This document shows positions 1 to 64,000 of a DNA stretch of 64,000 nucleotides, in pieces. The DNA lies in contig NZ_CP009283.1 of assembly GCF_000758625.1 (NCBI RefSeq), positions 6,580,001 to 6,644,000 on the forward strand. Direction: 5' to 3'. Numbering within the stretch: position 1 is the stretch's first letter; the number at the start of each line of letters is the position of its first letter. The position numbers were made by a program, and so were the translations under genes. Origin of the DNA: Paenibacillus sp. FSL R7-0273. Lineage in GTDB: Bacteria; Bacillota; Bacilli; Paenibacillales; Paenibacillaceae. The notes under the pieces were generated by a model. The model was not told the origin of the DNA. It saw only the letters and a list, made by a program, of their open reading frames with translations, and ran no database searches.

Positions 1-1320
<1,320 letters not shown>

Positions 1321-1480
1321 GGTATTTAGAAAGAGCGATTGCTCATTTTGAAACATCTGACGAGAATTTGCATTCTCTACTTTTGAAATCACCAAGGTGA
1401 TTTCCACTCACTCGTTGTTCAGTTTTCAAAGATCAATTTGTTTCTTTTCTTTGTCGTTTCGCTTGTCAGCGGCGACCTTT
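1321..1480 (-). other. rRNA operon leader with boxA-like element
   Basis: This is the transcribed leader between promoter P2 and the 16S 5' end. At 1411-1437 the minus strand contains CTTTGAAAACTGAAC, which resembles the boxA antitermination region of Bacillus rRNA leaders. A perfect 9-bp hairpin (GAAATCACC, AA loop, GGTGATTTC) spans 1385-1404. A processing or antitermination role is inferred from position. Confidence 0.7.
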
Positions 1481-1482
1481 AT

Positions 1483-1512
1483 AATATATCACAGTGTTAT
1501 TCGTTTTGGCAA
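1483..1512 (-). promoter_or_regulatory. rRNA promoter P2 (SigA type)
   Basis: The minus strand has a -35 TTGCCA (1507-1512), an 18-bp spacer and a -10 TATATT (1483-1488). Initiation is expected near 1476 at a G, as is usual for growth-rate-controlled Bacillus rRNA promoters. Confidence 0.75.
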
Positions 1513-1592
1513 GTCTTTTTTTTGAAAAATGTTTTTTTCGTTTTTCCTTGCCTTGCGTTCTCTTTTTCAAAATCAAAAGGAGCGCGAGATAT

Positions 1593-1622
1593 AATGTATC
1601 ACGCACGCTCCTATTTAGTCAA
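1593..1622 (-). promoter_or_regulatory. rRNA promoter P1 (SigA type)
   Basis: The minus strand has a -35 TTGACT (1617-1622), an 18-bp spacer and a -10 TACATT (1593-1598), 110 bp upstream of P2. Tandem promoters are the usual arrangement for rRNA operons in Bacillus. Confidence 0.7.
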
Positions 1623-1679
1623 CTCTTTTTATAAAATTTATGGACAAGCACTCAAATCTACAGCCAGCAGCCCGGTAAT

Positions 1680-1910
1680 TTAATGCTTGAACTGGGACGA
1701 ACGCCCGCCCCATGCGTATTTGGACAGCTCCTTCTGCGGAGCAAACCGCGCGTACATGCGAAATACGGTTTTATATCGGTTAGCAATAGCATGCCTGATA
1801 TTTTGGTCCAAGCGCTGATCACTTAAATCAAGAAGCATTTCGTCGAGCTCTTTACGCAGAACATAGTCCAGCTCCTTGCACTCCTTTTCATTGAACAACA
1901 TCCCCAACAT
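1680..1910 (-). CDS. small protein of unknown function, 76 aa
   Basis: I do not recognise this protein. It is acidic and probably helical in its first half (KELDYVLRKELDEMLLDLSDQR), with a basic, aromatic second half ending GGRSSQFKH. No signal peptide, membrane segment or cysteine pair of the zinc-finger kind is seen. The open frame can start at 1931, but a consensus AAGGAGG ribosome site at 1919-1925 lies inside that extension, 8 nt before the ATG at 1908-1910, so the start at 1910 is preferred. It sits just upstream of the rRNA promoters on the same strand. The coding call rests on the ribosome site and the sensible composition. Confidence 0.72.
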   Translation of the reverse strand: MLGMLFNEKECKELDYVLRKELDEMLLDLSDQRLDQNIRHAIANRYKTVFRMYARFAPQKELSKYAWGGRSSQFKH

Positions 1911-2156
1911 ATGCTTGGCCTCCTTCATCATATTATAAAATCGAATTCTTGAGCGCTGCTGTTTATGTGTTAGAAGTTATCCAAGAATGGAGAAACTGTG
2001 CGTATACCCACTTACACTAGATTAACCGGAGCATAGGAACTATAACCATAATTGCTAAAAATTATCTTCATAGTCCGAGCACACACTGCGAGTTGCCTGA
2101 TGTAAAGAATCTCCATATCCCAACAGCCTTAATGGTATGCTCAATTATCTGAGATT
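1911..2156. other. intergenic region with no clear signal
   Basis: A TATAAT hexamer on the minus strand (1932-1937) has no matching -35 box and would start transcription at the ribosome site of the downstream gene, so I do not call it a promoter. No strong hairpin or terminator was found for the SpoIIM-like gene. Confidence 0.5.
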
Positions 2157-2756
2157 TTATGATAAAAGCGCTAATGTAATTGTACTCTCAATAATTGCGG
2201 CAAACAGCAGCAGGAGCACAATCCAGACCGAAGCGGTCAACGTCTGCCGCATAAATTCAGGCCAGCCGGTGTCCCCCGTCCTCCTCCCGAACATGCTCTT
2301 AACAACCCGGCCGCCAAAATGAAGCCCGAACGCGCAAGCGATAATAATAGCCGGAATTTCGATGATCCCGTGCGGAAGCAGCCCTTTAACTATAAGATCA
2401 AACAGGTCCACTCCCTGCAGGGCCGATAAGTGAATGAGATAGCCGATAACAGCACCGTTGATCAATAAAAAGAATGCCGGGATGATGCCAAACAATGCAC
2501 CGAGAAAGATAACCAGTACGCTTTTGATGCTATTGTTCAAAAAGATGAAGGTGAAGAAGCTCCACTCCGGATTGTCCGAACTCATAAGCTCTCCGCTTAT
2601 ACTGCTTAACCCTTCAAGCTGCTGGGCAAGCAGCCGCTGCAGACTGTCTGTACTGATCCAGCCGAGCAATCCCCCCGCCAAAAAGAGTATGAGCGCCAAA
2701 AGCAGCGCCCTCCGGATCGTCCTTAGATCTTTGATGAATCTTGAAAACGCAAACAT
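2157..2756 (-). CDS. SpoIIM-family membrane protein
   Basis: This 199-aa integral membrane protein belongs to the stage II sporulation protein M family. It has an N-terminal membrane segment (about 17-37), a central NN..K.VLVIFLGALFGIIP stretch, NGAVIGYLIHL, then LLPHGIIEIPAIIIA, the family's most typical motif, and a final hydrophobic helix (about 175-197). SpoIIM with SpoIID and SpoIIP forms the peptidoglycan-remodelling engulfment complex. The classical spoIIM lies elsewhere in Bacillus genomes, so this may be a paralogue with another role. The start is set by AGGAGG five bases before the ATG. It is divergent from pdaB. Confidence 0.85.
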   Translation of the reverse strand: MFAFSRFIKDLRTIRRALLLALILFLAGGLLGWISTDSLQRLLAQQLEGLSSISGELMSSDNPEWSFFTFIFLNNSIKSVLVIFLGALFGIIPAFFLLINGAVIGYLIHLSALQGVDLFDLIVKGLLPHGIIEIPAIIIACAFGLHFGGRVVKSMFGRRTGDTGWPEFMRQTLTASVWIVLLLLFAAIIESTITLALLS

Positions 2757-2814
2757 AAAGGCCTCCTATATGGTTTAGTACAAGCTGTTAAAGAGATTTC
2801 TGGTGTGAATGAGG

Positions 2815-2842
2815 TCATAAGCGTTAGGTACGAGCATACATT
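2815..2842 (+). promoter_or_regulatory. candidate SigE promoter of pdaB
   Basis: A TCATAA -35 element (2815-2820) and CATACATT -10 element (2835-2842) are separated by 14 bp. The -10 matches the SigE consensus CATACANT exactly and the spacing is typical. B. subtilis pdaB is a sporulation gene, so mother-cell control is consistent. Confidence 0.65.
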
Positions 2843-2887
2843 TAGAACAAACAAGCCATTTCGCAATGGGAGAGGAGCGCTGCTAGT

Positions 2888-3694
2888 ATGAATTCTTTTT
2901 ATGTATTCAGCGGCAAAAAGATAAAACGATTCATCTATATCTTTGCCGCTGCGCTTTTGGCCGCTGGTGTTGTATACGTGGAAAGGGGCAATATTACCGT
3001 ATTTTCCGATGCCCAAGCCCCGTCTGCCATTTACAGTGTGCCAACGCAAAAGAAGCTGATCGCTTTAACGTTCGACATTAGCTGGGGTGAAAAGCGACCT
3101 GAACCGATTCTGAAGGTGCTGGAGGACAAAAAGGTAGATAAGGCTACCTTCTTCTTATCCTCGCCGTGGAGCAAAACACATCCGGAAATTGTCACGAGCA
3201 TTAAAGATGCAGGCTTTGAAATCGGAAGCCACGGGCATAAGCATGTTAATTACAGCACCCTCAACAATGAGGAGATCCGGACGCAGATTTCCACGGCCCA
3301 CACCGTATTGACTGAATTAACAGGCAAAGAGCCTAACCTGATCCGCATGCCGAATGGTGATTTTGATAAAAGGGTGCTCCAGGTAGCCACTGATCTGGGC
3401 TACAAGGTCATCCAATGGGACACTGACTCTCTGGACTGGAAAAACATCGGTGTAGACAATATCGTCAACCGGGTCACCACCAAAGCTCATCCCGGAGATA
3501 TCGTTCTCCTTCATGCCAGTGATTCCTGCAAGCAGACCCATGAAGCCCTCCCCCGGATAATCGACAATCTACGCGCCCAGGGGTATGAGTTCGTCACTGT
3601 ATCCGAGCTGATTAGCCAAAGCAGCGCCGAAGGCACCGAAGTCCGTGATTCCGCTTCACTGAATAAGGGGCTGGAAGACGCCGCAGGAATGTAG
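2888..3694 (+). CDS. pdaB: polysaccharide deacetylase PdaB (sporulation)
   Basis: This 268-aa NodB-fold deacetylase is needed for keeping spores intact in B. subtilis. An N-terminal membrane anchor or signal (about 13-30) precedes the catalytic domain, which carries TFDISWGE (D63), the zinc motif SHGHKH (H115, H119) and RMPNGDFD. As is typical of PdaB, the second Asp of the classical TFDDG motif is replaced. The ATG follows GAGAGGAG. It is preceded by a SigE-like promoter and is convergent with the polyphosphate kinase gene. Its position between the rRNA operon and kbaA-gerD matches the B. subtilis order. Confidence 0.93.
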   Translation: MNSFYVFSGKKIKRFIYIFAAALLAAGVVYVERGNITVFSDAQAPSAIYSVPTQKKLIALTFDISWGEKRPEPILKVLEDKKVDKATFFLSSPWSKTHPEIVTSIKDAGFEIGSHGHKHVNYSTLNNEEIRTQISTAHTVLTELTGKEPNLIRMPNGDFDKRVLQVATDLGYKVIQWDTDSLDWKNIGVDNIVNRVTTKAHPGDIVLLHASDSCKQTHEALPRIIDNLRAQGYEFVTVSELISQSSAEGTEVRDSASLNKGLEDAAGM

Positions 3695-3738
3695 TCCGTC
3701 CTTACACCTGTCCGTACCGCAATGTCCGGCTTCTGCTG

Positions 3739-4560
3739 TCAGTGACGCGGGGAGATAAGCTCTGATATATCGGGCGTCGGAGTATCCAGCTTAGGATAGC
3801 TCAGATCGAGACTCTCCAGTGTTTTGACTACAATCGACAAAGCCAGATAATTGCGGTACCACCGGTGATTGGCCGGAATCCAGTACCAGGGTGCCTGCTC
3901 AGTGCCGGTCTCCCGGAAAACATCTTCATATGCCTTTTGATAATCATCCCAGTATTCCCGCTCCTGCAGGTCACTGGCATCGAACTTCCAGTGCTTCGTC
4001 GGATCATGAAGCCGCTCCTGGATCTTTTCAAGCTGCTTTTCCTTCGAGATATGCAGGAACAGCTTAATCACCGTCGTACCCTCTTCCACCAGCATTTCCT
4101 CAAACTGGCGGATGTAGCGGAAGCGTCGTTTCATATCTTTCTTTTTGAGGCTGCCATGCACCCGGGGTACAAGGACATCTTCATAATGGGAGCGGTTGAA
4201 GGCTGCGATATAGCCCTTAGGCGGGGTCTTCATATGCACTCTCCACAGGAAATCGTGGGCCTCCTCCTCAAGAGACGGCTTTTTAAAGCTGGTAACGATA
4301 AAGCCCTGAGGGTTAATGCCGGAAAAGATATGCTTCACTGTTCCGTCCTTCCCGCTTGAATCCATCCCCTGCAGAATGACGAGCAGCGAATGCTTTTTTT
4401 GGGCGAAAAGGATATCCTGCAGCTCGGCTAGACGTTCCTTCAGCTTTTCCGTTTTGGCTACTGCTTCCTGTTTGGAGTCAATTTCACCGCGTTCCGACGG
4501 ATCGAGCCTGCTCAGAATGCTTTCACTTGTGTCTTTTATCATATAGCGCTTAATGTTCAT
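3739..4560 (-). CDS. ppk2: polyphosphate kinase 2 family protein
   Basis: This 273-aa single-domain PPK2 transfers phosphate between polyphosphate and nucleotides; which nucleotide is favoured cannot be read from sequence. The Walker A motif GMDSSGKDG is at about 65-73, the lid and Walker B region FNRSHYEDVLVPRV at 121-134, and the family's WKFDASDL and APWYWIPANHRWYRN blocks follow. The frame is open to 4611, but AGGGAGGGG lies 5 nt before the ATG at 4558-4560, so that start is chosen. It interrupts the pdaB-kbaA neighbourhood of B. subtilis, where no such gene is found. Confidence 0.92.
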   Translation of the reverse strand: MNIKRYMIKDTSESILSRLDPSERGEIDSKQEAVAKTEKLKERLAELQDILFAQKKHSLLVILQGMDSSGKDGTVKHIFSGINPQGFIVTSFKKPSLEEEAHDFLWRVHMKTPPKGYIAAFNRSHYEDVLVPRVHGSLKKKDMKRRFRYIRQFEEMLVEEGTTVIKLFLHISKEKQLEKIQERLHDPTKHWKFDASDLQEREYWDDYQKAYEDVFRETGTEQAPWYWIPANHRWYRNYLALSIVVKTLESLDLSYPKLDTPTPDISELISPRH

Positions 4561-4684
4561 ATATGCCCCTCCCTGCTTACTGATTTCAGTTGCGGCCGGC
4601 GGTACGGTCATTAGCTTGTTTATGTAAGCTGTTCTTTAAGATTAACCTTTCTGATTTCATTTTAATCGCGCTGGAATGAACAAG

Positions 4685-4720
4685 AAAACCCCGGGCTCTT
4701 TCTTTGAGCACTGGGGTTTT
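4685..4720 (-). terminator. terminator after kbaA
   Basis: An inverted repeat (AAAACCCCGGGCTC, 7-nt loop, GAGCACTGGGGTTTT) lies just downstream of the kbaA stop. On the minus strand it is followed by a short T-rich stretch (TTTTCTTGTT). Confidence 0.75.
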
Positions 4721-4728
4721 GGTGCGGA

Positions 4729-5334
4729 TTATTGAAATAACGGCTGCGGTTTAAGGATGCGGTGAAGTCTTAAAATCTGGAACGCATTACAGGCAATCAG
4801 CGGAAGAACAATAAATACAGTCGCATTGTCTACACCGATCTGAAGCACGCCTATCGTCTCCACAATGGTGATGGCTGTCATGAAGAAAAAGGTCGGGATT
4901 GCCGCGGCCGCCTTCGTGCTGCGCACCTTGAAATAGGTCACGATAACGGCTGCAGCGAATATTCCGCCGCCCAGAGCCAGATCAGCTCCGCCTGCTTCTG
5001 TTCCTCCGAGAAACGCCCGCAGGAAGACCAGCTCCAGCAGCGCCAGAACAGCCAGTACCAGCTGTATGTACTGCCATACTTTACGGGAAAACACGCCGCT
5101 GCCCATGTAGTTGAGAATCAGATAAGCGAAAAATCCCAGCTGTGCGTAAACGCTCACAAGCATTCCTGAGCCAAGCAGTATAAGAAGGTACAGAAGCAGA
5201 TCTGCCGTGCTTTTAAAGCTTATGCCGCCATTTACAGCCTGCAGTAAAAGTCCCGTCAATCCGGCTGCGGCAGCGCCTGTCAGAAGTGTCGTCCAGAACA
5301 GGTGATACCATTTCCTTATACTCAGCCAATCCAC
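4729..5334 (-). CDS. kbaA: KinB-signalling pathway activation protein KbaA
   Basis: This 201-aa protein has about six hydrophobic segments. KbaA is needed for KinB activity in the sporulation phosphorelay of B. subtilis. Length, topology and position between gerD and pdaB agree with that identity. The start is uncertain: the only upstream canonical codon is the GTG at 5332-5334, which directly abuts its GGGGAG Shine-Dalgarno. A CTG three codons later (5323-5325) has normal spacing. The gene is divergent from gerD and ends in a terminator. Confidence 0.85.
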   Translation of the reverse strand: MDWLSIRKWYHLFWTTLLTGAAAAGLTGLLLQAVNGGISFKSTADLLLYLLILLGSGMLVSVYAQLGFFAYLILNYMGSGVFSRKVWQYIQLVLAVLALLELVFLRAFLGGTEAGGADLALGGGIFAAAVIVTYFKVRSTKAAAAIPTFFFMTAITIVETIGVLQIGVDNATVFIVLPLIACNAFQILRLHRILKPQPLFQ

Positions 5335-5391
5335 CTCCCCTGTGTCAGATTTATTTTACCAAGCCTGCCGTCAAAAAACCATAAGCTCTGC

Positions 5392-5422
5392 GTTATAACC
5401 TGTGACTCCGTGCGGCATACTA
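5392..5422 (+). promoter_or_regulatory. candidate SigG promoter of gerD
   Basis: GTTATA (5392-5397) and CATACTA (5416-5422) are separated by 18 bp. The -10 fits the forespore SigG form CATNNTA. The -35 is only a partial match. gerD is a forespore gene in B. subtilis. Confidence 0.5.
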
Positions 5423-5455
5423 CCCTCAGGATTCCTATAAAGGAGGGCAGCGCCA

Positions 5456-6154
5456 ATGAAGTGGAGGAGTTTGTTGTCTGGAGGCCTGGTGTTAAGCCTG
5501 GTACTCACCTTAACCGCCTGCGGAGGAGAACAGAGCAGTTCTTCCAGCCAAATGGGATATAAGGAAATGAAGACGATGGTTGTCGATATATTAAAAAGCG
5601 ATGAGGGCAAAAAGGCTGTCGAGGAAGCCCTGACCTCTGGCTCCGGCTCTGAAGGCAGCAGTGTCAGCGGACTAAGCATGAAAATGATGCCGCTGCAGAC
5701 TACGGAACAGATCAGGATCGCGGTTAAGGATACCATCACAGCCCCGGAGTATCAGAAGGAAATCGAGAAGATTATGACCGACCCGACCTTTGCGGGCGAG
5801 TTCGCCAAAGCCATCAATACCCAGAGCAAGGAGCTGCACCTGCAGCTGATCAAGGACCCGACTTATCAGAAATCCGTCGAAGAGATCATGAAATCGCCTG
5901 AAATGATGAAAATGTTCCTGGATCTTACCAAGACTTCCGATTACCGAAAGCAGTCAATGACCATTATGCAGGAAGCAATGCAGAATCCGCTATTCCGTAT
6001 GGAGGTGCTGGGGCTGCTCAAGACAGTTGTCCAGGACGAGCTGCAGCCTAAGGTCCAGAAGAAGGGCGAGGAGAAAGAGGGCGGGTCCGGCGGCGATCAG
6101 GAAAGCGGCGGTGACAGCTCGAAGCAGGAGGGCGGAGACGATTCCGGCTCTTAA
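5456..6154 (+). CDS. gerD: spore germination lipoprotein GerD
   Basis: This 232-aa lipoprotein has a signal peptide ending in the lipobox LTAC (Cys22). GerD clusters nutrient germinant receptors in the spore inner membrane. The mature part is helical with repeated EI..IM and EYQKEIEKIM-type segments, and the tail is a low-complexity Gly/Ser/Asp/Glu stretch (about 205-232) unlikely to fold. AAAGGAGGG lies 8 nt before the ATG. A bidirectional terminator separates it from convergent salA. The order kbaA-gerD-salA-cwlD matches B. subtilis. Confidence 0.93.
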   Translation: MKWRSLLSGGLVLSLVLTLTACGGEQSSSSSQMGYKEMKTMVVDILKSDEGKKAVEEALTSGSGSEGSSVSGLSMKMMPLQTTEQIRIAVKDTITAPEYQKEIEKIMTDPTFAGEFAKAINTQSKELHLQLIKDPTYQKSVEEIMKSPEMMKMFLDLTKTSDYRKQSMTIMQEAMQNPLFRMEVLGLLKTVVQDELQPKVQKKGEEKEGGSGGDQESGGDSSKQEGGDDSGS

Positions 6155-6156
6155 GC

Positions 6157-6197
6157 AAAAGAGGCTTATCCCTTTATTGTGGATAAGCCTCTTTTTT
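6157..6197. terminator. bidirectional terminator between gerD and salA
   Basis: An AAAAGAGGCTTATCC arm, a 9-nt loop and GGATAAGCCTC followed by TTTTTT form a strong hairpin with A/T tracts on both sides, suiting the convergent genes. Confidence 0.92.
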
Positions 6198-6215
6198 GGG
6201 ATTCACTCGCCTTGC

Positions 6216-7325
6216 TTACTGTTCGTACTTGGCAATCAGCCTGTCCGCAACCTCTGCAAACAGCTGCGCGGTCTTGGTCTCCGTCTTGTATACTGACGGC
6301 GAAAAGTCCGGCTCCGAAATATGGTTATCCGGTGCGCCCAGCGGCACCTGGGCCAGCAGCTCCGTATGGAGTGTCTCGGCCAGCCTAGCACCGCCGCCGC
6401 GCCCGAAGATATACTCCTTCTGTCCGCAGGCGGAGCATTCATAATAGGCCATGTTCTCGATGACACCGAGCACCTCATGATTGGTCTGCAGTGCCATAGA
6501 GCCCGCTCTGGCCGCTACAAAGGCTGCTGTAGCATGAGGGGTGGTCACAATGATCTCCTTGCTGTGCGGAAGCATCTGGTGCACATCCAGCGCCACATCA
6601 CCTGTACCTGGAGGAAGATCCAGCAGCATATAATCAAGCTCTCCCCAGCCTACATCACTGAAGAACTGGCGGAGCATCTTGCCGAGCATCGGGCCCCGCC
6701 AGATCACCGGACTATTTTCACGGATGAAAAAGCCCATCGACATTACCTTTACTCCAAAGCGCTCCACCGGAATGATCGTTCCGTCCTCCACAACCGGCCC
6801 TTCCTCAATTCCCATCATATCCGGAATACTGAAGCCGTAGATATCGGCATCAATCAGTCCTACCTTTTTGCCCTTGCGTGCCAATGCCACCGCAAGATTG
6901 ACGGTCACAGTCGATTTGCCGACTCCTCCCTTGCCGCTGGCTACTGCTATGAACTTTACACCCGAGTTCTCATCCAGCAGCTCGTGGTCCTCAAGGCCCG
7001 CTGCGTGCCCTTTTAGCGCTGTTCCCTGTTCTTGCTCCTGCTTGTCCGCCGTGCTGTCTCCGCGAAGAATAGAGCGCTCATAATCGGTAGCATTGCGCAG
7101 CCTGATATGAATGTTCTGGACTCCTCCTTCGGTCAGCAAGTCACGTACCTGCTGCTCCAGCTCCATCCGGCTAGCATCCTCTTCCTCAAGACAGACGATC
7201 GATAACGAGATTCTGTCTTCTTTGACCATAATGTCCCGTATCAGCTGCAAATCAATAAGGCTTTTTCCGGATTCGGGGTCGGTAAGCGGCTGCAATAATT
7301 CCTGAATTTGTTCCCTGGTCTGCAT
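6216..7325 (-). CDS. salA: Mrp/ApbC-type P-loop ATPase SalA
   Basis: This 369-aa protein combines an N-terminal MIP18/DUF59 domain (about 1-85), a variable linker rich in Glu and Gln (about 90-120) and a Mrp/NBP35 ATPase domain with the deviant Walker A GKGGVGKS (131-138). A CSAC pair near the C terminus fits the family. In B. subtilis SalA regulates scoC and exoprotease expression; Mrp relatives carry Fe-S clusters, so both roles are possible. The frame is open to 7397, but AGAGGTG sits 6 nt before the ATG at 7323-7325. Confidence 0.92.
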   Translation of the reverse strand: MQTREQIQELLQPLTDPESGKSLIDLQLIRDIMVKEDRISLSIVCLEEEDASRMELEQQVRDLLTEGGVQNIHIRLRNATDYERSILRGDSTADKQEQEQGTALKGHAAGLEDHELLDENSGVKFIAVASGKGGVGKSTVTVNLAVALARKGKKVGLIDADIYGFSIPDMMGIEEGPVVEDGTIIPVERFGVKVMSMGFFIRENSPVIWRGPMLGKMLRQFFSDVGWGELDYMLLDLPPGTGDVALDVHQMLPHSKEIIVTTPHATAAFVAARAGSMALQTNHEVLGVIENMAYYECSACGQKEYIFGRGGGARLAETLHTELLAQVPLGAPDNHISEPDFSPSVYKTETKTAQLFAEVADRLIAKYEQ

Positions 7326-7415
7326 GGAAAGCACCTCTGTTTCTTTCCGGAAGGGTAAGGCTCCGGATTTTGGTCTTATTATAGCATTACCCTTCAACGG
7401 ATGAGTAGTCCCAGC

Positions 7416-8162
7416 TCACGGCTGCTCCGCTGCATAGGCCAGAATTCCCCGGTAAATGCTCGTAGCCACTTTCCGCTGGTACACATCATCCCCAAGCAGA
7501 ACTGACTCCTCAGGGTGTGAGAGAAAGCCTACCTCTACGAGCGCCGCCGGCATTTTCAGCATTTTCAGCAGATAGACTGTATTTACGGTTTTGGCGACAC
7601 GGCTCGTATTCTCCAGCGTATTCCGCAGCTCATCCTGAATGAAGCCGGCCAGCGCCTTGTTTCCATCGTTGGTCGGATAGAAGAATGTCTGCGCGCCGCT
7701 CCAGCGGTTTGATGGCACACTGTTCATATGTATGCTTATGAAAAGGTCTGCCCCATCCTCCTCGATATTTCTGACCCGCTGCTTCAGATCCTCAGTTTTC
7801 CGCTTGGAGTAGCCCTTTGTTGCTTCACCAGCCAGATCATAATCCCCCTCCCGGGTCATGACCACAATGGCTCCAGCCTGCTGCAGATAGTCACGCAGAT
7901 AAAGGGATACGGACAGGTTGATGTCCTTCTCGATCAGCCCGTTTTTGCTGACTGCCCCTCCGTCGGGCCCGCCGTGCCCGGCATCAATAGCGATGATTTT
8001 ACCGGAGAGCGGCAGGCTCCAGTAGTTCAGCGTCTTCGCAGTAGGCATATCATAAGCTATGATGCCGATCATCACTGCCAGCAGCAGCACTCCTAGCACA
8101 CTTTTTTTAATGCTGCTCCAGGCAATCCAGACTGAGACCTTTCCTTCCTTCCGGCCAGACAT
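7416..8162 (-). CDS. cwlD: N-acetylmuramoyl-L-alanine amidase CwlD
   Basis: This 248-aa amidase (Amidase_3 fold) has an N-terminal membrane helix (about 21-38). CwlD with PdaA makes muramic delta-lactam in spore cortex, the mark read by germination lytic enzymes. Zinc and catalytic motifs are visible: AGHGGPDGGA (H63), IEKD (E79), FISIHMNSVP and ALVEVGFLSH with the catalytic Glu. An upstream ATG exists at 8198 but lacks a ribosome site; GAGGGGG precedes the ATG at 8160-8162 by 8 nt. That site lies in the 3' arm of a long hairpin. Confidence 0.93.
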   Translation of the reverse strand: MSGRKEGKVSVWIAWSSIKKSVLGVLLLAVMIGIIAYDMPTAKTLNYWSLPLSGKIIAIDAGHGGPDGGAVSKNGLIEKDINLSVSLYLRDYLQQAGAIVVMTREGDYDLAGEATKGYSKRKTEDLKQRVRNIEEDGADLFISIHMNSVPSNRWSGAQTFFYPTNDGNKALAGFIQDELRNTLENTSRVAKTVNTVYLLKMLKMPAALVEVGFLSHPEESVLLGDDVYQRKVATSIYRGILAYAAEQP

Positions 8163-8172
8163 AACAAAGACC

Positions 8173-8216
8173 CCCTCGTCCCGATAGATTCTACTCATCT
8201 ATATGGGACAAGAGGG
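8173..8216 (-). terminator. long hairpin between sat and cwlD, overlapping the cwlD ribosome site
   Basis: The arms CCCTCGTCCCGATAGAT (8173-8189) and ATCTATATGGGACAAGAGGG (8197-8216) pair over about 17 bp around a 7-nt loop. Read on the minus strand, the 3' arm contains the GAGGGG that serves as the cwlD Shine-Dalgarno. There is no good T tract, so it may terminate sat mRNA only weakly, or mask cwlD translation on read-through transcripts. Confidence 0.6.
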
Positions 8217-8238
8217 CCAAATAGTACTGGCTCTTAAT

Positions 8239-9408
8239 TTAGACGTTAACCTGCTCAGACATTCCCTCAATCAGAATCTCTGCAACTTCAGGCCGGGTGA
8301 ACTCCGGAGGAGGGCACTTTCCTTCACGGAGCAGTCCGCGCACTTTGGTACCGGATAATGTCAGATGCTGTTCAGCCGGATGCGGGCAGGTTTTGCTGGA
8401 AGCCATATTTCCGCATTTTACGCAGAAAAAGCTGTGCTCGAAGAAGAGCGGTGTAATACCCAGATCCTCAGCCGTAAAGTTCGAGAAAATCTCCTGCGCT
8501 TCATAGGTGCCATAGTAATCGCCTACTCCGGCGTGGTCACGGCCGACAATAAAGTGTGTGCAGCCGTAATTTTTGCGGACCATCGCATGGAAAATCGCCT
8601 CTCTCGGGCCCGCATAACGCATTGCCGCCGGGAATACCCCCAGGAAGGTACGGTCCGCAGGATAGTAGTTCTCCAATAGCGCCAGGTAGCTCTTCATCCG
8701 TACATTGGCAGGCACGTCATCTGATTTGGTCTCACCTACCAGCGGATTGAGGAACAGGGCGTCTACAACCTCCATAGCACACTTCTGGATGTACTCATGG
8801 GCACGATGGACAGGATTGCGCGTCTGGAAGCCTACAACCGTTCTCCAGCCCTTCTCAGCAAAAATCCTGCGGGTATCGGCAGGGTTAAAATAAAACTCTC
8901 CGAACTTCTCCGGCTGCGGACGGTTCAGCACTCTGATTGGTCCCCCTACATAGGTTGACGGACGGGCCAGCAGTTTGCTTACACCAGGATGGGCAGGATC
9001 GGTTGTTTTGAATACATTCTGTGCCTCGACCTGCTGATCCACACTGTAGATACTCTCAATATCAAGCAGACCGTAAATGACGCCATCCTCTTCACCGATG
9101 AGAGAGACGGTATCCCCTACCGCGAGGCCGGATGCCGCTTCCTGCTGCACAGCAAGGGTAATGGGAATACTCCACACTGTGCCGTCGGATAGACGCATAT
9201 TGTTCACTACCGAGTGGTAATCTGCTTCATTCAGGAAGCCGGTAAGCGGGGAAAACGCACCTACACCAATCAGATCAAGATCGGATATCGTCCATGAATT
9301 AATTGCAATCGATTTGTTCTCTGAGGCTTGCTGCAGCAGCTCTTCTCTCTGCGCTCCCTCCACAATACGCTGAATCAGTGTTCCTCCGTGTGGAAGTATT
9401 GACGTCAT
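8239..9408 (-). CDS. sat: sulfate adenylyltransferase (ATP sulfurylase)
   Basis: This 389-aa homologue of B. subtilis Sat activates sulfate with ATP to adenylyl sulfate (APS). The nucleotide-binding motif [10 protein letters not shown], the MRYAGPREA block and GRDHAGVG are intact. A zinc-ribbon-like stretch ([15 protein letters not shown]) sits near residues 325-345, typical of the bacterial monomeric type. AGGAGGAGAG precedes the ATG. It lies 45 bp downstream of cysH and is very likely co-transcribed. No APS kinase gene accompanies it, which fits direct APS reduction. Confidence 0.96.
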
Positions 9409-9453
9409 CTGGGAACTCTCCTCCTGTATGTTAACATTTATATGAGTGCCTAA

Positions 9454-10146
9454 TTATTTATGAAGTCCGCATTCTGTCTTCTCGTTACCTGACCATCTGC
9501 CGGCGCGCGGGTCTTCACCCGGCATAACAGCCCGTGTGCACTGCTCGCAGCCGATGCTCGGGAAGTTACGGTCATGCAGCGGGTTATACACGACATTGTT
9601 AGCCCGGATATAATTCCATACATCCTCAGATGTCCAGTCAGCGATCGGATTAAATTTCACAAGTCCGAACTTATAGTCGTACTCTACCTTTTTAGAATTG
9701 GCACGCGTAGGCGCCTGGTCACGGCGGATACCGGTAATCCATGCCTCATACTGTGACAAAATCCGGGTCAGAGGCTCCACCTTACGGATTGCGCAGCATT
9801 GGTTAGGATCAACACTCCAGAGATTATCGCCATATTGCTGAATCTGCTCATCGACGGAGATCTGCGGCGAGACCCTTACGAACTCCATCCCGTATTTATC
9901 AGCCATAACATCTCTTGTCTCATACGTTTCTTTGAAGTGGAAATCTGTATCCAGATAGAACACATCCGTCGACGGACTTACCTTTTGCAGCATATCGACA
10001 AGCACTACATCCTCAGCCCCGAAGCTGCAGGCAAAAGTGATATTCGGAAAAGTCTCTACCGCCCAGCGGATAATCTCCTCGGGTGAAGCATTCTCCAGTT
10101 CTTCAGCCTTAATCTTGATCAGATCCTCTTTCTCAAGCAGATTCAT
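9454..10146 (-). CDS. cysH: APS/PAPS reductase CysH
   Basis: This 230-aa reductase converts activated sulfate to sulfite using thioredoxin. It carries the Cys-Cys (117-118) and CxxC (C200, C203) ligands of the [4Fe-4S] cluster that define the APS-reducing type, and the catalytic C226 in the ECGLHK tail. The PAPS-type enzyme of enteric bacteria lacks the cluster cysteines. GGAGGA precedes the ATG. It heads a two-gene unit with sat behind its own promoter. In B. subtilis the place between rpsI and cwlD is held by another gene. Confidence 0.95.
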   Translation of the reverse strand: MNLLEKEDLIKIKAEELENASPEEIIRWAVETFPNITFACSFGAEDVVLVDMLQKVSPSTDVFYLDTDFHFKETYETRDVMADKYGMEFVRVSPQISVDEQIQQYGDNLWSVDPNQCCAIRKVEPLTRILSQYEAWITGIRRDQAPTRANSKKVEYDYKFGLVKFNPIADWTSEDVWNYIRANNVVYNPLHDRNFPSIGCEQCTRAVMPGEDPRAGRWSGNEKTECGLHK

Positions 10147-10199
10147 TATAGTATTCCTCCATCCTGATATCTAAAAAAGTGCCCGGTCCGTCAATTCCA

Positions 10200-10245
10200 A
10201 CTATTCTTATATGGAATAGTATAAGCGATCCACAGCCGAAGTCAA
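10200..10245 (-). promoter_or_regulatory. SigA promoter of cysH-sat with overlapping palindrome
   Basis: On the minus strand TTGACT (10240-10245) and TATACT (10218-10223) are 16 bp apart. A perfect 7-bp inverted repeat ACTATTC/GAATAGT (10200-10206, 10214-10220) overlaps the -10 box and start point. This is where a repressor would block RNA polymerase. CymR, the cysteine-pathway repressor of Bacillus, is one candidate, but the match to its site is partial. Confidence 0.7.
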
Positions 10246-10306
10246 CACTTTTATCCATTTTGGGTTAAAGTGCTGTAATGGAATAAAACTTATCATTCAG
10301 GAGAAT

Positions 10307-10341
10307 ATAAAAAGCCCCTGGCCCATAAGGGCCAGAGGCTT
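10307..10341 (-). terminator. terminator of rplM-rpsI
   Basis: The hairpin arms AAGCCCCTGGCCC (10312-10324) and GGGCCAGAGGCTT (10329-10341) pair around a 4-nt loop. On the minus strand the stem is followed by TTTTTAT. Confidence 0.92.
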
Positions 10342-10362
10342 GATTCCTTGAGAAAAGGAATA

Positions 10363-10755
10363 TTAACGTTTCGAGAACTGTGGAGCGCGACGAGCAGCTT
10401 TGAGGCCGTATTTCTTACGTTCCTTCATACGTGGGTCACGAGTCAGGAAGCCGGCTTTCTTCAGCGTACCGCGGTATTCAGGGTCAACTTTGAGCAATGC
10501 ACGGGAGATCCCGTGACGGATTGCGCCAGCTTGACCGGAAATGCCGCCACCGTGTGCAAGTACGATTACATCGTAGCTGCCCAGTGTTTCAGTCAGGTTC
10601 AAAGGTTGTCTTACGATCATCTTCAATGTTTCAACACCGAAGTAATCATCCATCTCACGTTTGTTAATGACAATGCGTCCTTCACCCGGTACAAGGCGAA
10701 CACGTGCTACCGAATGTTTACGACGACCTGTCCCATAGTATTGTACTTGTGCCAT
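10363..10755 (-). CDS. rpsI: 30S ribosomal protein S9
   Basis: S9 (130 aa, usual length) binds the 30S head, and its C-terminal tail reaches the P-site t[19 protein letters not shown] and the terminal QFSKR are diagnostic. AGAGGAGG lies 8 nt before the ATG. It follows rplM by 20 bp, forming the standard L13-S9 unit, and is followed by a strong terminator. Confidence 0.99.
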
Positions 10756-10775
10756 GAAACTGTCCTCCTCTATTC

Positions 10776-11213
10776 TTATCCGCGAAGTTCGTAAACTTCA
10801 GGTTTTTGTGCTGCATGTGGATGCTCAACGCCTGCATATACTTTAAGTCTCAGCTTCATGTGGTCACCTTGACGAGTCTTAGGAATCATACCGTGTACAG
10901 CAGATTCAATTACGCGCTCAGGCTTAGTCTTCAGCAGCTGATCAGCAGTTGTTACTTTCAAACCGCCTGGGTGCATCGAGTGACGGTAGTATTTCTTGTT
11001 CTGCAGCTTCTTGCCTGTCAGGTGAATCTTCTCAGCGTTGATTACAATAACGAAATCACCAGTATCAACGTGTGGAGTGAATTGCGGTTTGTGTTTGCCA
11101 CGGATCAGAGCAGCGGCTTCGCTAGCCAGACGACCAAGTGTTTTGCCTTCGGCATCAATGATGTGCCAATTGCGTTCAACTTCGTTCGGCTTCGCCATAT
11201 AGGTGGTACGCAT
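10776..11213 (-). CDS. rplM: 50S ribosomal protein L13
   Basis: L13 (145 aa) is an early-assembling large-subunit protein. [28 protein letters not shown] and [13 protein letters not shown] are diagnostic. The start MRTTYMAK agrees with Bacillus L13, and AAGGAGG lies 8 nt before the ATG. It has its own promoter and a structured leader of about 145 nt, and precedes rpsI. Confidence 0.99.
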
Positions 11214-11358
11214 GAATGTTTCCTCCTTGTTCTCGTACGAAAATCATCTGTTTCGTATATCTAATTTCTCATTGGAATTACGATTAAGTTAGTTAAGTAA
11301 AGCTTGTTGGTTGGCATTTTCCTGATCGGGGCTGTGGGATAGCCATCAAGAAAACACA
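11214..11358 (-). ncRNA. probable L13 leader (autoregulatory mRNA structure)
   Basis: This 5' leader of rplM lies between the promoter and the ATG. It holds an extended hairpin in which GTTTTCTTGAT pairs with ATCAGGAAAAT on the minus strand. Structured L13 leaders are known upstream of rplM in Bacillota; the assignment here is from position and pairing, without a covariance model search. Confidence 0.6.
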
Positions 11359-11364
11359 ACTTTT

Positions 11365-11393
11365 ATATTACAGCATAACCCTGATAAGTGCAA
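11365..11393 (-). promoter_or_regulatory. SigA promoter of rplM-rpsI
   Basis: TTGCAC (11388-11393), a 17-bp spacer and TAATAT (11365-11370) on the minus strand lie between truA and rplM, so the L13-S9 unit has its own start. Confidence 0.8.
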
Positions 11394-11449
11394 GTGATTT
11401 TTAGTCCGTATCTCATATATTTCTGTAAAAAACACATGGTCCGAATCGT

Positions 11450-12229
11450 CTATTCATTGTCCTCATCATATTCCACGCTCCAGAGCGCCAGTCCCTTGGC
11501 AACTGCTGTAGGACCTGCTGCAGCTCGATCGCATACCGCCAGAATATCTGCAACCTTGTCCGCATGGTACTTACGTTCGCCAACCTGAATCAGCGTTCCC
11601 ATAATAATACGGACCATATGCTGCAAAAAGCCGCTTCCGGTAATAAAAGTATGAATAACACCCTGGTCATCTGAGCCCGGCCGGCACATACTCCGGTCAA
11701 TCTCCATATGTGCTTCAAAGATCGTCCGCACATGAGAGGTCTTAGTAGACTTCCGCGAAGCAAACGAAGTGTAGTCATAGGTGCCCACAAGATGCGCCAG
11801 TCCCTCCTGCATAGCTGTTACATCAAGCTTCAAGGGGTGATGGTGCTGCCAGCGCCGCTGAAACGGGTCGGGAAACCGGTTCCCGTTAATCGTGTACCTG
11901 TAGGTTTTACGCTTAGCTCCTCTGCGTGAGTGGAACGATAGCGGAACCTCCTTCGCCTCAGTAACAACGATATCCTGCGGTAGTCTGGCGTTAAGCGCCA
12001 GACACCAGCGTCCCAGCGGTATTTGCGAGGAAGTCAGGAAGTTGAACGGCTGGCCGTAAGCATGGACTCCCGCATCTGTCCTTCCCGAGGCTGTGATCTT
12101 CAGCGCCTCGCCGGTCAGATGAAGAATTGCCTGTTCCAGCCTGTCCTGAATCGTATTGCCCTGAGGCTGGGTCTGAAAGCCATCATAATGGGTTCCGTCA
12201 TAATTGACCTTCATCAATAGATTGCGCAT
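11450..12229 (-). CDS. truA: tRNA pseudouridine(38-40) synthase TruA
   Basis: TruA (259 aa) modifies U38-U40 in the anticodon stem-loop of tRNAs. The catalytic Asp52 lies in SGRTDAGVHA; MVRIIMGTLIQVG near the C terminus is also typical. AGGAAG precedes the ATG. It lies between rplQ and rplM as in B. subtilis, but is separated from rplQ by about 320 bp full of hairpins, and from rplM by that gene's own promoter. Confidence 0.97.
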   Translation of the reverse strand: MRNLLMKVNYDGTHYDGFQTQPQGNTIQDRLEQAILHLTGEALKITASGRTDAGVHAYGQPFNFLTSSQIPLGRWCLALNARLPQDIVVTEAKEVPLSFHSRRGAKRKTYRYTINGNRFPDPFQRRWQHHHPLKLDVTAMQEGLAHLVGTYDYTSFASRKSTKTSHVRTIFEAHMEIDRSMCRPGSDDQGVIHTFITGSGFLQHMVRIIMGTLIQVGERKYHADKVADILAVCDRAAAGPTAVAKGLALWSVEYDEDNE

Positions 12230-12288
12230 TCCATTCTTCCTTTCAAGCTGCTGCTCAGCTCACTTAACCGTAATTCATTTTCACAAGT

Positions 12289-12330
12289 AGAAACGGCTCA
12301 GCCATCCTAAACAGGACGGTAGCCGTTTCT
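12289..12330. repeat. hairpin 1 in rplQ-truA interval
   Basis: A perfect 10-bp inverted repeat, AGAAACGGCT / AGCCGTTTCT, encloses a partly paired middle (CCATCCT with AGGACGG). No T tract follows on the minus strand. Confidence 0.65.
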
Positions 12331-12339
12331 GCGAGAAAT

Positions 12340-12372
12340 ATAAGGATGATTTACAGCGTAAAACATCCTTAT
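12340..12372. repeat. hairpin 2 in rplQ-truA interval
   Basis: ATAAGGATG (12340-12348) pairs with CATCCTTAT (12364-12372), and the interior TTTAC and GTAAA pair around AGC, giving an almost continuous stem of about 14 bp. Confidence 0.7.
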
Positions 12373-12376
12373 ACTT

Positions 12377-12402
12377 AAAAAAAAGAGCCCCGGCGGGAGC
12401 TC
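12377..12402 (-). terminator. terminator downstream of rplQ
   Basis: On the minus strand GAGCTCC, a CGCC loop and GGGGCTC are followed by eight T residues. This is a clear intrinsic terminator for the S10-spc-alpha transcripts. Confidence 0.93.
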
Positions 12403-12431
12403 CTTCTACTCTTTACAAGGTGATTCCCGCG

Positions 12432-12475
12432 GTTATTGATACAGCAGGGCCTTATCGCCCCTGCAGTACAATAAC
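12432..12475. repeat. long imperfect inverted repeat downstream of rplQ
   Basis: GTTATTG/CAATAAC at the ends, then TAC/GTA and GCAGGGC/GCCCCTGC inside, make a stem of about 17 bp with a short loop. It precedes the terminator on the rplQ transcript and may protect the 3' end. Confidence 0.65.
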
Positions 12476-12548
12476 AATAATACTTACTGCTCAATCTCCG
12501 GAGATCATGAACTTAAAGAGTACAAATCGGAAATCATGACTTGTATTA

Positions 12549-12914
12549 CTACGCGCGGTCTACCAGTTCAAGATAAACCATAGGCGCAGCATCGCCACGG
12601 CGAGGTCCCAGCTTCAGGATACGAGTGTATCCGCCTGGACGCTCTGTGTAACGAGGAGCAATATCAGAGAACAACTTTTGGATTGCATCTTGCTCACCGT
12701 CTACAGTCTCACGACGAACAAATGCAGCTACTTGACGGCGAGCATGAAGATCGCCCTTCTTAGCTTTAGTGATCAGTTTCTCAGCGATGGAACGAACTTC
12801 CTTCGCTTTGGCTTCCGTTGTCTGGATGCGCTCGTATAGGAACAGATCCGTTACCATGTCACGGAACAATGCTTTACGCGCACTGGAATCACGGCCCAAT
12901 TTTTGGTATGCCAT
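12549..12914 (-). CDS. rplQ: 50S ribosomal protein L17
   Basis: L17 (121 aa) lines the area around the peptide exit tunnel. [18 protein letters not shown] and the [12 protein letters not shown] block are diagnostic. The frame is open to 12932, but GAAGGAGGG sits 7 nt before the ATG at 12912-12914. It is the last gene of the alpha operon after rpoA. Confidence 0.98.
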
Positions 12915-12956
12915 TTGTTTTCCCTCCTTCACTCAAGTACTCAAGCAATTGAATTA

Positions 12957-13901
12957 CTATTCTTCTGTACGAAGACCCAAACCAAGCTCTTCAAGCTTCT
13001 CTTGAACTTCTTCCAAAGATTTGCGGCCCAGGTTACGGACCTTCATCATATCTTCTTCAGTTTTCGTAGTCAGCTCTTGTACGGTATTAATACCGGCACG
13101 TTTGAGGCAGTTGTAGGAACGGACAGAAAGATCCAGCTCTTCGATTGTCATCTCAAGCACTTTTTCTTTTTTGTCTTCTTCTTTTTCAACCATAATTTCG
13201 GCGTCCTTCGCTTCATCCGTAAGACCTACGAATAAGACGAGGTGTTCGTTCAAAATTTTGGCTCCGAGGCTTACAGCCTCTTCCGGTCTGATACTTCCAT
13301 CTGACCAAACTTCCAGCGTCAGCTTGTCATAGTTAGTCACTTGTCCGACACGAGTGTTATCAATGACATAGTTTACGCGGGAAATTGGAGTGTAGATGGA
13401 GTCAACTGGAATTACACCAATTGGCTGATCGTCGCGTTTGTTCCGGTCTGCTTGGACATAGCCGCGACCACGGCCTGCAAAAATTCGCATGTGAAGTCTC
13501 GCGCCAGGTCCCAGCGTTGCAATATGAAGATCCGGATTTAGGATTTCAACATCGCTGTCCGCGCGGATATCACCGGCGGTAACAATGCCTTCACCTTCAG
13601 CATCAATCTCGAACACTTTTTCTTCGTCTGAATGAATCTTCAGAGAAAGAGCTTTAAGGTTCAGGATGATTTCCGTCACATCTTCCATTACGCCAGGAAT
13701 GGTCGAGAACTCATGCAGAACGCCGTCAATTTGGACCGAAGTCACTGCGGCTCCCGGCAGGGAGGACAGCAGAATCCGGCGAAGCGAGTTCCCCAGAGTC
13801 GTGCCATATCCACGTTCCAGCGGTTCAACTACGAATTTCCCATAGGTTCCTTCATCATTGGCTTCTACGGTCTCAATTTTCGGCTTTTCGATTTCTATCA
13901 C
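12957..13901 (-). CDS. rpoA: RNA polymerase alpha subunit
   Basis: RpoA (314 aa, the length of the B. subtilis protein) dimerises to start RNA polymerase assembly. The N-terminal domain carries [17 protein letters not shown]; the C-terminal domain (about 245-314) has [19 protein letters not shown], which contacts UP elements and activators. The start is GTG (13899-13901), 7 nt after GAAGGAGGGG. It has a candidate promoter of its own in the 131-bp gap after rpsK. Confidence 0.99.
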
Positions 13902-13999
13902 GAGTGTACCCCTCCTTCAAACGTCGCTCCTATATGAAACTGTCACCCCATCAGGTGCATCATGTAGTATGCCTAAACACCTATTATTAGCAGATGCGT

Positions 14000-14026
14000 C
14001 AGAATTATACCACAATCACAATTCTG
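14000..14026 (-). promoter_or_regulatory. candidate extended -10 promoter of rpoA inside an inverted repeat
   Basis: On the minus strand TGG-TATAAT (14004-14012) is a perfect extended -10; no good -35 is seen. The -10 sits in one arm of an inverted repeat CAGAATT/AATTCTG (14000-14006, 14020-14026). Confidence 0.55.
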
Positions 14027-14032
14027 ATTTCA

Positions 14033-14428
14033 CTATACGCGACGACGTTTTGGCGGACGGCATCCATTGTGAGGAACCGGAGTTACGTCTTTAATGAGGT
14101 TTACTTCAAGACCAGCGGCCTGAAGGGAACGGATGGCAGCTTCGCGGCCCGCACCCGGTCCTTTAACCATAACTTCAACGGACTTCATGCCGTGTTCCAT
14201 AGCTGCTTTAGCAGCAGATTCGGCTGCCATTTGCGCTGCAAATGGAGTCGATTTACGGGAACCTCTGAATCCTTGACCACCGGAGCTTGCCCAGGAAATT
14301 GCATTTCCGTGAGGATCCGTGATCGTAACGATAGTGTTATTGAACGTGGAACGGATATGTGCCACGCCAGACTCGATATTTTTCCGGTCGCGACGTTTTG
14401 TACGTACGACTTTTTTCGGTTTAGCCAT
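14033..14428 (-). CDS. rpsK: 30S ribosomal protein S11
   Basis: S11 (131 aa) is part of the 30S platform near the mRNA exit. [15 protein letters not shown] and the C-terminal [12 protein letters not shown] are diagnostic. GAGGTGAT precedes the ATG. It follows rpsM by 19 bp in the alpha-type end of the cluster. Confidence 0.99.
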
Positions 14429-14447
14429 TGTCTCTTATCACCTCTTC

Positions 14448-14816
14448 TTATTTCTTTTTGTTTGCTACCGTACGGCGCGGGCCTTTACGGGTACGAGCAT
14501 TGGTTTTAGTACGTTGACCGCGAACAGGCAATCCACGACGGTGACGAACACCGCGGTAGCAGCCGATCTCAGTAAGACGCTTAATATTCAAGGAAATTTC
14601 ACGACGAAGGTCACCTTCAACCTTGACCGATTTGTCGATCGTTTCACGCAGTTTGCTGACTTCATCTTCCGTCAAATCACGGACACGTGTGTTAACGTCA
14701 ATGCCTGTTTCATTAAGAATTTTCTGGGAAGTCGTTTTACCGATTCCGAAAATATAAGTCAAGGCGATCTCAACGCGTTTGTCACGTGGCAAATCCACAC
14801 CAGCTATACGAGCCAT
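14448..14816 (-). CDS. rpsM: 30S ribosomal protein S13
   Basis: S13 (122 aa) sits on the 30S head and contacts the large subunit and P-site t[23 protein letters not shown] and [19 protein letters not shown] are diagnostic. AAGGGGGTG precedes the ATG by 9 nt. It follows rpmJ by 19 bp. Confidence 0.99.
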
Positions 14817-14835
14817 TTTACGCTACACCCCCTTC

Positions 14836-15218
<383 letters not shown>

Positions 15219-15220
15219 AG

Positions 15221-15529
15221 TTAGTCTCCTTTCTCATGAGCACTTATTCCAGCTGGATCTCCATATTTCATCACTGCGAACCGCAGCTTTCCATTGGTTA
15301 CCCGGCCGGTTTCTTCCAAACTGTTCACAACCTCACTGCTTATGAAGGGTATGAGCTCCAAATGCTGAATATTCTTCTTCTTCGGCCCGTCAAACTTTCG
15401 TTTGTCCCCGTCAGCAATGAATACAAACCTGCTATCAACAACTGCGATAACAACGGCAGCCTCTCCGGCATCCTTGCCTTTGAGAATTCTCACGATCTGA
15501 CCAACCTGCGGGCTGCTCCCGGTATTCAC
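15221..15529 (-). CDS. KOW-domain RNA-binding protein (YbzG/L14e-like)
   Basis: This 102-aa protein has an N-terminal KOW motif ([22 protein letters not shown]) and a basic middle ([17 protein letters not shown]). The same small gene lies between map and infA in B. subtilis (ybzG). The KOW fold and the neighbourhood suggest rRNA or ribosome binding, but the function is not established. The start is GTG (15527-15529), 11 bp from the map stop, with AGGTGATC upstream. Confidence 0.88.
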
Positions 15530-15540
15530 GTGAAGATCAC

Positions 15541-16293
15541 CTACGCATTCAGTTTTGTGAAAATTTCCATGCCGTCCGGTGTAACTGCTACTGTATGCTC
15601 AAAATGAGCACAGAGTGAACCATCTACCGTAACGACCGTCCAGTTATCTTCCAGAGTTCTGACATATCTGTCCCCTGCGTTCACCATCGGCTCAATCGCG
15701 AGTACCATACCCGGCTTCAGACGTGGTCCGCGGTCCGCTATGCCATAGTTCGGAATTTGCGGTTCTTCATGCAGTTTTGCCCCGATGCCATGGCCAACAT
15801 ACTCGCGTACGACGGAGAATCCGGCGTCCTCGATATACTGCTGGATCGCATGGGAAATTGTAAACAAGCGCACATCCGGCTTAACTAACGCCAGTCCTGC
15901 GTACAAGGAGCCTTCAGTGACGTCCAGCAGACGCTGAGCCTCATCAGAAATGCTGCCTACTCCGTAGGTCCAAGCGGAATCACCGTGATAACCGCGGTAC
16001 TCAGCACCAATATCCAGCGTAACAATGTCGCCTTCGATTAGTTTGCGTTTGCCCGGAAATCCATGCACCAATTGTTCGTTAACTGAAGCGCAAATGCTGG
16101 CAGGAAAACCGTTGTAACCCTTGAAAGACGGCACTGCACCTTGACTGCGAATGTATTGATCGGCGATTCTGTCGAGCTCTCCGGTAGTGATTCCAGGCTC
16201 AATGGCCTGAGCAATCAGCCGGTGACTCTCGGCAACAATACGGCCAGCTTCCCTCATAAAGGCAAGTTCCTGTTCGGATTTACAAATGATCAT
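15541..16293 (-). CDS. map: methionine aminopeptidase, type I
   Basis: Map (250 aa) removes the initiator methionine from nascent proteins. Metal ligands are visible at D94 (VTLDIG) and D105 (HGDSAWT), with VGHGIG and AIEPM further on. The frame is open to 16320, but GGGG of the adk end lies 8 nt before the ATG at 16291-16293, giving a length close to the 248 aa of B. subtilis Map. It follows adk by 4 bp. Confidence 0.97.
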
Positions 16294-16297
16294 TACA

Positions 16298-17017
<720 letters not shown>

Positions 17018-17040
17018 TTAGCTTCGCCGGAACCTATCGC

Positions 17041-18339
17041 CTATTTGTTGATGAAGCCTTTGTAATGGCGTTTGATCAATTGGCTCTCGATCTGCTTCAT
17101 CGTATCCAGTGCTACACCGACTACGATCAGCAGTGCGGTACCGCCAATCTGTACTTCACGCGGCAACCCGGATAGTGAACCAAAGAGTACCGGCATTACA
17201 GAGATCACAGCCAGGAACAACGCACCGGACATAGTCAGACGCGACATCACTCTGGTCAGATATTTCTCAGTTGCTTTACCTGGACGAATACCCGGAATGT
17301 ATCCACCATTCTTTTTCATGTTGTCAGCCATTTGCTGCGGGTTCATCTGAACAAACGTGTAGAAGAACGTAAATCCGATGATCATGATCACATAAAGGAC
17401 CATGCCGAGCGGCTTGTCATGAGCAAGATTGTTGGTAATCCATTTGGCCCATTCATGGGTTGACCAGAAGCTTGATATTACAATTGGGAATTGAAGCAAT
17501 GATACAGCGAAGATTACCGGAATAACACCTGCCGCATTGATTTTAAGCGGAATATGTGTATTCTGTCCACCGTACATTTTGTTACCGACTACTCGTTTGG
17601 CGTATTGCACAGGAATCTTACGAATCCCTTGCTGTACGAAGATAACTCCGACAACAATTGCCACAAGCACAATCAGTACGATAACGACTTTAAGAATATT
17701 CAGGAACATCTGATCCGGCTGAATAAAGCTTGATTGCGCCGTAGTCGTGATATATCCCGGAATGGCGGCGACGATCCCCGCAAAAATCAGGATCGAAATC
17801 CCGTTTCCTATTCCCTTTTCAGTGATCTGCTCACCAAGCCACATCAGGAACGATGTACCTGCAGTCAGTATGATCGCAATCAGCAGGTAATCAGCAAAGG
17901 TCGCATTTGGAATCATCTCAGTGCCGTAAATCCGGTTAAACCCGATGGAGGTCGCAAACGCTTGAATCAGACCGAGTACAACCGTACCGTACCGGGTGAT
18001 TTGTGCCAGTTGTTTTTTCCCGTGCTCCCCTTGCTTAGCCCATTCGGCAAACTTGGGAACAACATCCATCGAGAGCAATTGCACGATGATGGATGCTGTA
18101 ATGTACGGGTAAATACTAATCGCAAAAATCGAGAAGTTTTTGAGCGCTCCGCCCGAGAAGGTGTTCAAAAGACCCATCAAAGCTTCGCCGCCTTGATTTG
18201 CTGTCTCCAGTACTTCTTTGTTCACACCGGGAACCGGTACAAACGAACCGATGCGGTAGATGATCAGAACGAACAGGGTAAACAGGATCTTTTTGCGCAA
18301 ATCTTCAACATGCCATATATTCTTAAACGTCTTGAACAT
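17041..18339 (-). CDS. secY: preprotein translocase channel subunit SecY
   Basis: SecY (432 aa) is the protein-conducting channel in the plasma membrane and partners with SecE, also in this window. Ten hydrophobic segments can be traced. LPGVNKEVL-type start, GIGNGISILIFAGI and the cytoplasmic GYIPGIRPGKATEKYL loop are diagnostic. GAGGTGATCTA precedes the ATG. Its start overlaps the rplO stop as TAATG, so the two are probably translationally coupled. Confidence 0.98.
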   Translation of the reverse strand: MFKTFKNIWHVEDLRKKILFTLFVLIIYRIGSFVPVPGVNKEVLETANQGGEALMGLLNTFSGGALKNFSIFAISIYPYITASIIVQLLSMDVVPKFAEWAKQGEHGKKQLAQITRYGTVVLGLIQAFATSIGFNRIYGTEMIPNATFADYLLIAIILTAGTSFLMWLGEQITEKGIGNGISILIFAGIVAAIPGYITTTAQSSFIQPDQMFLNILKVVIVLIVLVAIVVGVIFVQQGIRKIPVQYAKRVVGNKMYGGQNTHIPLKINAAGVIPVIFAVSLLQFPIVISSFWSTHEWAKWITNNLAHDKPLGMVLYVIMIIGFTFFYTFVQMNPQQMADNMKKNGGYIPGIRPGKATEKYLTRVMSRLTMSGALFLAVISVMPVLFGSLSGLPREVQIGGTALLIVVGVALDTMKQIESQLIKRHYKGFINK

Positions 18340-18779
18340 TAGATCACCTCGGTTTTACCGCCGGCAGCCTCGATTTTCTCTACCGCAGATTGAGAGAACT
18401 TATTTGCTTGTACAGTCAATTTAACGGCCAGTTCGCCATTACCGAGGATCTTGATGCCGCTCTTGGAATTCTTGACAACACCAGTTTCAATCAGCAACTG
18501 TGGAGTCACTTCTGTTCCTTCAGCAAAGCTGTTCAGATCTTCCAGGTTTACAATCGCATACTCTTTACGGGTAGGATTGATGAAACCACGTTTAGGCAGA
18601 CGACGATAGAGCGGGTTTTGACCACCCTCGAAGCCAGGACGAACACCACCGCCGGAACGGGAGTTCTGACCTTTGTGACCGCGTCCGGACGTTTTACCGT
18701 TACCGCTACTTGGTCCGCGACCAACGCGGTTGCGTTCTTTGCGGGATCCAGGAGCTGGAGCAAGTTCATGTAACTTCAT
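18339..18779 (-). CDS. rplO: 50S ribosomal protein L15
   Basis: L15 (146 aa) has a Gly/Arg-rich N-terminal extension that threads into 23S rRNA ([22 protein letters not shown], broken here in two overlapping blocks) and a globular C-terminal domain. The frame is open to 18788 from a GTG, but AAGGAGG lies 8 nt before the ATG at 18777-18779. The stop overlaps the secY start. Confidence 0.98.
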
Positions 18780-18819
18780 CGTTTGCACCTCCTTATGTTT
18801 GTTAATTTATGCGAGGCGT

Positions 18820-19005
18820 TTAGCCTTCAATTTCTGTAACGGACAGCAAGTGGCCCACTTTGTTGATCATTCCGCGAATTGCAGGAGTGTCATTGTGAAC
18901 CACGGTCGAGTTGGTTTTGCCCAGGCCGAGCGTCTTAACAGTAACACGTTGTGTCTGTGGACGACCGATTACACTGCGAACGAGGGTAATTTGCAATTTA
19001 GCCAT
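18820..19005 (-). CDS. rpmD: 50S ribosomal protein L30
   Basis: L30 (61 aa) begins [16 protein letters not shown] and contains [16 protein letters not shown], both typical. It is a small ferredoxin-like fold protein of the large subunit. It lies between rpsE and rplO, its standard place, 14 bp after the rpsE stop. Confidence 0.97.
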
Positions 19006-19019
19006 TGACGTTCCCCTCC

Positions 19020-19517
19020 TTAACCGCGTAATTCTTCGACAGATTTGCCGCGAAGTTTCGCGACTTCTTCAATGCGCTTCAGACGGGAAAGACCCTCTAA
19101 AGTTGCATTGACCATGTTCATGGAATTCGAAGAACCCAGAGATTTTGTCAAAATGTCGCCAACGCCTGCCAATTCCAGTACCGCACGAACAGGACCGCCG
19201 GCGATAACGCCAGTACCTTCGGAAGCTGGTTTCAGCAGCACGCGTCCTGCGCCGAAATGTCCAGTAACGAGGTGAGGAATCGAAGTTCCTACGATTGGAA
19301 TGTGAATCAGGTTTTTCTTGGCGTCTTCAATGCCTTTACGGATGGCATCCGGAACTTCACCGGCTTTACCGATACCCGCACCGACATAACCGTTGCCGTC
19401 GCCCACAACAACAAGTGCACTAAAGCTGAAACGGCGTCCGCCTTTTACAACTTTTGCTACACGGTTAATGTGTACAACTCTTTCTGTCAGCTCTAAACTG
19501 TTCGGATCTACACGCAA
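19020..19517 (-). CDS. rpsE: 30S ribosomal protein S5
   Basis: S5 (165 aa) helps control decoding accuracy and mRNA unwinding. [20 protein letters not shown] and [18 protein letters not shown] are diagnostic. The start codon is TTG (19515-19517), 8 nt after GGAGG; the resulting [10 protein letters not shown] terminus matches other Bacillota S5 proteins, so an internal ATG is less likely. Confidence 0.97.
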
Positions 19518-19543
19518 GTCGTTAACCTCCTTTTAGAAATATT

Positions 19544-19921
19544 CTAGAATTCAAGACCAGCTTCGCGAGCTGCATCAGCCAAAGCCTGAATCCGTCCGTG
19601 ATACAGGTATCCGCCGCGGTCAAATACAACCACTGCATAACCTTTTGCTTTAGCGCGCTCAGCGATCAGTTTACCCACTTTGCCTGCAGCTTCAACGCTG
19701 CCGCCATTGCCGATTGTTGCGCTCAGTTCTTTATCCTGAGTGGAGGCAGATACGATAGTAACGCCTGTCACGTCATCGATCAGTTGAGCATAGATGTGTT
19801 TCGAAGAACGGAACACGTTCAAACGTGGACGCTCAACAGTACCCTGGATCTTCTTACGAACACGCAGGTGTCTTTTGAGACGAGCCTTGTTTTTGTCCTC
19901 TTTTGTAATCATGACTTCCAT
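19544..19921 (-). CDS. rplR: 50S ribosomal protein L18
   Basis: L18 (about 125 aa) carries 5S rRNA to the 50S subunit with L5. [33 protein letters not shown] and [12 protein letters not shown] are diagnostic. The start is uncertain: the ATG at 19919-19921 follows GAAGGGAG by only 4 nt, and the ATG at 19910-19912, giving MITKEDKNK as in B. subtilis, lies 13 nt from it. Confidence 0.96.
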
Positions 19922-19997
19922 TTCACTCCCTTCAGTTTGCCGCATAGCAGCTTCACTTTACGATGCACGGGGTATCTTATGAAGAAGAGTAAGCCGA

Positions 19998-20540
19998 TTA
20001 TTTCTTCTTACCGGCTTTACCTTCCTTACGGATAATACGTTCGCCTTCGTACTTGATACCTTTACCTTTATACGGTTCTGGTTCACGTACGGAACGGATC
20101 TTAGCTGCATAAGCACCTACGCGTTCTTTATCGATACCTCTAACGATGATCTTCGTGTTCGCAGGAACCTCGAACTCGATACCAGCTTCCGGTGTAATTT
20201 CAACCGGGTGGGAGTAACCAACGTTCAGTACGATTTTATCTCCGGATTTGCTTGCACGATATCCGACCCCAACCAGCTCCAGAGATTTCGAGAAACCTTC
20301 AGTCACACCACTCACCATGTTGCTGACAACGGAGCGGGTTGTGCCGTGAAGTGAACGATGCAATTTGTTGTCCGACGGGCGAACAACGGTGATTTCGTTA
20401 TTTTCAACTGTAACCTTCATGTCTTTATGAAGTTCACGAGTCAAAGTGCCTTTAGGACCTTTTACTGTAATAACGGCGTTGTCCAAAGTGACATCTACAC
20501 CGCTAGGTACTGCGATTGGTTTGCGACCAATACGAGACAT
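19998..20540 (-). CDS. rplF: 50S ribosomal protein L6
   Basis: L6 (180 aa) lies near the factor-binding site of the 50S subunit. It begins [15 protein letters not shown] and ends in the conserved [20 protein letters not shown] region. AAGGAGG lies 9 nt before the ATG at 20538-20540, so the 3-codon upstream GTG is not used. It lies between rpsH and rplR. Confidence 0.98.
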
Positions 20541-20570
20541 GTGTTGCACCTCCTTATCTTGTGACGTTTA

Positions 20571-20969
20571 TTACCATACGTAGCAGACAACTTCTCCGCC
20601 GGATTTGGATTGACGAGCTTCTTTGTCGGTCATAACTCCCTTGGAAGTGGAGATAATCGCGATTCCCAGGCCACCAAGTACACGTGGTACTTCGTTGCTC
20701 TTCGTGTAAACACGAAGACCTGGCTTACTGATTCTCTTCAGACCAGAGATAACGCGCTCTTGGTTCGGGCCGTATTTCAAGAAGATACGGATAATCCCTT
20801 GTTTGCTGTCTTCAACGAATTCCGCATCACGGATGAAGCCTTCACGCTTCAGGATGTCCGCGATTTGTTTTTTCATAGTAGAAGCAGGCATTTCTACTGT
20901 CTCGTGACGCACAATGTTGGCGTTACGAATACGAGTAAGCATATCTGCAATAGGATCAGACATAGTCAT
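20571..20969 (-). CDS. rpsH: 30S ribosomal protein S8
   Basis: S8 (132 aa) binds the central domain of 16S rRNA and represses the spc operon in enteric bacteria. [16 protein letters not shown] and [13 protein letters not shown] are diagnostic. GGAAGGAGG lies 9 nt before the first ATG; an ATG two codons later is a weaker alternative. Confidence 0.98.
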
Positions 20970-21001
20970 GTGTGTAAACCTCCTTCCCGGTTATAAACTT
21001 C

Positions 21002-21187
21002 TTACCAACTTGCTTTTTTCACGCCAGGGATCTGGCCTTTATAAGCTAACTCACGGAAACAAATTCTGCAAATTTTGAACTTTTGCAGCACTGAATGTGG
21101 ACGACCGCAACGCTCACAACGTGTATATGCACGTACTTTGAACTTAGGTTCGCGTTGTTGTTTAACTTTCATCGAAGTTTTTGCCAC
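21002..21187 (-). CDS. rpsZ: 30S ribosomal protein S14, type Z
   Basis: This 61-aa form of S14 has the zinc ligands CERC and CRIC, and the tail [13 protein letters not shown]. The long zinc-free paralogue is induced by zinc shortage in Bacillus. The start is GTG (21185-21187): GTG GCA AAA ACT gives the standard N terminus, after TAGGAGGTG. The frame upstream to 21211 is not typical of the family. Confidence 0.97.
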
Positions 21188-21233
21188 TTTAGCCTGACAC
21201 CTCCTAAACATTTTCGGAGAAAATGGATCTATA

Positions 21234-21776
21234 TTACTTAGCGAAAGGCATTCCCAGCTGATTCAGCAGCTCACGGGATTCCTCATCCGTCTTTGCAGTA
21301 GTTACGATAACGATGTCCATACCGCGCACCTTATCCACTTTGTCATACTCGATTTCCGGGAAGATCAGTTGTTCTTTAAGACCAAGCGTGTAGTTACCAC
21401 GGCCGTCGAAGGCTTTGGTGGATACACCGCGGAAGTCACGTACGCGTGGAAGCGTTACGTTGAACAATTTGTCCAGGAAGTAGTACATGCGCTCGCCGCG
21501 CAGTGTAACTTTAACCCCGATCGGCATGTTTTCGCGCAGTTTGAAACCGGCGATGGATTTCTTTGCTTTAGTGATTACTGGCTTTTGACCAGAGATCAAT
21601 TGCATGTCGTTAACTGCAGCATCCAGCACTTTGGAGTTTTGAACAGCGTCACCCACACCCATGTTGATGACAACCTTCTCGATCTTAGGTACTTGCATAA
21701 CAGTTGTATAGTTGAACTTCTGCATCAGAGCAGGTGTAATTTCATTCAAGAAACGTTCTTTCATTCTTGCTGCCAT
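21234..21776 (-). CDS. rplE: 50S ribosomal protein L5
   Basis: L5 (180 aa) binds 5S rRNA and contacts P-site t[35 protein letters not shown] and [16 protein letters not shown] are diagnostic. AAAGGAGG precedes the ATG. It follows rplX by 29 bp. Confidence 0.99.
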
Positions 21777-21805
21777 GAAGATTTACCTCCTTTCTTTAGG
21801 ACTAA

Positions 21806-22159
21806 TTAGTCGATAATCTCTCCGGATCTCTTAGCTACCCGAACCTTCTTACCGTTATCGAGCACTTTGTAACCGATACGTGTTACTTTACCGCTCTTCG
21901 GATCGATGTGCATTACGTTGGACACATGGATCGAAGCTTCCTGCTCGATGATTCCGCCTTGCGGATTCAGCTGGTTAGGCTTCTGGTGTTTTTTCACCAT
22001 GTTTACACCTTCTACCAGAACGCGGTTTTCGCGAGGATAAGCAGCGATGACACGGCCTTTTTTACCTTTGTCTTTCCCGCTGATCACAAGCACCACATCA
22101 TCTTTTTTCACGTGCAGTTTATTGTTATGGGATTCCAGAACTTTTTTCACTCTAGGCAT
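21806..22159 (-). CDS. rplX: 50S ribosomal protein L24
   Basis: L24 (117 aa) starts 50S assembly and lies near the tunnel exit. The KOW motif [20 protein letters not shown] is at about 18-37. The protein is longer than the 103-aa B. subtilis form because of an N-terminal extension ([16 protein letters not shown]). TAGGAGGTG precedes the ATG at good distance, which supports the extended start. Confidence 0.97.
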
Positions 22160-22217
22160 TGATTACACCTCCTATGACTAACCTTTTCAGTACTTCACGT
22201 TACTGTAGGGTAACTTA

Positions 22218-22586
22218 TTAGATTACTTCCGGTGCCAAGGAAACGATCTTCATGTAGTCCTTATCGCGAAGTTCGCGAGCAACTGGTCCGAAGATACGTG
22301 TTCCGCGCGGGCTTCTGTCGTCTTTAACAACAACAGCTGCGTTTTCGTCAAAAGAAATGTAAGATCCGTCTTTACGGCGTACAGTACGTTTAGTACGAAC
22401 AACTACCGCTTTAACAACATCACCTTTTTTGACAACGCCGCCTGGTGTTGCTTGTTTAACGGAACAAACAATCAGATCTCCGATTGCTGCTGTACGGCGT
22501 CCAGTACCACCCAGTACGCGGATACACATCAGTTCCTTCGCACCAGAGTTGTCAGCCACATGCAAACGTGTAAATGGTTGAATCAT
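22218..22586 (-). CDS. rplN: 50S ribosomal protein L14
   Basis: L14 (122 aa) forms intersubunit bridges and binds the silencing factor Rsf[19 protein letters not shown] and [23 protein letters not shown], in two parts, are diagnostic. GGAAGGAGG precedes the ATG. Confidence 0.99.
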
Positions 22587-22624
22587 TATTAATTTCCTCC
22601 TTCCGGAAAAACTCTCAGATTATC

Positions 22625-22891
22625 TTAGATGATAACCGCTGCTTCTACCACTTCAACAAGTCTCCAACGTTTGTCCTTGGACAATGGACGAGTTTCCATG
22701 ACTTTCACAACATCACCAATTTTCGCAACGTTACCTTCATCATGTGCCTTGAATTTCTTCGTGGACTTGATGCGTTTGTGGTACAGGTTGTGCTTTTTAT
22801 AGGTTTCAACAGCAATTACAATGGTTTTATCCATTTTGTCGCTGACTACTTTACCGATCAGCACTTTACGTGCGTTACGTTCTTCGCTCAT
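22625..22891 (-). CDS. rpsQ: 30S ribosomal protein S17
   Basis: S17 (88 aa) is an OB-fold protein binding 16S rRNA early in assembly. [20 protein letters not shown] and [20 protein letters not shown] are diagnostic. GGAAGGAGG precedes the ATG. It lies between rpmC and rplN. Confidence 0.99.
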
Positions 22892-22935
22892 AGTTAGCCT
22901 CCTTCCTGATTACGGATCTGGTGATCCGCCCTCAC

Positions 22936-23133
22936 TTAACTAATCCCAAGTACTCTTTGATGGATAACGGTTTTAGCACGAGCTATTTCCTTGCGCACAT
23001 CACGAATCCGAGTAGGGTTATCCAGCTGGCCAGTAGCCAATTGGAAACGGAGATTGAAAAGTTCTTCTTTGAAACCAGCGATCTTTTGTTCAATCTCGGC
23101 AGTGGTTAAGTTGCGAAGTTCATTAGCTTTCAT
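22936..23133 (-). CDS. rpmC: 50S ribosomal protein L29
   Basis: L29 (65 aa) is a helical hairpin near the tunnel exit that helps bind trigger factor and [21 protein letters not shown] is the standard start. It begins at the ATG 23131-23133, inside the end of rplP (11-bp overlap), so its translation is probably coupled to rplP. The longer upstream frame to 23157 is only rplP overlap. Confidence 0.97.
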
Positions 23134-23557
23134 TTGCTTCACCACCCACTTCTTCACGTTTCACAAACTTAGTCTTTACAGGCAGCTTGTGAGCGGCAAG
23201 ACGCATCGCTTCACGAGCGATTTCTTCCGACACGCCTCCGAGTTCGAACATAATCTTACCCGGTTTAACTACTGCTACCCATTTCTCAACGTTACCTTTA
23301 CCACTACCCATACGAACCTCAAGAGGCTTCTGAGTAATTGGCTTATCCGGGAAAATCTTAATCCAGACCTGACCACCACGTTTGATGTAACGTGTCATTG
23401 CAATACGGGCAGCTTCGATCTGACGGTTAGTGATCCAAGATGGTTCCAGAGCTTGCAGGCCGAATTCGCCGAAGTTAAGTTCTGTACCGCCTTTAGCCAT
23501 ACCCTTCATGTGACCGCGTTGTTGCTTGCGGTGTTTAACGCGTTTTGGTACCAACAT
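23123..23557 (-). CDS. rplP: 50S ribosomal protein L16
   Basis: L16 (144 aa) lies near the A site and peptidyl-transferase centre. [21 protein letters not shown] and [20 protein letters not shown], each close to the full motif length, are diagnostic. Its start lies 2 bp after the rpsC stop and its stop overlaps rpmC. Confidence 0.99.
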
Positions 23558-23559
23558 GA

Positions 23560-24225
23560 TTAGTTGCCTCCTTCCTGAGCAGCTTGTTTCTTAGCTGGGG
23601 GAAGAACTTCTCCACGGTAGATCCATACTTTTACACCGATACGGCCGTAAGTAGTATGTGCTTCAGCCGTTCCGTAGTCGATATCGGCACGAAGCGTATG
23701 AAGTGGAACTGTTCCTTCGCTATAACCTTCTGAACGGGCAATCTCAGCGCCGCCAAGACGTCCGCCAACTTGAGTTTTGATTCCTTTTGCACCGGAGCGC
23801 ATAGTTCTTTGAATCGCTTGTTTCAGAGCACGACGGAACGATACACGACGCTCCAGCTGTTGTGCAATGCTTTCAGCTACAAGAATAGCATCCAATTCAG
23901 GGTGCTTAATTTCGTTGATGTTAATGTGAACCTTTTTGCCACCGGCGATAGCTGTAACTGCGTTGCGAAGTACTTCTACTTCTGCTCCGCCTTTACCAAT
24001 TACCATACCTGGTTTAGCAGTGTGAATTGTAACATTCACTCGGCTTGCCGCTCTTTCGATCTCGATGCGGGAAACAGAGGAATCTTTCAATTTTCCTTTA
24101 AGGTATTCACGGATTTTGACGTCTTCCATTAAAAGAGTACCGAAATCTTTGCCTGCATACCATTTAGATTCCCAATCGCGAATGACACCGATTCGGAGTC
24201 CGACTGGATTTACCTTTTGACCCAC
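23560..24225 (-). CDS. rpsC: 30S ribosomal protein S3
   Basis: S3 (221 aa) forms part of the mRNA entry channel helicase. The KH motif [15 protein letters not shown] is intact, and [16 protein letters not shown] follows. The start is GTG (24223-24225), GTG GGT CAA AAG, 7 nt after AAGGAGGG. It lies between rplV and rplP. Confidence 0.99.
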
Positions 24226-24238
24226 GTGTTATCCCTCC

Positions 24239-24571
24239 TTATTTCTCAGATACCACCAAAGTAATGTGGCTGGTACGTTTATTGATCCGGCTTGCACGGC
24301 CCATGGCGCGCGGACGGAAACGTTTCATAGTAGGACCCTGGTTAACGAAAATTTCGCTAACGAACAGACTGTTTACGTCCATGGAGTAGTTGTGCTCAGC
24401 ATTGGCAATCGCCGAGTTAAGCAGCTTTTCAACTACCGGAGAAGCGGATTTTGGAGTGTGGCGAAGAATTGCGATTGCTTCCCCCACTTGCTTGCCGCGA
24501 ATCAAGTCAACAACCAGTTTCGCTTTACGAGCAGAAATCCGCACCGATCTAGCATGTGCTTTTGCTTCCAT
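24239..24571 (-). CDS. rplV: 50S ribosomal protein L22
   Basis: L22 (110 aa) lines the exit tunnel with its long beta hairpin (here [18 protein letters not shown]), the place where some macrolide-resistance changes map. The sequence of that loop looks ordinary. GAGGAGGG precedes the ATG. Confidence 0.99.
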
Positions 24572-24604
24572 TTATTTTCCCTCCTCTCGAACGAAGACCT
24601 GTAA

Positions 24605-24883
24605 TTATCTTCTTGTTTTCTTATCGTCACCCGCATGGCCTTTGTAAGTACGTGTTGGCGCGAACTCGCCCAACTTGTGACCTACCATATCTTCCGTTAC
24701 GTATACTGGCACGTGCTTACGGCCGTCATATACACCAAACGTATGTCCGATAAACTGAGGGAAAATTGTTGAGCGACGGGACCAGGTTTTTACTACAACT
24801 TTCTTCTCTGATGCGTTCAGTTCCTCAACTTTTTTCAGCAGGTAGCCATCGATAAACGGCCCCTTTTTTAAACTGCGACCCAT
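24605..24883 (-). CDS. rpsS: 30S ribosomal protein S19
   Basis: S19 (92 aa) sits on the 30S head and contacts the large subunit. [20 protein letters not shown] and [16 protein letters not shown] are diagnostic. GGGAGGATTCATAC precedes the ATG. The 75-bp gap to rplB holds no evident gene. Confidence 0.99.
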
Positions 24884-24958
24884 GTATGAATCCTCCCTTC
24901 ATCCGGTTCTTCAAACCGCGAATCGACGCTTCGCGCTTGTCTTAATGCCAGAAGCGTC

Positions 24959-25789
24959 TTATTTCGTGCGGCGGCGAACGATATATTTATCAGATGCCTT
25001 GTTTTTCTTACGCGTTTTGTAGCCAAGGGTTGGTTTGCCCCATGGAGACATAGGCGATTTCCGTCCGATTGGAGCGCGGCCTTCACCACCACCGTGTGGG
25101 TGATCGTTAGGGTTCATTACTACCCCGCGAACTTCAGGACGTTGGCCGAGCCAGCGACTGCGTCCGGCTTTACCGATTTTGATCAGCTCGTGATCTTCGT
25201 TACCTACGGATCCGATTGTTGCACGGCAAACGCTCAGAATTCTGCGAACTTCACCGGAGTTCAAACGAACGGATACGTATTTTTCTTCTTTACCGAGCAA
25301 TTGAGCTTCTGTACCAGCAGCACGAACCAACTGTCCGCCTTTGCCTGGTTTCAACTCAATGTTGTGGATAACTGTACCAACTGGAATGTTAGCCAGTGGG
25401 AGTGCGTTACCAACTTTGATATCCGCCGCAGGGCCGGATTCTACTTTATCCCCAACTTTTAGGCCTTTAGGAGCGATAATGTAACGTTTCTCTCCGTCAG
25501 CATAGTGGATCAAAGCAATGTTGGAAGTACGGTTCGGGTCATACTCGATTGTAGCAACGCTACCTGGTATGCCGTCTTTAGTCCGTTTGAAATCGATAAT
25601 ACGGTATTTACGTTTGTGTCCGCCGCCATGGTGACGAACCGTAATTTTACCTTGGTTGTTGCGGCCGGCTTTTTTGCTCAGCGGTGCAAGCAACGATTTC
25701 TCTGGCTGGTTTGTTGTGATTTCTTCAAACGTAGACACGGACATAGCGCGTCTTGCCGGAGAGGTCGGTTTGTACTTTTTGATTGGCAC
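24959..25789 (-). CDS. rplB: 50S ribosomal protein L2
   Basis: L2 (276 aa) is needed for subunit joining and peptidyl-transferase activity. [18 protein letters not shown] and the conserved [19 protein letters not shown], containing the functionally important His, are present. The start is GTG (25787-25789) after AAGGAGG. Confidence 0.99.
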
Positions 25790-25816
25790 TGTAGTTTCCT
25801 CCTTACTTCAAGAGTA

Positions 25817-26110
25817 TTATTCTACCGCTTCAAAGAATTCAAGCGGTTTGCTGTCCGGGCTAAGTTTCACGATGGCTTTTTTCCACTCTGGAGTGTATCC
25901 GGAGTATTTGCCATAACGCTTCAATTTACCAGGTACGCGCATTGTGTTCACACTAACGACTTTCACTTTAAAAATAGCCTCGACAGCTTTTTTGATTTCG
26001 GTCTTGTTAGCACGGATATCCACTTCAAAAGCGTATTTCAATTCGCTCATGTATTCGGATGTGCGTTCCGTAATCACCGGACGTTTGATAATATCACGAG
26101 GATCTTTCAT
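25817..26110 (-). CDS. rplW: 50S ribosomal protein L23
   Basis: L23 (97 aa) is at the tunnel exit and docks trigger factor and [18 protein letters not shown] and [16 protein letters not shown] are diagnostic. Its ATG overlaps the rplD stop as TAATG, with GAGGAGG inside the end of rplD, so the two are coupled. Confidence 0.99.
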
Positions 26111-26733
26111 TACGCGAACACCTCCTCTACCTTCAGAACTGCTTCTTTAGTGATGATCAGTTTGTCGTACGTCAGTACGTCAAGAACATTAATGCCGTCA
26201 GCCGCTACGAATTTCACCCCAGGGATGTTACGAGCGGAAAGCGCTACGTTATCATCATAGCTTGGAGCTACGATCAACGCTTTGCTGTCTACCTTCAGGT
26301 TGTTCAGAATCGCCGCGAATTCTTTCGTCTTCGGAGCATTCAGTGTCAGGCTATCAAGTACGATAATGTCATTCCCGATAACTTTCGAGGACAATGCGGA
26401 TTTGATGGCCAAACGGCGAACTTTCTTAGGCAGTTTCCAGGAATAGCTGCGTGGAGTTGGTCCGAAGACTACGCCGCCGCCTTTCCATTGTGGAGAACGA
26501 ATGGAGCCTTGACGAGCGCGACCTGTACCTTTTTGTTTCCAAGGCTTACGTCCGCCGCCACGAACTTCAGAACGTCCTTTAACTTTGTGTGTACCACGAC
26601 GAAGGGAAGCTCTTTGCATAAGTGCAGCTTCGTGCAGGACATGCACGTTCGGCTCAATACCGAACACTGAATCACTCAGTTCAACTTCGCCAACTTCGTT
26701 ACCACTGATATTAAAAAGTGTTACTTTTGGCAT
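26110..26733 (-). CDS. rplD: 50S ribosomal protein L4
   Basis: L4 (207 aa) reaches the tunnel constriction; the loop [19 protein letters not shown] is intact and ordinary. In several bacteria L4 also represses the S10 operon by acting on its leader, and a leader of about 130 nt is present before rpsJ here. AAAGGAGG precedes the ATG. Confidence 0.99.
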
Positions 26734-26758
26734 TTCATGTTCCTCCTTTCTTCAATGA

Positions 26759-27382
26759 TTATTTCTTAACAGTTTCTTTAACTTTCACGAAGCTGTTCTT
26801 AGGTCCTGGAATTGCACCCTTAACCAGCAGCACGTTGCGTTCAACATCCACTTTAATGATTTCAAGCTTCTGAACCGTTACGGTTGTGTGACCCATGTGA
26901 CCTGGAAGGCGTTTGCCCTTAGGAACACGGTTAGCTTGAATGGAACCCATGGAACCAGGTCTTCTGTGGTAGCGCGAGCCGTGAGACATTGGTCCGCGGC
27001 TTTGACCCCAACGTTTGATGTTACCCTGGAATCCTTTACCTTTGCTAGTACCAGTTACGTCAACAAATTCGCCTTCAGTGAAGATATCAGCCTTCAGCTC
27101 TTGTCCAACCTCGAGTGCCCCGAGGTCAACACCGCGAATTTCGCGAACGTAGCGCTTAGGTGTAGCATTTGCCTTTTTGGCGTGACCCTGTTCAGGCTTG
27201 TTGGAGCGGCTTTCCTTCTTATCGGAAAAGCCCAACTGCACTGCTTCATATCCGTCGATATTCAGGTCTTTCTTTTGCAGTACCACACAAGGTCCAGCTT
27301 CGATAACCGATACTGCGATCACGTTACCTTCTGGAGTAAACACTTGAGTCATACCGAGTTTTTTTCCTAAGATACCTTTCAT
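26759..27382 (-). CDS. rplC: 50S ribosomal protein L3
   Basis: L3 (207 aa) is an early-assembling 50S protein with a loop near the peptidyl-transferase centre. [15 protein letters not shown] and the [19 protein letters not shown] stretch are diagnostic. AAAAGAGGTG precedes the ATG. It lies between rpsJ and rplD. Confidence 0.99.
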
Positions 27383-27423
27383 GTTGACACCTCTTTTCTT
27401 TTCCTAATTACTTATTGTTGGAA

Positions 27424-27863
<440 letters not shown>

Positions 27864-27869
27864 TTTATT

Positions 27870-27898
27870 ATTATATATAATAGCCGCCTACTTTGCAA
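27870..27898 (-). promoter_or_regulatory. SigA promoter of the S10 operon
   Basis: TTGCAA (27893-27898), 17 bp and a perfect TATAAT (27870-27875) on the minus strand. The spacer and flanks are AT-rich. This should drive the long rpsJ-rplQ series. Confidence 0.88.
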
Positions 27899-27983
27899 GC
27901 GAAAATAGAAAACAACACGATTTTATTTTCAAAATGTAATTCAGCTATGTATTGTACGCTTTATAGTCCTTTACTTCTCGCAA

Positions 27984-28023
27984 AACCGGCTGTGCCATCC
28001 GATTCAGGACGCCGCAGCCGGTT
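27984..28023 (-). terminator. hairpin downstream of hemAT
   Basis: AACCGGCTG (27984-27992) pairs with CAGCCGGTT (28015-28023); the 22-nt loop holds TCC/GGA pairing. The T tract after it on the minus strand is short (TTTTG), so it is a moderate terminator. Between it and the S10 promoter nothing else is seen. Confidence 0.6.
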
Positions 28024-28074
28024 CTGTTTGCATACTGTTTTCTTCTATATAAATATGCATTACATTATGTTGGA

Positions 28075-29424
28075 TTAAAGATTATCGGTAGCCGACTTAA
28101 AATACTCCGCCGATGCGGCACTTTGCGCCGTTGTTGAGCCAATTCCTTCTATTGTCTGTATTAATACCTTGATCTCTTCTTCCACTACTACGATTTCCTG
28201 TGTGCTGGCCTGCATGGAATCAACAATTACACTGAACAATCTGCTGGTCTCGACAGACTGCTCTTTACCGCTCCTTGTCAGTTCCTGCACCTTACGGATC
28301 TCCTGAACTACCTGGCGGGTCAGCTCCGCTGATTGCTGTGTTAAGTCGCCTATCCGAACAACGGTGCTCTTGGTATCCTCAGCCAGCCGGCTGACTTCGC
28401 TCGCCACTACACTAAAGCCTCTGCCATGTTCGCCGGCGCGCGCTGCTTCTATTGTAGCGTTAAGTGAAAGAATTTTGGTCTGGTCGGCGATTTCCTGCAC
28501 CGCTGCCACAATCCGCTGGATCTGCCTGGAGGAGCTGCTTAGCTCATTTACAGAGCGTTCCATCTCATTAGTGCTCTCATAAATAAGGTTGATCTGGCCG
28601 CTTAGGCTGCCGAGCTGTCCTTGTCCATCCTTAGCCATCTCACGAGACTCTACAGCTGTAGAAGCCGTGCGGCGGAAGGTATTATTCACTTCATTGCTGC
28701 TGGCTACCAGCTGCTCTACAGCGGCGTTAGTATCCATGCTGAGATCAATCAGTTCTCCGCTGAATTCAGCAATCTTCTGCTTCAGTTCATTTTTTACAAT
28801 AAGGTATTGCTCTTCCTTCTCTCTGATGTTCTCTTTCTCATAGGCTTCAAGCACCAGCTGCTGCTCCAGATTGAGAAGCTTTGTTAGGGTCTGAACCACT
28901 TTCAGCCGCTCATTATCCTTAAGACTCTCACCATAGACTACTGTAATAAAAACATTCTGAAGATTCTGGAATGCCGACAGATACCATTTAGGCTCTAGTC
29001 CCACCCGCTTATGGATCTTGGCTATCGTCAGCCGCTTGGCAATATACTGTTCGTCCACATTTCCGTCGAATATCTCAATAATATGCAGCTTTAATGTTCT
29101 TTTCAGTCGCTCAATGCTGCTATGCTCAAGTATGATCCTCTCAAGCTTATCTACACCGAGTACAGTATTGTAGAACTGGTCGGTAATGTAGTCGATTTCA
29201 CGTTCCACCGTAGGCTTCATCAAGCGTAAAAGGTTTAAATCTTCCTCAGTAAGGTCAATCATTCGCATCTGTTCGTTCAGCTCATCATGCCCGTTCAGGG
29301 TATGAAAAGCTGTCGTGGCAATGGGTGCATTAAGCTCGCTGTCCTTGGAGTGCGCGTCGGGAGATTCCTCGTTAGTCTTGCGTAATTGAATGCCATGCAT
29401 AAATGAAAAAGGACACTTCCCCAT
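28075..29424 (-). CDS. hemAT: heme-based aerotaxis transducer HemAT (globin-coupled MCP)
   Basis: This 449-aa soluble receptor joins an N-terminal globin-coupled sensor (about 50-210) to a C-terminal methyl-accepting signalling domain (about 225-449). The proximal heme ligand is H138 in [14 protein letters not shown], and Y85 in DQFY sits 53 residues before it, the same spacing as Y70 and H123 of B. subtilis HemAT. The MCP hairpin tip is present as [20 protein letters not shown]. There are no membrane segments. It should bind oxygen and signal to CheA. The first 45 residues are an extra, probably disordered extension. Confidence 0.93.
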
Positions 29425-29474
29425 ACTTCCACTCTCCCTGAATTTCTAAAAATTAGCATTGCAAATATAGCAAT

Positions 29475-29504
29475 ATTCTAACCTACGAGAGAGATAATTG
29501 TAAA
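29475..29504 (-). promoter_or_regulatory. candidate SigA promoter of hemAT
   Basis: TTTACA (29499-29504), 18 bp and TAGAAT (29475-29480) on the minus strand. No SigD-type motility promoter (TAAA with GCCGATAA) was found in the 219-bp gap, so control differs from many chemoreceptors. Confidence 0.55.
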
Positions 29505-29593
29505 GAATTTTAAGTATTATTTTGTAGAATAATGTTGTATAAACCGCAGTATTGGATAGAATTGTGTCTTATTTTGTCGAATAAAGTGTAGCA

Positions 29594-29645
29594 TTGATTG
29601 ATCATAGTATATGGTCATCAAATCTCCAACAAGAACATATGTTCT
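29594..29645. repeat. inverted repeats between hemAT and the FNR-like gene
   Basis: TTGAT (29594-29598) and ATCAA (29617-29621) flank a partly symmetrical GATCATA/TATGGTC centre. Just beyond, AGAACATATGTTCT (29632-29645) is a perfect 14-bp palindrome that overlaps the stop codon of the FNR-like gene. Their roles are unknown. Confidence 0.5.
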
Positions 29646-30357
29646 AGCTGGTGATTTCAGCAATCTGCGATAGTGCTAATAGATCCAAAATGGTTACGCT
29701 CCGGTTGTTTACTTGAATTAGCTTCATCCGCTCGAGCTGGTTCAGCTTACGGCTGAGTGTTTCAGGCGTCGTACCGATCATCGCTGCGAACTCTTTTTTG
29801 GCAGCCGGCAGATGAAGCATTGGTTGCCCCTCTCCCCCGCCTGTCGACAGTGATTGTTTGGCATATAGATGCAGCAGCAGCCGGGCCAGCCGTTTTTCCG
29901 CCTCAAAAATATGCAGTGCTCCTGCCAGCTCATCGGCCTGCTGCAGCTGCTCACTAACGGACTTCAGGAAGCTGAAGGCCAGGCCGGCATTACTTGCTAT
30001 CAAAGGCATAAAATCTTCACGCCGCATCCGGCAAATATATCCGCTTTCCACCACTTCGGCTGTAGCGTAATGCTGTTTATTATGAAGCAGGGCAAACTGG
30101 CCAAAGTAATCTCCAGGAAAAAGAAAACGGAGTATATGCTGCTTCCCCTCTATGCTGGTCTGGGTTAGCTTTATCAGCCCATTATTGACAACAAATAAGG
30201 AGTCTGACTGCTCTCCTTCTCTGAACACCACGTTTCCTTTTCCATAGAACTCAGACTCAATGATCGACTCTACCTTATGCAGCTCCTGATCAGGCAAAGC
30301 AACAAAAACCGGTACCTGACGGACACAGGAGTCCTTATGGCATGTATTACATTTCAT
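29644..30357 (-). CDS. Crp/Fnr-family regulator, FNR-like with candidate Fe-S cysteines
   Basis: This 237-aa regulator has an N-terminal cysteine cluster (C3, C6, C11), a cyclic-nucleotide-like beta barrel (about 25-125) with a further Cys at 109, a dimer helix and a winged helix-turn-helix (about 170-230). Three N-terminal cysteines plus one about 98 residues later is the layout of E. coli FNR, whose four cysteines hold an oxygen-labile [4Fe-4S] cluster. The recognition helix PETLSRKLNQLE has the E..SR pattern of FNR, which reads TTGAT-N4-ATCAA. Such a site lies upstream. AGGAAGGAA precedes the ATG. Confidence 0.9.
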   Translation of the reverse strand: MKCNTCHKDSCVRQVPVFVALPDQELHKVESIIESEFYGKGNVVFREGEQSDSLFVVNNGLIKLTQTSIEGKQHILRFLFPGDYFGQFALLHNKQHYATAEVVESGYICRMRREDFMPLIASNAGLAFSFLKSVSEQLQQADELAGALHIFEAEKRLARLLLHLYAKQSLSTGGGEGQPMLHLPAAKKEFAAMIGTTPETLSRKLNQLERMKLIQVNNRSVTILDLLALSQIAEITS

Positions 30358-30382
30358 TATGCATCGTTCCTTCCTGACTGCC

Positions 30383-30473
30383 TTATGCCAACATATCAGG
30401 ATTATGCCAACTTCCCGGTGACCCCGCGCACAATAATCTTGAAAACTTGATCTGTATCAAGGATTATGCCGTT
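30383..30473. repeat. direct repeats TTATGCCAAC in the divergent promoter region
   Basis: TTATGCCAAC occurs at 30383-30392 and 30402-30411, 19 bp apart, and a variant TTATGCCGTT at 30464-30473. Read on the minus strand the copies give TTGGCATAA, so one copy could act as -35 (TTGGCA) and the next as -10 (CATAAG, 17-bp spacing) for the FNR-like gene. Confidence 0.6.
30447..30460 (+). promoter_or_regulatory. perfect FNR-type binding site
   Basis: TTGAT-CTGT-ATCAA matches the FNR consensus TTGAT-N4-ATCAA without a mismatch. Its centre (30453.5) is 41.5 bp from the start point predicted by the -10 box at 30483-30488, the position of a class II activator site. Confidence 0.85.
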
Positions 30474-30482
30474 CCTTCGCTT

Positions 30483-30488
30483 CATAAT
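30483..30488 (+). promoter_or_regulatory. -10 element of the V4R-cupin promoter
   Basis: CATAAT lies where an activator-dependent -10 should be relative to the FNR-type site; no -35 match is present, as expected for class II activation. A start near 30495 would leave a short leader carrying AGAGGAG at 30506-30512. Confidence 0.65.
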
Positions 30489-30522
30489 AGAGGTAGAGAG
30501 ATGATAGAGGAGATGGACAGCT

Positions 30523-30972
30523 ATGCAGCAGTATACTTTTGGAGATATGCGGAAGATGGACAGAGCCAGGCTTGGCAATATGGTGCCGCTGGAGCTGTTC
30601 CGTACGATAAGACTGATTGGCATGAACCAGGGTCTACCTATGGGCGGTAAAGGTACAACGCTAACTGTAGGAAGAAAAATCGGTGAGAGCCTTCCGGTTA
30701 CTAGTGTGGATGAGCTGCTGGCACTTTTTGAGGAGCTGAAAATCGGTATTCCGCGGATTGTCTATTCGGATGAGCACAGGATGAATATTGCTGTTGAGGA
30801 TTGCTTCTGTAAAGGCCTGCCGACACTGGAAGAAGAGAAAATGATTTGTGATTTAGAAGGTGCCATCCTGGAGGGAGCGTTGACTAAACTGTTTGGCCGC
30901 AGGGTAAGCGTAAGAGAAATTAAGTGTAATGCCACCGGTGATGAGTATTGTGAGTATGAAGTAAAGCTGTAA
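30523..30972 (+). CDS. V4R-domain protein, cysteine-rich
   Basis: This 149-aa protein is a V4R (4-vinyl reductase) domain with almost nothing added. V4R domains bind small hydrophobic or tetrapyrrole-like ligands in some proteins, but no function is fixed for stand-alone copies. Five cysteines (C94, C96, C109, C135, C143), including CFC and CNATGDEYC, could bind a metal or cluster. The C-terminal CNATGDEYCEYEV is typical of the family. AGAGGAG lies 10 nt before the ATG. It sits behind an FNR-type site and 37 bp before the cupin gene. Confidence 0.82.
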   Translation: MQQYTFGDMRKMDRARLGNMVPLELFRTIRLIGMNQGLPMGGKGTTLTVGRKIGESLPVTSVDELLALFEELKIGIPRIVYSDEHRMNIAVEDCFCKGLPTLEEEKMICDLEGAILEGALTKLFGRRVSVREIKCNATGDEYCEYEVKL

Positions 30973-31009
30973 CCCTAAGGGGAAAATCAAGAGAAAGCAG
31001 GAGATTACT

Positions 31010-31351
31010 ATGGAAAAGAAAAATATTAGCGAAGCTATTCAACATCTGGAGGAGCGTTTTACGAAAAAGGTGCTGTTTCAAAAGGGAGACAGTATAGTGT
31101 TCGTGCTTAATTTTATGCCAGGTCAAAAGCTTCCGGCGCACACTCATCCCGGAGCAGATGTGTACATTTATGCTCTCCAAGGAAAGGGCACCATTACTGT
31201 AAATGATGCTGACGAGGAATTTGCTGAGGGTGAAGTTATCCACATTGCGGATGATGAGGTTTTTGCTTATCGTAACAGCGGAACCACTCCGGCCAGTCTC
31301 CATGTTGTAATATCAAAGCTTCCGAGCGCAGCATACGCTAAAGAAATTTAA
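31010..31351 (+). CDS. small cupin-domain protein
   Basis: This 113-aa single cupin has motif 1 as GQKLPAHTHPGADVYIYAL, giving two His ligands (HTH) and Asp in place of the usual Glu. Motif 2, GEVIHIADDEVFAYRN, has Phe where the third metal His normally stands. Metal binding may be altered. Small cupins serve as enzymes or ligand sensors; this one cannot be assigned. GCAGGAG precedes the ATG, and the gene is the second of the V4R-cupin unit, closed by a terminator. Confidence 0.85.
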   Translation: MEKKNISEAIQHLEERFTKKVLFQKGDSIVFVLNFMPGQKLPAHTHPGADVYIYALQGKGTITVNDADEEFAEGEVIHIADDEVFAYRNSGTTPASLHVVISKLPSAAYAKEI

Positions 31352-31374
31352 ATATCGCTATAACCCGGATGTAA

Positions 31375-31414
31375 ACTCTATCTGCAGGAGAACTCTCCTG
31401 TGGATAGGGTTTTT
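31375..31414 (+). terminator. terminator after the cupin gene
   Basis: CTATC and GCAGGAG pair with CTCCTG and GATAG across an AACT loop, followed by GTTTTTG on the plus strand. Confidence 0.85.
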
Positions 31415-31421
31415 GTTATGT

Positions 31422-31459
31422 AAAAAAGCAGGAGCTCTTCCGAAGAAGAACTCCTGCTC
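31422..31459 (-). terminator. terminator after tuf
   Basis: AGCAGGAGTTCTTC pairs with GAAGAGCTCCTGCT on the minus strand and is followed by TTTTTT. It stands back to back with the cupin terminator. Confidence 0.93.
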
Positions 31460-31493
31460 TTATAATCGAACTATCCTAATGGATAGTGCCGAA

Positions 31494-32684
31494 TTACTTA
31501 GTGATTGTAGCTACGCTACCTGCACCAACTGTACGTCCGCCTTCACGAATGGAGAATTTAGTACCTTCTTCAATCGCGATTGGGGAGATCAGTTGTACGG
31601 TTACAGTGATGTTATCACCAGGCATAACCATTTCAGTACCTTCTGGCAGGTTGATGATACCAGTTACGTCAGTTGTACGGAAGTAGAACTGTGGACGGTA
31701 ACCAGTGAAGAATGGTTTGTGACGTCCGCCTTCTTCTTTAGTCAGAACGTAGATCTGAGCACTGAACTCAGTGTGTGGCTTAACGGAGTTTGGCTTAGCC
31801 AATACTTGACCGCGCTCGATGTTGTTACGGTCAACACCACGCAGCAGTGCGCCGATGTTGTCGCCAGCTTGAGCGGAATCCAGCAATTTACGGAACATTT
31901 CTACGCCCGTTACTACTGATTTCTTAGTTTCTTCGTGAATACCAACGATTTCGATTTCTTCTCCGACTTTAACTGTTCCGCGTTCTACGCGGCCAGTTGC
32001 CACGGTACCGCGGCCAGTGATGGAGAATACGTCCTCGACAGGCATCAAGAAAGGCTTGTCAGTTGCACGTTCTGGAAGTGGGATGTAAGTGTCGATAGTT
32101 TCGAACATTTCAACAATCTTGTTAGCCCACTCACCTTCAGGGTTCTGCAGAGCTTCACGAGCAGAACCACGAACGATTGGAGTGTCATCGCCTGGGAAGT
32201 CGTATTCGCTCAGAAGGTCGCGAACTTCCATTTCAACCAGTTCCAAGAGCTCTTCGTCTTCAACCATGTCGCATTTGTTCAGGAATACAACAATGTAAGG
32301 AACGCCTACCTGACGGGAGAGCAGGATGTGCTCGCGAGTCTGTGGCATTGGGCCGTCAGCTGCGGATACAACCAGGATTGCTCCGTCCATCTGCGCTGCG
32401 CCAGTGATCATGTTTTTAACATAGTCGGCGTGTCCAGGGCAGTCTACGTGTGCGTAGTGACGGTTAGGAGTTTCATATTCAACGTGAGCTGTGGAGATAG
32501 TGATACCACGTTCGCGCTCTTCTGGAGCTTTATCGATTTGGTCGAAAGCTACAGCAGCACCGCCGTATTTTTTGGACAATACAATAGTGATTGCTGCAGT
32601 AAGAGTCGTTTTACCATGGTCGACGTGACCGATAGTACCGATGTTAACGTGTGGTTTGTTACGTTCAAACTTTGCCTTTGCCAT
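31494..32684 (-). CDS. tuf: elongation factor Tu
   Basis: EF-Tu (396 aa) brings aminoacyl-tRNA to the ribosome. GTPase motifs [17 protein letters not shown] and NKCD are intact, followed by the two beta-barrel domains and the terminal [20 protein letters not shown] lies 10 nt before the ATG. It follows fusA by 109 bp as in the str operon and ends at a strong terminator. Confidence 0.99.
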
Positions 32685-32793
32685 TTGAACAGTTCCTCCT
32701 TTAATGTGGGGTCCTTATATTTGAGCCGTCCGCCTATATGCAATTCTATGATGACTTAAGTGTAATATCCGGACGGCAAGTTAAAAATGGTGA

Positions 32794-34872
32794 CTATTCT
32801 CCACCCTTGTTCTTGGAAATGATTTCTTCAGCAATGGATTTAGGTACTTCCTCATAGTGAGAAAGCTCCATTGAGAATACGCCACGTCCTTGAGTACCGG
32901 AACGGAGAGTTGTGGAGTATCCGAACATTTCGGACAAAGGCACCTTAGCACGGATAATTTGAGCACCACCACGGGAATCCATACCTTCGATTCTGCCGCG
33001 ACGGGAGTTCAGCATACCCATAACATCGCCCATGTATTCCTCAGGAACAGTTACTTCCACTTTCATGATTGGCTCAAGCAGAGCAGGCTTACACTTGTCT
33101 TTAGCTGCTTTGAGCGCCATCGATCCGGCAATTTTAAATGCCATTTCGTTGGAGTCAACATCATGGTATGAACCATCAACGATGGTTGCCTTAACGTCCA
33201 CAAGCGGGAAGCCTGCGATAACGCCGTTTTTCATTTGCTCTTCAATACCGGCAAGTGCAGGAGCGATGTATTCTCTTGGTACAGAACCACCGACAACTTT
33301 ACTTTCGAATTGGCTGCCAGTACCCGGCTCGAGAGGTTCGAATTCAACCCATACGTGACCATACTGACCGCGACCGCCGGACTGGCGAACGAATTTACCT
33401 TCAACACGTGCTGGTGCTTTGAATGTTTCGCGGTAAGCAACCTGTGGTTTACCCACGTTGGTTTCTACTTTGAATTCGCGGCGCATACGGTCGATGATAA
33501 TGTCAAGGTGAAGCTCACCCATACCTGCCAGGATGGTTTGGCCAGTTTCTTCATCAGTATGCGCACGAAGAGTTGGATCCTCTTCAGTCAGCTTACCGAG
33601 AGCAACGCCCAATTTATCTTGGTCGGCTTTGGTTTTTGGTTCAACTGCGATTTCGATAACCGGATCAGGGAAGTTCATGGATTCCAGGATTACCGGGTGC
33701 TTCTCATCGCAAAGGGTATCGCCAGTACTTGTGTCCTTCAGACCAACAGCTGCTGCGATATCACCAGCGTAAACGATGGAGATTTCTTGACGGCTGTTAG
33801 CATGCATCTGCAGAATACGGCCGATACGCTCACGTTTGCCCTTAGTAGCGTTAACTACGTAAGAACCGGATTCCAGGACACCGGAGTATACACGGAAGAA
33901 CGTGAGTTTACCAACATAAGGGTCAGTCATGATTTTAAATGCCAGTGCTGAGAATGGTTCTTCGTCCGAAGAGTGACGAACCGCTTCAGTTCCGTCATCC
34001 AGATGACCTTGAATAGCCGGTACATCTACTGGGGATGGCAAGTAATCAACGACAGCGTCCATCATCAGCTGAACGCCCTTATTGCGGTAGGAGGATCCAA
34101 CGATTACAGGGAAGATTTTAACTTCTACTACGCCTTTGCGCAGAGCAGCTTTGATCTCTTCAACTGTAATTTCTTCACCTTCCAGGTACTTCATAGTCAG
34201 ATCTTCGTCAAGTTCTGCAACCTTTTCGATCAGCTCAAGACGCAGAGTCTCAACTTGTTCCAGATAGTCAGCCGGAATTTCCGTTACTTCGATGTTTTGG
34301 CCCAGATCATCTTTGAAGATGTGAGCTTTTTGCTCAACCAGGTCAATGATACCAACGAAGTCGTTCTCAGCGCCAATTGGCAGTTGAATTGCAACTGCAT
34401 TGGCTTGCAGGCGATCACGCATGCTCTCAACAACGTTAAGGAAGTCCGCACCGATGATATCCATTTTGTTTACATATGCGATACGAGGTACGCCGTACCG
34501 GTCAGCCTGTCTCCATACAGTTTCAGACTGAGGCTCAACGCCTTCTTTCGCACTGAAAACACCAACTGCTCCATCCAATACACGTAGGGAACGTTCAACT
34601 TCAACTGTGAAGTCAACGTGTCCTGGAGTATCAATGATATTGATGCGGTGACCCTTCCAAGAAGCAGTTGTAGCAGCGGAAGTAATCGTAATTCCGCGCT
34701 CTTGTTCTTGTTCCATCCAGTCCATTGTAGCTGCACCCTCGTGAACTTCACCGATTTTGTGCGTACGGCCTGTATAGAAAAGAATCCGCTCAGTGGTAGT
34801 AGTTTTACCAGCATCAATATGCGCCATGATCCCGATATTACGTGTATTTTTTAAGGAGAACTCTCTTGCCAT
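32794..34872 (-). CDS. fusA: elongation factor G
   Basis: EF-G (692 aa) drives translocation and, with RRF, ribosome recycling. [36 protein letters not shown] and NKMD mark the GTPase domain; the [15 protein letters not shown] region belongs to domain IV. No odd residue was noticed in the parts linked to fusidic acid binding, but this was not checked in detail. GAAGGGAG precedes the ATG. Confidence 0.99.
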
Positions 34873-34920
34873 GGAATTGGGTCTCCCTTCAAAATATAAG
34901 TTATTTTAACAGCTATGATC

Positions 34921-35391
34921 CTACCAGCGGTAGTGAGCAAACGCTTTGTTCGCTTCAGCCATTTTGTGTGTATCTTCGCGTTTCTTAACAGAAGCGCCTG
35001 TGTTGTTGGAAGCATCGATAATCTCAGCCGCCAAACGCTCTTCCATAGTCTTCTCACCGCGGTTGCGTGAGTAGTTTACGAGCCAACGTAATCCCAGAGC
35101 AGTACGTCTCTCAGGTTTAACCTCGATAGGTACCTGGTAGTTAGCACCGCCGACACGGCGAGCCTTAACTTCCAGAACTGGCATGATATTCTTGATGGCA
35201 GCTTCGAAAACTTCCATCGGTTCTTTACCAGTACGTTCTTGGATCAATTTAAACGAATTGTACAGAATGCTTTGAGCGACACCTCTTTTACCACCCAGCA
35301 TAATGCGGTTGATCAAACGAGTAACCAACTTGCTATTATACAATGGATCTGGCAATACATCTCTCTTAGTAACTGGACCTTTGCGTGGCAT
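34921..35391 (-). CDS. rpsG: 30S ribosomal protein S7
   Basis: S7 (156 aa) nucleates the 30S head and is the repressor of the str operon in E. coli. [16 protein letters not shown] and [23 protein letters not shown], close to the C terminus, are diagnostic. AAGGGGGATATCC precedes the ATG. It lies between rpsL and fusA. Confidence 0.99.
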
Positions 35392-35436
35392 GGATATCCC
35401 CCTTTCTTAAATGTTTATTATTCAGGAATTGCAATC

Positions 35437-35856
35437 TTATTTCTTAACCTTAGGACGTTTCGCACCATACTTGGAGCGAGCCTGCATACGATTAGCTACG
35501 CCTGCTGTATCCAGAGCGCCGCGAACGATGTGATAACGAACTCCCGCAAGGTCCTTAACTTTACCTCCGCGCAGCAATACTACGCTGTGCTCTTGAAGGT
35601 TGTGTCCGATACCCGGAATGTAAGCAGTCACCTCAAGACGGTTCGTCAAACGAACACGGGCATACTTACGAAGTGCGGAGTTTGGTTTACGTGGTGTCAT
35701 TGTACCTACACGAGTGCAGACACCGCGTTTCTGCGGAGCGCTCAAATTTGTACTCTCACGCTTGAGGGCGTTGAACCCTTTTTGAAGAGCGGGAGACTTC
35801 GATTTCTCGATTTTGGCTTGACGGCCCTTACGAACCAGTTGATTGATAGTTGGCAT
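35437..35856 (-). CDS. rpsL: 30S ribosomal protein S12
   Basis: S12 (139 aa) is part of the decoding centre. [13 protein letters not shown] is the standard start; AAGGGGGTG lies 9 nt before the ATG at 35854-35856, so the open frame to 35892 is not used. The streptomycin-relevant loops read [11 protein letters not shown] and [11 protein letters not shown], with both key lysines unchanged. Confidence 0.99.
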
Positions 35857-35990
35857 TTGTTGTGCCACCCCCTTCCTGAAATAGTAATCCATTTACGAAC
35901 TTTAAGTCCACAGACCCAGGCGGTTCATAAAAAGACAAATGAAAAGTCTTTGCTGCCGAAGTACACCCCGGTACAAAAACATCTTTCGTG

Positions 35991-36242
35991 CTATTGTTTT
36001 AAGACGGCTGCCATAGCAGCACCAACTTCGATACCACAGGCCTTGCCCAAATTCAGCATTGTATCTACATAAGTGATCTTAACACCTTGTTTGTTGCAAA
36101 GCATAATAATTCTGGAAGTAATCCGTTGATCTCCGTCCTCTGCCACATAGACTTCTGCGGCCTGGCCCAATTCCACCGCTTTGACGGTTTGTTTGGTACC
36201 GATCTTGACCTGAGCATCTTGTAATCCTCTGTCATCAGTCAT
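35991..36242 (-). CDS. rplGB: L7Ae-family ribosomal protein (YbxF/RplGB)
   Basis: This 83-aa L7Ae/L30e-fold protein binds kink-turn RNA; the B. subtilis counterpart (YbxF, 82 aa) is a minor ribosome-associated protein. KIGTKQTVKAVELGQAAEVYVAEDGD carries the RNA-contact region, given here as part of one 26-residue block beginning near residue 12. TTGGAGG lies 10 nt before the ATG at 36240-36242. It lies between rpoC and rpsL as in B. subtilis and has a strong promoter directly upstream. Confidence 0.94.
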   Translation of the reverse strand: MTDDRGLQDAQVKIGTKQTVKAVELGQAAEVYVAEDGDQRITSRIIMLCNKQGVKITYVDTMLNLGKACGIEVGAAMAAVLKQ

Positions 36243-36296
36243 AATATCATTACCTCCAATGAAGAAGAATAACAAGGCCACTCACGCACCTTAGAC

Positions 36297-36325
36297 ATAT
36301 TAGCATTATCAGAAGATGAAGTCAA
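36297..36325 (-). promoter_or_regulatory. SigA promoter of the rplGB-rpsL-rpsG-fusA-tuf unit
   Basis: TTGACT (36320-36325), 17 bp and TAATAT (36297-36302) with TGC in front of the -10 (an extended -10 feature), on the minus strand. Confidence 0.87.
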
Positions 36326-36365
36326 GCAAATCAGTAATAATTTTATTGAATTTCACAACAGGCAG

Positions 36366-36397
36366 CCGCGCCGCGGATGATTAAGCCCGCGGCGCGG
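36366..36397 (-). repeat. GC-only inverted repeat after rpoC
   Basis: CCGCGCCGCGG (36366-36376) and CCGCGGCGCGG (36387-36397) form a perfect 11-bp all-GC stem with a 10-nt loop. There is no T tract on the minus strand, so it is not a classical intrinsic terminator. Confidence 0.75.
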
Positions 36398-36421
36398 AAT
36401 CTGCTTGCCATGATAATTTCA

Positions 36422-39400
36422 TTATTCGGCTGGAACCGCTTCTTGAGCTTCTTGCTCGCTCTCTTCATTCGGATCATTCAGCTTCACATTACGGTAACGG
36501 TTCATACCTGTTCCGGCAGGAATCAGCTTACCGATGATAACATTTTCTTTCAGTCCAAGAAGCTTATCCACTTTACCCTTAATTGCTGCATCGGTCAGGA
36601 CGCGGGTAGTTTCTTGGAAGGATGCTGCAGACAGGAAGGAATCCGTCTCCAGGGAAGCCTTGGTAATACCGAGCAATACCGGTTTGGCAACTGCCGGCTC
36701 CTTACCTGAAAGAATAGCTTCCTTGTTGGCTGCTTCAAATTCCTGAATATCCGCAAAGGCACCCGGAAGAAGAGTAGTCTCTCCGGCGTCGATAATACGG
36801 ATTTTGCGCAGCATCTGCTTAATCATAACTTCAATGTGCTTATCGTTAATTTCTACGCCCTGGTTACGATATACGCGTTGGACTTCCTGCAGAATGTAGT
36901 TCTGCACCCCGCGGATACCCTTAATGCGCAGCATTTCTTTAGGGTCAATAGAACCGTCAGTCAGCTCATCCCCGGCTTCAATCTCCTGGCCTTCGCTGAC
37001 ACGCAGACGTGAACCGTAAGTGATGGAATAAGTTTTGGATTCAGCTTCACCTTGAACCTCGATTTCACGGCGGTCCTTCGTTTCGCGGATTTCCTTAATT
37101 ACCCCGTCAATCTCACTGATTGTAGCCTGACCTTTAGGGTTACGGGCCTCAAAGAGCTCCTGGATACGCGGCAAACCTTGCGTGATGTCATCACCGGCAA
37201 CACCCCCGGTATGGAACGTACGCATGGTAAGCTGGGTTCCCGGCTCACCGATGGATTGTGCGGCAATAATACCTACAGCTTCACCGATTTCCACGAATTT
37301 ACCTGTTGCCAGGTTACGTCCGTAGCATTTTTTGCAGACCCCGTGACGGGCACGGCAGCTCAGTACAGAACGGATTTGCAGCTTGGTTACGCCTGCATTA
37401 ACAATCTCTTCAGCCTTATCAGAGTCAATCAGATCGTTACGGTGAACGATGATTTCCTTGGTTTCCGGATGACGGACTGTTTCGAAGGAATAACGGCCTT
37501 CAATACGGTCGTACAGATCCTCGATAACTTCCTTACCATCCTGGATACGGCTTACGGTGAAGCCTTTATCCGTACCGCAATCCTCTTCACGCACGATAAC
37601 GTCCTGGGCCACGTCTACGAGACGGCGGGTCAGGTAACCGGAATCCGCTGTACGCAGCGCTGTATCGGCCAGACCTTTACGCGCTCCGTGCGTCGAGATA
37701 AAGTACTCGAGGACGGTCAGACCTTCACGGAAGTTCGCTTTAATCGGCAATTCGAAGATACGGCCGGATGGTGTCGCCATCAGTCCGCGCATACCGCCCA
37801 GCTGGGTGATCTGCGATTTGTTACCGCGCGCCTTGGAATCAACCATGAGCATGATCGAGTTGAAACGGTCCATCGACTTCAGCAGGATGTTCGTAAGTTC
37901 ATCCTTAGTCTTCGACCAGATTTCAATAACACGGTCATAACGCTCGTCATTGGTGATCAGACCACGACGGTACTGGTTGGCAACCACATTAACCTTAGCA
38001 TCTGACTCTTCAAGGATCTTAGTCTTTTCATCAGGTACTACAACGTCTGATACGGCAACTGTTACACCGGAACGTGTGGAATACGTGAATCCCAGCTGTT
38101 TGATCTTGTCAAGAATCATAGATGTTTTGGTTGTGTGGTAGGTCTCGAAGCAGCGTGCAATAATCAGACCGAGATATTCTTTACCTACAGCACTTGCATC
38201 CTCAGCACTCATGATGCGTTCACGGATATCGGCGCCTTTTTCGTAGATGAAGTATTTCTCAGGTGTTCCCTGCAGCAGGTTCGCTTTGGTAGCTTCGTTG
38301 ATATATGGGAAACTGCTCGGATAAATTTCATTGAAGATAATTTTACCGATTGTTGTAATCAGCATTGCGTTTTGCTGCTCTTCTGTAAAGTTGGTTTTAC
38401 CCAGTGCTTTAACAGGAATAGCCACACGTGCATGCAGACCTGCTGTTCCGCGCTGATAAGCTGATACAGCCTCATTCACATTACGCAGGATCATACCTGT
38501 GCCTTTTTCTTCCTTGTTGTCCATAGTCAGGTAGAATGTACCCAAGACCATATCCTGGGAAGGAGTAACAACCGGCTTACCATCCTTAGGGTTAAGGATA
38601 TTACCGGATGCAAGCATCAGGAGACGTGCTTCAGCCTGGGCTTCAGCTGACAGAGGAACGTGCACCGCCATCTGGTCACCGTCAAAGTCGGCATTGTAAG
38701 CCGTACATACGAGCGGGTGAAGACGGATAGCATGGCCTTCTACCAGAATCGGTTCAAATGCCTGGATACCGAGTCTGTGCAGCGTAGGGGCACGGTTCAG
38801 AAGAACCGGATGCTCTCTGATTACTTCTTCAAGGACATCCCATACTTCAGGGCTTACGCGTTCAACCTTGCGCTTCGCACTCTTGATGTTATGGGCGAGA
38901 CCTTTGTTAACCAGTTCTTTCATTACGAACGGCTTGAAGAGCTCCAGAGCCATTTTCTTCGGAAGACCGCATTGGTACATCTTCAGATAAGGTCCTACAA
39001 CGATAACAGAACGTCCGGAGTAGTCAACACGCTTACCGAGCAAGTTCTGGCGGAAACGGCCCTGTTTACCTTTCAGCATATGGCTGAGCGATTTGAGCGG
39101 ACGGTTACCAGGACCTGTTACAGGACGGCCGCGGCGGCCGTTGTCGATCAGAGCATCGACAGCTTCCTGAAGCATCCGTTTCTCATTCTGCACGATGATA
39201 TCAGGAGCGCCGAGATCAAGCAGTCTCTTAAGACGGTTGTTGCGGTTGATTACGCGGCGGTACAGGTCATTAAGGTCAGACGTAGCAAAACGGCCGCCAT
39301 CCAGTTGAACCATCGGGCGAAGCTCCGGAGGAATAACCGGAAGCACATCCATGATCATCCAATCAGGTTTGTTGCCGGAGTTACGGAAGGCCTCAATAAC

Positions 39401-40033
39401 TTCTAGGCGTTTGATCGCCCGGTTGCGGCGCTGGCCTTGTGCCGTGCGCAGCTCTTCCTTGAGGAATTCCAATTCTTTATCGATATCGATATCCTGAAGA
39501 AGTTTTTTGACTGCTTCAGCACCCATGCCTGCCTGGAACCCGTAGCCGTATTTTTCACGGTAGCTGCGGTATTCTTTTTCGGACAGAAGCTGCTTCTTCT
39601 CCAGCGGTGTTTCACCCGGATCCGTTACAACATAGGACGCGAAGTAGATAATCTCTTCCAGAGATCTTGGGGACATGTCCAGAGCCAGACCCATACGGCT
39701 TGGAATACCTTTGAAGTACCAGATATGAGATACCGGAGCTGCCAGCTCGATATGGCCCATACGTTCGCGGCGCACTTTAGCGCGGGTAACTTCCACGCCG
39801 CAGCGGTCGCAGACAACGCCCTTATAACGGACGCGTTTGTATTTACCACAGTGACATTCCCAGTCTTTTTGCGGTCCAAAAATACGCTCGCAGAACAAGC
39901 CTTCTTTTTCCGGTTTTAGCGTACGGTAGTTGATGGTTTCCGGTTTTTTTACTTCTCCGCGGGACCAAGAACGAATTTTTTCCGGAGAAGCAAGCCCGAT
40001 TTTCATAAATTCAAAATTGTTAACGTCCAACAA
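36422..40033 (-). CDS. rpoC: RNA polymerase beta' subunit
   Basis: RpoC (1203 aa, about the B. subtilis size) carries the active-site [12 protein letters not shown], in which the three Asp bind catalytic Mg, the N-terminal zinc site [20 protein letters not shown], in part, and the second [13 protein letters not shown]. The start is TTG (40031-40033), 7 nt after AAGGAGGG; it gives LDVNNFEF, the N terminus usual in Bacillota. It follows rpoB by 110 bp. Confidence 0.99.
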
Positions 40034-40143
40034 GGAGCAACCCTCCTTAACCTATATCCTGATTTAGTACCGTTGGCCCTCCCTTGACAGTTAAATCAAA
40101 AGAGGGCACGGTCCTTTTAATAAATGTATATCTTGACTACGGA

Positions 40144-43100
40144 TTAATCGGCGCCGACTTCTGCACCCTCCAAATTGAGGCTCAGCTTGTCGCCTGACGT
40201 CTCATCTTCATCATCCAGTTCCTTCATCTCGATCTCCTGCTCATCGCCGCTGAGGATTTTGACATCCATACCAAGCGACTGCAGCTCCTTGATGAGTACC
40301 TTGAACGATTCCGGAACACCCGGTTCTGGAACATTTTCACCTTTGACGATCGATTCGTATGTTTTCACACGGCCGACCACGTCATCGGACTTCACGGTTA
40401 AGATTTCCTGCAGTGTATATGCGGCACCGTATGCTTCAAGCGCCCATACTTCCATTTCCCCGAACCGCTGTCCGCCGAATTGCGCTTTACCGCCGAGCGG
40501 CTGCTGCGTAACGAGGGAGTAAGGTCCTGTGGAACGGGCATGGATTTTATCATCAACCATGTGCGCCAGCTTGATCATGTGCATGACGCCGACAGTAACT
40601 TCACGCTCAAAGCGCTCGCCTGTACGGCCGTCATATAGCACAGTCTTACCGTTGCGCTGCATGCCTGCTTCTTCCATAGTGTCAAACACGTCATTCTCGC
40701 GGGCACCGTCGAATACCGGCGTAGCTACGTGAATACCGAGCTGCAGTGCCGCCATACCGATATGAACCTCAAGCACCTGTCCGATGTTCATACGGGAAGG
40801 TACGCCCAGCGGGTTCAGTACTACCTGTACCGGAGTACCGTCCGGAAGGAACGGCATATCCTCTTCAGGCAGGATACGGGCAACGACACCCTTGTTACCG
40901 TGACGTCCCGCCATCTTGTCACCCTCAGAAATCTTACGCTTCTGGGCGATATAGACGCGGACCAGCTGATTCACGCCAGGAGGCAGCTCATCGCCGTTCT
41001 CACGGGTGAAGACCTTAACATCAACGATAATACCGTCACTGCCGTGAGGAACGCGCAGCGAGGTGTCACGCACTTCACGGGCCTTCTCACCGAAGATCGC
41101 ATGCAGCAGCCGCTCTTCAGCTGTCAGCTCTGTTACGCCCTTAGGAGTAACTTTACCAACGAGAATGTCACCGGCATTGATCTCGGCACCGATGCGGATA
41201 ATACCGCGCTCGTCGAGATTGCGCAGAGCCTCTTCACCCACGTTAGGAATATCACGGGTAATTTCTTCAGGTCCCAGCTTCGTGTCGCGGGCTTCGGATT
41301 CGTATTCCTCGATGTGAATCGAAGTATATACATCTTCCTTAACGAGCTTCTCACTCAGCAGGATCGCATCCTCGTAGTTATAACCTTCCCATGTCATGAA
41401 CGCAACAACTACGTTGCGGCCCAGGGCCAATTCACCCATTTCAGTGGAAGGACCGTCTGCCAGGATGTCACCCTTCTTAACAATGTCCCCTCTTTTAGCA
41501 AGCGGACGCTGATTAATGCAGGTACCTTGGTTCGAACGCATAAATTTGTGTAATTTATATTTAACGATATCGCCTTTAACTTCCTTGCCGTCAACAGCTT
41601 CTACACGGCGCAGCCAAATTTCATTAGCTGAGGAACGTTCAATGATACCGTCATACTTGGAAACAATACATACGCCTGAGTCTTTAGCGGATTTATGTTC
41701 CATCCCTGTACCTACAAGTGGTGCTTTCGGAATCAGAAGCGGAACGGCCTGGCGCTGCATGTTCGATCCCATCAGTGCGCGGTTGGAGTCATCGTTCTCT
41801 AGGAACGGAATGAGCGCCGTAGCGACCGATACAACCTGTTTTGGTGAAACGTCCATGTAGTCAACGCGATTACTAGGCATTGTAGTAATGTTGTCGGAGT
41901 CTTTGTTATAACGGACGATAACCATATCTTCCTTGAACGTACCGTCCTCATCGATCAGTACATTAGCCTGGGCTACGACATAGTTATCTTCTTCATCGGC
42001 AGTCAGATAATCAATCTGCTCGGTAACCTTGCCTGTCTTAGGATCCACCCAACGGTACGGAGCTTCAATGAAGCCATACTCATTGATGCGGGCAAAGGTA
42101 GACAAGGAGTTGATCAGACCGATATTCGGACCTTCCGGTGTTTCGATTGGACACATACGGCCATAGTGACTGTGGTGTACGTCGCGGACTTCAAAGCCAG
42201 CGCGTTCACGGGTCAGACCGCCGGGTCCGAGTGCCGATAGACGGCGTTTGTGCGTAAGCTCAGCAAGCGGGTTCGTCTGGTCCATAAACTGGGACAGCTG
42301 CGAACTTCCGAAGAACTCTTTAATGGACGCAATAACGGGACGTATGTTGATCAGAGCCTGCGGTGTAATCGCATTGGCATCCTGAATGGACATTCTCTCG
42401 CGCACTACGCGTTCCATACGGGACAGACCGATACGGAACTGGTTCTGCAGCAGTTCACCCACGGAGCGCAGACGACGGTTACCCAAGTGGTCGATATCAT
42501 CCGTGTTACCGATACCGTGCAGCAAATTAATAAAGTAGCTGATCGAGGAGATAATATCAGCCTGGGTAATATGCTTGACCGACTTGTCGATGTTGCCGTT
42601 GGCAATAAGCTTGATAACCCGGCCTTCTTCAATCGGCGAGAATACGTCGATCGTCTGTAGAGGAATATCCAAGCTGTCCATAACTCCGCCTGTTACACGG
42701 TAGTTCTTGGCAGCAACATTTTTTTCGAAATAAGGAATCAGCTCATCAAGCAGACGGCGGTCAACCATTTGACCGGATTCTGCCAGAATCTCGCCTGTAG
42801 CTTCATCAACGAGCGGCTGGGCCAGACGCTGATTGAACAGACGGTTCTTGATGTGCAGCTTTTTGTTGATTTTGTAGCGGCCGACATTGGCCAGATCATA
42901 GCGCTTTGGATCAAAGAAGCGTGCGACCAAAAGGCTCTTGGCATTGTCAAGTGTCGGAGGTTCGCCCGGACGGAGCCGCTCATAAATTTCGATAAGCGCT
43001 TTTTCCGTAGAGTCCGTGTTGTCTTTATCCAGCGTATTGCGAATATATTCATCATTACCAAGCAATTCCAGAATCTCGGCATCGCTACCGAAACCAAGAG

Positions 43101-43689
43101 CACGCAGAAGCACGGTAACCGGAATTTTGCGAGTACGGTCGATGCGGACATACATGATGTCTTTAGCATCCGTTTCAAGCTCCAGCCAGGCTCCGCGGTT
43201 AGGAATCACTGTGGCGGTGTAGGTTTTTTTGCCGTTTTTATCCACTTTTGTGCTGAAATAGACGCTAGGAGAGCGAACCAACTGGCTGACAATAACCCGT
43301 TCCGCACCATTGATAATAAAAGTGCCGGTCTCCGTCATCAGCGGGAAATCTCCCATGAACACTTCCTGCTCTTTGACCTCACCGGTCTCCTTATTAATGA
43401 GCCGTACCTTCACCCGCAGAGGAGCCGCATATGTTACGTCCCGCTCTTTAGCGTCGTCAACCGTATACTTCGGTTCACCCAGGCTGTAATCAATGAACTC
43501 CAGTACCAAATTACCCGTAAAATCCTGGATCGGCGAGATGTCCTGGAACATTTCCCGCAATCCTTCCTCCAAAAACCAATCATAAGATTTTTGTTGGATC
43601 TCGATCAGGTTCGGGACCTCGAGTACCTCGTTAATTCTCGCATAGCTCCGCCGAGTGCGTCGACCATACTGAACAAGATGTCCTGCCAA
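40144..43689 (-). CDS. rpoB: RNA polymerase beta subunit
   Basis: RpoB (1181 aa) forms the catalytic pincer with beta'. The rifampicin pocket reads [18 protein letters not shown] then [14 protein letters not shown], an ordinary sensitive-type sequence. The start is TTG (43687-43689), after GAGGGGTGAG, as in B. subtilis. An unusually long leader of about 375 nt separates it from its promoter. Confidence 0.99.
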
Positions 43690-44064
43690 CTTTACTCACC
43701 CCTCATGTCTACTCACTTAAAAATTGATTGCGAACCCTTGTTTGGACCCGTATAATGGAACCATAACACAAGGATTCGACCATAAATAAAGAAAAGCCCT
43801 TATCGAAATCTTTCGAAAAAAGAGCGCATCTATCCATGGCCAAAATACTCCTTATCCAGTAGATTTGCCCAAAACGTACATATTATACGTCACCAAGCAA
43901 CAGTTTATGCGCTATTACCTATTATCCCGGCGGACATCGCCGTGACAGTAACATAGAGAACTGAATTCGCACAAACTTGCCTAACGGCTTGCGCTTGCCG
44001 GGGACAATATATTACTTGACATTTCAGCAAACTAAAGACATGGAGCCTAGGTTAATACTGACAT
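43690..44064 (-). other. long rpoB leader with hairpins
   Basis: This 5' untranslated region has no supported gene. CCTTGT/ACAAGG ends pair across 43736-43772. TCGAAA (43803-43808) and TTTCGA (43811-43816), extended by AGC/GCT-type pairs, are followed on the minus strand by a T-rich GCTTTTCTTTATTT, which could act as an attenuator. Any regulatory role is inferred. Confidence 0.55.
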
Positions 44065-44070
44065 TTTATA

Positions 44071-44099
44071 ATAATACCACTATCAAAAGCGCATGTCAA
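44071..44099 (-). promoter_or_regulatory. SigA promoter of rpoB-rpoC
   Basis: A consensus TTGACA (44094-44099), 17 bp and TATTAT (44071-44076) preceded by TGG, an extended -10, on the minus strand. It begins four bases past the stop of the methyltransferase gene. Confidence 0.9.
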
Positions 44100-44102
44100 C
44101 AT

Positions 44103-44708
44103 TTAATTGACAGTTTTCTGTGCTTTAATAATGCGGTAGCCTTTGTCTTTCCCCACTTCTTCAACATCCGTAAACAAGCTTTCCAGCTTAGCTGCCGCTG
44201 AAGGTGCACCCTGCTTCTTCTGAATCACAATCCACAGTGTCCCGCCCTCATTTAAATGCTCAAATGCCTGTTCAAAAATGTGATGCACTACCGCTTTGCC
44301 TGCCCGGATCGGAGGATTCGTCAGAATCACATCGAATTTCTGCCCCTGAACAGCAGACAGCACATCACTTTCTTTTACCGTAACGTTCTTCACCCCATTA
44401 TTAACAGCATTCTCACGGGCAAGCTCTACCGCACGGCTATTAATATCAATCATTGTGACATGACCTTTAGGAGCAAGAAGTGCTGCGCTGATTCCAATAG
44501 GGCCATATCCGCAGCCCACATCGAGAACTGCTGCCCCCTCTGCAATTTCCATTGCTTCAATCAGAACACGGCTTCCATGGTCGATATCTCCTTTGGAGAA
44601 AACACCGGCATCGCTGGTAAATCGGAGGTTTTTTCCCCTCAGCACCGTATTGATTGTCCGTCTGTCATGACGTGCATCCGGCTGCTGTGAGTAATAATGC
44701 TGCGACAT
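44103..44708 (-). CDS. class I SAM-dependent methyltransferase, RsmC-like (YbxB)
   Basis: This 201-aa enzyme has the SAM motif VLDVGCGYGPIGI (about 62-74) and the catalytic NPPIRAGK, typical of rRNA guanine-N2 methyltransferases such as RsmC. In B. subtilis ybxB has the same place between rplL and rpoB. rRNA is therefore the likely substrate, but the base is not shown. GGGAGGATCCT precedes the ATG. A perfect hairpin lies between rplL and this gene. Confidence 0.9.
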   Translation of the reverse strand: MSQHYYSQQPDARHDRRTINTVLRGKNLRFTSDAGVFSKGDIDHGSRVLIEAMEIAEGAAVLDVGCGYGPIGISAALLAPKGHVTMIDINSRAVELARENAVNNGVKNVTVKESDVLSAVQGQKFDVILTNPPIRAGKAVVHHIFEQAFEHLNEGGTLWIVIQKKQGAPSAAAKLESLFTDVEEVGKDKGYRIIKAQKTVN

Positions 44709-44748
44709 AGGATCCTCCCTTTCAATTCCGTAAAGATGTCTTTATACA

Positions 44749-44780
44749 GCAACCCCCTTGAACAAGTTCAAGGGGGTTGC
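44749..44780 (-). repeat. perfect 15-bp inverted repeat between rplL and the methyltransferase
   Basis: GCAACCCCCTTGAAC and GTTCAAGGGGGTTGC flank a 2-nt AA centre. No T tract follows on the minus strand, so it may be a processing or stability element more than a terminator. Confidence 0.8.
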
Positions 44781-44831
44781 ATAAACCGGGATGAATCGCT
44801 CCCTCCCGGGGCATTACCTTATGGAAGCGAA

Positions 44832-45191
44832 TTACTTCACTTCTACGCCAGCGCCTGCTTCTTCCAATTTTGCTTTGGTAGCATCGGCTTCTTCTTTGCT
44901 TACTTTTTCTTTGATTGGCTTAGGAGCGTTGTCTACCAGGTCTTTAGCTTCTTTCAAGCCCAGGCCTGTGATTTCGCGAACGATCTTGATAACGTTGATC
45001 TTGGAAGCGCCAGCGCTTGTCAGGATTACGTCGAATTCGGATTGCTCTTCTTCTACTGCTGCAGCTGCACCGCCAACAGCTACTGGAGCTGCTGCAGTTA
45101 CACCGAATTCTTCTTCGATTGCTTTAACCAGTTCGTTCAGTTCCAGTACGCTCATGCCTTTAATTTCTTCTAAGATTGTTTCTTTGCTCAT
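44832..45191 (-). CDS. rplL: 50S ribosomal protein L7/L12
   Basis: L7/L12 (119 aa) forms the flexible stalk that recruits translation GTPases. It has an N-terminal dimer helix region, an Ala/Val-rich hinge ([18 protein letters not shown]) and the globular domain with [18 protein letters not shown] precedes the ATG. It follows rplJ by 65 bp. Confidence 0.99.
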
Positions 45192-45256
45192 GATTGAACC
45201 TCCATTTTATATTTAAATTTGTTTGTGTTCTTGATTACGAGACTAGAATCAAAGGC

Positions 45257-45760
45257 TTACGCGCTTTGTTCTTCCTTCTCAGCAACAGCTTTAACTGCAA
45301 GCGCGAAGTTGCGCATTGGAGCTTGAAGCACGCTAAGCAGCATGGAGAGCAAACCTTCGCGGGAAGGAAGTTCTGCCAGTGCTTTCAGTTGGTCCGCATC
45401 GATAACTTTGCCTTCAACAACGCCGCCCTTCAGTTTCAGAGCATCATTCTTCTTAGCGAAGTCGTTCAAAATCTTGGCTGCTACTACCGCATCAGTTTCA
45501 CTGAATGCTACTGCTGTAGGGCCAGTTAGAACTGCATCCAGTTCAGTCAGCTCAGCAGCTGCAGTCGCACGACGCACCAATGAGTTTTTCAGAACTTGAA
45601 AGTCAACGCCAGCTTCACGAAGCTGCTTACGCAGTTCAGTTACCTGGGCAACGTTCAATCCGCGGTAGTCCGCAACAACAGTAGAGATACTGTTCTGCAG
45701 TTTGCCGGTAACAACATCAACCGCATCCTGTTTAGCTTGGATTACTTTTGCATTTGCCAA
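45257..45760 (-). CDS. rplJ: 50S ribosomal protein L10
   Basis: L10 (167 aa) anchors L7/L12 to the ribosome and represses its own operon through the leader. [21 protein letters not shown], cut here to its core, and [12 protein letters not shown] are typical. The start is TTG (45758-45760), 9 nt after AGGAGG, giving the AN(A)KVIQAKQ N terminus usual in the family. Confidence 0.98.
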
Positions 45761-46004
45761 TTGTATACACCTCCTGAAAATTTATGTGACGGCGTCTTTT
45801 CCGAAAAATCCCCGCCGTTCCTACGCAGGCATCAGAAAAGCCTCCGCAGAATCACGAAGGCTTGATAAAAGGAAGATAACTCAGGCAGCGCCCGGCACTT
45901 CTTATTTCTATCACAACACCTCGGTAGGGAATTAAGCCTTACGGCACCTACTGTCTACGGTAAGCATATTCAAGTTCAAGAATGATCACCTTAAAGTTCA
46001 CAAC
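45761..46004 (-). ncRNA. L10 leader (autoregulatory mRNA structure)
   Basis: The minus-strand leader contains the conserved L10-binding core (45917-45964), recognisable from CCGTAGACAGTAGGTGCCG and TTCCCTACCGAGGTG. Downstream, AAGCCTTCG...CGGAGGCTTTTC (45838-45863) forms a terminator-like attenuator, and ACGGCG/CGCCGT a second hairpin (about 45790-45819). Confidence 0.85.
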
Positions 46005-46010
46005 TGTTAT

Positions 46011-46039
46011 AGATTATCAAAGATGACTCGAAGAGTCAA
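46011..46039 (-). promoter_or_regulatory. SigA promoter of rplJ-rplL
   Basis: TTGACT (46034-46039), 17 bp and TAATCT (46011-46016) on the minus strand, placed directly after the rplA stop. Confidence 0.85.
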
Positions 46040-46046
46040 CCCCTAA

Positions 46047-46739
46047 TTATCTGAAAGCAGCTGCATTTACACGAGCGCTAGGTCCCATAGTGGACGAAAT
46101 TGCGATGCCTTTAAGGTATACACCTTTAGCAGCAGCTGGTTTCGCACGGTTCAGAGCGTCCATAAGAGCTTTAAGATTTTCGTTCAATTGTTCAGGAGCA
46201 AAGGACACTTTGCCGATAGGCGCGTGAATTTGACCTGCTTTATCGAGACGGTATTCGATTTTACCGGCTTTGATTTCTTGCACAGCCTTGGTAACGTCGA
46301 AAGTAACTGTACCTGCTTTAGGGTTAGGCATAAGGCCCTTACCACCGAGCAGACGACCCAGTTTACCGACTTCGCTCATCATATCAGGTGTAGCTACGCA
46401 GACATCGAATTCAAACCAGCCCTGTTGGATTTTGTTGATCATGTCCTGATCGCCAACATAATCCGCACCGGCAGCTTCCGCTTCCTTCGCTTTTTCACCT
46501 TTTGCAAATACAAGCACGCGCTGTGTTTTGCCTGTGCCGTGTGGCAGGACAACTACACCACGAACTGCTTGGTCTTGTTTACGCGGGTCTACACCCAGAC
46601 GAACTGCTGCTTCAACGGTTTCGTCGAATTTGGCAGTTGCCGCCTTTTTCACAAGCTCTACAGCTTCTGAAGGCTCGTAAGTTGCTTCGCTGTTGATCAG
46701 CTTAGCAGATTCCAGGTATTTCTTACCATGTTTAGCCAT
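46047..46739 (-). CDS. rplA: 50S ribosomal protein L1
   Basis: L1 (230 aa) forms the mobile L1 stalk that helps release E-site t[23 protein letters not shown], shortened, [20 protein letters not shown] and [15 protein letters not shown] are diagnostic. The frame is open to 46784, but AAAGGAGG lies 9 nt before the ATG at 46737-46739. It follows rplK. Confidence 0.98.
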
Positions 46740-46820
46740 GAAAATGTTCCTCCTTTGTGGTGTTAGCGGAAATTCCTCCCACATATTGCGGTCATGAATG
46801 ACCGGTTCATCGAATACATA

Positions 46821-47246
46821 TTAGTCTTCGATTGTGATACCCATCGAGCGGGCAGTACCTTCAACCATACGCATTGCAGCTTCAACAGATGCAGCGTTAA
46901 GGTCAGGCATTTTTGTTTCGGCGATTTCACGAACCGCTGCGCGGCCGAGCTTCGCTACTTTTTTCTTGTTTGGTTCACCGGATCCTTTTTCTACTTTAGC
47001 AGCAATGCGAAGCAGAACGGCAGCCGGAGGAGTTTTAGTGATGAAAGTAAAGGAACGGTCTTCAAACACTGTAATTTCAACCGGGATGATCAGACCAGCC
47101 TGGTCAGCAGTACGAGCGTTGAATTCCTTACAGAATGCCATGATGTTGACACCTGCTTGACCTAACGCCGGACCTACTGGAGGCGCTGGATTCGCTTTCC
47201 CTGCAGGAATCTGCAGTTTCACCATTTTAATAACTTTTTTAGCCAT
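46821..47246 (-). CDS. rplK: 50S ribosomal protein L11
   Basis: L11 (141 aa) belongs to the GTPase-associated centre and is needed for stringent factor activation. [20 protein letters not shown] and the C-terminal RNA-binding AARMVEG-type region (here [15 protein letters not shown]) are diagnostic. CAAGGAGG lies 8 nt before the ATG at 47244-47246. A hairpin with a T tract precedes it. Confidence 0.99.
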
Positions 47247-47270
47247 GAGTGACACCTCCTTGCAAAAATA

Positions 47271-47302
47271 GTGGTATTCGAACGCTTATCGCGTTCTCCC
47301 AC
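47271..47302 (-). promoter_or_regulatory. hairpin upstream of rplK, possible attenuator
   Basis: In the 74-bp nusG-rplK gap, GAACGC/GCGTTC closes a 5-nt loop and GTGG/CCAC makes an outer stem. On the minus strand it is followed by TATTTTT. It could end part of the rpmG-secE-nusG transcripts. Confidence 0.6.
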
Positions 47303-47320
47303 AAGAAACCCTTGACACTG

Positions 47321-47854
47321 TTATATTTTCTCCACTTGAGTGAAATCCAACTCCAGCGGGGTTTCCCGTCCAAACATGTTGACATGCACTTTGATCTTGC
47401 TCTTGTCGGCCAAAATTTCTTCCACAGAGCCCACGAAATTCGCAAAAGGCCCAACCATAATACGTACGGATTCCTTAATTTCGAAATCAATCTTCGCTTT
47501 AGGTTCAACCATGCCCATATGCTTCAGAATTTGTTCAACTTCTTCCGGAAGCAAAGCGGTAGGCTTGGAGCCGGAACCTGTCGAACCGACAAATCCGGTA
47601 ACGCCCGGCGTATTGCGGACAACATACCATGAATCATCAGTCTGAACCATTTCAACCAAAACATAACCGGGGTAAACTTTACGCATAACGGTTTTTTTCT
47701 TACCGTCTTTGTTTACCAATTCCTCTTCCATAGGAACAAGAACGCGGAATATTTTGTCTTCCATGCCCATGGACTCAACGCGTTTTTCCAAATTGGCCTT
47801 AACCTTATTCTCATACCCGGAATAGGTATGAACAACATACCATCTTTTTTCCAT
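47321..47854 (-). CDS. nusG: transcription termination/antitermination factor NusG
   Basis: NusG (177 aa) binds the RNA polymerase clamp and controls pausing and coupling. The NGN domain begins WYVVHTYSGYENKVKANLEK and a C-terminal KOW domain holds VGPFANFVGSVEEILADKSKI, slightly longer than quoted pieces. AAGGTGG precedes the ATG. It lies between secE and rplK, its standard place. Confidence 0.98.
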   Translation of the reverse strand: MEKRWYVVHTYSGYENKVKANLEKRVESMGMEDKIFRVLVPMEEELVNKDGKKKTVMRKVYPGYVLVEMVQTDDSWYVVRNTPGVTGFVGSTGSGSKPTALLPEEVEQILKHMGMVEPKAKIDFEIKESVRIMVGPFANFVGSVEEILADKSKIKVHVNMFGRETPLELDFTQVEKI

Positions 47855-47875
47855 ACCAAGCCACCTTGGACCTCT

Positions 47876-48067
47876 CTAAATAATCGCTTCAATTGCAGCG
47901 GAAATAATGATGTCCAGAACCCAGAAGTAAACAGCGACAACTACAATAGTACCGAGAACGATCATTGTATAGTTCTTCAGCTCTTTACGGCTAGGCCAGC
48001 GAACTTTTTTAAGTTCACTCCAGCTCTCAGTGAAAAAGGAAAACAGAGACTTGAAACTACGTTTCAC
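47876..48067 (-). CDS. secE: preprotein translocase subunit SecE
   Basis: SecE (63 aa) clamps the two halves of SecY. It has an amphipathic cytoplasmic helix with SWSELKKVRWPSRKEL and one membrane segment (about 34-60). The start is GTG (48065-48067), after GGAGGTG. This is the short single-helix form usual in Bacillota. Confidence 0.96.
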   Translation of the reverse strand: MKRSFKSLFSFFTESWSELKKVRWPSRKELKNYTMIVLGTIVVVAVYFWVLDIIISAAIEAII

Positions 48068-48087
48068 GCCGACTACACCTCCAAAGA

Positions 48088-48237
48088 CTATCTGGTTTCG
48101 CGATGAGGAGTTTGCTCGTTACAGAACTTGCAAAATTTCTTCATCTCCAAGCGGTCGGGGTGATTTCGCTTGTTTTTAGTTGTCGCATAGTTTCTTTGTT
48201 TGCAACTTGTACAAGCCAAAGTGATAATTACCCGCAT
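48088..48237 (-). CDS. rpmG: 50S ribosomal protein L33 (zinc-binding type)
   Basis: This 49-aa protein, [17 protein letters not shown] through HRETR, has zinc ligands C9, C12, C36 and C39, so it is the zinc-containing form. GGGAGGTG lies 6 nt before the ATG. It lies between sigH and secE, like rpmGB of B. subtilis. A zinc-free paralogue, if present, lies outside this window. Confidence 0.96.
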
Positions 48238-48260
48238 GATGTGCACCTCCCGAAGACGTA

Positions 48261-48282
48261 CTTCTAACTGTTAAATTAGAAG
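48261..48282 (-). repeat. small hairpin in the rpmG leader
   Basis: CTTCTAA (48261-48267) and TTAGAAG (48276-48282) pair around an 8-nt loop. It lies just upstream of the rpmG ribosome site, and a TTTTTTTT run lies further upstream on the minus strand. Confidence 0.5.
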
Positions 48283-48333
48283 ACGCAAATATTGATCCTA
48301 AAAAAAACCCGCGAATTTAGGCCTACCTAAAAC

Positions 48334-48363
48334 ACTTTAGCATAATGTCAACGTCTGTGTCAA
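48334..48363 (-). promoter_or_regulatory. candidate SigA promoter of rpmG-secE-nusG
   Basis: TTGACA (48358-48363), 18 bp and TAAAGT (48334-48339) on the minus strand. A second TTGACA lies 12 bp nearer the gene (48346-48351), without a good -10 partner. The rest of the gap back to the sigH terminator (48364-48560) shows nothing clear. Confidence 0.6.
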
Positions 48364-48560
48364 CGAAAGAATTGCCCTATCGCGCTGGGTAATTCCGGGT
48401 TTGTAATCGTGCGCCGCGTGTTGTCCTGGTTCTGCCTTTTTTCAAGCTGAACGCTGTTATTCCCTATACATTATGGAGCATTCCGACTGTGCGTAAACCT
48501 GTTATAACCGTCAGCGTCCAAATTCCCGTCAAATGAAGATACAGAAGCTATCAAAACACT

Positions 48561-48586
48561 AAAAAAAGACTCGATGTCCGAGCCTT
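48561..48586 (-). terminator. terminator of sigH
   Basis: GGCTCG, a GACAT loop and CGAGTC followed by TTTTTTT on the minus strand, 17 bp past the stop codon. Confidence 0.88.
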
Positions 48587-48603
48587 TCATTAACATTATA
48601 TCA

Positions 48604-49248
48604 TTAATTGTCACGCACTTCCAGATATCTTTCCAGCTTCCGCTTGACCCGCTGCAATGCGTTGTCAATAGACTTCACATGACGCTTCAGGTCCTCTGCA
48701 ATCTCCTGATAGGAGCGTCCGTCCAGATAAAGCATCAGCACCTTGCGCTCAAGATCGCTGAGAATTTCAGCCATCTTATCTTCCAGTCCGATAAATTCCT
48801 CCTGGTTGATAATCAGCTCTTCCGGATCCAGCACCTGGGTGCCGCAGATCACATCCATCAATGTCCGGTCGGAATCCTCATCGTAGATGGGCTTGTCCAA
48901 GGAAACGTAGGAGTTAAGCGGAATATGCTTCTGGCGGGTAGCTGTCTTAATCGCGGTTATAATCTGGCGGGTAATGCAAAGCTCGGCAAACGCCTTGAAT
49001 GAAGAGAGCTTGTCACCTTTGAAGTCACGGATTGCCTTATACAGGCCAATCATGCCTTCCTGCACAATATCTTCCCGGTCAGCACCGATCAAGAAATAAG
49101 AACGGGCTTTAGCGCGTACGAAATTACGGTACTTGTTAATTAAGTGTTCCAATGCGCCACTGTCGCCACCACGGAAGATCTCGACAATTTCTTCATCACT
49201 TATGAAATCATACTCGGAAAGCATTATTTCCTTGAGGTCGACACTCAC
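48604..49248 (-). CDS. sigH: RNA polymerase sigma-H factor
   Basis: SigH (214 aa) directs genes of the transition to stationary phase and early sporulation. Region 2 (KYRNFVRAKARSYFLIGADRED, in part) and ITAIKTATRQKHIPLNSY are nearly those of B. subtilis; region 4 contains DLERKVLMLYLDGRSYQEIA. The start is GTG (49246-49248), 7 nt after GGGGGG; a later ATG (about codon 9) has its purine tract too close. It has its own promoter. Confidence 0.97.
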   Translation of the reverse strand: MSVDLKEIMLSEYDFISDEEIVEIFRGGDSGALEHLINKYRNFVRAKARSYFLIGADREDIVQEGMIGLYKAIRDFKGDKLSSFKAFAELCITRQIITAIKTATRQKHIPLNSYVSLDKPIYDEDSDRTLMDVICGTQVLDPEELIINQEEFIGLEDKMAEILSDLERKVLMLYLDGRSYQEIAEDLKRHVKSIDNALQRVKRKLERYLEVRDN

Positions 49249-49306
49249 CAAGAATCCCCCCGGCTGCAACGCAAGACACATCGTTACTTCGCTAAAATAT
49301 AGGAAC

Positions 49307-49336
49307 AGTATATATTATGTTACCTTACAACGTCAA
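49307..49336 (-). promoter_or_regulatory. SigA promoter of sigH
   Basis: TTGACG (49331-49336), 18 bp and TATACT (49307-49312) on the minus strand. The surrounding AT-rich sequence would suit AbrB repression as in B. subtilis, but AbrB sites cannot be called from sequence. Confidence 0.75.
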
Positions 49337-49404
49337 CCAGATATTGTCCAGAAAAAATCTTCTATAACAATTTTTGGGATTTCAGGCTTTGGGCTGCGTT
49401 ACAT

Positions 49405-49926
49405 TCACTGCCGGCGCCAGTCATCAAGCCGCTTGCGCATATCCGGCGGGAGTTTATCTTCCAGCGAATGGCGTCTGGAACTGATTCTTTCCGGTTCTAT
49501 CGCTTTTTTGACCAGCTTCTGGTTCTCTTCTATCTCCACCTTCAGTTCCCGGGCGGAAATGCGCAGTGCGCCTTGGGCAAAAATCACATGCTGCTCCACA
49601 AAATCGCTTGTCGCTACATAGATCTGCCGGCGCCGGTGGGTGAATTCGCCTACCAGCCGCTCGATGCATTCATCCGCTGTCTCCTTCTCCTTGGTGAAGA
49701 CCACCTGAACCTTCCCCTGTACAAAGGACCGTCCGAGTCCCGGAACACGGTAAGCATCGAACACGGCGATGACGCGCCGTCCGGTGAATGCCTGATAATC
49801 AGCCAGCATATCCAGAAGACGGTCACGCGCCTCCTGCATGCCGTTCAGCGAAAGAGCCGCAAGCTCAGGCCAGCCGCCTATCATATTGTAACCATCCACC
49901 AGCAGCACATCGCGCCAGTCAGCCAT
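49405..49926 (-). CDS. rae1: ribosome-associated endoribonuclease Rae1 (YacP), NYN/PIN-like
   Basis: This 173-aa NYN-domain nuclease starts DVLLVDGYNMIGGWPEL and keeps FDAYRVPG and VATSDFVEQHVIF with the acidic residues of the active site. In B. subtilis Rae1 cleaves certain mRNAs in the ribosomal A site. The C terminus is a charged helix (about 125-173). It follows rlmB by 2 bp and precedes sigH. Confidence 0.93.
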   Translation of the reverse strand: MADWRDVLLVDGYNMIGGWPELAALSLNGMQEARDRLLDMLADYQAFTGRRVIAVFDAYRVPGLGRSFVQGKVQVVFTKEKETADECIERLVGEFTHRRRQIYVATSDFVEQHVIFAQGALRISARELKVEIEENQKLVKKAIEPERISSRRHSLEDKLPPDMRKRLDDWRRQ

Positions 49927-49928
49927 AG

Positions 49929-50690
49929 CTATCCCTGCTGATGCCGGCGGCGCAGCACCTCATACATAATAACCCCGGCGGCAACCGATGCATTCAGGGA
50001 GTTGATCTTGCCGGCCATCGGAAGCTTGAGCAGCACATCGCATTTTTCGCGGATCAGCCGGCCTATGCCTTTATTCTCATTACCGATTACGACAGCTACG
50101 GGTCCTGTGAAAATATCCGATTCATACAGATTCTGATCGGTGGCGACATCAGTGCCAACCACCCAGACACCAAGCTCCTTAAGCCGGTCTATGGTCTGGC
50201 CGAGATTAGTGACCCGTGCAACCGGAACATATTCCACCGCACCCGCTGAGGTTTTGGAGACTGTTGCAGTAATTTGCGCAGACCGGCGCTTCGGAACAAT
50301 TACACCATGTACCCCGGTGCAGTCTGCTGTACGGAGAATAGAGCCCAGATTATGCGGGTCCTCAATTTCATCCAGCAAAATCAGAAACGGAGGCTCACCC
50401 TTGGCTGCGGCTGCAGCCAGTATATCTTCCACTTCGCTATAGGCAAAAGGTGCTGCCTGCGCCACAACCCCCTGATGCTGCACCCCGGGTGCAAGCTGAT
50501 CCAGCTTCCGCTTGTCCACATGCTGGATAACGATCCCCGCTTTACGCGCTTCCGCGATGATCGGCGCGGTCAAATGCTTCTGCGCCGTCTCAGCGACCCA
50601 GATTTTATTCAGTGTACGGCCAGCGCGCAGCGCTTCAAGCACCGAATGCTTGCCGGCCAGTATTTCCTCTTCCGTCCTTACTTCTTCCAT
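49929..50690 (-). CDS. rlmB: 23S rRNA 2'-O-methyltransferase RlmB/TrmH family
   Basis: This 253-aa SPOUT enzyme has an N-terminal substrate-binding domain (LAGKHSVLEALRAGR) and the knotted SAM domain with NLGSILRTADCTG, VIGNENKGIGRLI and MAGKINSLNASVAAGV. The RlmB branch methylates G2251 of 23S rRNA; B. subtilis YacO is the syntenic homologue. CAGGAGG lies 7 nt before the ATG at 50688-50690, so the frame upstream to 50720 is not used. Confidence 0.94.
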   Translation of the reverse strand: MEEVRTEEEILAGKHSVLEALRAGRTLNKIWVAETAQKHLTAPIIAEARKAGIVIQHVDKRKLDQLAPGVQHQGVVAQAAPFAYSEVEDILAAAAAKGEPPFLILLDEIEDPHNLGSILRTADCTGVHGVIVPKRRSAQITATVSKTSAGAVEYVPVARVTNLGQTIDRLKELGVWVVGTDVATDQNLYESDIFTGPVAVVIGNENKGIGRLIREKCDVLLKLPMAGKINSLNASVAAGVIMYEVLRRRHQQG

Positions 50691-50724
50691 GTTGTTGCCT
50701 CCTGTTTTATAGCTGTACACGGCC

Positions 50725-51162
50725 TCACTTGGACCGGTTCATCATGTACTCAATACTGCTATGGACCAGCTCCTGAATTCTTGTCTGCTGTCCCGTGTAA
50801 TATAAATGTCCAATCAGGCATTCAAAAGCTGTCGCATGGCGATATTCCAGCACATCGGCATTCTTGGGAATTGTACCTGATTTGGCGTTGCGCCCCTGGC
50901 GGGCAACATCCTTCTCCTCATCGGTCAGCTGCGGCTCCAGATAAGCAAGGATCGTACTCTGTGCTTTGGCGGAGACGAGCCCGGTGGCTGTGCGGTGCAG
51001 GTGATTCGGCCGCAGGTTCGGCAGAGAAATCAAATATTGCCGTACGGCGACTTCATAAATGGCATCACCGGCATAAGCAAGCACAATCGGCGAGAGCAGC
51101 CGGGCCGGCTGCGAAGGTGCATAAGGGAACCATGCCCCGTCTATATTAAACCCGCCGCTCAT
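50725..51162 (-). CDS. mrnC: Mini-ribonuclease 3
   Basis: This 145-aa RNase III-like nuclease lacks the double-stranded RNA-binding domain. In B. subtilis it matures 23S rRNA ends. Catalytic motifs LAYAGDAIYEVAVR and TAFECLIGHLY hold the acidic residues. The ATG at 51160-51162 overlaps the cysS stop as ATGA, so coupling is likely; a GTG four codons earlier is an alternative start. Confidence 0.95.
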   Translation of the reverse strand: MSGGFNIDGAWFPYAPSQPARLLSPIVLAYAGDAIYEVAVRQYLISLPNLRPNHLHRTATGLVSAKAQSTILAYLEPQLTDEEKDVARQGRNAKSGTIPKNADVLEYRHATAFECLIGHLYYTGQQTRIQELVHSSIEYMMNRSK

Positions 51163-52565
51163 TTGCGCCGCCACCGCATGCCCTGCGGAGTATCCTCCAG
51201 CAGGATGCCGAGACTGTTAAGCTCATCACGGATTTCATCGGACCGGCCCCAGTTCTTGTTCTTGCGGGCTTCTGCACGTTCGGCAATCAGGCGCTCAATT
51301 TCTTCGGTCGCAGCCTCGGCCTCAACCTCAGGTGTCAGGCGGAGTACAGCATTCATTTCGCCAAAAGTCTTCAGCAGCGCCGCAAAATCAGCAGAAGCGG
51401 CGTCGGTCTTGGCCAGCGTCTGATTCGCCAGGCTTACCCAGTCGAATACTGCAGTGATAGCATCCGGCGTGTTGAAGTCATCCTGCATTCTTGCATGGAA
51501 GCTGCTGATAATAGCGGCCAGCCGCTCAGCAACAGCTGCACTCGCTTCCCCATCTGCCCCTTCGGGAGCCAGCTCGAGACGGTGCTTCACATTGCTCTCG
51601 GCAAGAGCGATCCGTTCCGCACTCTTTTCAGCAGATAATAACGCCTCTTCTGTGAAGTTGAGCGGATTACGGTAATGGCTTGAGAGCATAAAGTAACGGA
51701 TTGCAGCCGCTTTGAAGCGTGCCCGGATGTCCTTCACAAGCAGACCGTTGCCCAGCGATTTCGACATTTTCTCCTCACCGATATTGAGGAAGCCGTTGTG
51801 CATCCAATAATTCGACAATGGCTTGCCGGTCAAGGCTTCCGTCTGTGCGCATTCGCATTCATGGTGCGGGAACTGCAGATCCTGCCCGCCTCCGTGGATA
51901 TCAATAGTCTCACCCAGGTATTCGCGCACCATAGCCGAGCACTCGATATGCCAGCCCGGACGCCCGTTGCCCCACGGACTGTGCCAATGCACTTCACCCG
52001 GCTTAGCTGCCTTCCAGAGTACAAAATCCTCCTGATTCTCTTTACGGGAATCCACTTCAATCCGGATGCCGAAATGCAGCTCCTCGAGATTCTGGCGGGA
52101 CAGCTTGCCGTAATCAGCAAACTTGCCGGTGCGGTAATACACATCTCCGCCGTTCTCATAGGCATAGCCCTTCTCTTCAAGCTCCTTAATGAACTCGATA
52201 ATCATGTCCATGCTTTCCGTAACACGCGGATTCATGGTTGCCGGCTTTACGCCAAGTCCGGTCAGATCCTCCTGATAAGCACTAATAAACATTTCTGCAA
52301 CTTCCGCTACAGTAATATTCATTTCCTCCGCTTTACGGATCATTTTGTCATCCACGTCGGTAAAGTTGGTCAGATAACGCACTTCATTACCGAGCGCCTC
52401 CAGATAGTTACGGACCATATCAAAAACAATAACCGGTCTGGCATTTCCGATATGCATATAACCGTAGACTGTGGGTCCGCATACGTACATTTTGACCTTA
52501 TCCGGCTCCTGCGGTACAAAGACCTCTTTAGCACGTGTCATAGTGTTGTAGATTTGCAAAGCCAT
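51159..52565 (-). CDS. cysS: cysteinyl-tRNA synthetase
   Basis: CysS (468 aa, B. subtilis 466) charges tRNA-Cys. [18 protein letters not shown] holds the HIGH-type motif and the zinc Cys, and KMSKSLGNG the second motif; HHECECAQ adds zinc ligands. The frame is open to 52616, but the ATG at 52563-52565 ([11 protein letters not shown]) fits the family, after AAAGGA. It is co-transcribed with cysE under the T-box. Confidence 0.97.
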
Positions 52566-52619
52566 TTCTGTTCCCAATCCTTTCTGTTGTCCCCGGTTTC
52601 GTTCGAACGCCGGCAATCT

Positions 52620-53312
52620 TTAAATTTCATAATCTCCGATATACTGCTGGCTTTCCAGCCTCCGCTGCTCCGCCTTCTGTTTATCCTCATTACCCATCTG
52701 CTCGCGGAGCTCCTCAATTTCCTTCTGCAGAAACCGCAGGGAATCAATGAGCGGATCGGGCATTTTGGTATGATCCAGCCGGTCGGATACCCGTTCCCCG
52801 TTACGCTTGACTACCCGTCCCGGATTGCCGACCACTGTACTGTTGTTGGGTACCTCCCGCAGTACGACCGCGTTAGAGCCTATATTGGAATTATCACCGA
52901 TCCGGAACGATCCCAGTACTTTTGCCCCGGAACCGATAACGACATTGTTGCCGACCGTCGGATGGCGTTTGCCTTTTTCCTTACCTGTTCCGCCAAGAGT
53001 CACCCCTTGATAGATGATAACATCATCACCGATCTCACAGGTTTCACCGATGACAATGCCCATCCCGTGGTCTATAAACAGCCTGCTGCCGATCCGGGCC
53101 CCGGGATGAATCTCCACACCGGTCATAAATCTGCTGATCTGCGAAACAATCCGGGCCAGTGTAAAGCACCGGCGTGTGTAAAAGGAGTGGGCTATTCTGT
53201 GAGCCCATATCGCGTGAAGTCCGGCATAGGTAAAAACAACCTCGAATTTGCTCCGCGCCGCGGGATCGTTGTCGAATACTGCCCGGATATCCGACTTTAT
53301 ATGCTTAAACAT
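52620..53312 (-). CDS. cysE: serine O-acetyltransferase
   Basis: CysE (230 aa) acetylates serine, the first step of cysteine synthesis. The left-handed beta-helix contains GVEIHPGARIGSRLFIDHGM (catalytic His), GVTLGGTGKEKGKRHPTVG, in part, and AVVLREVPNNSTVVGNPGR. The start is the ATG at 53310-53312, 7 nt after AGAGGGG; a GTG precedes it directly. It precedes cysS by 54 bp and is read from the T-box promoter. Confidence 0.97.
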   Translation of the reverse strand: MFKHIKSDIRAVFDNDPAARSKFEVVFTYAGLHAIWAHRIAHSFYTRRCFTLARIVSQISRFMTGVEIHPGARIGSRLFIDHGMGIVIGETCEIGDDVIIYQGVTLGGTGKEKGKRHPTVGNNVVIGSGAKVLGSFRIGDNSNIGSNAVVLREVPNNSTVVGNPGRVVKRNGERVSDRLDHTKMPDPLIDSLRFLQKEIEELREQMGNEDKQKAEQRRLESQQYIGDYEI

Positions 53313-53434
53313 CACGTTTCCCCTCTTCTTGGCTCCGCCGCCTCCTGTTTACAGGTACGCCAGGCGAAGGTAGTATCCAACCAGCTTACTAATACACCAG
53401 CTGCAAGTGCACTGCATTCCCCTTATATTCCGAC

Positions 53435-53747
53435 AAAAAACGCCTCTGCAGCTCATAGCTGCAGAGGCGTCTAACCGCGGTTCCACTCTGCTCGGATTGT
53501 GCATCACCGTCTGCGCCCATTCCGGCCTGCGTCTGATGCTATCCCTCTTGCGTTAATAACGGCAACGTACCCGGCACAGCCTAACGCTCCTCTGATGGAA
53601 CCGCTCAGCCGCACAGCTCACAGGCGCATATTCTGCGGTTGACAAGTGAATAACTCCCAGCCACAAAGGAAATCTGCCCTTCGCGGTTATTCTCTCTGGT
53701 AATTGTCCTTACACGCATACTTTTCCTGATCACAGCTATTACAATAT
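53435..53747 (-). ncRNA. T-box riboswitch (probably tRNA-Cys)
   Basis: The minus strand carries the T-box sequence AGAGTGGAACCGCGGTT (53473-53489), followed at once by a terminator (ACGCCTCTGCAGCT, ATG loop, AGCTGCAGAGGCG and a T6 run, 53435-53469). Uncharged tRNA should pair with the GGAACCGC-type bulge and prevent termination. A TGC on the minus strand at 53626-53628 is a candidate Cys specifier; it is inferred from the downstream cysE-cysS genes. The 120 nt between the terminator and cysE show nothing further. Confidence 0.93.
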
Positions 53748-53753
53748 GTCTCT

Positions 53754-53782
53754 ATCTTAGCGAAAAGAACCTGTACTGACAA
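53754..53782 (-). promoter_or_regulatory. SigA promoter of cysE-cysS
   Basis: TTGTCA (53777-53782), 17 bp and TAAGAT (53754-53759) on the minus strand, directly upstream of the T-box leader and 25 bp past the gltX stop. Confidence 0.75.
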
Positions 53783-53806
53783 GGGTTATACGCTGCTGTC
53801 TGCAGC

Positions 53807-55270
53807 CTAGGCCCCTTTAATTTGCGATTTCAGGCGCTCAATCACCCGGTTGCGTCCCAGCAGGGCGATGGTTACATTAAGATCGCGGCCATGCGTCTGG
53901 CCGGTCAGGGCGACACGGATCGGCATAAACAGCCCTTTGCCCTTATGTCCGGTTTCTTTCTGCACTTCCTTGATCAGCACAGCCATATTTGCAGCTGTGA
54001 ACTCATCCGTGCTCTCTACCTTCGCCAGGAATGCGGACAGCACCTCCGGCACCTGCGGTTCGGCAAGCACCTGGGCTGCTTCGTTCTCAAGCTCCAGATG
54101 ACTGCGGAAGAACAGCTCGGACAACGCTACAATATCCGATGCAGCCGTCATCTGCTCCTGGTACAGCGCTACAAGGCTTTCGGCCCATGCCTGCTGCTCT
54201 TCATTCAGCTCTGCAGGCAGCCTGCCTGCCTTCTGAAGATGCGGAATGGCAAGACGTGCAATCCGCTGCGGATCAGCATGCTTGATATAGTGGTTGTTGA
54301 GATGCGCCAGCTTGTTCTTGTCGAATACAGCCGGGCTCTTCGACAGACGGTCAGCTGTGAAGATAGAGATCAGCTGTTCCTGGCTGAAGATTTCCTCTTC
54401 CCCTTCCGGCGACCAGCCGAGCAGGGAGATATAATTGAACAGCGCCTCTGGCAGGTAGCCCAGCTGGTCATACTGCTCGATAAACTGAATAATCGATTCG
54501 TTACGCTTGCTCAGCTTCTTGTGGTCATCGCCGACAATCAGCGTCATATGGCCGAACAGCGGAGCTTCCCAGCCCAGTGCCTCGTAAATCATCAGCTGGC
54601 GCGGTGTGTTGGAGATATGGTCTTCCCCGCGCAGAACATGAGAGATTTCCATCAGATGGTCGTCAATTGCAACCGCAAAGTTATAGGTCGGAATTCCGTC
54701 CTTCTTCACGATGACAAAGTCACCCATTTCCTTGGTATTAAAGGAGATGCTGCCCTTAACAATATCGTTAAAGGTATAGGTACGGTCTTCCGGCACCAGG
54801 AAGCGGATACTGGCTACACGTCCCTCCGCCTCAAAGGCAAGGCGCTGCTCTTCCGTCAGATTGCGGTGCTTTCCGGAATAGCGCGGGGTTTCGCCGCGTG
54901 CAGTCTGTTCTTCGCGTTCTGCTTCCAGCTCCTCTTCCGTACAGTAGCAGCGGTAAGCAAGCCCCCGGTCAATCAGATCCTGCCAGTATATGCGGTACAG
55001 ATCAAGACGTTCCGTCTGGCGGTAAGGGCCGTATTTCCCGCCCACATCCACGCTTTCATCCCAGTTAATCCCCAGCCATTTCAAATATTTCAGCTGGCTT
55101 TCTTCGCCGCCGGCAACATTGCGCTTTACGTCCGTATCTTCGATCCGGATAATGAATTTTCCGCCCAGATTACGGGCAAACAGGTAGTTGAACAATGCCG
55201 TTCTGGCATTTCCGATATGTAAATGTCCCGTAGGGCTCGGTGCATAACGCACCCGGACTTGATCCGCCAC
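53807..55270 (-). CDS. gltX: glutamyl-tRNA synthetase
   Basis: GltX (487 aa) charges tRNA-Glu and, in most Bacillota, also tRNA-Gln for amidation. [20 protein letters not shown] holds the HIGH motif and KKLSKRN the KMSKS motif. [15 protein letters not shown] follows the catalytic domain insert. The start is GTG (55268-55270), 7 nt after GGAGGG. It lies between ispF and the cysE T-box. Confidence 0.98.
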
Positions 55271-55321
55271 TGTAAATCCCTCCGCTTCATAATGGTTAAA
55301 ATTAGGCCATGAACAGCCATC

Positions 55322-55810
55322 TCAAGATGATATCACATCTTGGAGCAGGCATACAATAGATTGTGCCGCAATTCCCTCGCCGCGTCCGGCAAAGCCGAGC
55401 TGCTCCGTCGTCGTTGCTTTTACATTAACCCTGGAAACCTCAGCTCCCAGCGCTTTGGCGATAATCTCAGTCATTTGCGGGATATAAGGAGCCATCTTCG
55501 GCTTCTGCGCAATAATAGTAGAATCAATATTCCCAAGCTTGTAGCCGCGTTCGCGGGCAAGCGCCCACACATGCTCCAGCAGCTTCAGGCTGTCCGCATC
55601 CTTAAAGGCCGGATCAGTATCGGGGAAATGCCGTCCGATATCGCCTAGCCCCAGTGCCCCCAGAATGGCATCGCTGACTGCATGCAGCAATACATCCGCA
55701 TCGGAGTGGCCCAGCAGCCCCTTTTCATAAGGAATGGTTACGCCGCCAATTATGCACGGTCTTCCCTCTACCAGCTGGTGTACATCAAAACCCTGTCCTA
55801 CCGCTATCAT
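55322..55810 (-). CDS. ispF: 2-C-methyl-D-erythritol 2,4-cyclodiphosphate synthase
   Basis: IspF (162 aa) closes the cyclodiphosphate ring in the MEP isoprenoid pathway. Metal ligands D9 and H11 lie in GQGFDVHQL, and [17 protein letters not shown] is the second signature. GGGGAGAGGG at the end of ispD serves as ribosome site; the gap is 3 bp. ispD-ispF are a normal pair here. Confidence 0.97.
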
Positions 55811-55813
55811 CTT

Positions 55814-56506
55814 TTAACCCTCTCCCCTGATTCTTTGTGTAAACTCGGCGAAATCCAGATCCTCCGGTGTCGTCAGCTTGATATTGCTGTAGCTTCCCTC
55901 CACCACTGAGACTGTAATACCGCTGCGTTCTGCGAGGCTGGAATCATCAGTGCCCAGAAATCCGTCCCGCTCCGCTGCCTCATAGGAAGCCATCAGCTCA
56001 GACAGACGAAAAGTCTGCGGGGTCTGAATCGCCCACAGACTTCGCCGGTCAGGTGTAGACACCACTTGGCCTGCACCGTTCACCTGCTTAATTGTATCCT
56101 TAACCGGTACAGCCAGTACTGATGCCCCGGTCTGAACAGCCTTCCTGTGACAGGCACTGATCTCTGCTGCCTGCACAAACGGGCGGACGCCGTCATGAAC
56201 CATCACCCAGTCTGTCTCCAGCGTCTGCAACCCCTTGTACACAGAATGCTGGCGCTCCGCTCCTCCGGCAATTACAGCCTTCACTTTATCAAGCCTGTAG
56301 GCCTGTACCCACTCCCGGCAGCGGGCAATATCCGCTTCGCCGGTGACCAGCACAATCTCGGAGATAAGCTCATGCTGCTGGAATACCTCTAGCGTATGAA
56401 CGATAACCGGTTTATCCTGCAGCAGCAGATACTGCTTGCTCTCTGCGGTCCCCATTCTTGTCCCTTTGCCTGCCGCTACAATTACGGCGCCTACACTGTT
56501 TGACAT
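55814..56506 (-). CDS. ispD: 2-C-methyl-D-erythritol 4-phosphate cytidylyltransferase
   Basis: IspD (230 aa) adds CMP to methylerythritol phosphate. The nucleotide-binding AAGKGTRMG is at about 11-19, followed by VMVHDGVRPFV and AIQTPQTFR, all typical. ACAGGAG precedes the ATG. It lies between yacL and ispF. Confidence 0.97.
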   Translation of the reverse strand: MSNSVGAVIVAAGKGTRMGTAESKQYLLLQDKPVIVHTLEVFQQHELISEIVLVTGEADIARCREWVQAYRLDKVKAVIAGGAERQHSVYKGLQTLETDWVMVHDGVRPFVQAAEISACHRKAVQTGASVLAVPVKDTIKQVNGAGQVVSTPDRRSLWAIQTPQTFRLSELMASYEAAERDGFLGTDDSSLAERSGITVSVVEGSYSNIKLTTPEDLDFAEFTQRIRGEG

Positions 56507-56601
56507 GTTCTTAGGCTCCTGTCTTTCACGTATATCCCCATCATAACGTGTTTAGCGGGCATTTCCAACCCGTAAGACATATTATAGCCTGCGCCAAGCG
56601 C

Positions 56602-57690
56602 TTACTGCGCTTTTTCCAGCAGCTTTGGCTTAGCAAAAATCATTCTGCCCGCAGAGGTCTGAAGCACACTCGTCACCAGTACCTCCATCGTTGTACCAAT
56701 ATATTCGCGCCCGCCTTCAACGACAATCATGGTGCCGTCGTCCAGATAAGCTACCCCCTGGCCATGCTCCTTGCCGTCCTTGATCACCTGCACGATAATT
56801 TCCTCACCAGGCAGCACAACCGGTTTGACCGCATTGGCCAGATCATTGATATTAAGTACTGAAACACCCTGCAGCTCACAAACCTTATTCAGGTTAAAAT
56901 CATTCGTGACCACCTTGCCGCGCAGCACCTTCGCCAGCTTGACCAGCTTGCTGTCCACCTCGGAGATTTCCTCGAAATCCCCCTCATAGATAAGCACCTT
57001 CACATCCAGCTCTTTCTGGATTTTGTTGAGGATATCAAGCCCGCGCCGCCCGCGGTTACGCTTCAGCAGGTCAGAAGAATCGGCAATATGCTGCAGTTCC
57101 TCAAGCACGAATTCCGGAATGACAATCGTCCCTTCAATAAAGCCTGTCTTGCAGATGTCCGCGATCCGGCCGTCAATGATGACGCTGGTATCCAGAATCT
57201 TATGCTCCTCTAGACCGCGCCCTTCCGGCTCATCCGGCTGTCCCCAGCGTCCGGTTGCCCAGAGCGAGCCCAGCTCGTCTTTTTTCTCCAAACCGATCCG
57301 CAGGCCCATATAACCAAGCGTCAGTGTAGCCGCCACCTGCAGCAGATCCCCCGCTTTGCCAAGCCAGTCCATCGCCGGATGCAGCAGCAAAGACAGCAGA
57401 AGCCCTCCGGTAAGACCAGCGGCGCCTGCAGCCATTTCACTCATCGGTATACGCGAACAGTACATTACCGCCTCACGCAGCTTTGAACCTCCCCAGTCCG
57501 CGCATAAAGTCCCCGCAATCAAAAAAATAATGGCACCCAGCACCGTAAACAACATGCTTCCTTCCACAGGCAGACCCGCTGCCAGTCTATCCATGCCCTG
57601 CGGGAATCCTCTTTCTGCCGTATGGTATAGCGAATAACCGGACCAGGCTCCAAGCAGCCCGGCAAGCGTTAAAACAATCTTTTTCCACAT
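56602..57690 (-). CDS. PIN-TRAM membrane protein YacL
   Basis: This 362-aa protein has four hydrophobic segments in its first 130 residues, a PIN nuclease-like domain ([15 protein letters not shown] through [11 protein letters not shown], with the acidic residues kept) and a C-terminal TRAM RNA-binding domain ([19 protein letters not shown]). The syntenic B. subtilis yacL is of unknown function. The ATG at 57688-57690 is chosen over a GTG at 57702 that overlaps the AAAGGAGG ribosome site. Confidence 0.92.
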
Positions 57691-57838
57691 AACCCTACGC
57701 ACCTCCTTTTATTCATCCTGAAATGATCTATACCTCACCAGTATGTTCCAATTTCCGGGACGGTAATCGCAGGTACGCTTATTTTATGCAGAAAAAAGTT
57801 ACTCTTAATGTCAAGGCTGTCAGGAACTCTTATTCCCG

Positions 57839-57867
57839 TTGAAAACAAGGGGGTACTGGCATATAAT
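57839..57867 (+). promoter_or_regulatory. SigA promoter of the small plus-strand gene
   Basis: TTGAAA (57839-57844), 17 bp and a perfect TATAAT (57862-57867), 34 bp before the ATG. The rest of the gap back to yacL shows no clear signal. Confidence 0.8.
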
Positions 57868-57900
57868 GAACTCAATCTAGAACCCAGGGGTGAATGGAAA

Positions 57901-58296
57901 ATGAGCGCACCAAGTTTACAGGCCTTTCAGGATCAAGTCTCCGAACTGCTGCTCCGTCACCGTAGTCTGCTGGATGTCATGTCCAAGAACGGCCAGAGCA
58001 GCGCTTCCGTCAACCGTGCTGTCGTCAAAGCCATAACGGAATGCGGTTGTATTCAGCTGCATGCCACCAAGCAGGTATTCGAACCGGCGCTTGGGCTTGA
58101 GCAAGCCAAGGAGCTGGCCGGCACTCATCTGGAAGGTGAGCTGTGCGAGAACTGCCGTGAGGTGGTAGCCTCTGAGCTGGGGCGCGAGCTGTTCTATATG
58201 TCTGCCCTCTGCAATCTGCTTAACATCAATATGGACGAGGTGGTCGCTAAGGAATCACAGAAATGCGCCACACTTGGACTGTTTAATCTATCCTGA
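57901..58296 (+). CDS. [17 protein letters not shown] protein, possibly MazG-like
   Basis: This 131-aa protein is predicted to be all helical. I do not recognise it firmly. The second half (ELCENCREVVASELGRELFYMSALCNLLNI) recalls the helix pair of MazG-like nucleotide pyrophosphohydrolases, where acidic residues precede LFY..A..N.L. Cysteines occur as CGC, CENC and two singles. GGGGTG lies 8 nt before the ATG, and a consensus promoter stands upstream, so expression is likely. It is one of the few plus-strand genes and ends at a strong terminator shared with pssA. Confidence 0.78.
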   Translation: MSAPSLQAFQDQVSELLLRHRSLLDVMSKNGQSSASVNRAVVKAITECGCIQLHATKQVFEPALGLEQAKELAGTHLEGELCENCREVVASELGRELFYMSALCNLLNINMDEVVAKESQKCATLGLFNLS

Positions 58297-58328
58297 CTTT
58301 CCGTTTCTGTTTCCGGCGTAACAGCAGC

Positions 58329-58374
58329 AAAGGCTTTGCCGTTTCACTGGGATCAGTGAGGGCAAAGCCTTTTT
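58329..58374. terminator. bidirectional terminator between the small gene and pssA
   Basis: AAAGGCTTTGCC pairs with GGCAAAGCCTTT, extended by CACTG/CAGTG inside, and has TTTTT on the plus strand and an A/T-flanked stem on the minus strand. Confidence 0.9.
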
Positions 58375-58401
58375 GGGCATAGCTATAGGGTAATATTCCG
58401 G

Positions 58402-59139
58402 TTAGCCGTTCTTGGATTGATACACTTTGTCTTCCGAACGTCTTCTGCGGCGGTGGCGGCGGCGTGCCGTCAGCCGGGCAATATTATGCTTGAAGCCATA
58501 GAGCGCATATAGTGCCAGCAGTGCAAAGATCATTTTGGCAATCTGCTCCGGGAAAATCACAGCCACGGCTACTGCCACAATAATGACTACTGGTGCGATC
58601 AGCACAGCTTTTTTGGGCAGGCCGACTTTCTTGAAGTTTGGATATTTAACAGTGCTGACCATGAGATAGGATAAGAGCAAGGTAGCAACAATCATGAATG
58701 GAGCGGAGACATCTTTATGAAAAAGTGCCAGCGTGGCCAACACGCCACCTGCTGCAGGAATCGGCAATCCGATAAAATATCCGGGAATTCCCGGACGGAC
58801 ATTAAAGCGAGCCAGACGCAGTGCCCCGAATACCGGGAAGATTGCGGTGACCGTCCAGCCCAGTGCGGAGTTTAAATCCTGCAGGCTGGTGATATACATA
58901 ATCAGTGCCGGTGCTACCCCGAAGGAGACAACATCGGATAAAGAATCAAGCTCCTTGCCAAATTCACTTTCACATTTGAGCGCACGAGCAACCCGGCCAT
59001 CCAGTCCGTCTAAAAGCATAGCAATAATCACCATGATAGCGGCCATGCTGAGCCTGCCGTCTAACGCCATCATGATACCAAACATTCCAAGCATCAGGTT
59101 ACCAATGGTAAAAAGACTCGGAATTGATTTTTGTATCAT
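58402..59139 (-). CDS. pssA: CDP-diacylglycerol-serine O-phosphatidyltransferase
   Basis: This 245-aa membrane enzyme makes phosphatidylserine, the precursor of phosphatidylethanolamine. The CDP-alcohol phosphatidyltransferase signature is complete: DGLDGRVAR, then EFGKELDSLSD. Six or more hydrophobic helices can be counted. The tail is strongly basic (RRRHRRRRR, about 225-235). AGAGGTG precedes the ATG. B. subtilis keeps pssA elsewhere; here it follows disA by 64 bp. Confidence 0.94.
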   Translation of the reverse strand: MIQKSIPSLFTIGNLMLGMFGIMMALDGRLSMAAIMVIIAMLLDGLDGRVARALKCESEFGKELDSLSDVVSFGVAPALIMYITSLQDLNSALGWTVTAIFPVFGALRLARFNVRPGIPGYFIGLPIPAAGGVLATLALFHKDVSAPFMIVATLLLSYLMVSTVKYPNFKKVGLPKKAVLIAPVVIIVAVAVAVIFPEQIAKMIFALLALYALYGFKHNIARLTARRRHRRRRRSEDKVYQSKNG

Positions 59140-59203
59140 TTCTTCACCTCTGTTTGCTTACTTTGAACCTTACGGTTTGCAATATTACGTGATTGTATGT
59201 TAT

Positions 59204-60274
59204 TTACATTTGCCTGTCAATAAGAACTTGCTTCTGCAGACGTTTCAATCCGTCCTGAATGTTACGTGCCCGCACCTCGCCGATTCCGTCCACTTCATCC
59301 AGCTCCGCGATGCTTGCCGTCATTAAATTAGGCAGCATTTCGAACCGTTCCACCAGGTTATGGATGATGACATTCGGCAGACGCGGAATTTTGTTCAGCA
59401 GGCGGTAGCCGCGCGGTGTGACAGCTTCCTCCGAGGCGATTGCCGTCGAAGAATAGCCCAGAAGACGGGCAATATGATTGTCATCCATCAGCTCATCATC
59501 ACTGCTGCGCTTAAGCCCGGCAATGATTTCACGGATTTTGTCCTCCTGCTCTTCTCTTGCATAGTCTCTGTACAGGAGCCATGCTTCTTCCTCTGTATTT
59601 CCCACCAGTTCTTCCATCTGCATGCTGATCAGGCGGCCTTCATTCCCCAGCTCATTAATGTAGCGCTTGATTTCCATCTTGATCCGCAGCACCATCTCTA
59701 CCCGCTGGATAACACCAACAACCTCAGCAACAGTCACAAGCCCTTCATATTCGGATGCTGAAAGGTTGGTCAGGCCTTGGGTCAGCACCGCTTTGTATTT
59801 CTCAAGCGTCTGGATCGCCTGATTAGCCTTGGCCAGAATGGCTCCGATTTCCTTGAGCGCATACCGGATAGATCCCTGATAAAGCGTAATGATATTCCGC
59901 CGCTGGGAGATGGATACAACCAGCTTGCCGGTCTGCTTGGCAACACGCTCCGCAGTACGGTGACGGATTCCCGTTTCGATTGAAGAGATGGACGGATCGG
60001 GAATCAGCTGGGTGTTGGCGTACAGAATCCGCTTGAGATCCTCGCTGAGAATAATCGCGCCATCCATCTTGGCCAGCTCATACAGGTAATTGGGCGAGAA
60101 ATCACAGTTGATGGAAAAGCCGCCGTCTACAACCTCCATCACTTCAGGACTGTATCCGACCACGATGAGTGCACCCGTCTTGGCCCGGAGCACATTCTCC
60201 AATCCTTCCCGGAAGGGCGTTCCCGGCGCTGCCATCCTCAGCAGATCGTTCATATTTTCTAATTGTTCTTTCAT
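59204..60274 (-). CDS. disA: DNA integrity scanning diadenylate cyclase DisA
   Basis: DisA (356 aa) makes c-di-AMP and pauses on branched DNA. The cyclase domain has DGA (71-73) and RHRTAER (104-110); the linker is helical, and the C terminus carries helix-hairpin-helix DNA-binding motifs ([20 protein letters not shown]). AGGGGG precedes the ATG. It lies 15 bp after radA, as in B. subtilis, where RadA restrains DisA. Confidence 0.98.
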
Positions 60275-60289
60275 GTTCCTATTAGCCCC

Positions 60290-61657
60290 CTAATCTAACG
60301 CGACCTTTAGTGCATCTGCCACGGTGCTGACGCCAATGATCTGGATATCCTGCGGATGCTTCCAGCCTTTCATGCTCTTCTCAGGCATTATTACCCTCCG
60401 GAAGCCCAGCTTAGCCGCCTCCTTGACACGCGTTTCGGCGCGTGAGACACCTCTGACCTCGCCGGTGAGCCCGACCTCACCAAAGAAGACATCGTAGGGC
60501 TTGGTGGATATATCACGGAAGCTCGAGGCAATGCTGACTGCCACCGCCAAATCGATAGCCGGCTCATCCAGCTTTACGCCCCCGGCCACATTGAGGTAGG
60601 CATCCTGATTCTGCAGAAACATGCCCATCCGCTTCTCAAGAACTGCAATGATAAGCGCCATGCGCTGATGATCCATCCCGGTGCACATCCGCCGCGGCGA
60701 AGGGAAATGGGTCGCGGCAACCAGCGCCTGAAGCTCGACGAGCACCGGTCTGGTTCCCTCCATACTGGCTACAACGGCAGAGCCGGCGACACCCAGCGGA
60801 CGCTCCGACAGGAACAGCTCCGAGGGATTCTCCACCTCCGTAAGCCCGATCTCGCCCATCTCAAAAATACCGATCTCATTTGTGGAGCCAAAGCGGTTCT
60901 TCACCGCGCGAAGCAGCCGGTAGGTATGGTGACGCTCCCCCTCAAAATACAATACACAGTCCACCATATGCTCAAGCATTCTAGGGCCGGCAATAGCGCC
61001 TTCCTTGGTAACATGGCCTACCAGCACTGTTGCAATTCCGCGGATCTTGGCGATACGCATAAACCGTGTCGTACACTCCCGGACCTGCGTTACACTTCCG
61101 GGTGCACTCGTTACCTCCGGCATAAATACGGTCTGGATGGAGTCAATAACGAGGAACTGCGGCTGAATCTGCTCGATCGCCTCTTCGATGCTCTCCATGT
61201 TGGTCTCACACAGCACATACAGCTCTGCTGACAACGCCCCGAGGCGGTCAGCCCGCAGCTTGGTCTGGCGTACTGATTCTTCTCCCGAAATATAGAGAAC
61301 ACGGAGACCCTGGGTGGTCAGCGCGTGGGAGGTCTGCAGCAGAAGGGTTGATTTACCGATACCGGGATCGCCCCCGACAAGCACCAGAGAGCCTGGCACG
61401 ATGCCTCCGCCAAGCACCCGGTTAAGTTCGCCGATGCCTGTCAGGATGCGCGGTTCTTTGTCACTTTCTATATTTATGATCGATTGCGCCTTTTCTTTAC
61501 TCTGAAAAATAGGTGCATTCATTCCTTGGGTTTTGACTACGCTTTCCGTTTCCTCCACCATGGTGTTCCATGCCTGGCAGCCCGGGCATTTGCCGAACCA
61601 TTTCGGCGATTCGTAGCCGCAGTCGGTACAGAAAAATTTTGTTTTTGCTTTTGCCAT
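60290..61657 (-). CDS. radA: DNA repair protein RadA
   Basis: RadA (455 aa) is a RecA-like branch-migration helicase. It has a C4 zinc finger (C10, C13, C24, C27), Walker [11 protein letters not shown], the KNRFG motif and a Lon-protease-like C-terminal domain. GTAAGGAG precedes the ATG. A terminator separates it from clpC, so it may be transcribed from a promoter in the 227-bp gap, which I could not place. Confidence 0.97.
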
Positions 61658-61830
61658 GTGGTCTCCTTACGGTTGGGGTTACTTAAATTGCGGATAAATT
61701 ACGCTTACTCAAAGTTTACCATTTCTGTCCTCTGAACGGAAGGTTCCTGAGGCGTTAGTTTTTGCCTGCTTCTATAAGCTGCCTGAATGAGCTGCGCTTT
61801 AATCATCCCGGCAAGAATATCCAGTAAATC

Positions 61831-61869
61831 AAAAAAAGCCCCGCTCCTCTATACGGAGGAGCGGCAGCT
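61831..61869 (-). terminator. terminator after clpC
   Basis: On the minus strand GCCGCTCCTC and GAGGAGCGGGGC pair around a short loop and are followed by TTTTTTT. Confidence 0.92.
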
Positions 61870-61884
61870 TTGTTTCAGCGGTAC

Positions 61885-64000
61885 TTATTTATTGTCTGCT
61901 TCGGCTTCTTTCTCCAGCGCGGCTGCAGGTGCATCCACAGTGGTTACCACAAGCTCACCATTCACTTCATCGATCTTAAGTGAATCGCCTTTCTTAATGT
62001 TGCCTTTCAGCAGCTCTTCGGAGAGGCGGTCCTCAATATGCTTCTGAATCGCACGGCGCAGCGGACGGGCACCAAACGCCGGATCATATCCCTCTTTGGC
62101 GAGGAAGGCTTTACCGCCATCCGTAAGCTCGAAGTCCACATCGTATTCACGCAGCCGCTTGCGCAGCTCGTCGGACATGAGTGTAACAATTTCGGCGATA
62201 TGCTTCTCTTCCAGCGAGTGGAAGACAATGATTTCGTCGATACGGTTCAGGAACTCAGGACGGAAGCTCTTCTTCAGCTCTTCCATTACTTTGCCCTTCA
62301 TGTTGCTGTAATCCGCTCCGGCATCCTGTACAGCAGTGAAGCCGAGCGTTGAATTTCTCTTGATTGCCTGTGCCCCTACGTTAGAGGTGAGGATAATCAG
62401 CGTATTGCGGAAATCGACTACACGGCCCTTGGAATCGGTCAGCCGGCCGTCCTCCAGCACCTGCAGCAGAATGTTAAATACTTCAGGGTGAGCCTTCTCG
62501 ATTTCATCCAGCAGTACTACGGAATATGGCTTACGGCGTACCTTCTCGGTCAGCTGCCCGCCTTCTTCATAGCCTACATACCCCGGAGGCGCCCCTACTA
62601 GGCGGGACGTGGAGTGTTTCTCCATGTATTCCGACATGTCGATACGGATTACCGCATTCTCATCGCCGAACATCGCTTCGGCAAGTGCACGGGCCAGCTC
62701 GGTTTTACCTACCCCGGTTGGTCCAAGGAAAATGAAGGAGCCCATTGGACGTTTAGGATCCTTAAGACCCGCACGTGCCCGGCGCAGCGCCCGGCTGACA
62801 GCCTTCACAGCTTCATCCTGGCCGATTACACGTTCATGCAGCAGAGCCTCCATGTTGAGCAGACGGTCCGTCTCCTCTTCCTTCAGCTTGCTGACCGGAA
62901 TACCGGTCCAGCTGGCTACAACCTGTGCGATATCCTCAGGTGTAACCTGGGAATCGGTACGGCCCTGCTTCTCTTTCCACTGGTTCTTGGTTGTGTCGAG
63001 CTCTTCACGGATCTTCTGCTCAGTATCACGCAGCGCAGCCGCCTTTTCAAACTCCTGGCTCTGTACAGCCGAATCCTTTTCCTTGCGGATATCGTCCAGA
63101 CGCATTTCCAGTTCCTTGAGATTTGGCGGAATCGTGTAAGAGTTAAGCCTTACCTTGGAGCCCGCTTCATCGATCAGGTCAATCGCTTTGTCCGGCAGGA
63201 ACCGGTCCGGAATGTAGCGGTCGGACAGCTTCACAGCCTCCACAATCGCTTCATCGGTGATCTTCACCCGGTGATGGGCTTCGTAACGGTCACGCAGTCC
63301 GTAGAGGATCTGAACAGCTTCCTCAGGGGAAGGCTGATCCACCGTGATCGGCTGGAAGCGGCGCTCCAGGGCTGCGTCCTTTTCAATATATTTGCGGTAT
63401 TCGTCCAGGGTCGTTGCTCCAATGCACTGCAGCTCTCCGCGGGCCAGAGCCGGCTTAAGGATATTGGAGGCGTCAATCGCGCCTTCCGCACCGCCTGCTC
63501 CGATCAGGGTATGCAGCTCATCGATGAAGAGCACAATGTTGCCGGCCTGACGAATTTCGTCCATGATTTTTTTGAGGCGGTCTTCAAACTCACCGCGGTA
63601 TTTGGTTCCGGCTACAACCGAACCCATATCCAGCGTCATAACGCGTTTGTCACGCAGGGTTTCCGGAATTTCGTTGTTGATGATTTTCTGTGCGAGGCCT
63701 TCAGCGATTGCTGTTTTACCTACCCCCGGCTCACCAATCAGCACCGGGTTATTTTTGGTACGGCGGCTAAGCACCTGGATTACACGCTCGATCTCTTTGC
63801 TGCGGCCGATAACCGGATCAAGGTTTCCGTCCTTGGCATAAGCAGTCAGGTCACGTGCCAGACCATCCAGCGTCGGTGTGCTGACATTTGCCGGCGTTCC
63901 GCTGTGGCTTGAAGTAGCTTCACTACTGCCCAGAAGCTGCAGTACCTGCTGGCGTGCTTTGTTCAGGCTGATTCCAAGGTTGTTAAGTACACGGGCTGCG
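61885..64000 (-). CDS. clpC: Clp protease ATP-binding subunit ClpC (N terminus outside window)
   Basis: The visible 704 residues cover both AAA+ modules of this unfoldase: Walker A GEPGVGKT and GPTGVGKT, the UVR-type coiled coil ([16 protein letters not shown]) between them, and the second module to the C terminus. The frame stays open to the window edge with AARVLNNLG, so the N-terminal repeat domain is cut off. In B. subtilis ClpC works with ClpP and the adaptors McsB and MecA, and is the last gene of the ctsR operon. Confidence 0.97.

Follow-up and report, generated by a model that had tools for sequence, protein, structure and literature searches.

A divergent fnr-like/V4R-cupin unit with a predicted FNR-type promoter between rpsJ and tuf of Paenibacillus

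Genes and sites between rpsJ and tuf

The window analysed here is a stretch of 64,000 nucleotides from Paenibacillus sp. FSL R7-0273 (NZ_CP009283.1, positions 6,580,001 to 6,644,000). It carries hemAT, an fnr-like gene, a V4R gene and a cupin gene between rpsJ and tuf, the latter two being named by eye and from conserved gene order. Pfam domains and flanks bear out the presence and the coordinates of all four genes as given in a preliminary description. The gene occupying this interval in B. subtilis, which had been referred to as small, is presumably ybaC, which is not small. The features of the locus are as follows, in window coordinates:

28075..29424, minus strand: hemAT, globin-coupled methyl-accepting chemotaxis receptor (Protoglobin and MCPsignal); a neighbour outside the co-inherited unit
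29644..30357, minus strand: FNR-type transcription regulator (cNMP_binding and HTH_Crp_2)
30418..30431, no strand assigned: second conserved CRP/FNR-type box, GTGA-N6-GCAC (conserved as GTGA-N6-[GTA]CAC in 41/41 aligned intergenic regions)
30433..30460, minus strand: candidate fnr promoter, TTGATA-16-GATTAT (9/12 matches), its -35 overlapping the FNR box
30447..30460, plus strand: FNR-type box TTGATCTGTATCAA, located between V4R and the divergently oriented fnr-like gene
30483..30488, plus strand: predicted V4R promoter -10 element CATAAT, at a fixed distance from the box; predicted transcription start at 30495
30523..30972, plus strand: stand-alone V4R protein, five of whose cysteines are invariant (Pfam V4R, 4.7e-14)
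31010..31351, plus strand: small single-domain cupin (Cupin_2, 2.4e-14), second gene of the operon
31373..31412, plus strand: intrinsic terminator 3' of the cupin gene, an 18-pair stem with T tail (pattern scan)

Comparison of the rpsJ-tuf site in 99 genomes of the genus revealed that fnr, V4R and cupin behave as a block: all three are present in 42 genomes, all three are absent from 57, and partial sets were not encountered (0/99).

The FNR-type regulator and its target site

In the regulator, residues C6, C11 and C109 are conserved in 42/42 orthologs and C3 in 41/42. C109 aligns with C122 of E. coli FNR, and both proteins have the recognition residues E..SR, which are an FNR signature; the N-terminal cysteines of the regulator are distinct in being arranged as CxxCxxxxC near the start. 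Three N-terminal cysteines and a C122 equivalent (41-42 of 42), along with E..SR and a TTGATN4ATCAA target in activating position, assign the protein to the FNR type in the wide sense; its score against the curated NCBIfam model Fnr (NF008365), 82.6 bits, stays below the cut-off of 228. Judging from these residues, it would hold a [4Fe-4S] cluster on C3, C6, C11 and C109 and be active at low oxygen.

Alternatively, the regulator might be a CRP/FNR protein responding to a different signal, e.g. nitric oxide or thiol state, with its cysteines holding another cofactor and V4R-cupin representing a nitrosative-stress operon. The missed Fnr cut-off is compatible with this idea, as are FNR relatives outside the clade, which often possess only three of the four cysteines, and the presence of hcp, flavodiiron, CuNIR-like and DUF2249 genes in the neighbourhood of some V4R relatives. 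However, all four cysteines are kept in the clade of the window (41-42 of 42), and Paracoccus FnrP, a [4Fe-4S] FNR, answers O2 as well as NO according to passages of PMC4771820, so that the two readings overlap. We consider a regulator devoted to another signal rather unlikely. Regarding expression, an fnr gene of Paenibacillus sp. WLY78, not necessarily the counterpart of this one, is reported to be 6.84-fold up under nitrogen-fixing conditions (passages of PMC4774088, a paper in which the word cupin is absent).

The window contains 3 matches to the FNR-type pattern when one mismatch is allowed, as compared to 2.98 expected, and TTGATCTGTATCAA at 30447-30460 is the only perfect one. The pattern alone is not significant, and the box matters because it is conserved in relatives: TTGATNNNNATCAA is perfect in 38 and has one mismatch in 3 of the 41 intergenic regions. 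Intervals lacking the trio provided no perfect box (0/56) and a single box with one mismatch (1/56). The centre of the box is located at -41.5 relative to the predicted transcription start at 30495. This is the class II position of FNR-activated promoters of E. coli, which likewise have TTGATNNNNATCAA at -41.5, as stated in passages of PMC3688515. Three of the six positions of the -10 element CATAAT (A, A, T) are invariant in 41/41 regions at a fixed distance from the box, and the best match to TATAAT is found 22 bp past the box in 39/41. With its position set by this footprint of conservation, TTGATCTGTATCAA would be bound by the regulator, which would thereby activate V4R-cupin. Hence, the FNR-type site previously noted in front of V4R-cupin withstands scrutiny, and FNR-type control of these genes is, as far as sequences can tell, a strong regulatory reading.

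The box also overlaps the possible -35 of the fnr promoter, a candidate that is one of 12 promoter-like patterns in the stretch as compared to 6.1 expected. In addition, a second box, GTGA-N6-[GTA]CAC, is present in 41/41 regions, its start lying 28-32 bp ahead of the first box; in the window, this CRP-type box is 29 bp away. From this arrangement, the fnr-like gene probably limits its own expression, and a further CRP/FNR protein may feed into it.

The whole genome of 7.29 Mb contains 12 perfect palindromes, versus 2 for the reversed pattern. Seven of them reside within mechanically called frames, one of these also standing 161 bp ahead of a LutA-like gene; Kef-like antiporters are preceded by two more, two are in unassigned gaps and one is the cassette box (names by eye). 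Among these perfect boxes, only that of the cassette resembles, by eye, a promoter box of anaerobic-type genes, and the system therefore looks like a local switch. Inspection of the 12 sites led us to reject FNR as a genome-wide master regulator acting through perfect boxes. Unlike E. coli FNR, the regulator faces a divergent local target operon, and no set of clear promoter boxes was found among the perfect matches in this genome.

The V4R protein, the cupin and their anaerobic setting

The V4R protein matches PF02830 above the gathering cut-off (4.7e-14) and has the V4R fold, with a pLDDT of 86.7 for the structure model. C94, C96, C109, C135 and C143 are invariant in 39/39 sequences; Trp is missing altogether and H85, the single His, is poorly conserved (12/39). 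The spacing of E132 and C135 would presumably fit E178/C181 of MopR. The cysteines C109, C135 and C143 are spaced by 26 and 8 residues, exactly as the zinc ligands C151, C177 and C185 of DmpR, whereas E132, three residues before C135, does not match the spacing of DmpR Glu172, five residues before C177 (passages of PMC7264223). The His/Trp pair by which DmpR and MopR hold the hydroxyl of phenol in place (passages of PMC7264223 and PMC10715001) has no counterpart. The missing Trp led us to reject a phenol-type sensor, and the protein also differs from the phenol-sensing V4R domains of DmpR, MopR and PoxR by lacking ATPase and DNA-binding parts.

Parallels are also seen with archaeal MsvR. The MsvR model matches residues 25-147 of the V4R protein (1.5e-13; 51 bits as compared to a cut-off of 220), and the match of this 149-amino-acid protein is limited to model positions 111-236, that is the V4R half without the DNA-binding domain. 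The spacing of C109/C135/C143 is that of the redox cysteines C206/C232/C240 of MsvR, again 26 and 8, and the C94/C96 pair is extra. Passages of PMC3729527, which describe these cysteines, also place the F420H2 oxidase gene fpaA under the control of MsvR; here, two relatives of V4R-cupin occur in a row with a flavodiiron gene. These likenesses suggest a bacterial counterpart of the V4R redox sensor domain of MsvR.

The cupin matches Cupin_2 with 53.2 bits (cut-off 27.2) and retains the HxH of motif 1, H44 and H46 being conserved in 42/42 sequences. At the place that we take to be that of the motif-2 His of metal-binding cupins, a Phe (F85) is found in 13/13 cupins.

Similar arrangements recur at other V4R loci, 22/29 of which have an FNR- or CRP-type box: 11 are perfect TTGAT-N4-ATCAA boxes and 11 are TGTGA-N6-TCACA boxes with at most one mismatch. 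A good box is absent at the remaining 7/29 and at 3/8 further loci. Among 38 other V4R loci, a Crp/Fnr gene lies within 5 kb at 17 and a cupin gene at four; two of these four are arranged in a row like an operon, together with a flavodiiron gene and a further FNR-like gene. The divergent fnr-box-V4R arrangement also recurs at other genomic sites: another genus has it in six members (L205, L206, L208, L211, L213 and L214), and L210 and L245 share it. In four genomes (G305, G189, G222 and G126) a TTGAT box precedes V4R without adjacent fnr, and an FNR relative of 39-42% identity is encoded elsewhere, next to a CuNIR-like gene (below-cut-off model match in L257; other three by eye). We discarded the idea that the type of box strictly marks the type of regulator; the link is loose, since G400 combines a TGTGA-type box with an FNR relative of 45% identity and P-E-x-x-S-R is also present in TGTGA-box genomes.

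As to physiology, narG is carried by 35/42 genomes with the trio, being missing in 7/42, and by 23/57 without it. When phylogeny is taken into account the association becomes borderline (median p 0.06 when any V4R is counted and 0.125 for the trio), and in trio-less genomes a V4R gene elsewhere is unlinked to narG (8/16 vs 15/41). Some V4R relatives have narG, flavodiiron, hcp, CuNIR-like or DUF2249 genes as neighbours. This evidence adds a nitrate/nitric-oxide side to the original proposal.

We favour, at a probability of roughly 60%, the view that the fnr-like gene, the shared promoter and the V4R-cupin operon constitute a low-oxygen switch in which V4R would sense thiols, a metal or NO, with hemAT as a separate gene. 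V4R may act by itself as sensor or adaptor, having a zinc/thiolate site (C109, C135, C143 and perhaps E132) and the additional C94-x-C96 pair. While cells grow anaerobically in a nitrate-linked manner, it would probably respond to nitric oxide or to the state of thiols or a metal and pass the signal to a partner, for which the cupin is the first candidate. In short, we regard V4R as a putative sensor of thiols under anaerobic, nitrate/NO-linked conditions, partnered by the cupin. Counting against this explanation, the V4R gene is damaged in two genomes (G028 and G060) and shortened in a third (G031), all of which retain fnr and cupin.

V4R could instead bind a hydrophobic ligand or lipid in the manner of Bet3 or YslB, the cupin being an enzyme acting on this ligand and FNR control serving only to time the system to anaerobic growth. 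We doubt this, as it leaves the strong conservation of the cysteines unexplained; the absent Trp, the poorly conserved H85 (12/39) and the missing motif-2 His of the cupin also speak against it. B. subtilis YslB and MJ1460 are stand-alone V4R-fold proteins as well; we know of no link of either to a cupin or FNR. A bolder version of the low-oxygen switch, which we put forward as speculation of low probability, sees V4R-cupin as a free-standing second-tier sensor: a redox V4R of the MsvR type, cut loose from any DNA-binding domain and produced only once FNR signals a shortage of oxygen, would read thiol/zinc state or nitric oxide and relay it either via the cupin or as feedback to the FNR-type protein. 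If so, one compact locus would sense oxygen and then nitrosative/oxidative damage in series.

The jobs of stand-alone bacterial V4R proteins are not well understood (passages of PMC2253512). For one such protein there are now a putative regulator, a promoter predicted at an exact position, a partner gene that recurs and a probable anaerobic nitrate/NO setting, which makes its function directly testable. Among the literature matches listed, a V4R-cupin or V4R-FNR unit was not found, which is no proof of absence.

hemAT as a separate neighbour

The preliminary description had envisaged a module of all four genes belonging together, in which hemAT directs movement while V4R-cupin is turned on by FNR. 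All four are indeed adjacent in 30 of the 99 genomes, and the naive association of trio and hemAT gives p 0.04. However, 12 genomes have the trio only, 28 hemAT only and 29 neither; on the tree, hemAT underwent 16 changes as compared to 5 for the trio, and phylogenetically independent pairs changed the same way in 1.7 and the other way in 0.9 cases, providing no link. Likewise, the region upstream of hemAT has no perfect FNR-type box in any of 53 genomes (0/53; a one-mismatch box in 3) and no CRP box with fewer than two mismatches in the same 53, and a link between hemAT and narG was looked for without success. Thus, the anticipated co-occurrence holds for fnr, V4R and cupin, which go together throughout the 99 genomes, and fails for hemAT, which varies independently; presence/absence, tree and missing boxes led us to reject it as a module member, and a module of four is very improbable. 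hemAT looks like a separate co-resident, the unit being fnr, promoter and V4R-cupin. In itself, the gene is a regular HemAT: Protoglobin (1.4e-44) and MCPsignal (7.2e-27) correspond to the globin and MCP signalling domains of the HemAT aerotaxis receptor, H101, H114 and H138 are invariant in 53/53, and the sole oddity seen is its location between ribosomal operons.

Inheritance of the genes between rpsJ and tuf

The preliminary description had treated hemAT, an FNR-like regulator, a V4R protein and a cupin as one oxygen/redox module, and all four genes were indeed found at the claimed places between rpsJ and tuf. The window derives from a single contig of 7.29 Mb (G000:C1:6580001-6644000); hemAT and the fnr-like gene lie on its minus strand, the V4R and cupin genes on its plus strand. 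Its V4R is 95% identical to that of Paenibacillus camerounensis, the nearest named locus in the V4R scan. The following features accompany the genes:

30418-30431, second CRP-type box
30447-30460, first box, FNR-type, between the divergent fnr-like and V4R genes
31373-31412, terminator-like hairpin of 18 pairs 3' of the cupin gene, called from the hairpin pattern

A partial 16S rRNA (1-1320) and a ribosomal protein L10 leader (RF00557, 45825-45978), also present in the window, are ordinary.

In a genus sample of 100 genomes, rpsJ was detected in 99 including the window's own (G023 lacked it and was excluded), and the rpsJ-tuf regions of the 98 further genomes, three of them incomplete through a contig end (G025, G013, G120), were compared with that of the window. 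All four genes occupy the interval in 30/99 genomes, fnr, V4R and cupin (the trio) without hemAT in 12, hemAT alone in 28 and neither in 29; judged by recognisable gene matches, a partial trio was seen in 0/99. A stricter hemAT score, under which four weak matches count as absent, changes these classes to 28, 14, 26 and 31, respectively; the low-scoring hemAT of G075 may be intact, judging by interval length. On a tree made by a quick method from rpsJ, tuf and rplC DNA, the trio requires 5 changes and hemAT 16. Independent pairs on this tree gave 1.7 in the same direction and 0.9 in the opposite one for hemAT relative to the trio; a naive association test gave p 0.04. Joint occurrence holds for the trio, which is present in 42/99 genomes and never partial, but does not extend to hemAT, which varies separately. 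Upstream of hemAT, a perfect FNR box was found in 0/53 genomes (three with one mismatch), and a CRP box with fewer than 2 mismatches in none of the 53.

Copies of V4R or hemAT are decaying at L064 (genome G028), L071 (G060) and L053 (G031), with adjoining genes kept. The V4R genes of G028 and G060 contain internal stops, the match in G028 being limited to the last 32 codons, and the first 22 residues of the G031 V4R are without match.

The fnr-V4R promoter region and the FNR-like regulator

The fnr-V4R region was aligned for 41 of the 42 trio genomes, the exception being G028, which has lost the V4R start. The first box, TTGATNNNNATCAA, is perfect in 38/41 and carries one mismatch in 3/41, while complete intervals without the trio have a perfect box in 0/56 and a one-mismatch box in 1/56. 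Within the box, the third and fourth of the four central bases vary most and the arms are largely preserved, a pattern that suggests selective retention of the arms. A -10 element lies at constant distance from the box, with 3/6 positions invariant in 41/41 and the best TATAAT match 22 bp 3' of the box in 39/41, and the predicted transcription start is an A in 39/41, although the counts given for this region are not independent because the genomes are related. The box centre falls at -41.5 from this predicted start; according to PMC3688515, 19 sites of 23 FNR-activated E. coli promoters with known start lie at -41.5 +/- 4 nt. The second CRP-type box, GTGA-N6-[GTA]CAC, begins 28-32 bp ahead of the first in 41/41 aligned genomes and possibly ties the local fnr gene to a further CRP/FNR regulator. 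In the window, the -35 of a candidate fnr promoter, recognised by its promoter-like pattern only, overlaps the FNR box.

The regulator retains C6, C11 and C109 in 42/42 trio orthologs and C3 in 41/42. In alignments, C109 corresponds to E. coli FNR C122, and both proteins have E..SR as recognition residues; the regulator scores under the cut-off of the curated Fnr model. The window's genome has 8 over-cut-off matches to the Crp-type HTH family, and one Crp-type paralog bears a C-terminal cysteine cluster, which we take to be of the B. subtilis Fnr type. Two other loci of this genome, L004 and L008, both carry the perfect palindrome TTGATTCGAATCAA at 1501-1514, located 44 bp and 31 bp, respectively, upstream of similar frames named by eye as Kef-like antiporters.

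Gene order, co-inheritance, box, spacing and conserved residues are observed; in the working that we propose, the regulator would carry an Fe-S cluster and be activated by low oxygen, and the fnr-like gene would limit its own expression. We put the probability of this regulatory half at roughly 85%.

V4R relatives elsewhere and a possible nitrate link

The functional half is considerably more tentative, and less likely than not: V4R would sense thiol/zinc state or NO in nitrate-linked anaerobic growth, with the cupin as its partner. Matches to narG occur in 58/100 genus genomes including the window's own (56 over cut-off), namely in 35/42 trio genomes versus 23/57 others (naive p 2.6e-5), and in 42/57 genomes with any V4R match versus 16/42 without. 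Independent pairs gave 5.5 the same way and 0.0 opposite for V4R and narG (median p 0.06), 3.9 and 0.1 for the trio (median p 0.125), and 2.8 and 2.3 for hemAT. Where the trio is absent, V4R genes at other places show no tie to narG (8/16 versus 15/41). The nitrate association of V4R and the trio is suggestive, not proven.

V4R relatives were found in 53/246 genomes of the order, 13/299 of the class and 20/348 of the phylum, these samples overlapping. Boxes were sought at 29 V4R loci outside rpsJ-tuf, L063 being excluded because its V4R is broken. A perfect TTGAT-type box precedes V4R at 11 of the 29, and a TGTGA-N6-TCACA box deviating at no more than one position does so at 11 others, in three cases 143-153 bp upstream; 7 show neither type. 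Eight further loci (L240-L247, V4R being partial in L242, L246 and L247) comprise perfect TTGAT boxes in L240 and L245, one with one mismatch in L242, TGTGA boxes with at most one mismatch in L241 and L243, and neither in L244, L246 and L247. The divergent fnr-box-V4R layout recurs without cupin in two further genera, at six loci in one and at L210 and L245 in the other. A Crp/Fnr match lies within 5 kb of V4R in 17/38 mutually non-independent loci, 12 of them adjacent, against a roughly estimated chance expectation of ~1% (~eight members per 7.3 Mb); a cupin is nearby in 4/38 loci outside rpsJ-tuf.

Model matches place a flavodiiron protein (a flavorubredoxin match under cut-off), a rubredoxin-reductase-like protein, an FNR-like regulator, a methyltransferase and a cupin in one row ahead of V4R in L059, and L060, judged by eye, has the same row. 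The cupin/V4R order is reversed inside these operon-like rows (L059 ~1500-6800, L060 ~6300-11200). Models further identify, near V4R, hydroxylamine reductase Hcp over cut-off (L199), NarG over cut-off in L217 together with a nitroreductase and a solute-binding protein, DUF2249 (L062), a MoCF_biosynth protein (L241) and, under cut-off, a CuNIR-like protein (L063); a second CuNIR-like match under cut-off adjoins an fnr relative in L257. Judged by eye, V4R also neighbours narG (L207, L247), ModA (L217), DUF2249 (L240, L241) and NnrS-like proteins (L062, L241), for which Pfam gave no match.

In other classes of the phylum, distant V4Rs precede HD or other signalling-like genes, pointing tentatively to a general role in sensing. 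The HD protein 3' of V4R in L251 is the only one backed by a model; the signalling proteins of L248, L250 and L252 were named by eye, and L248 holds three V4Rs.
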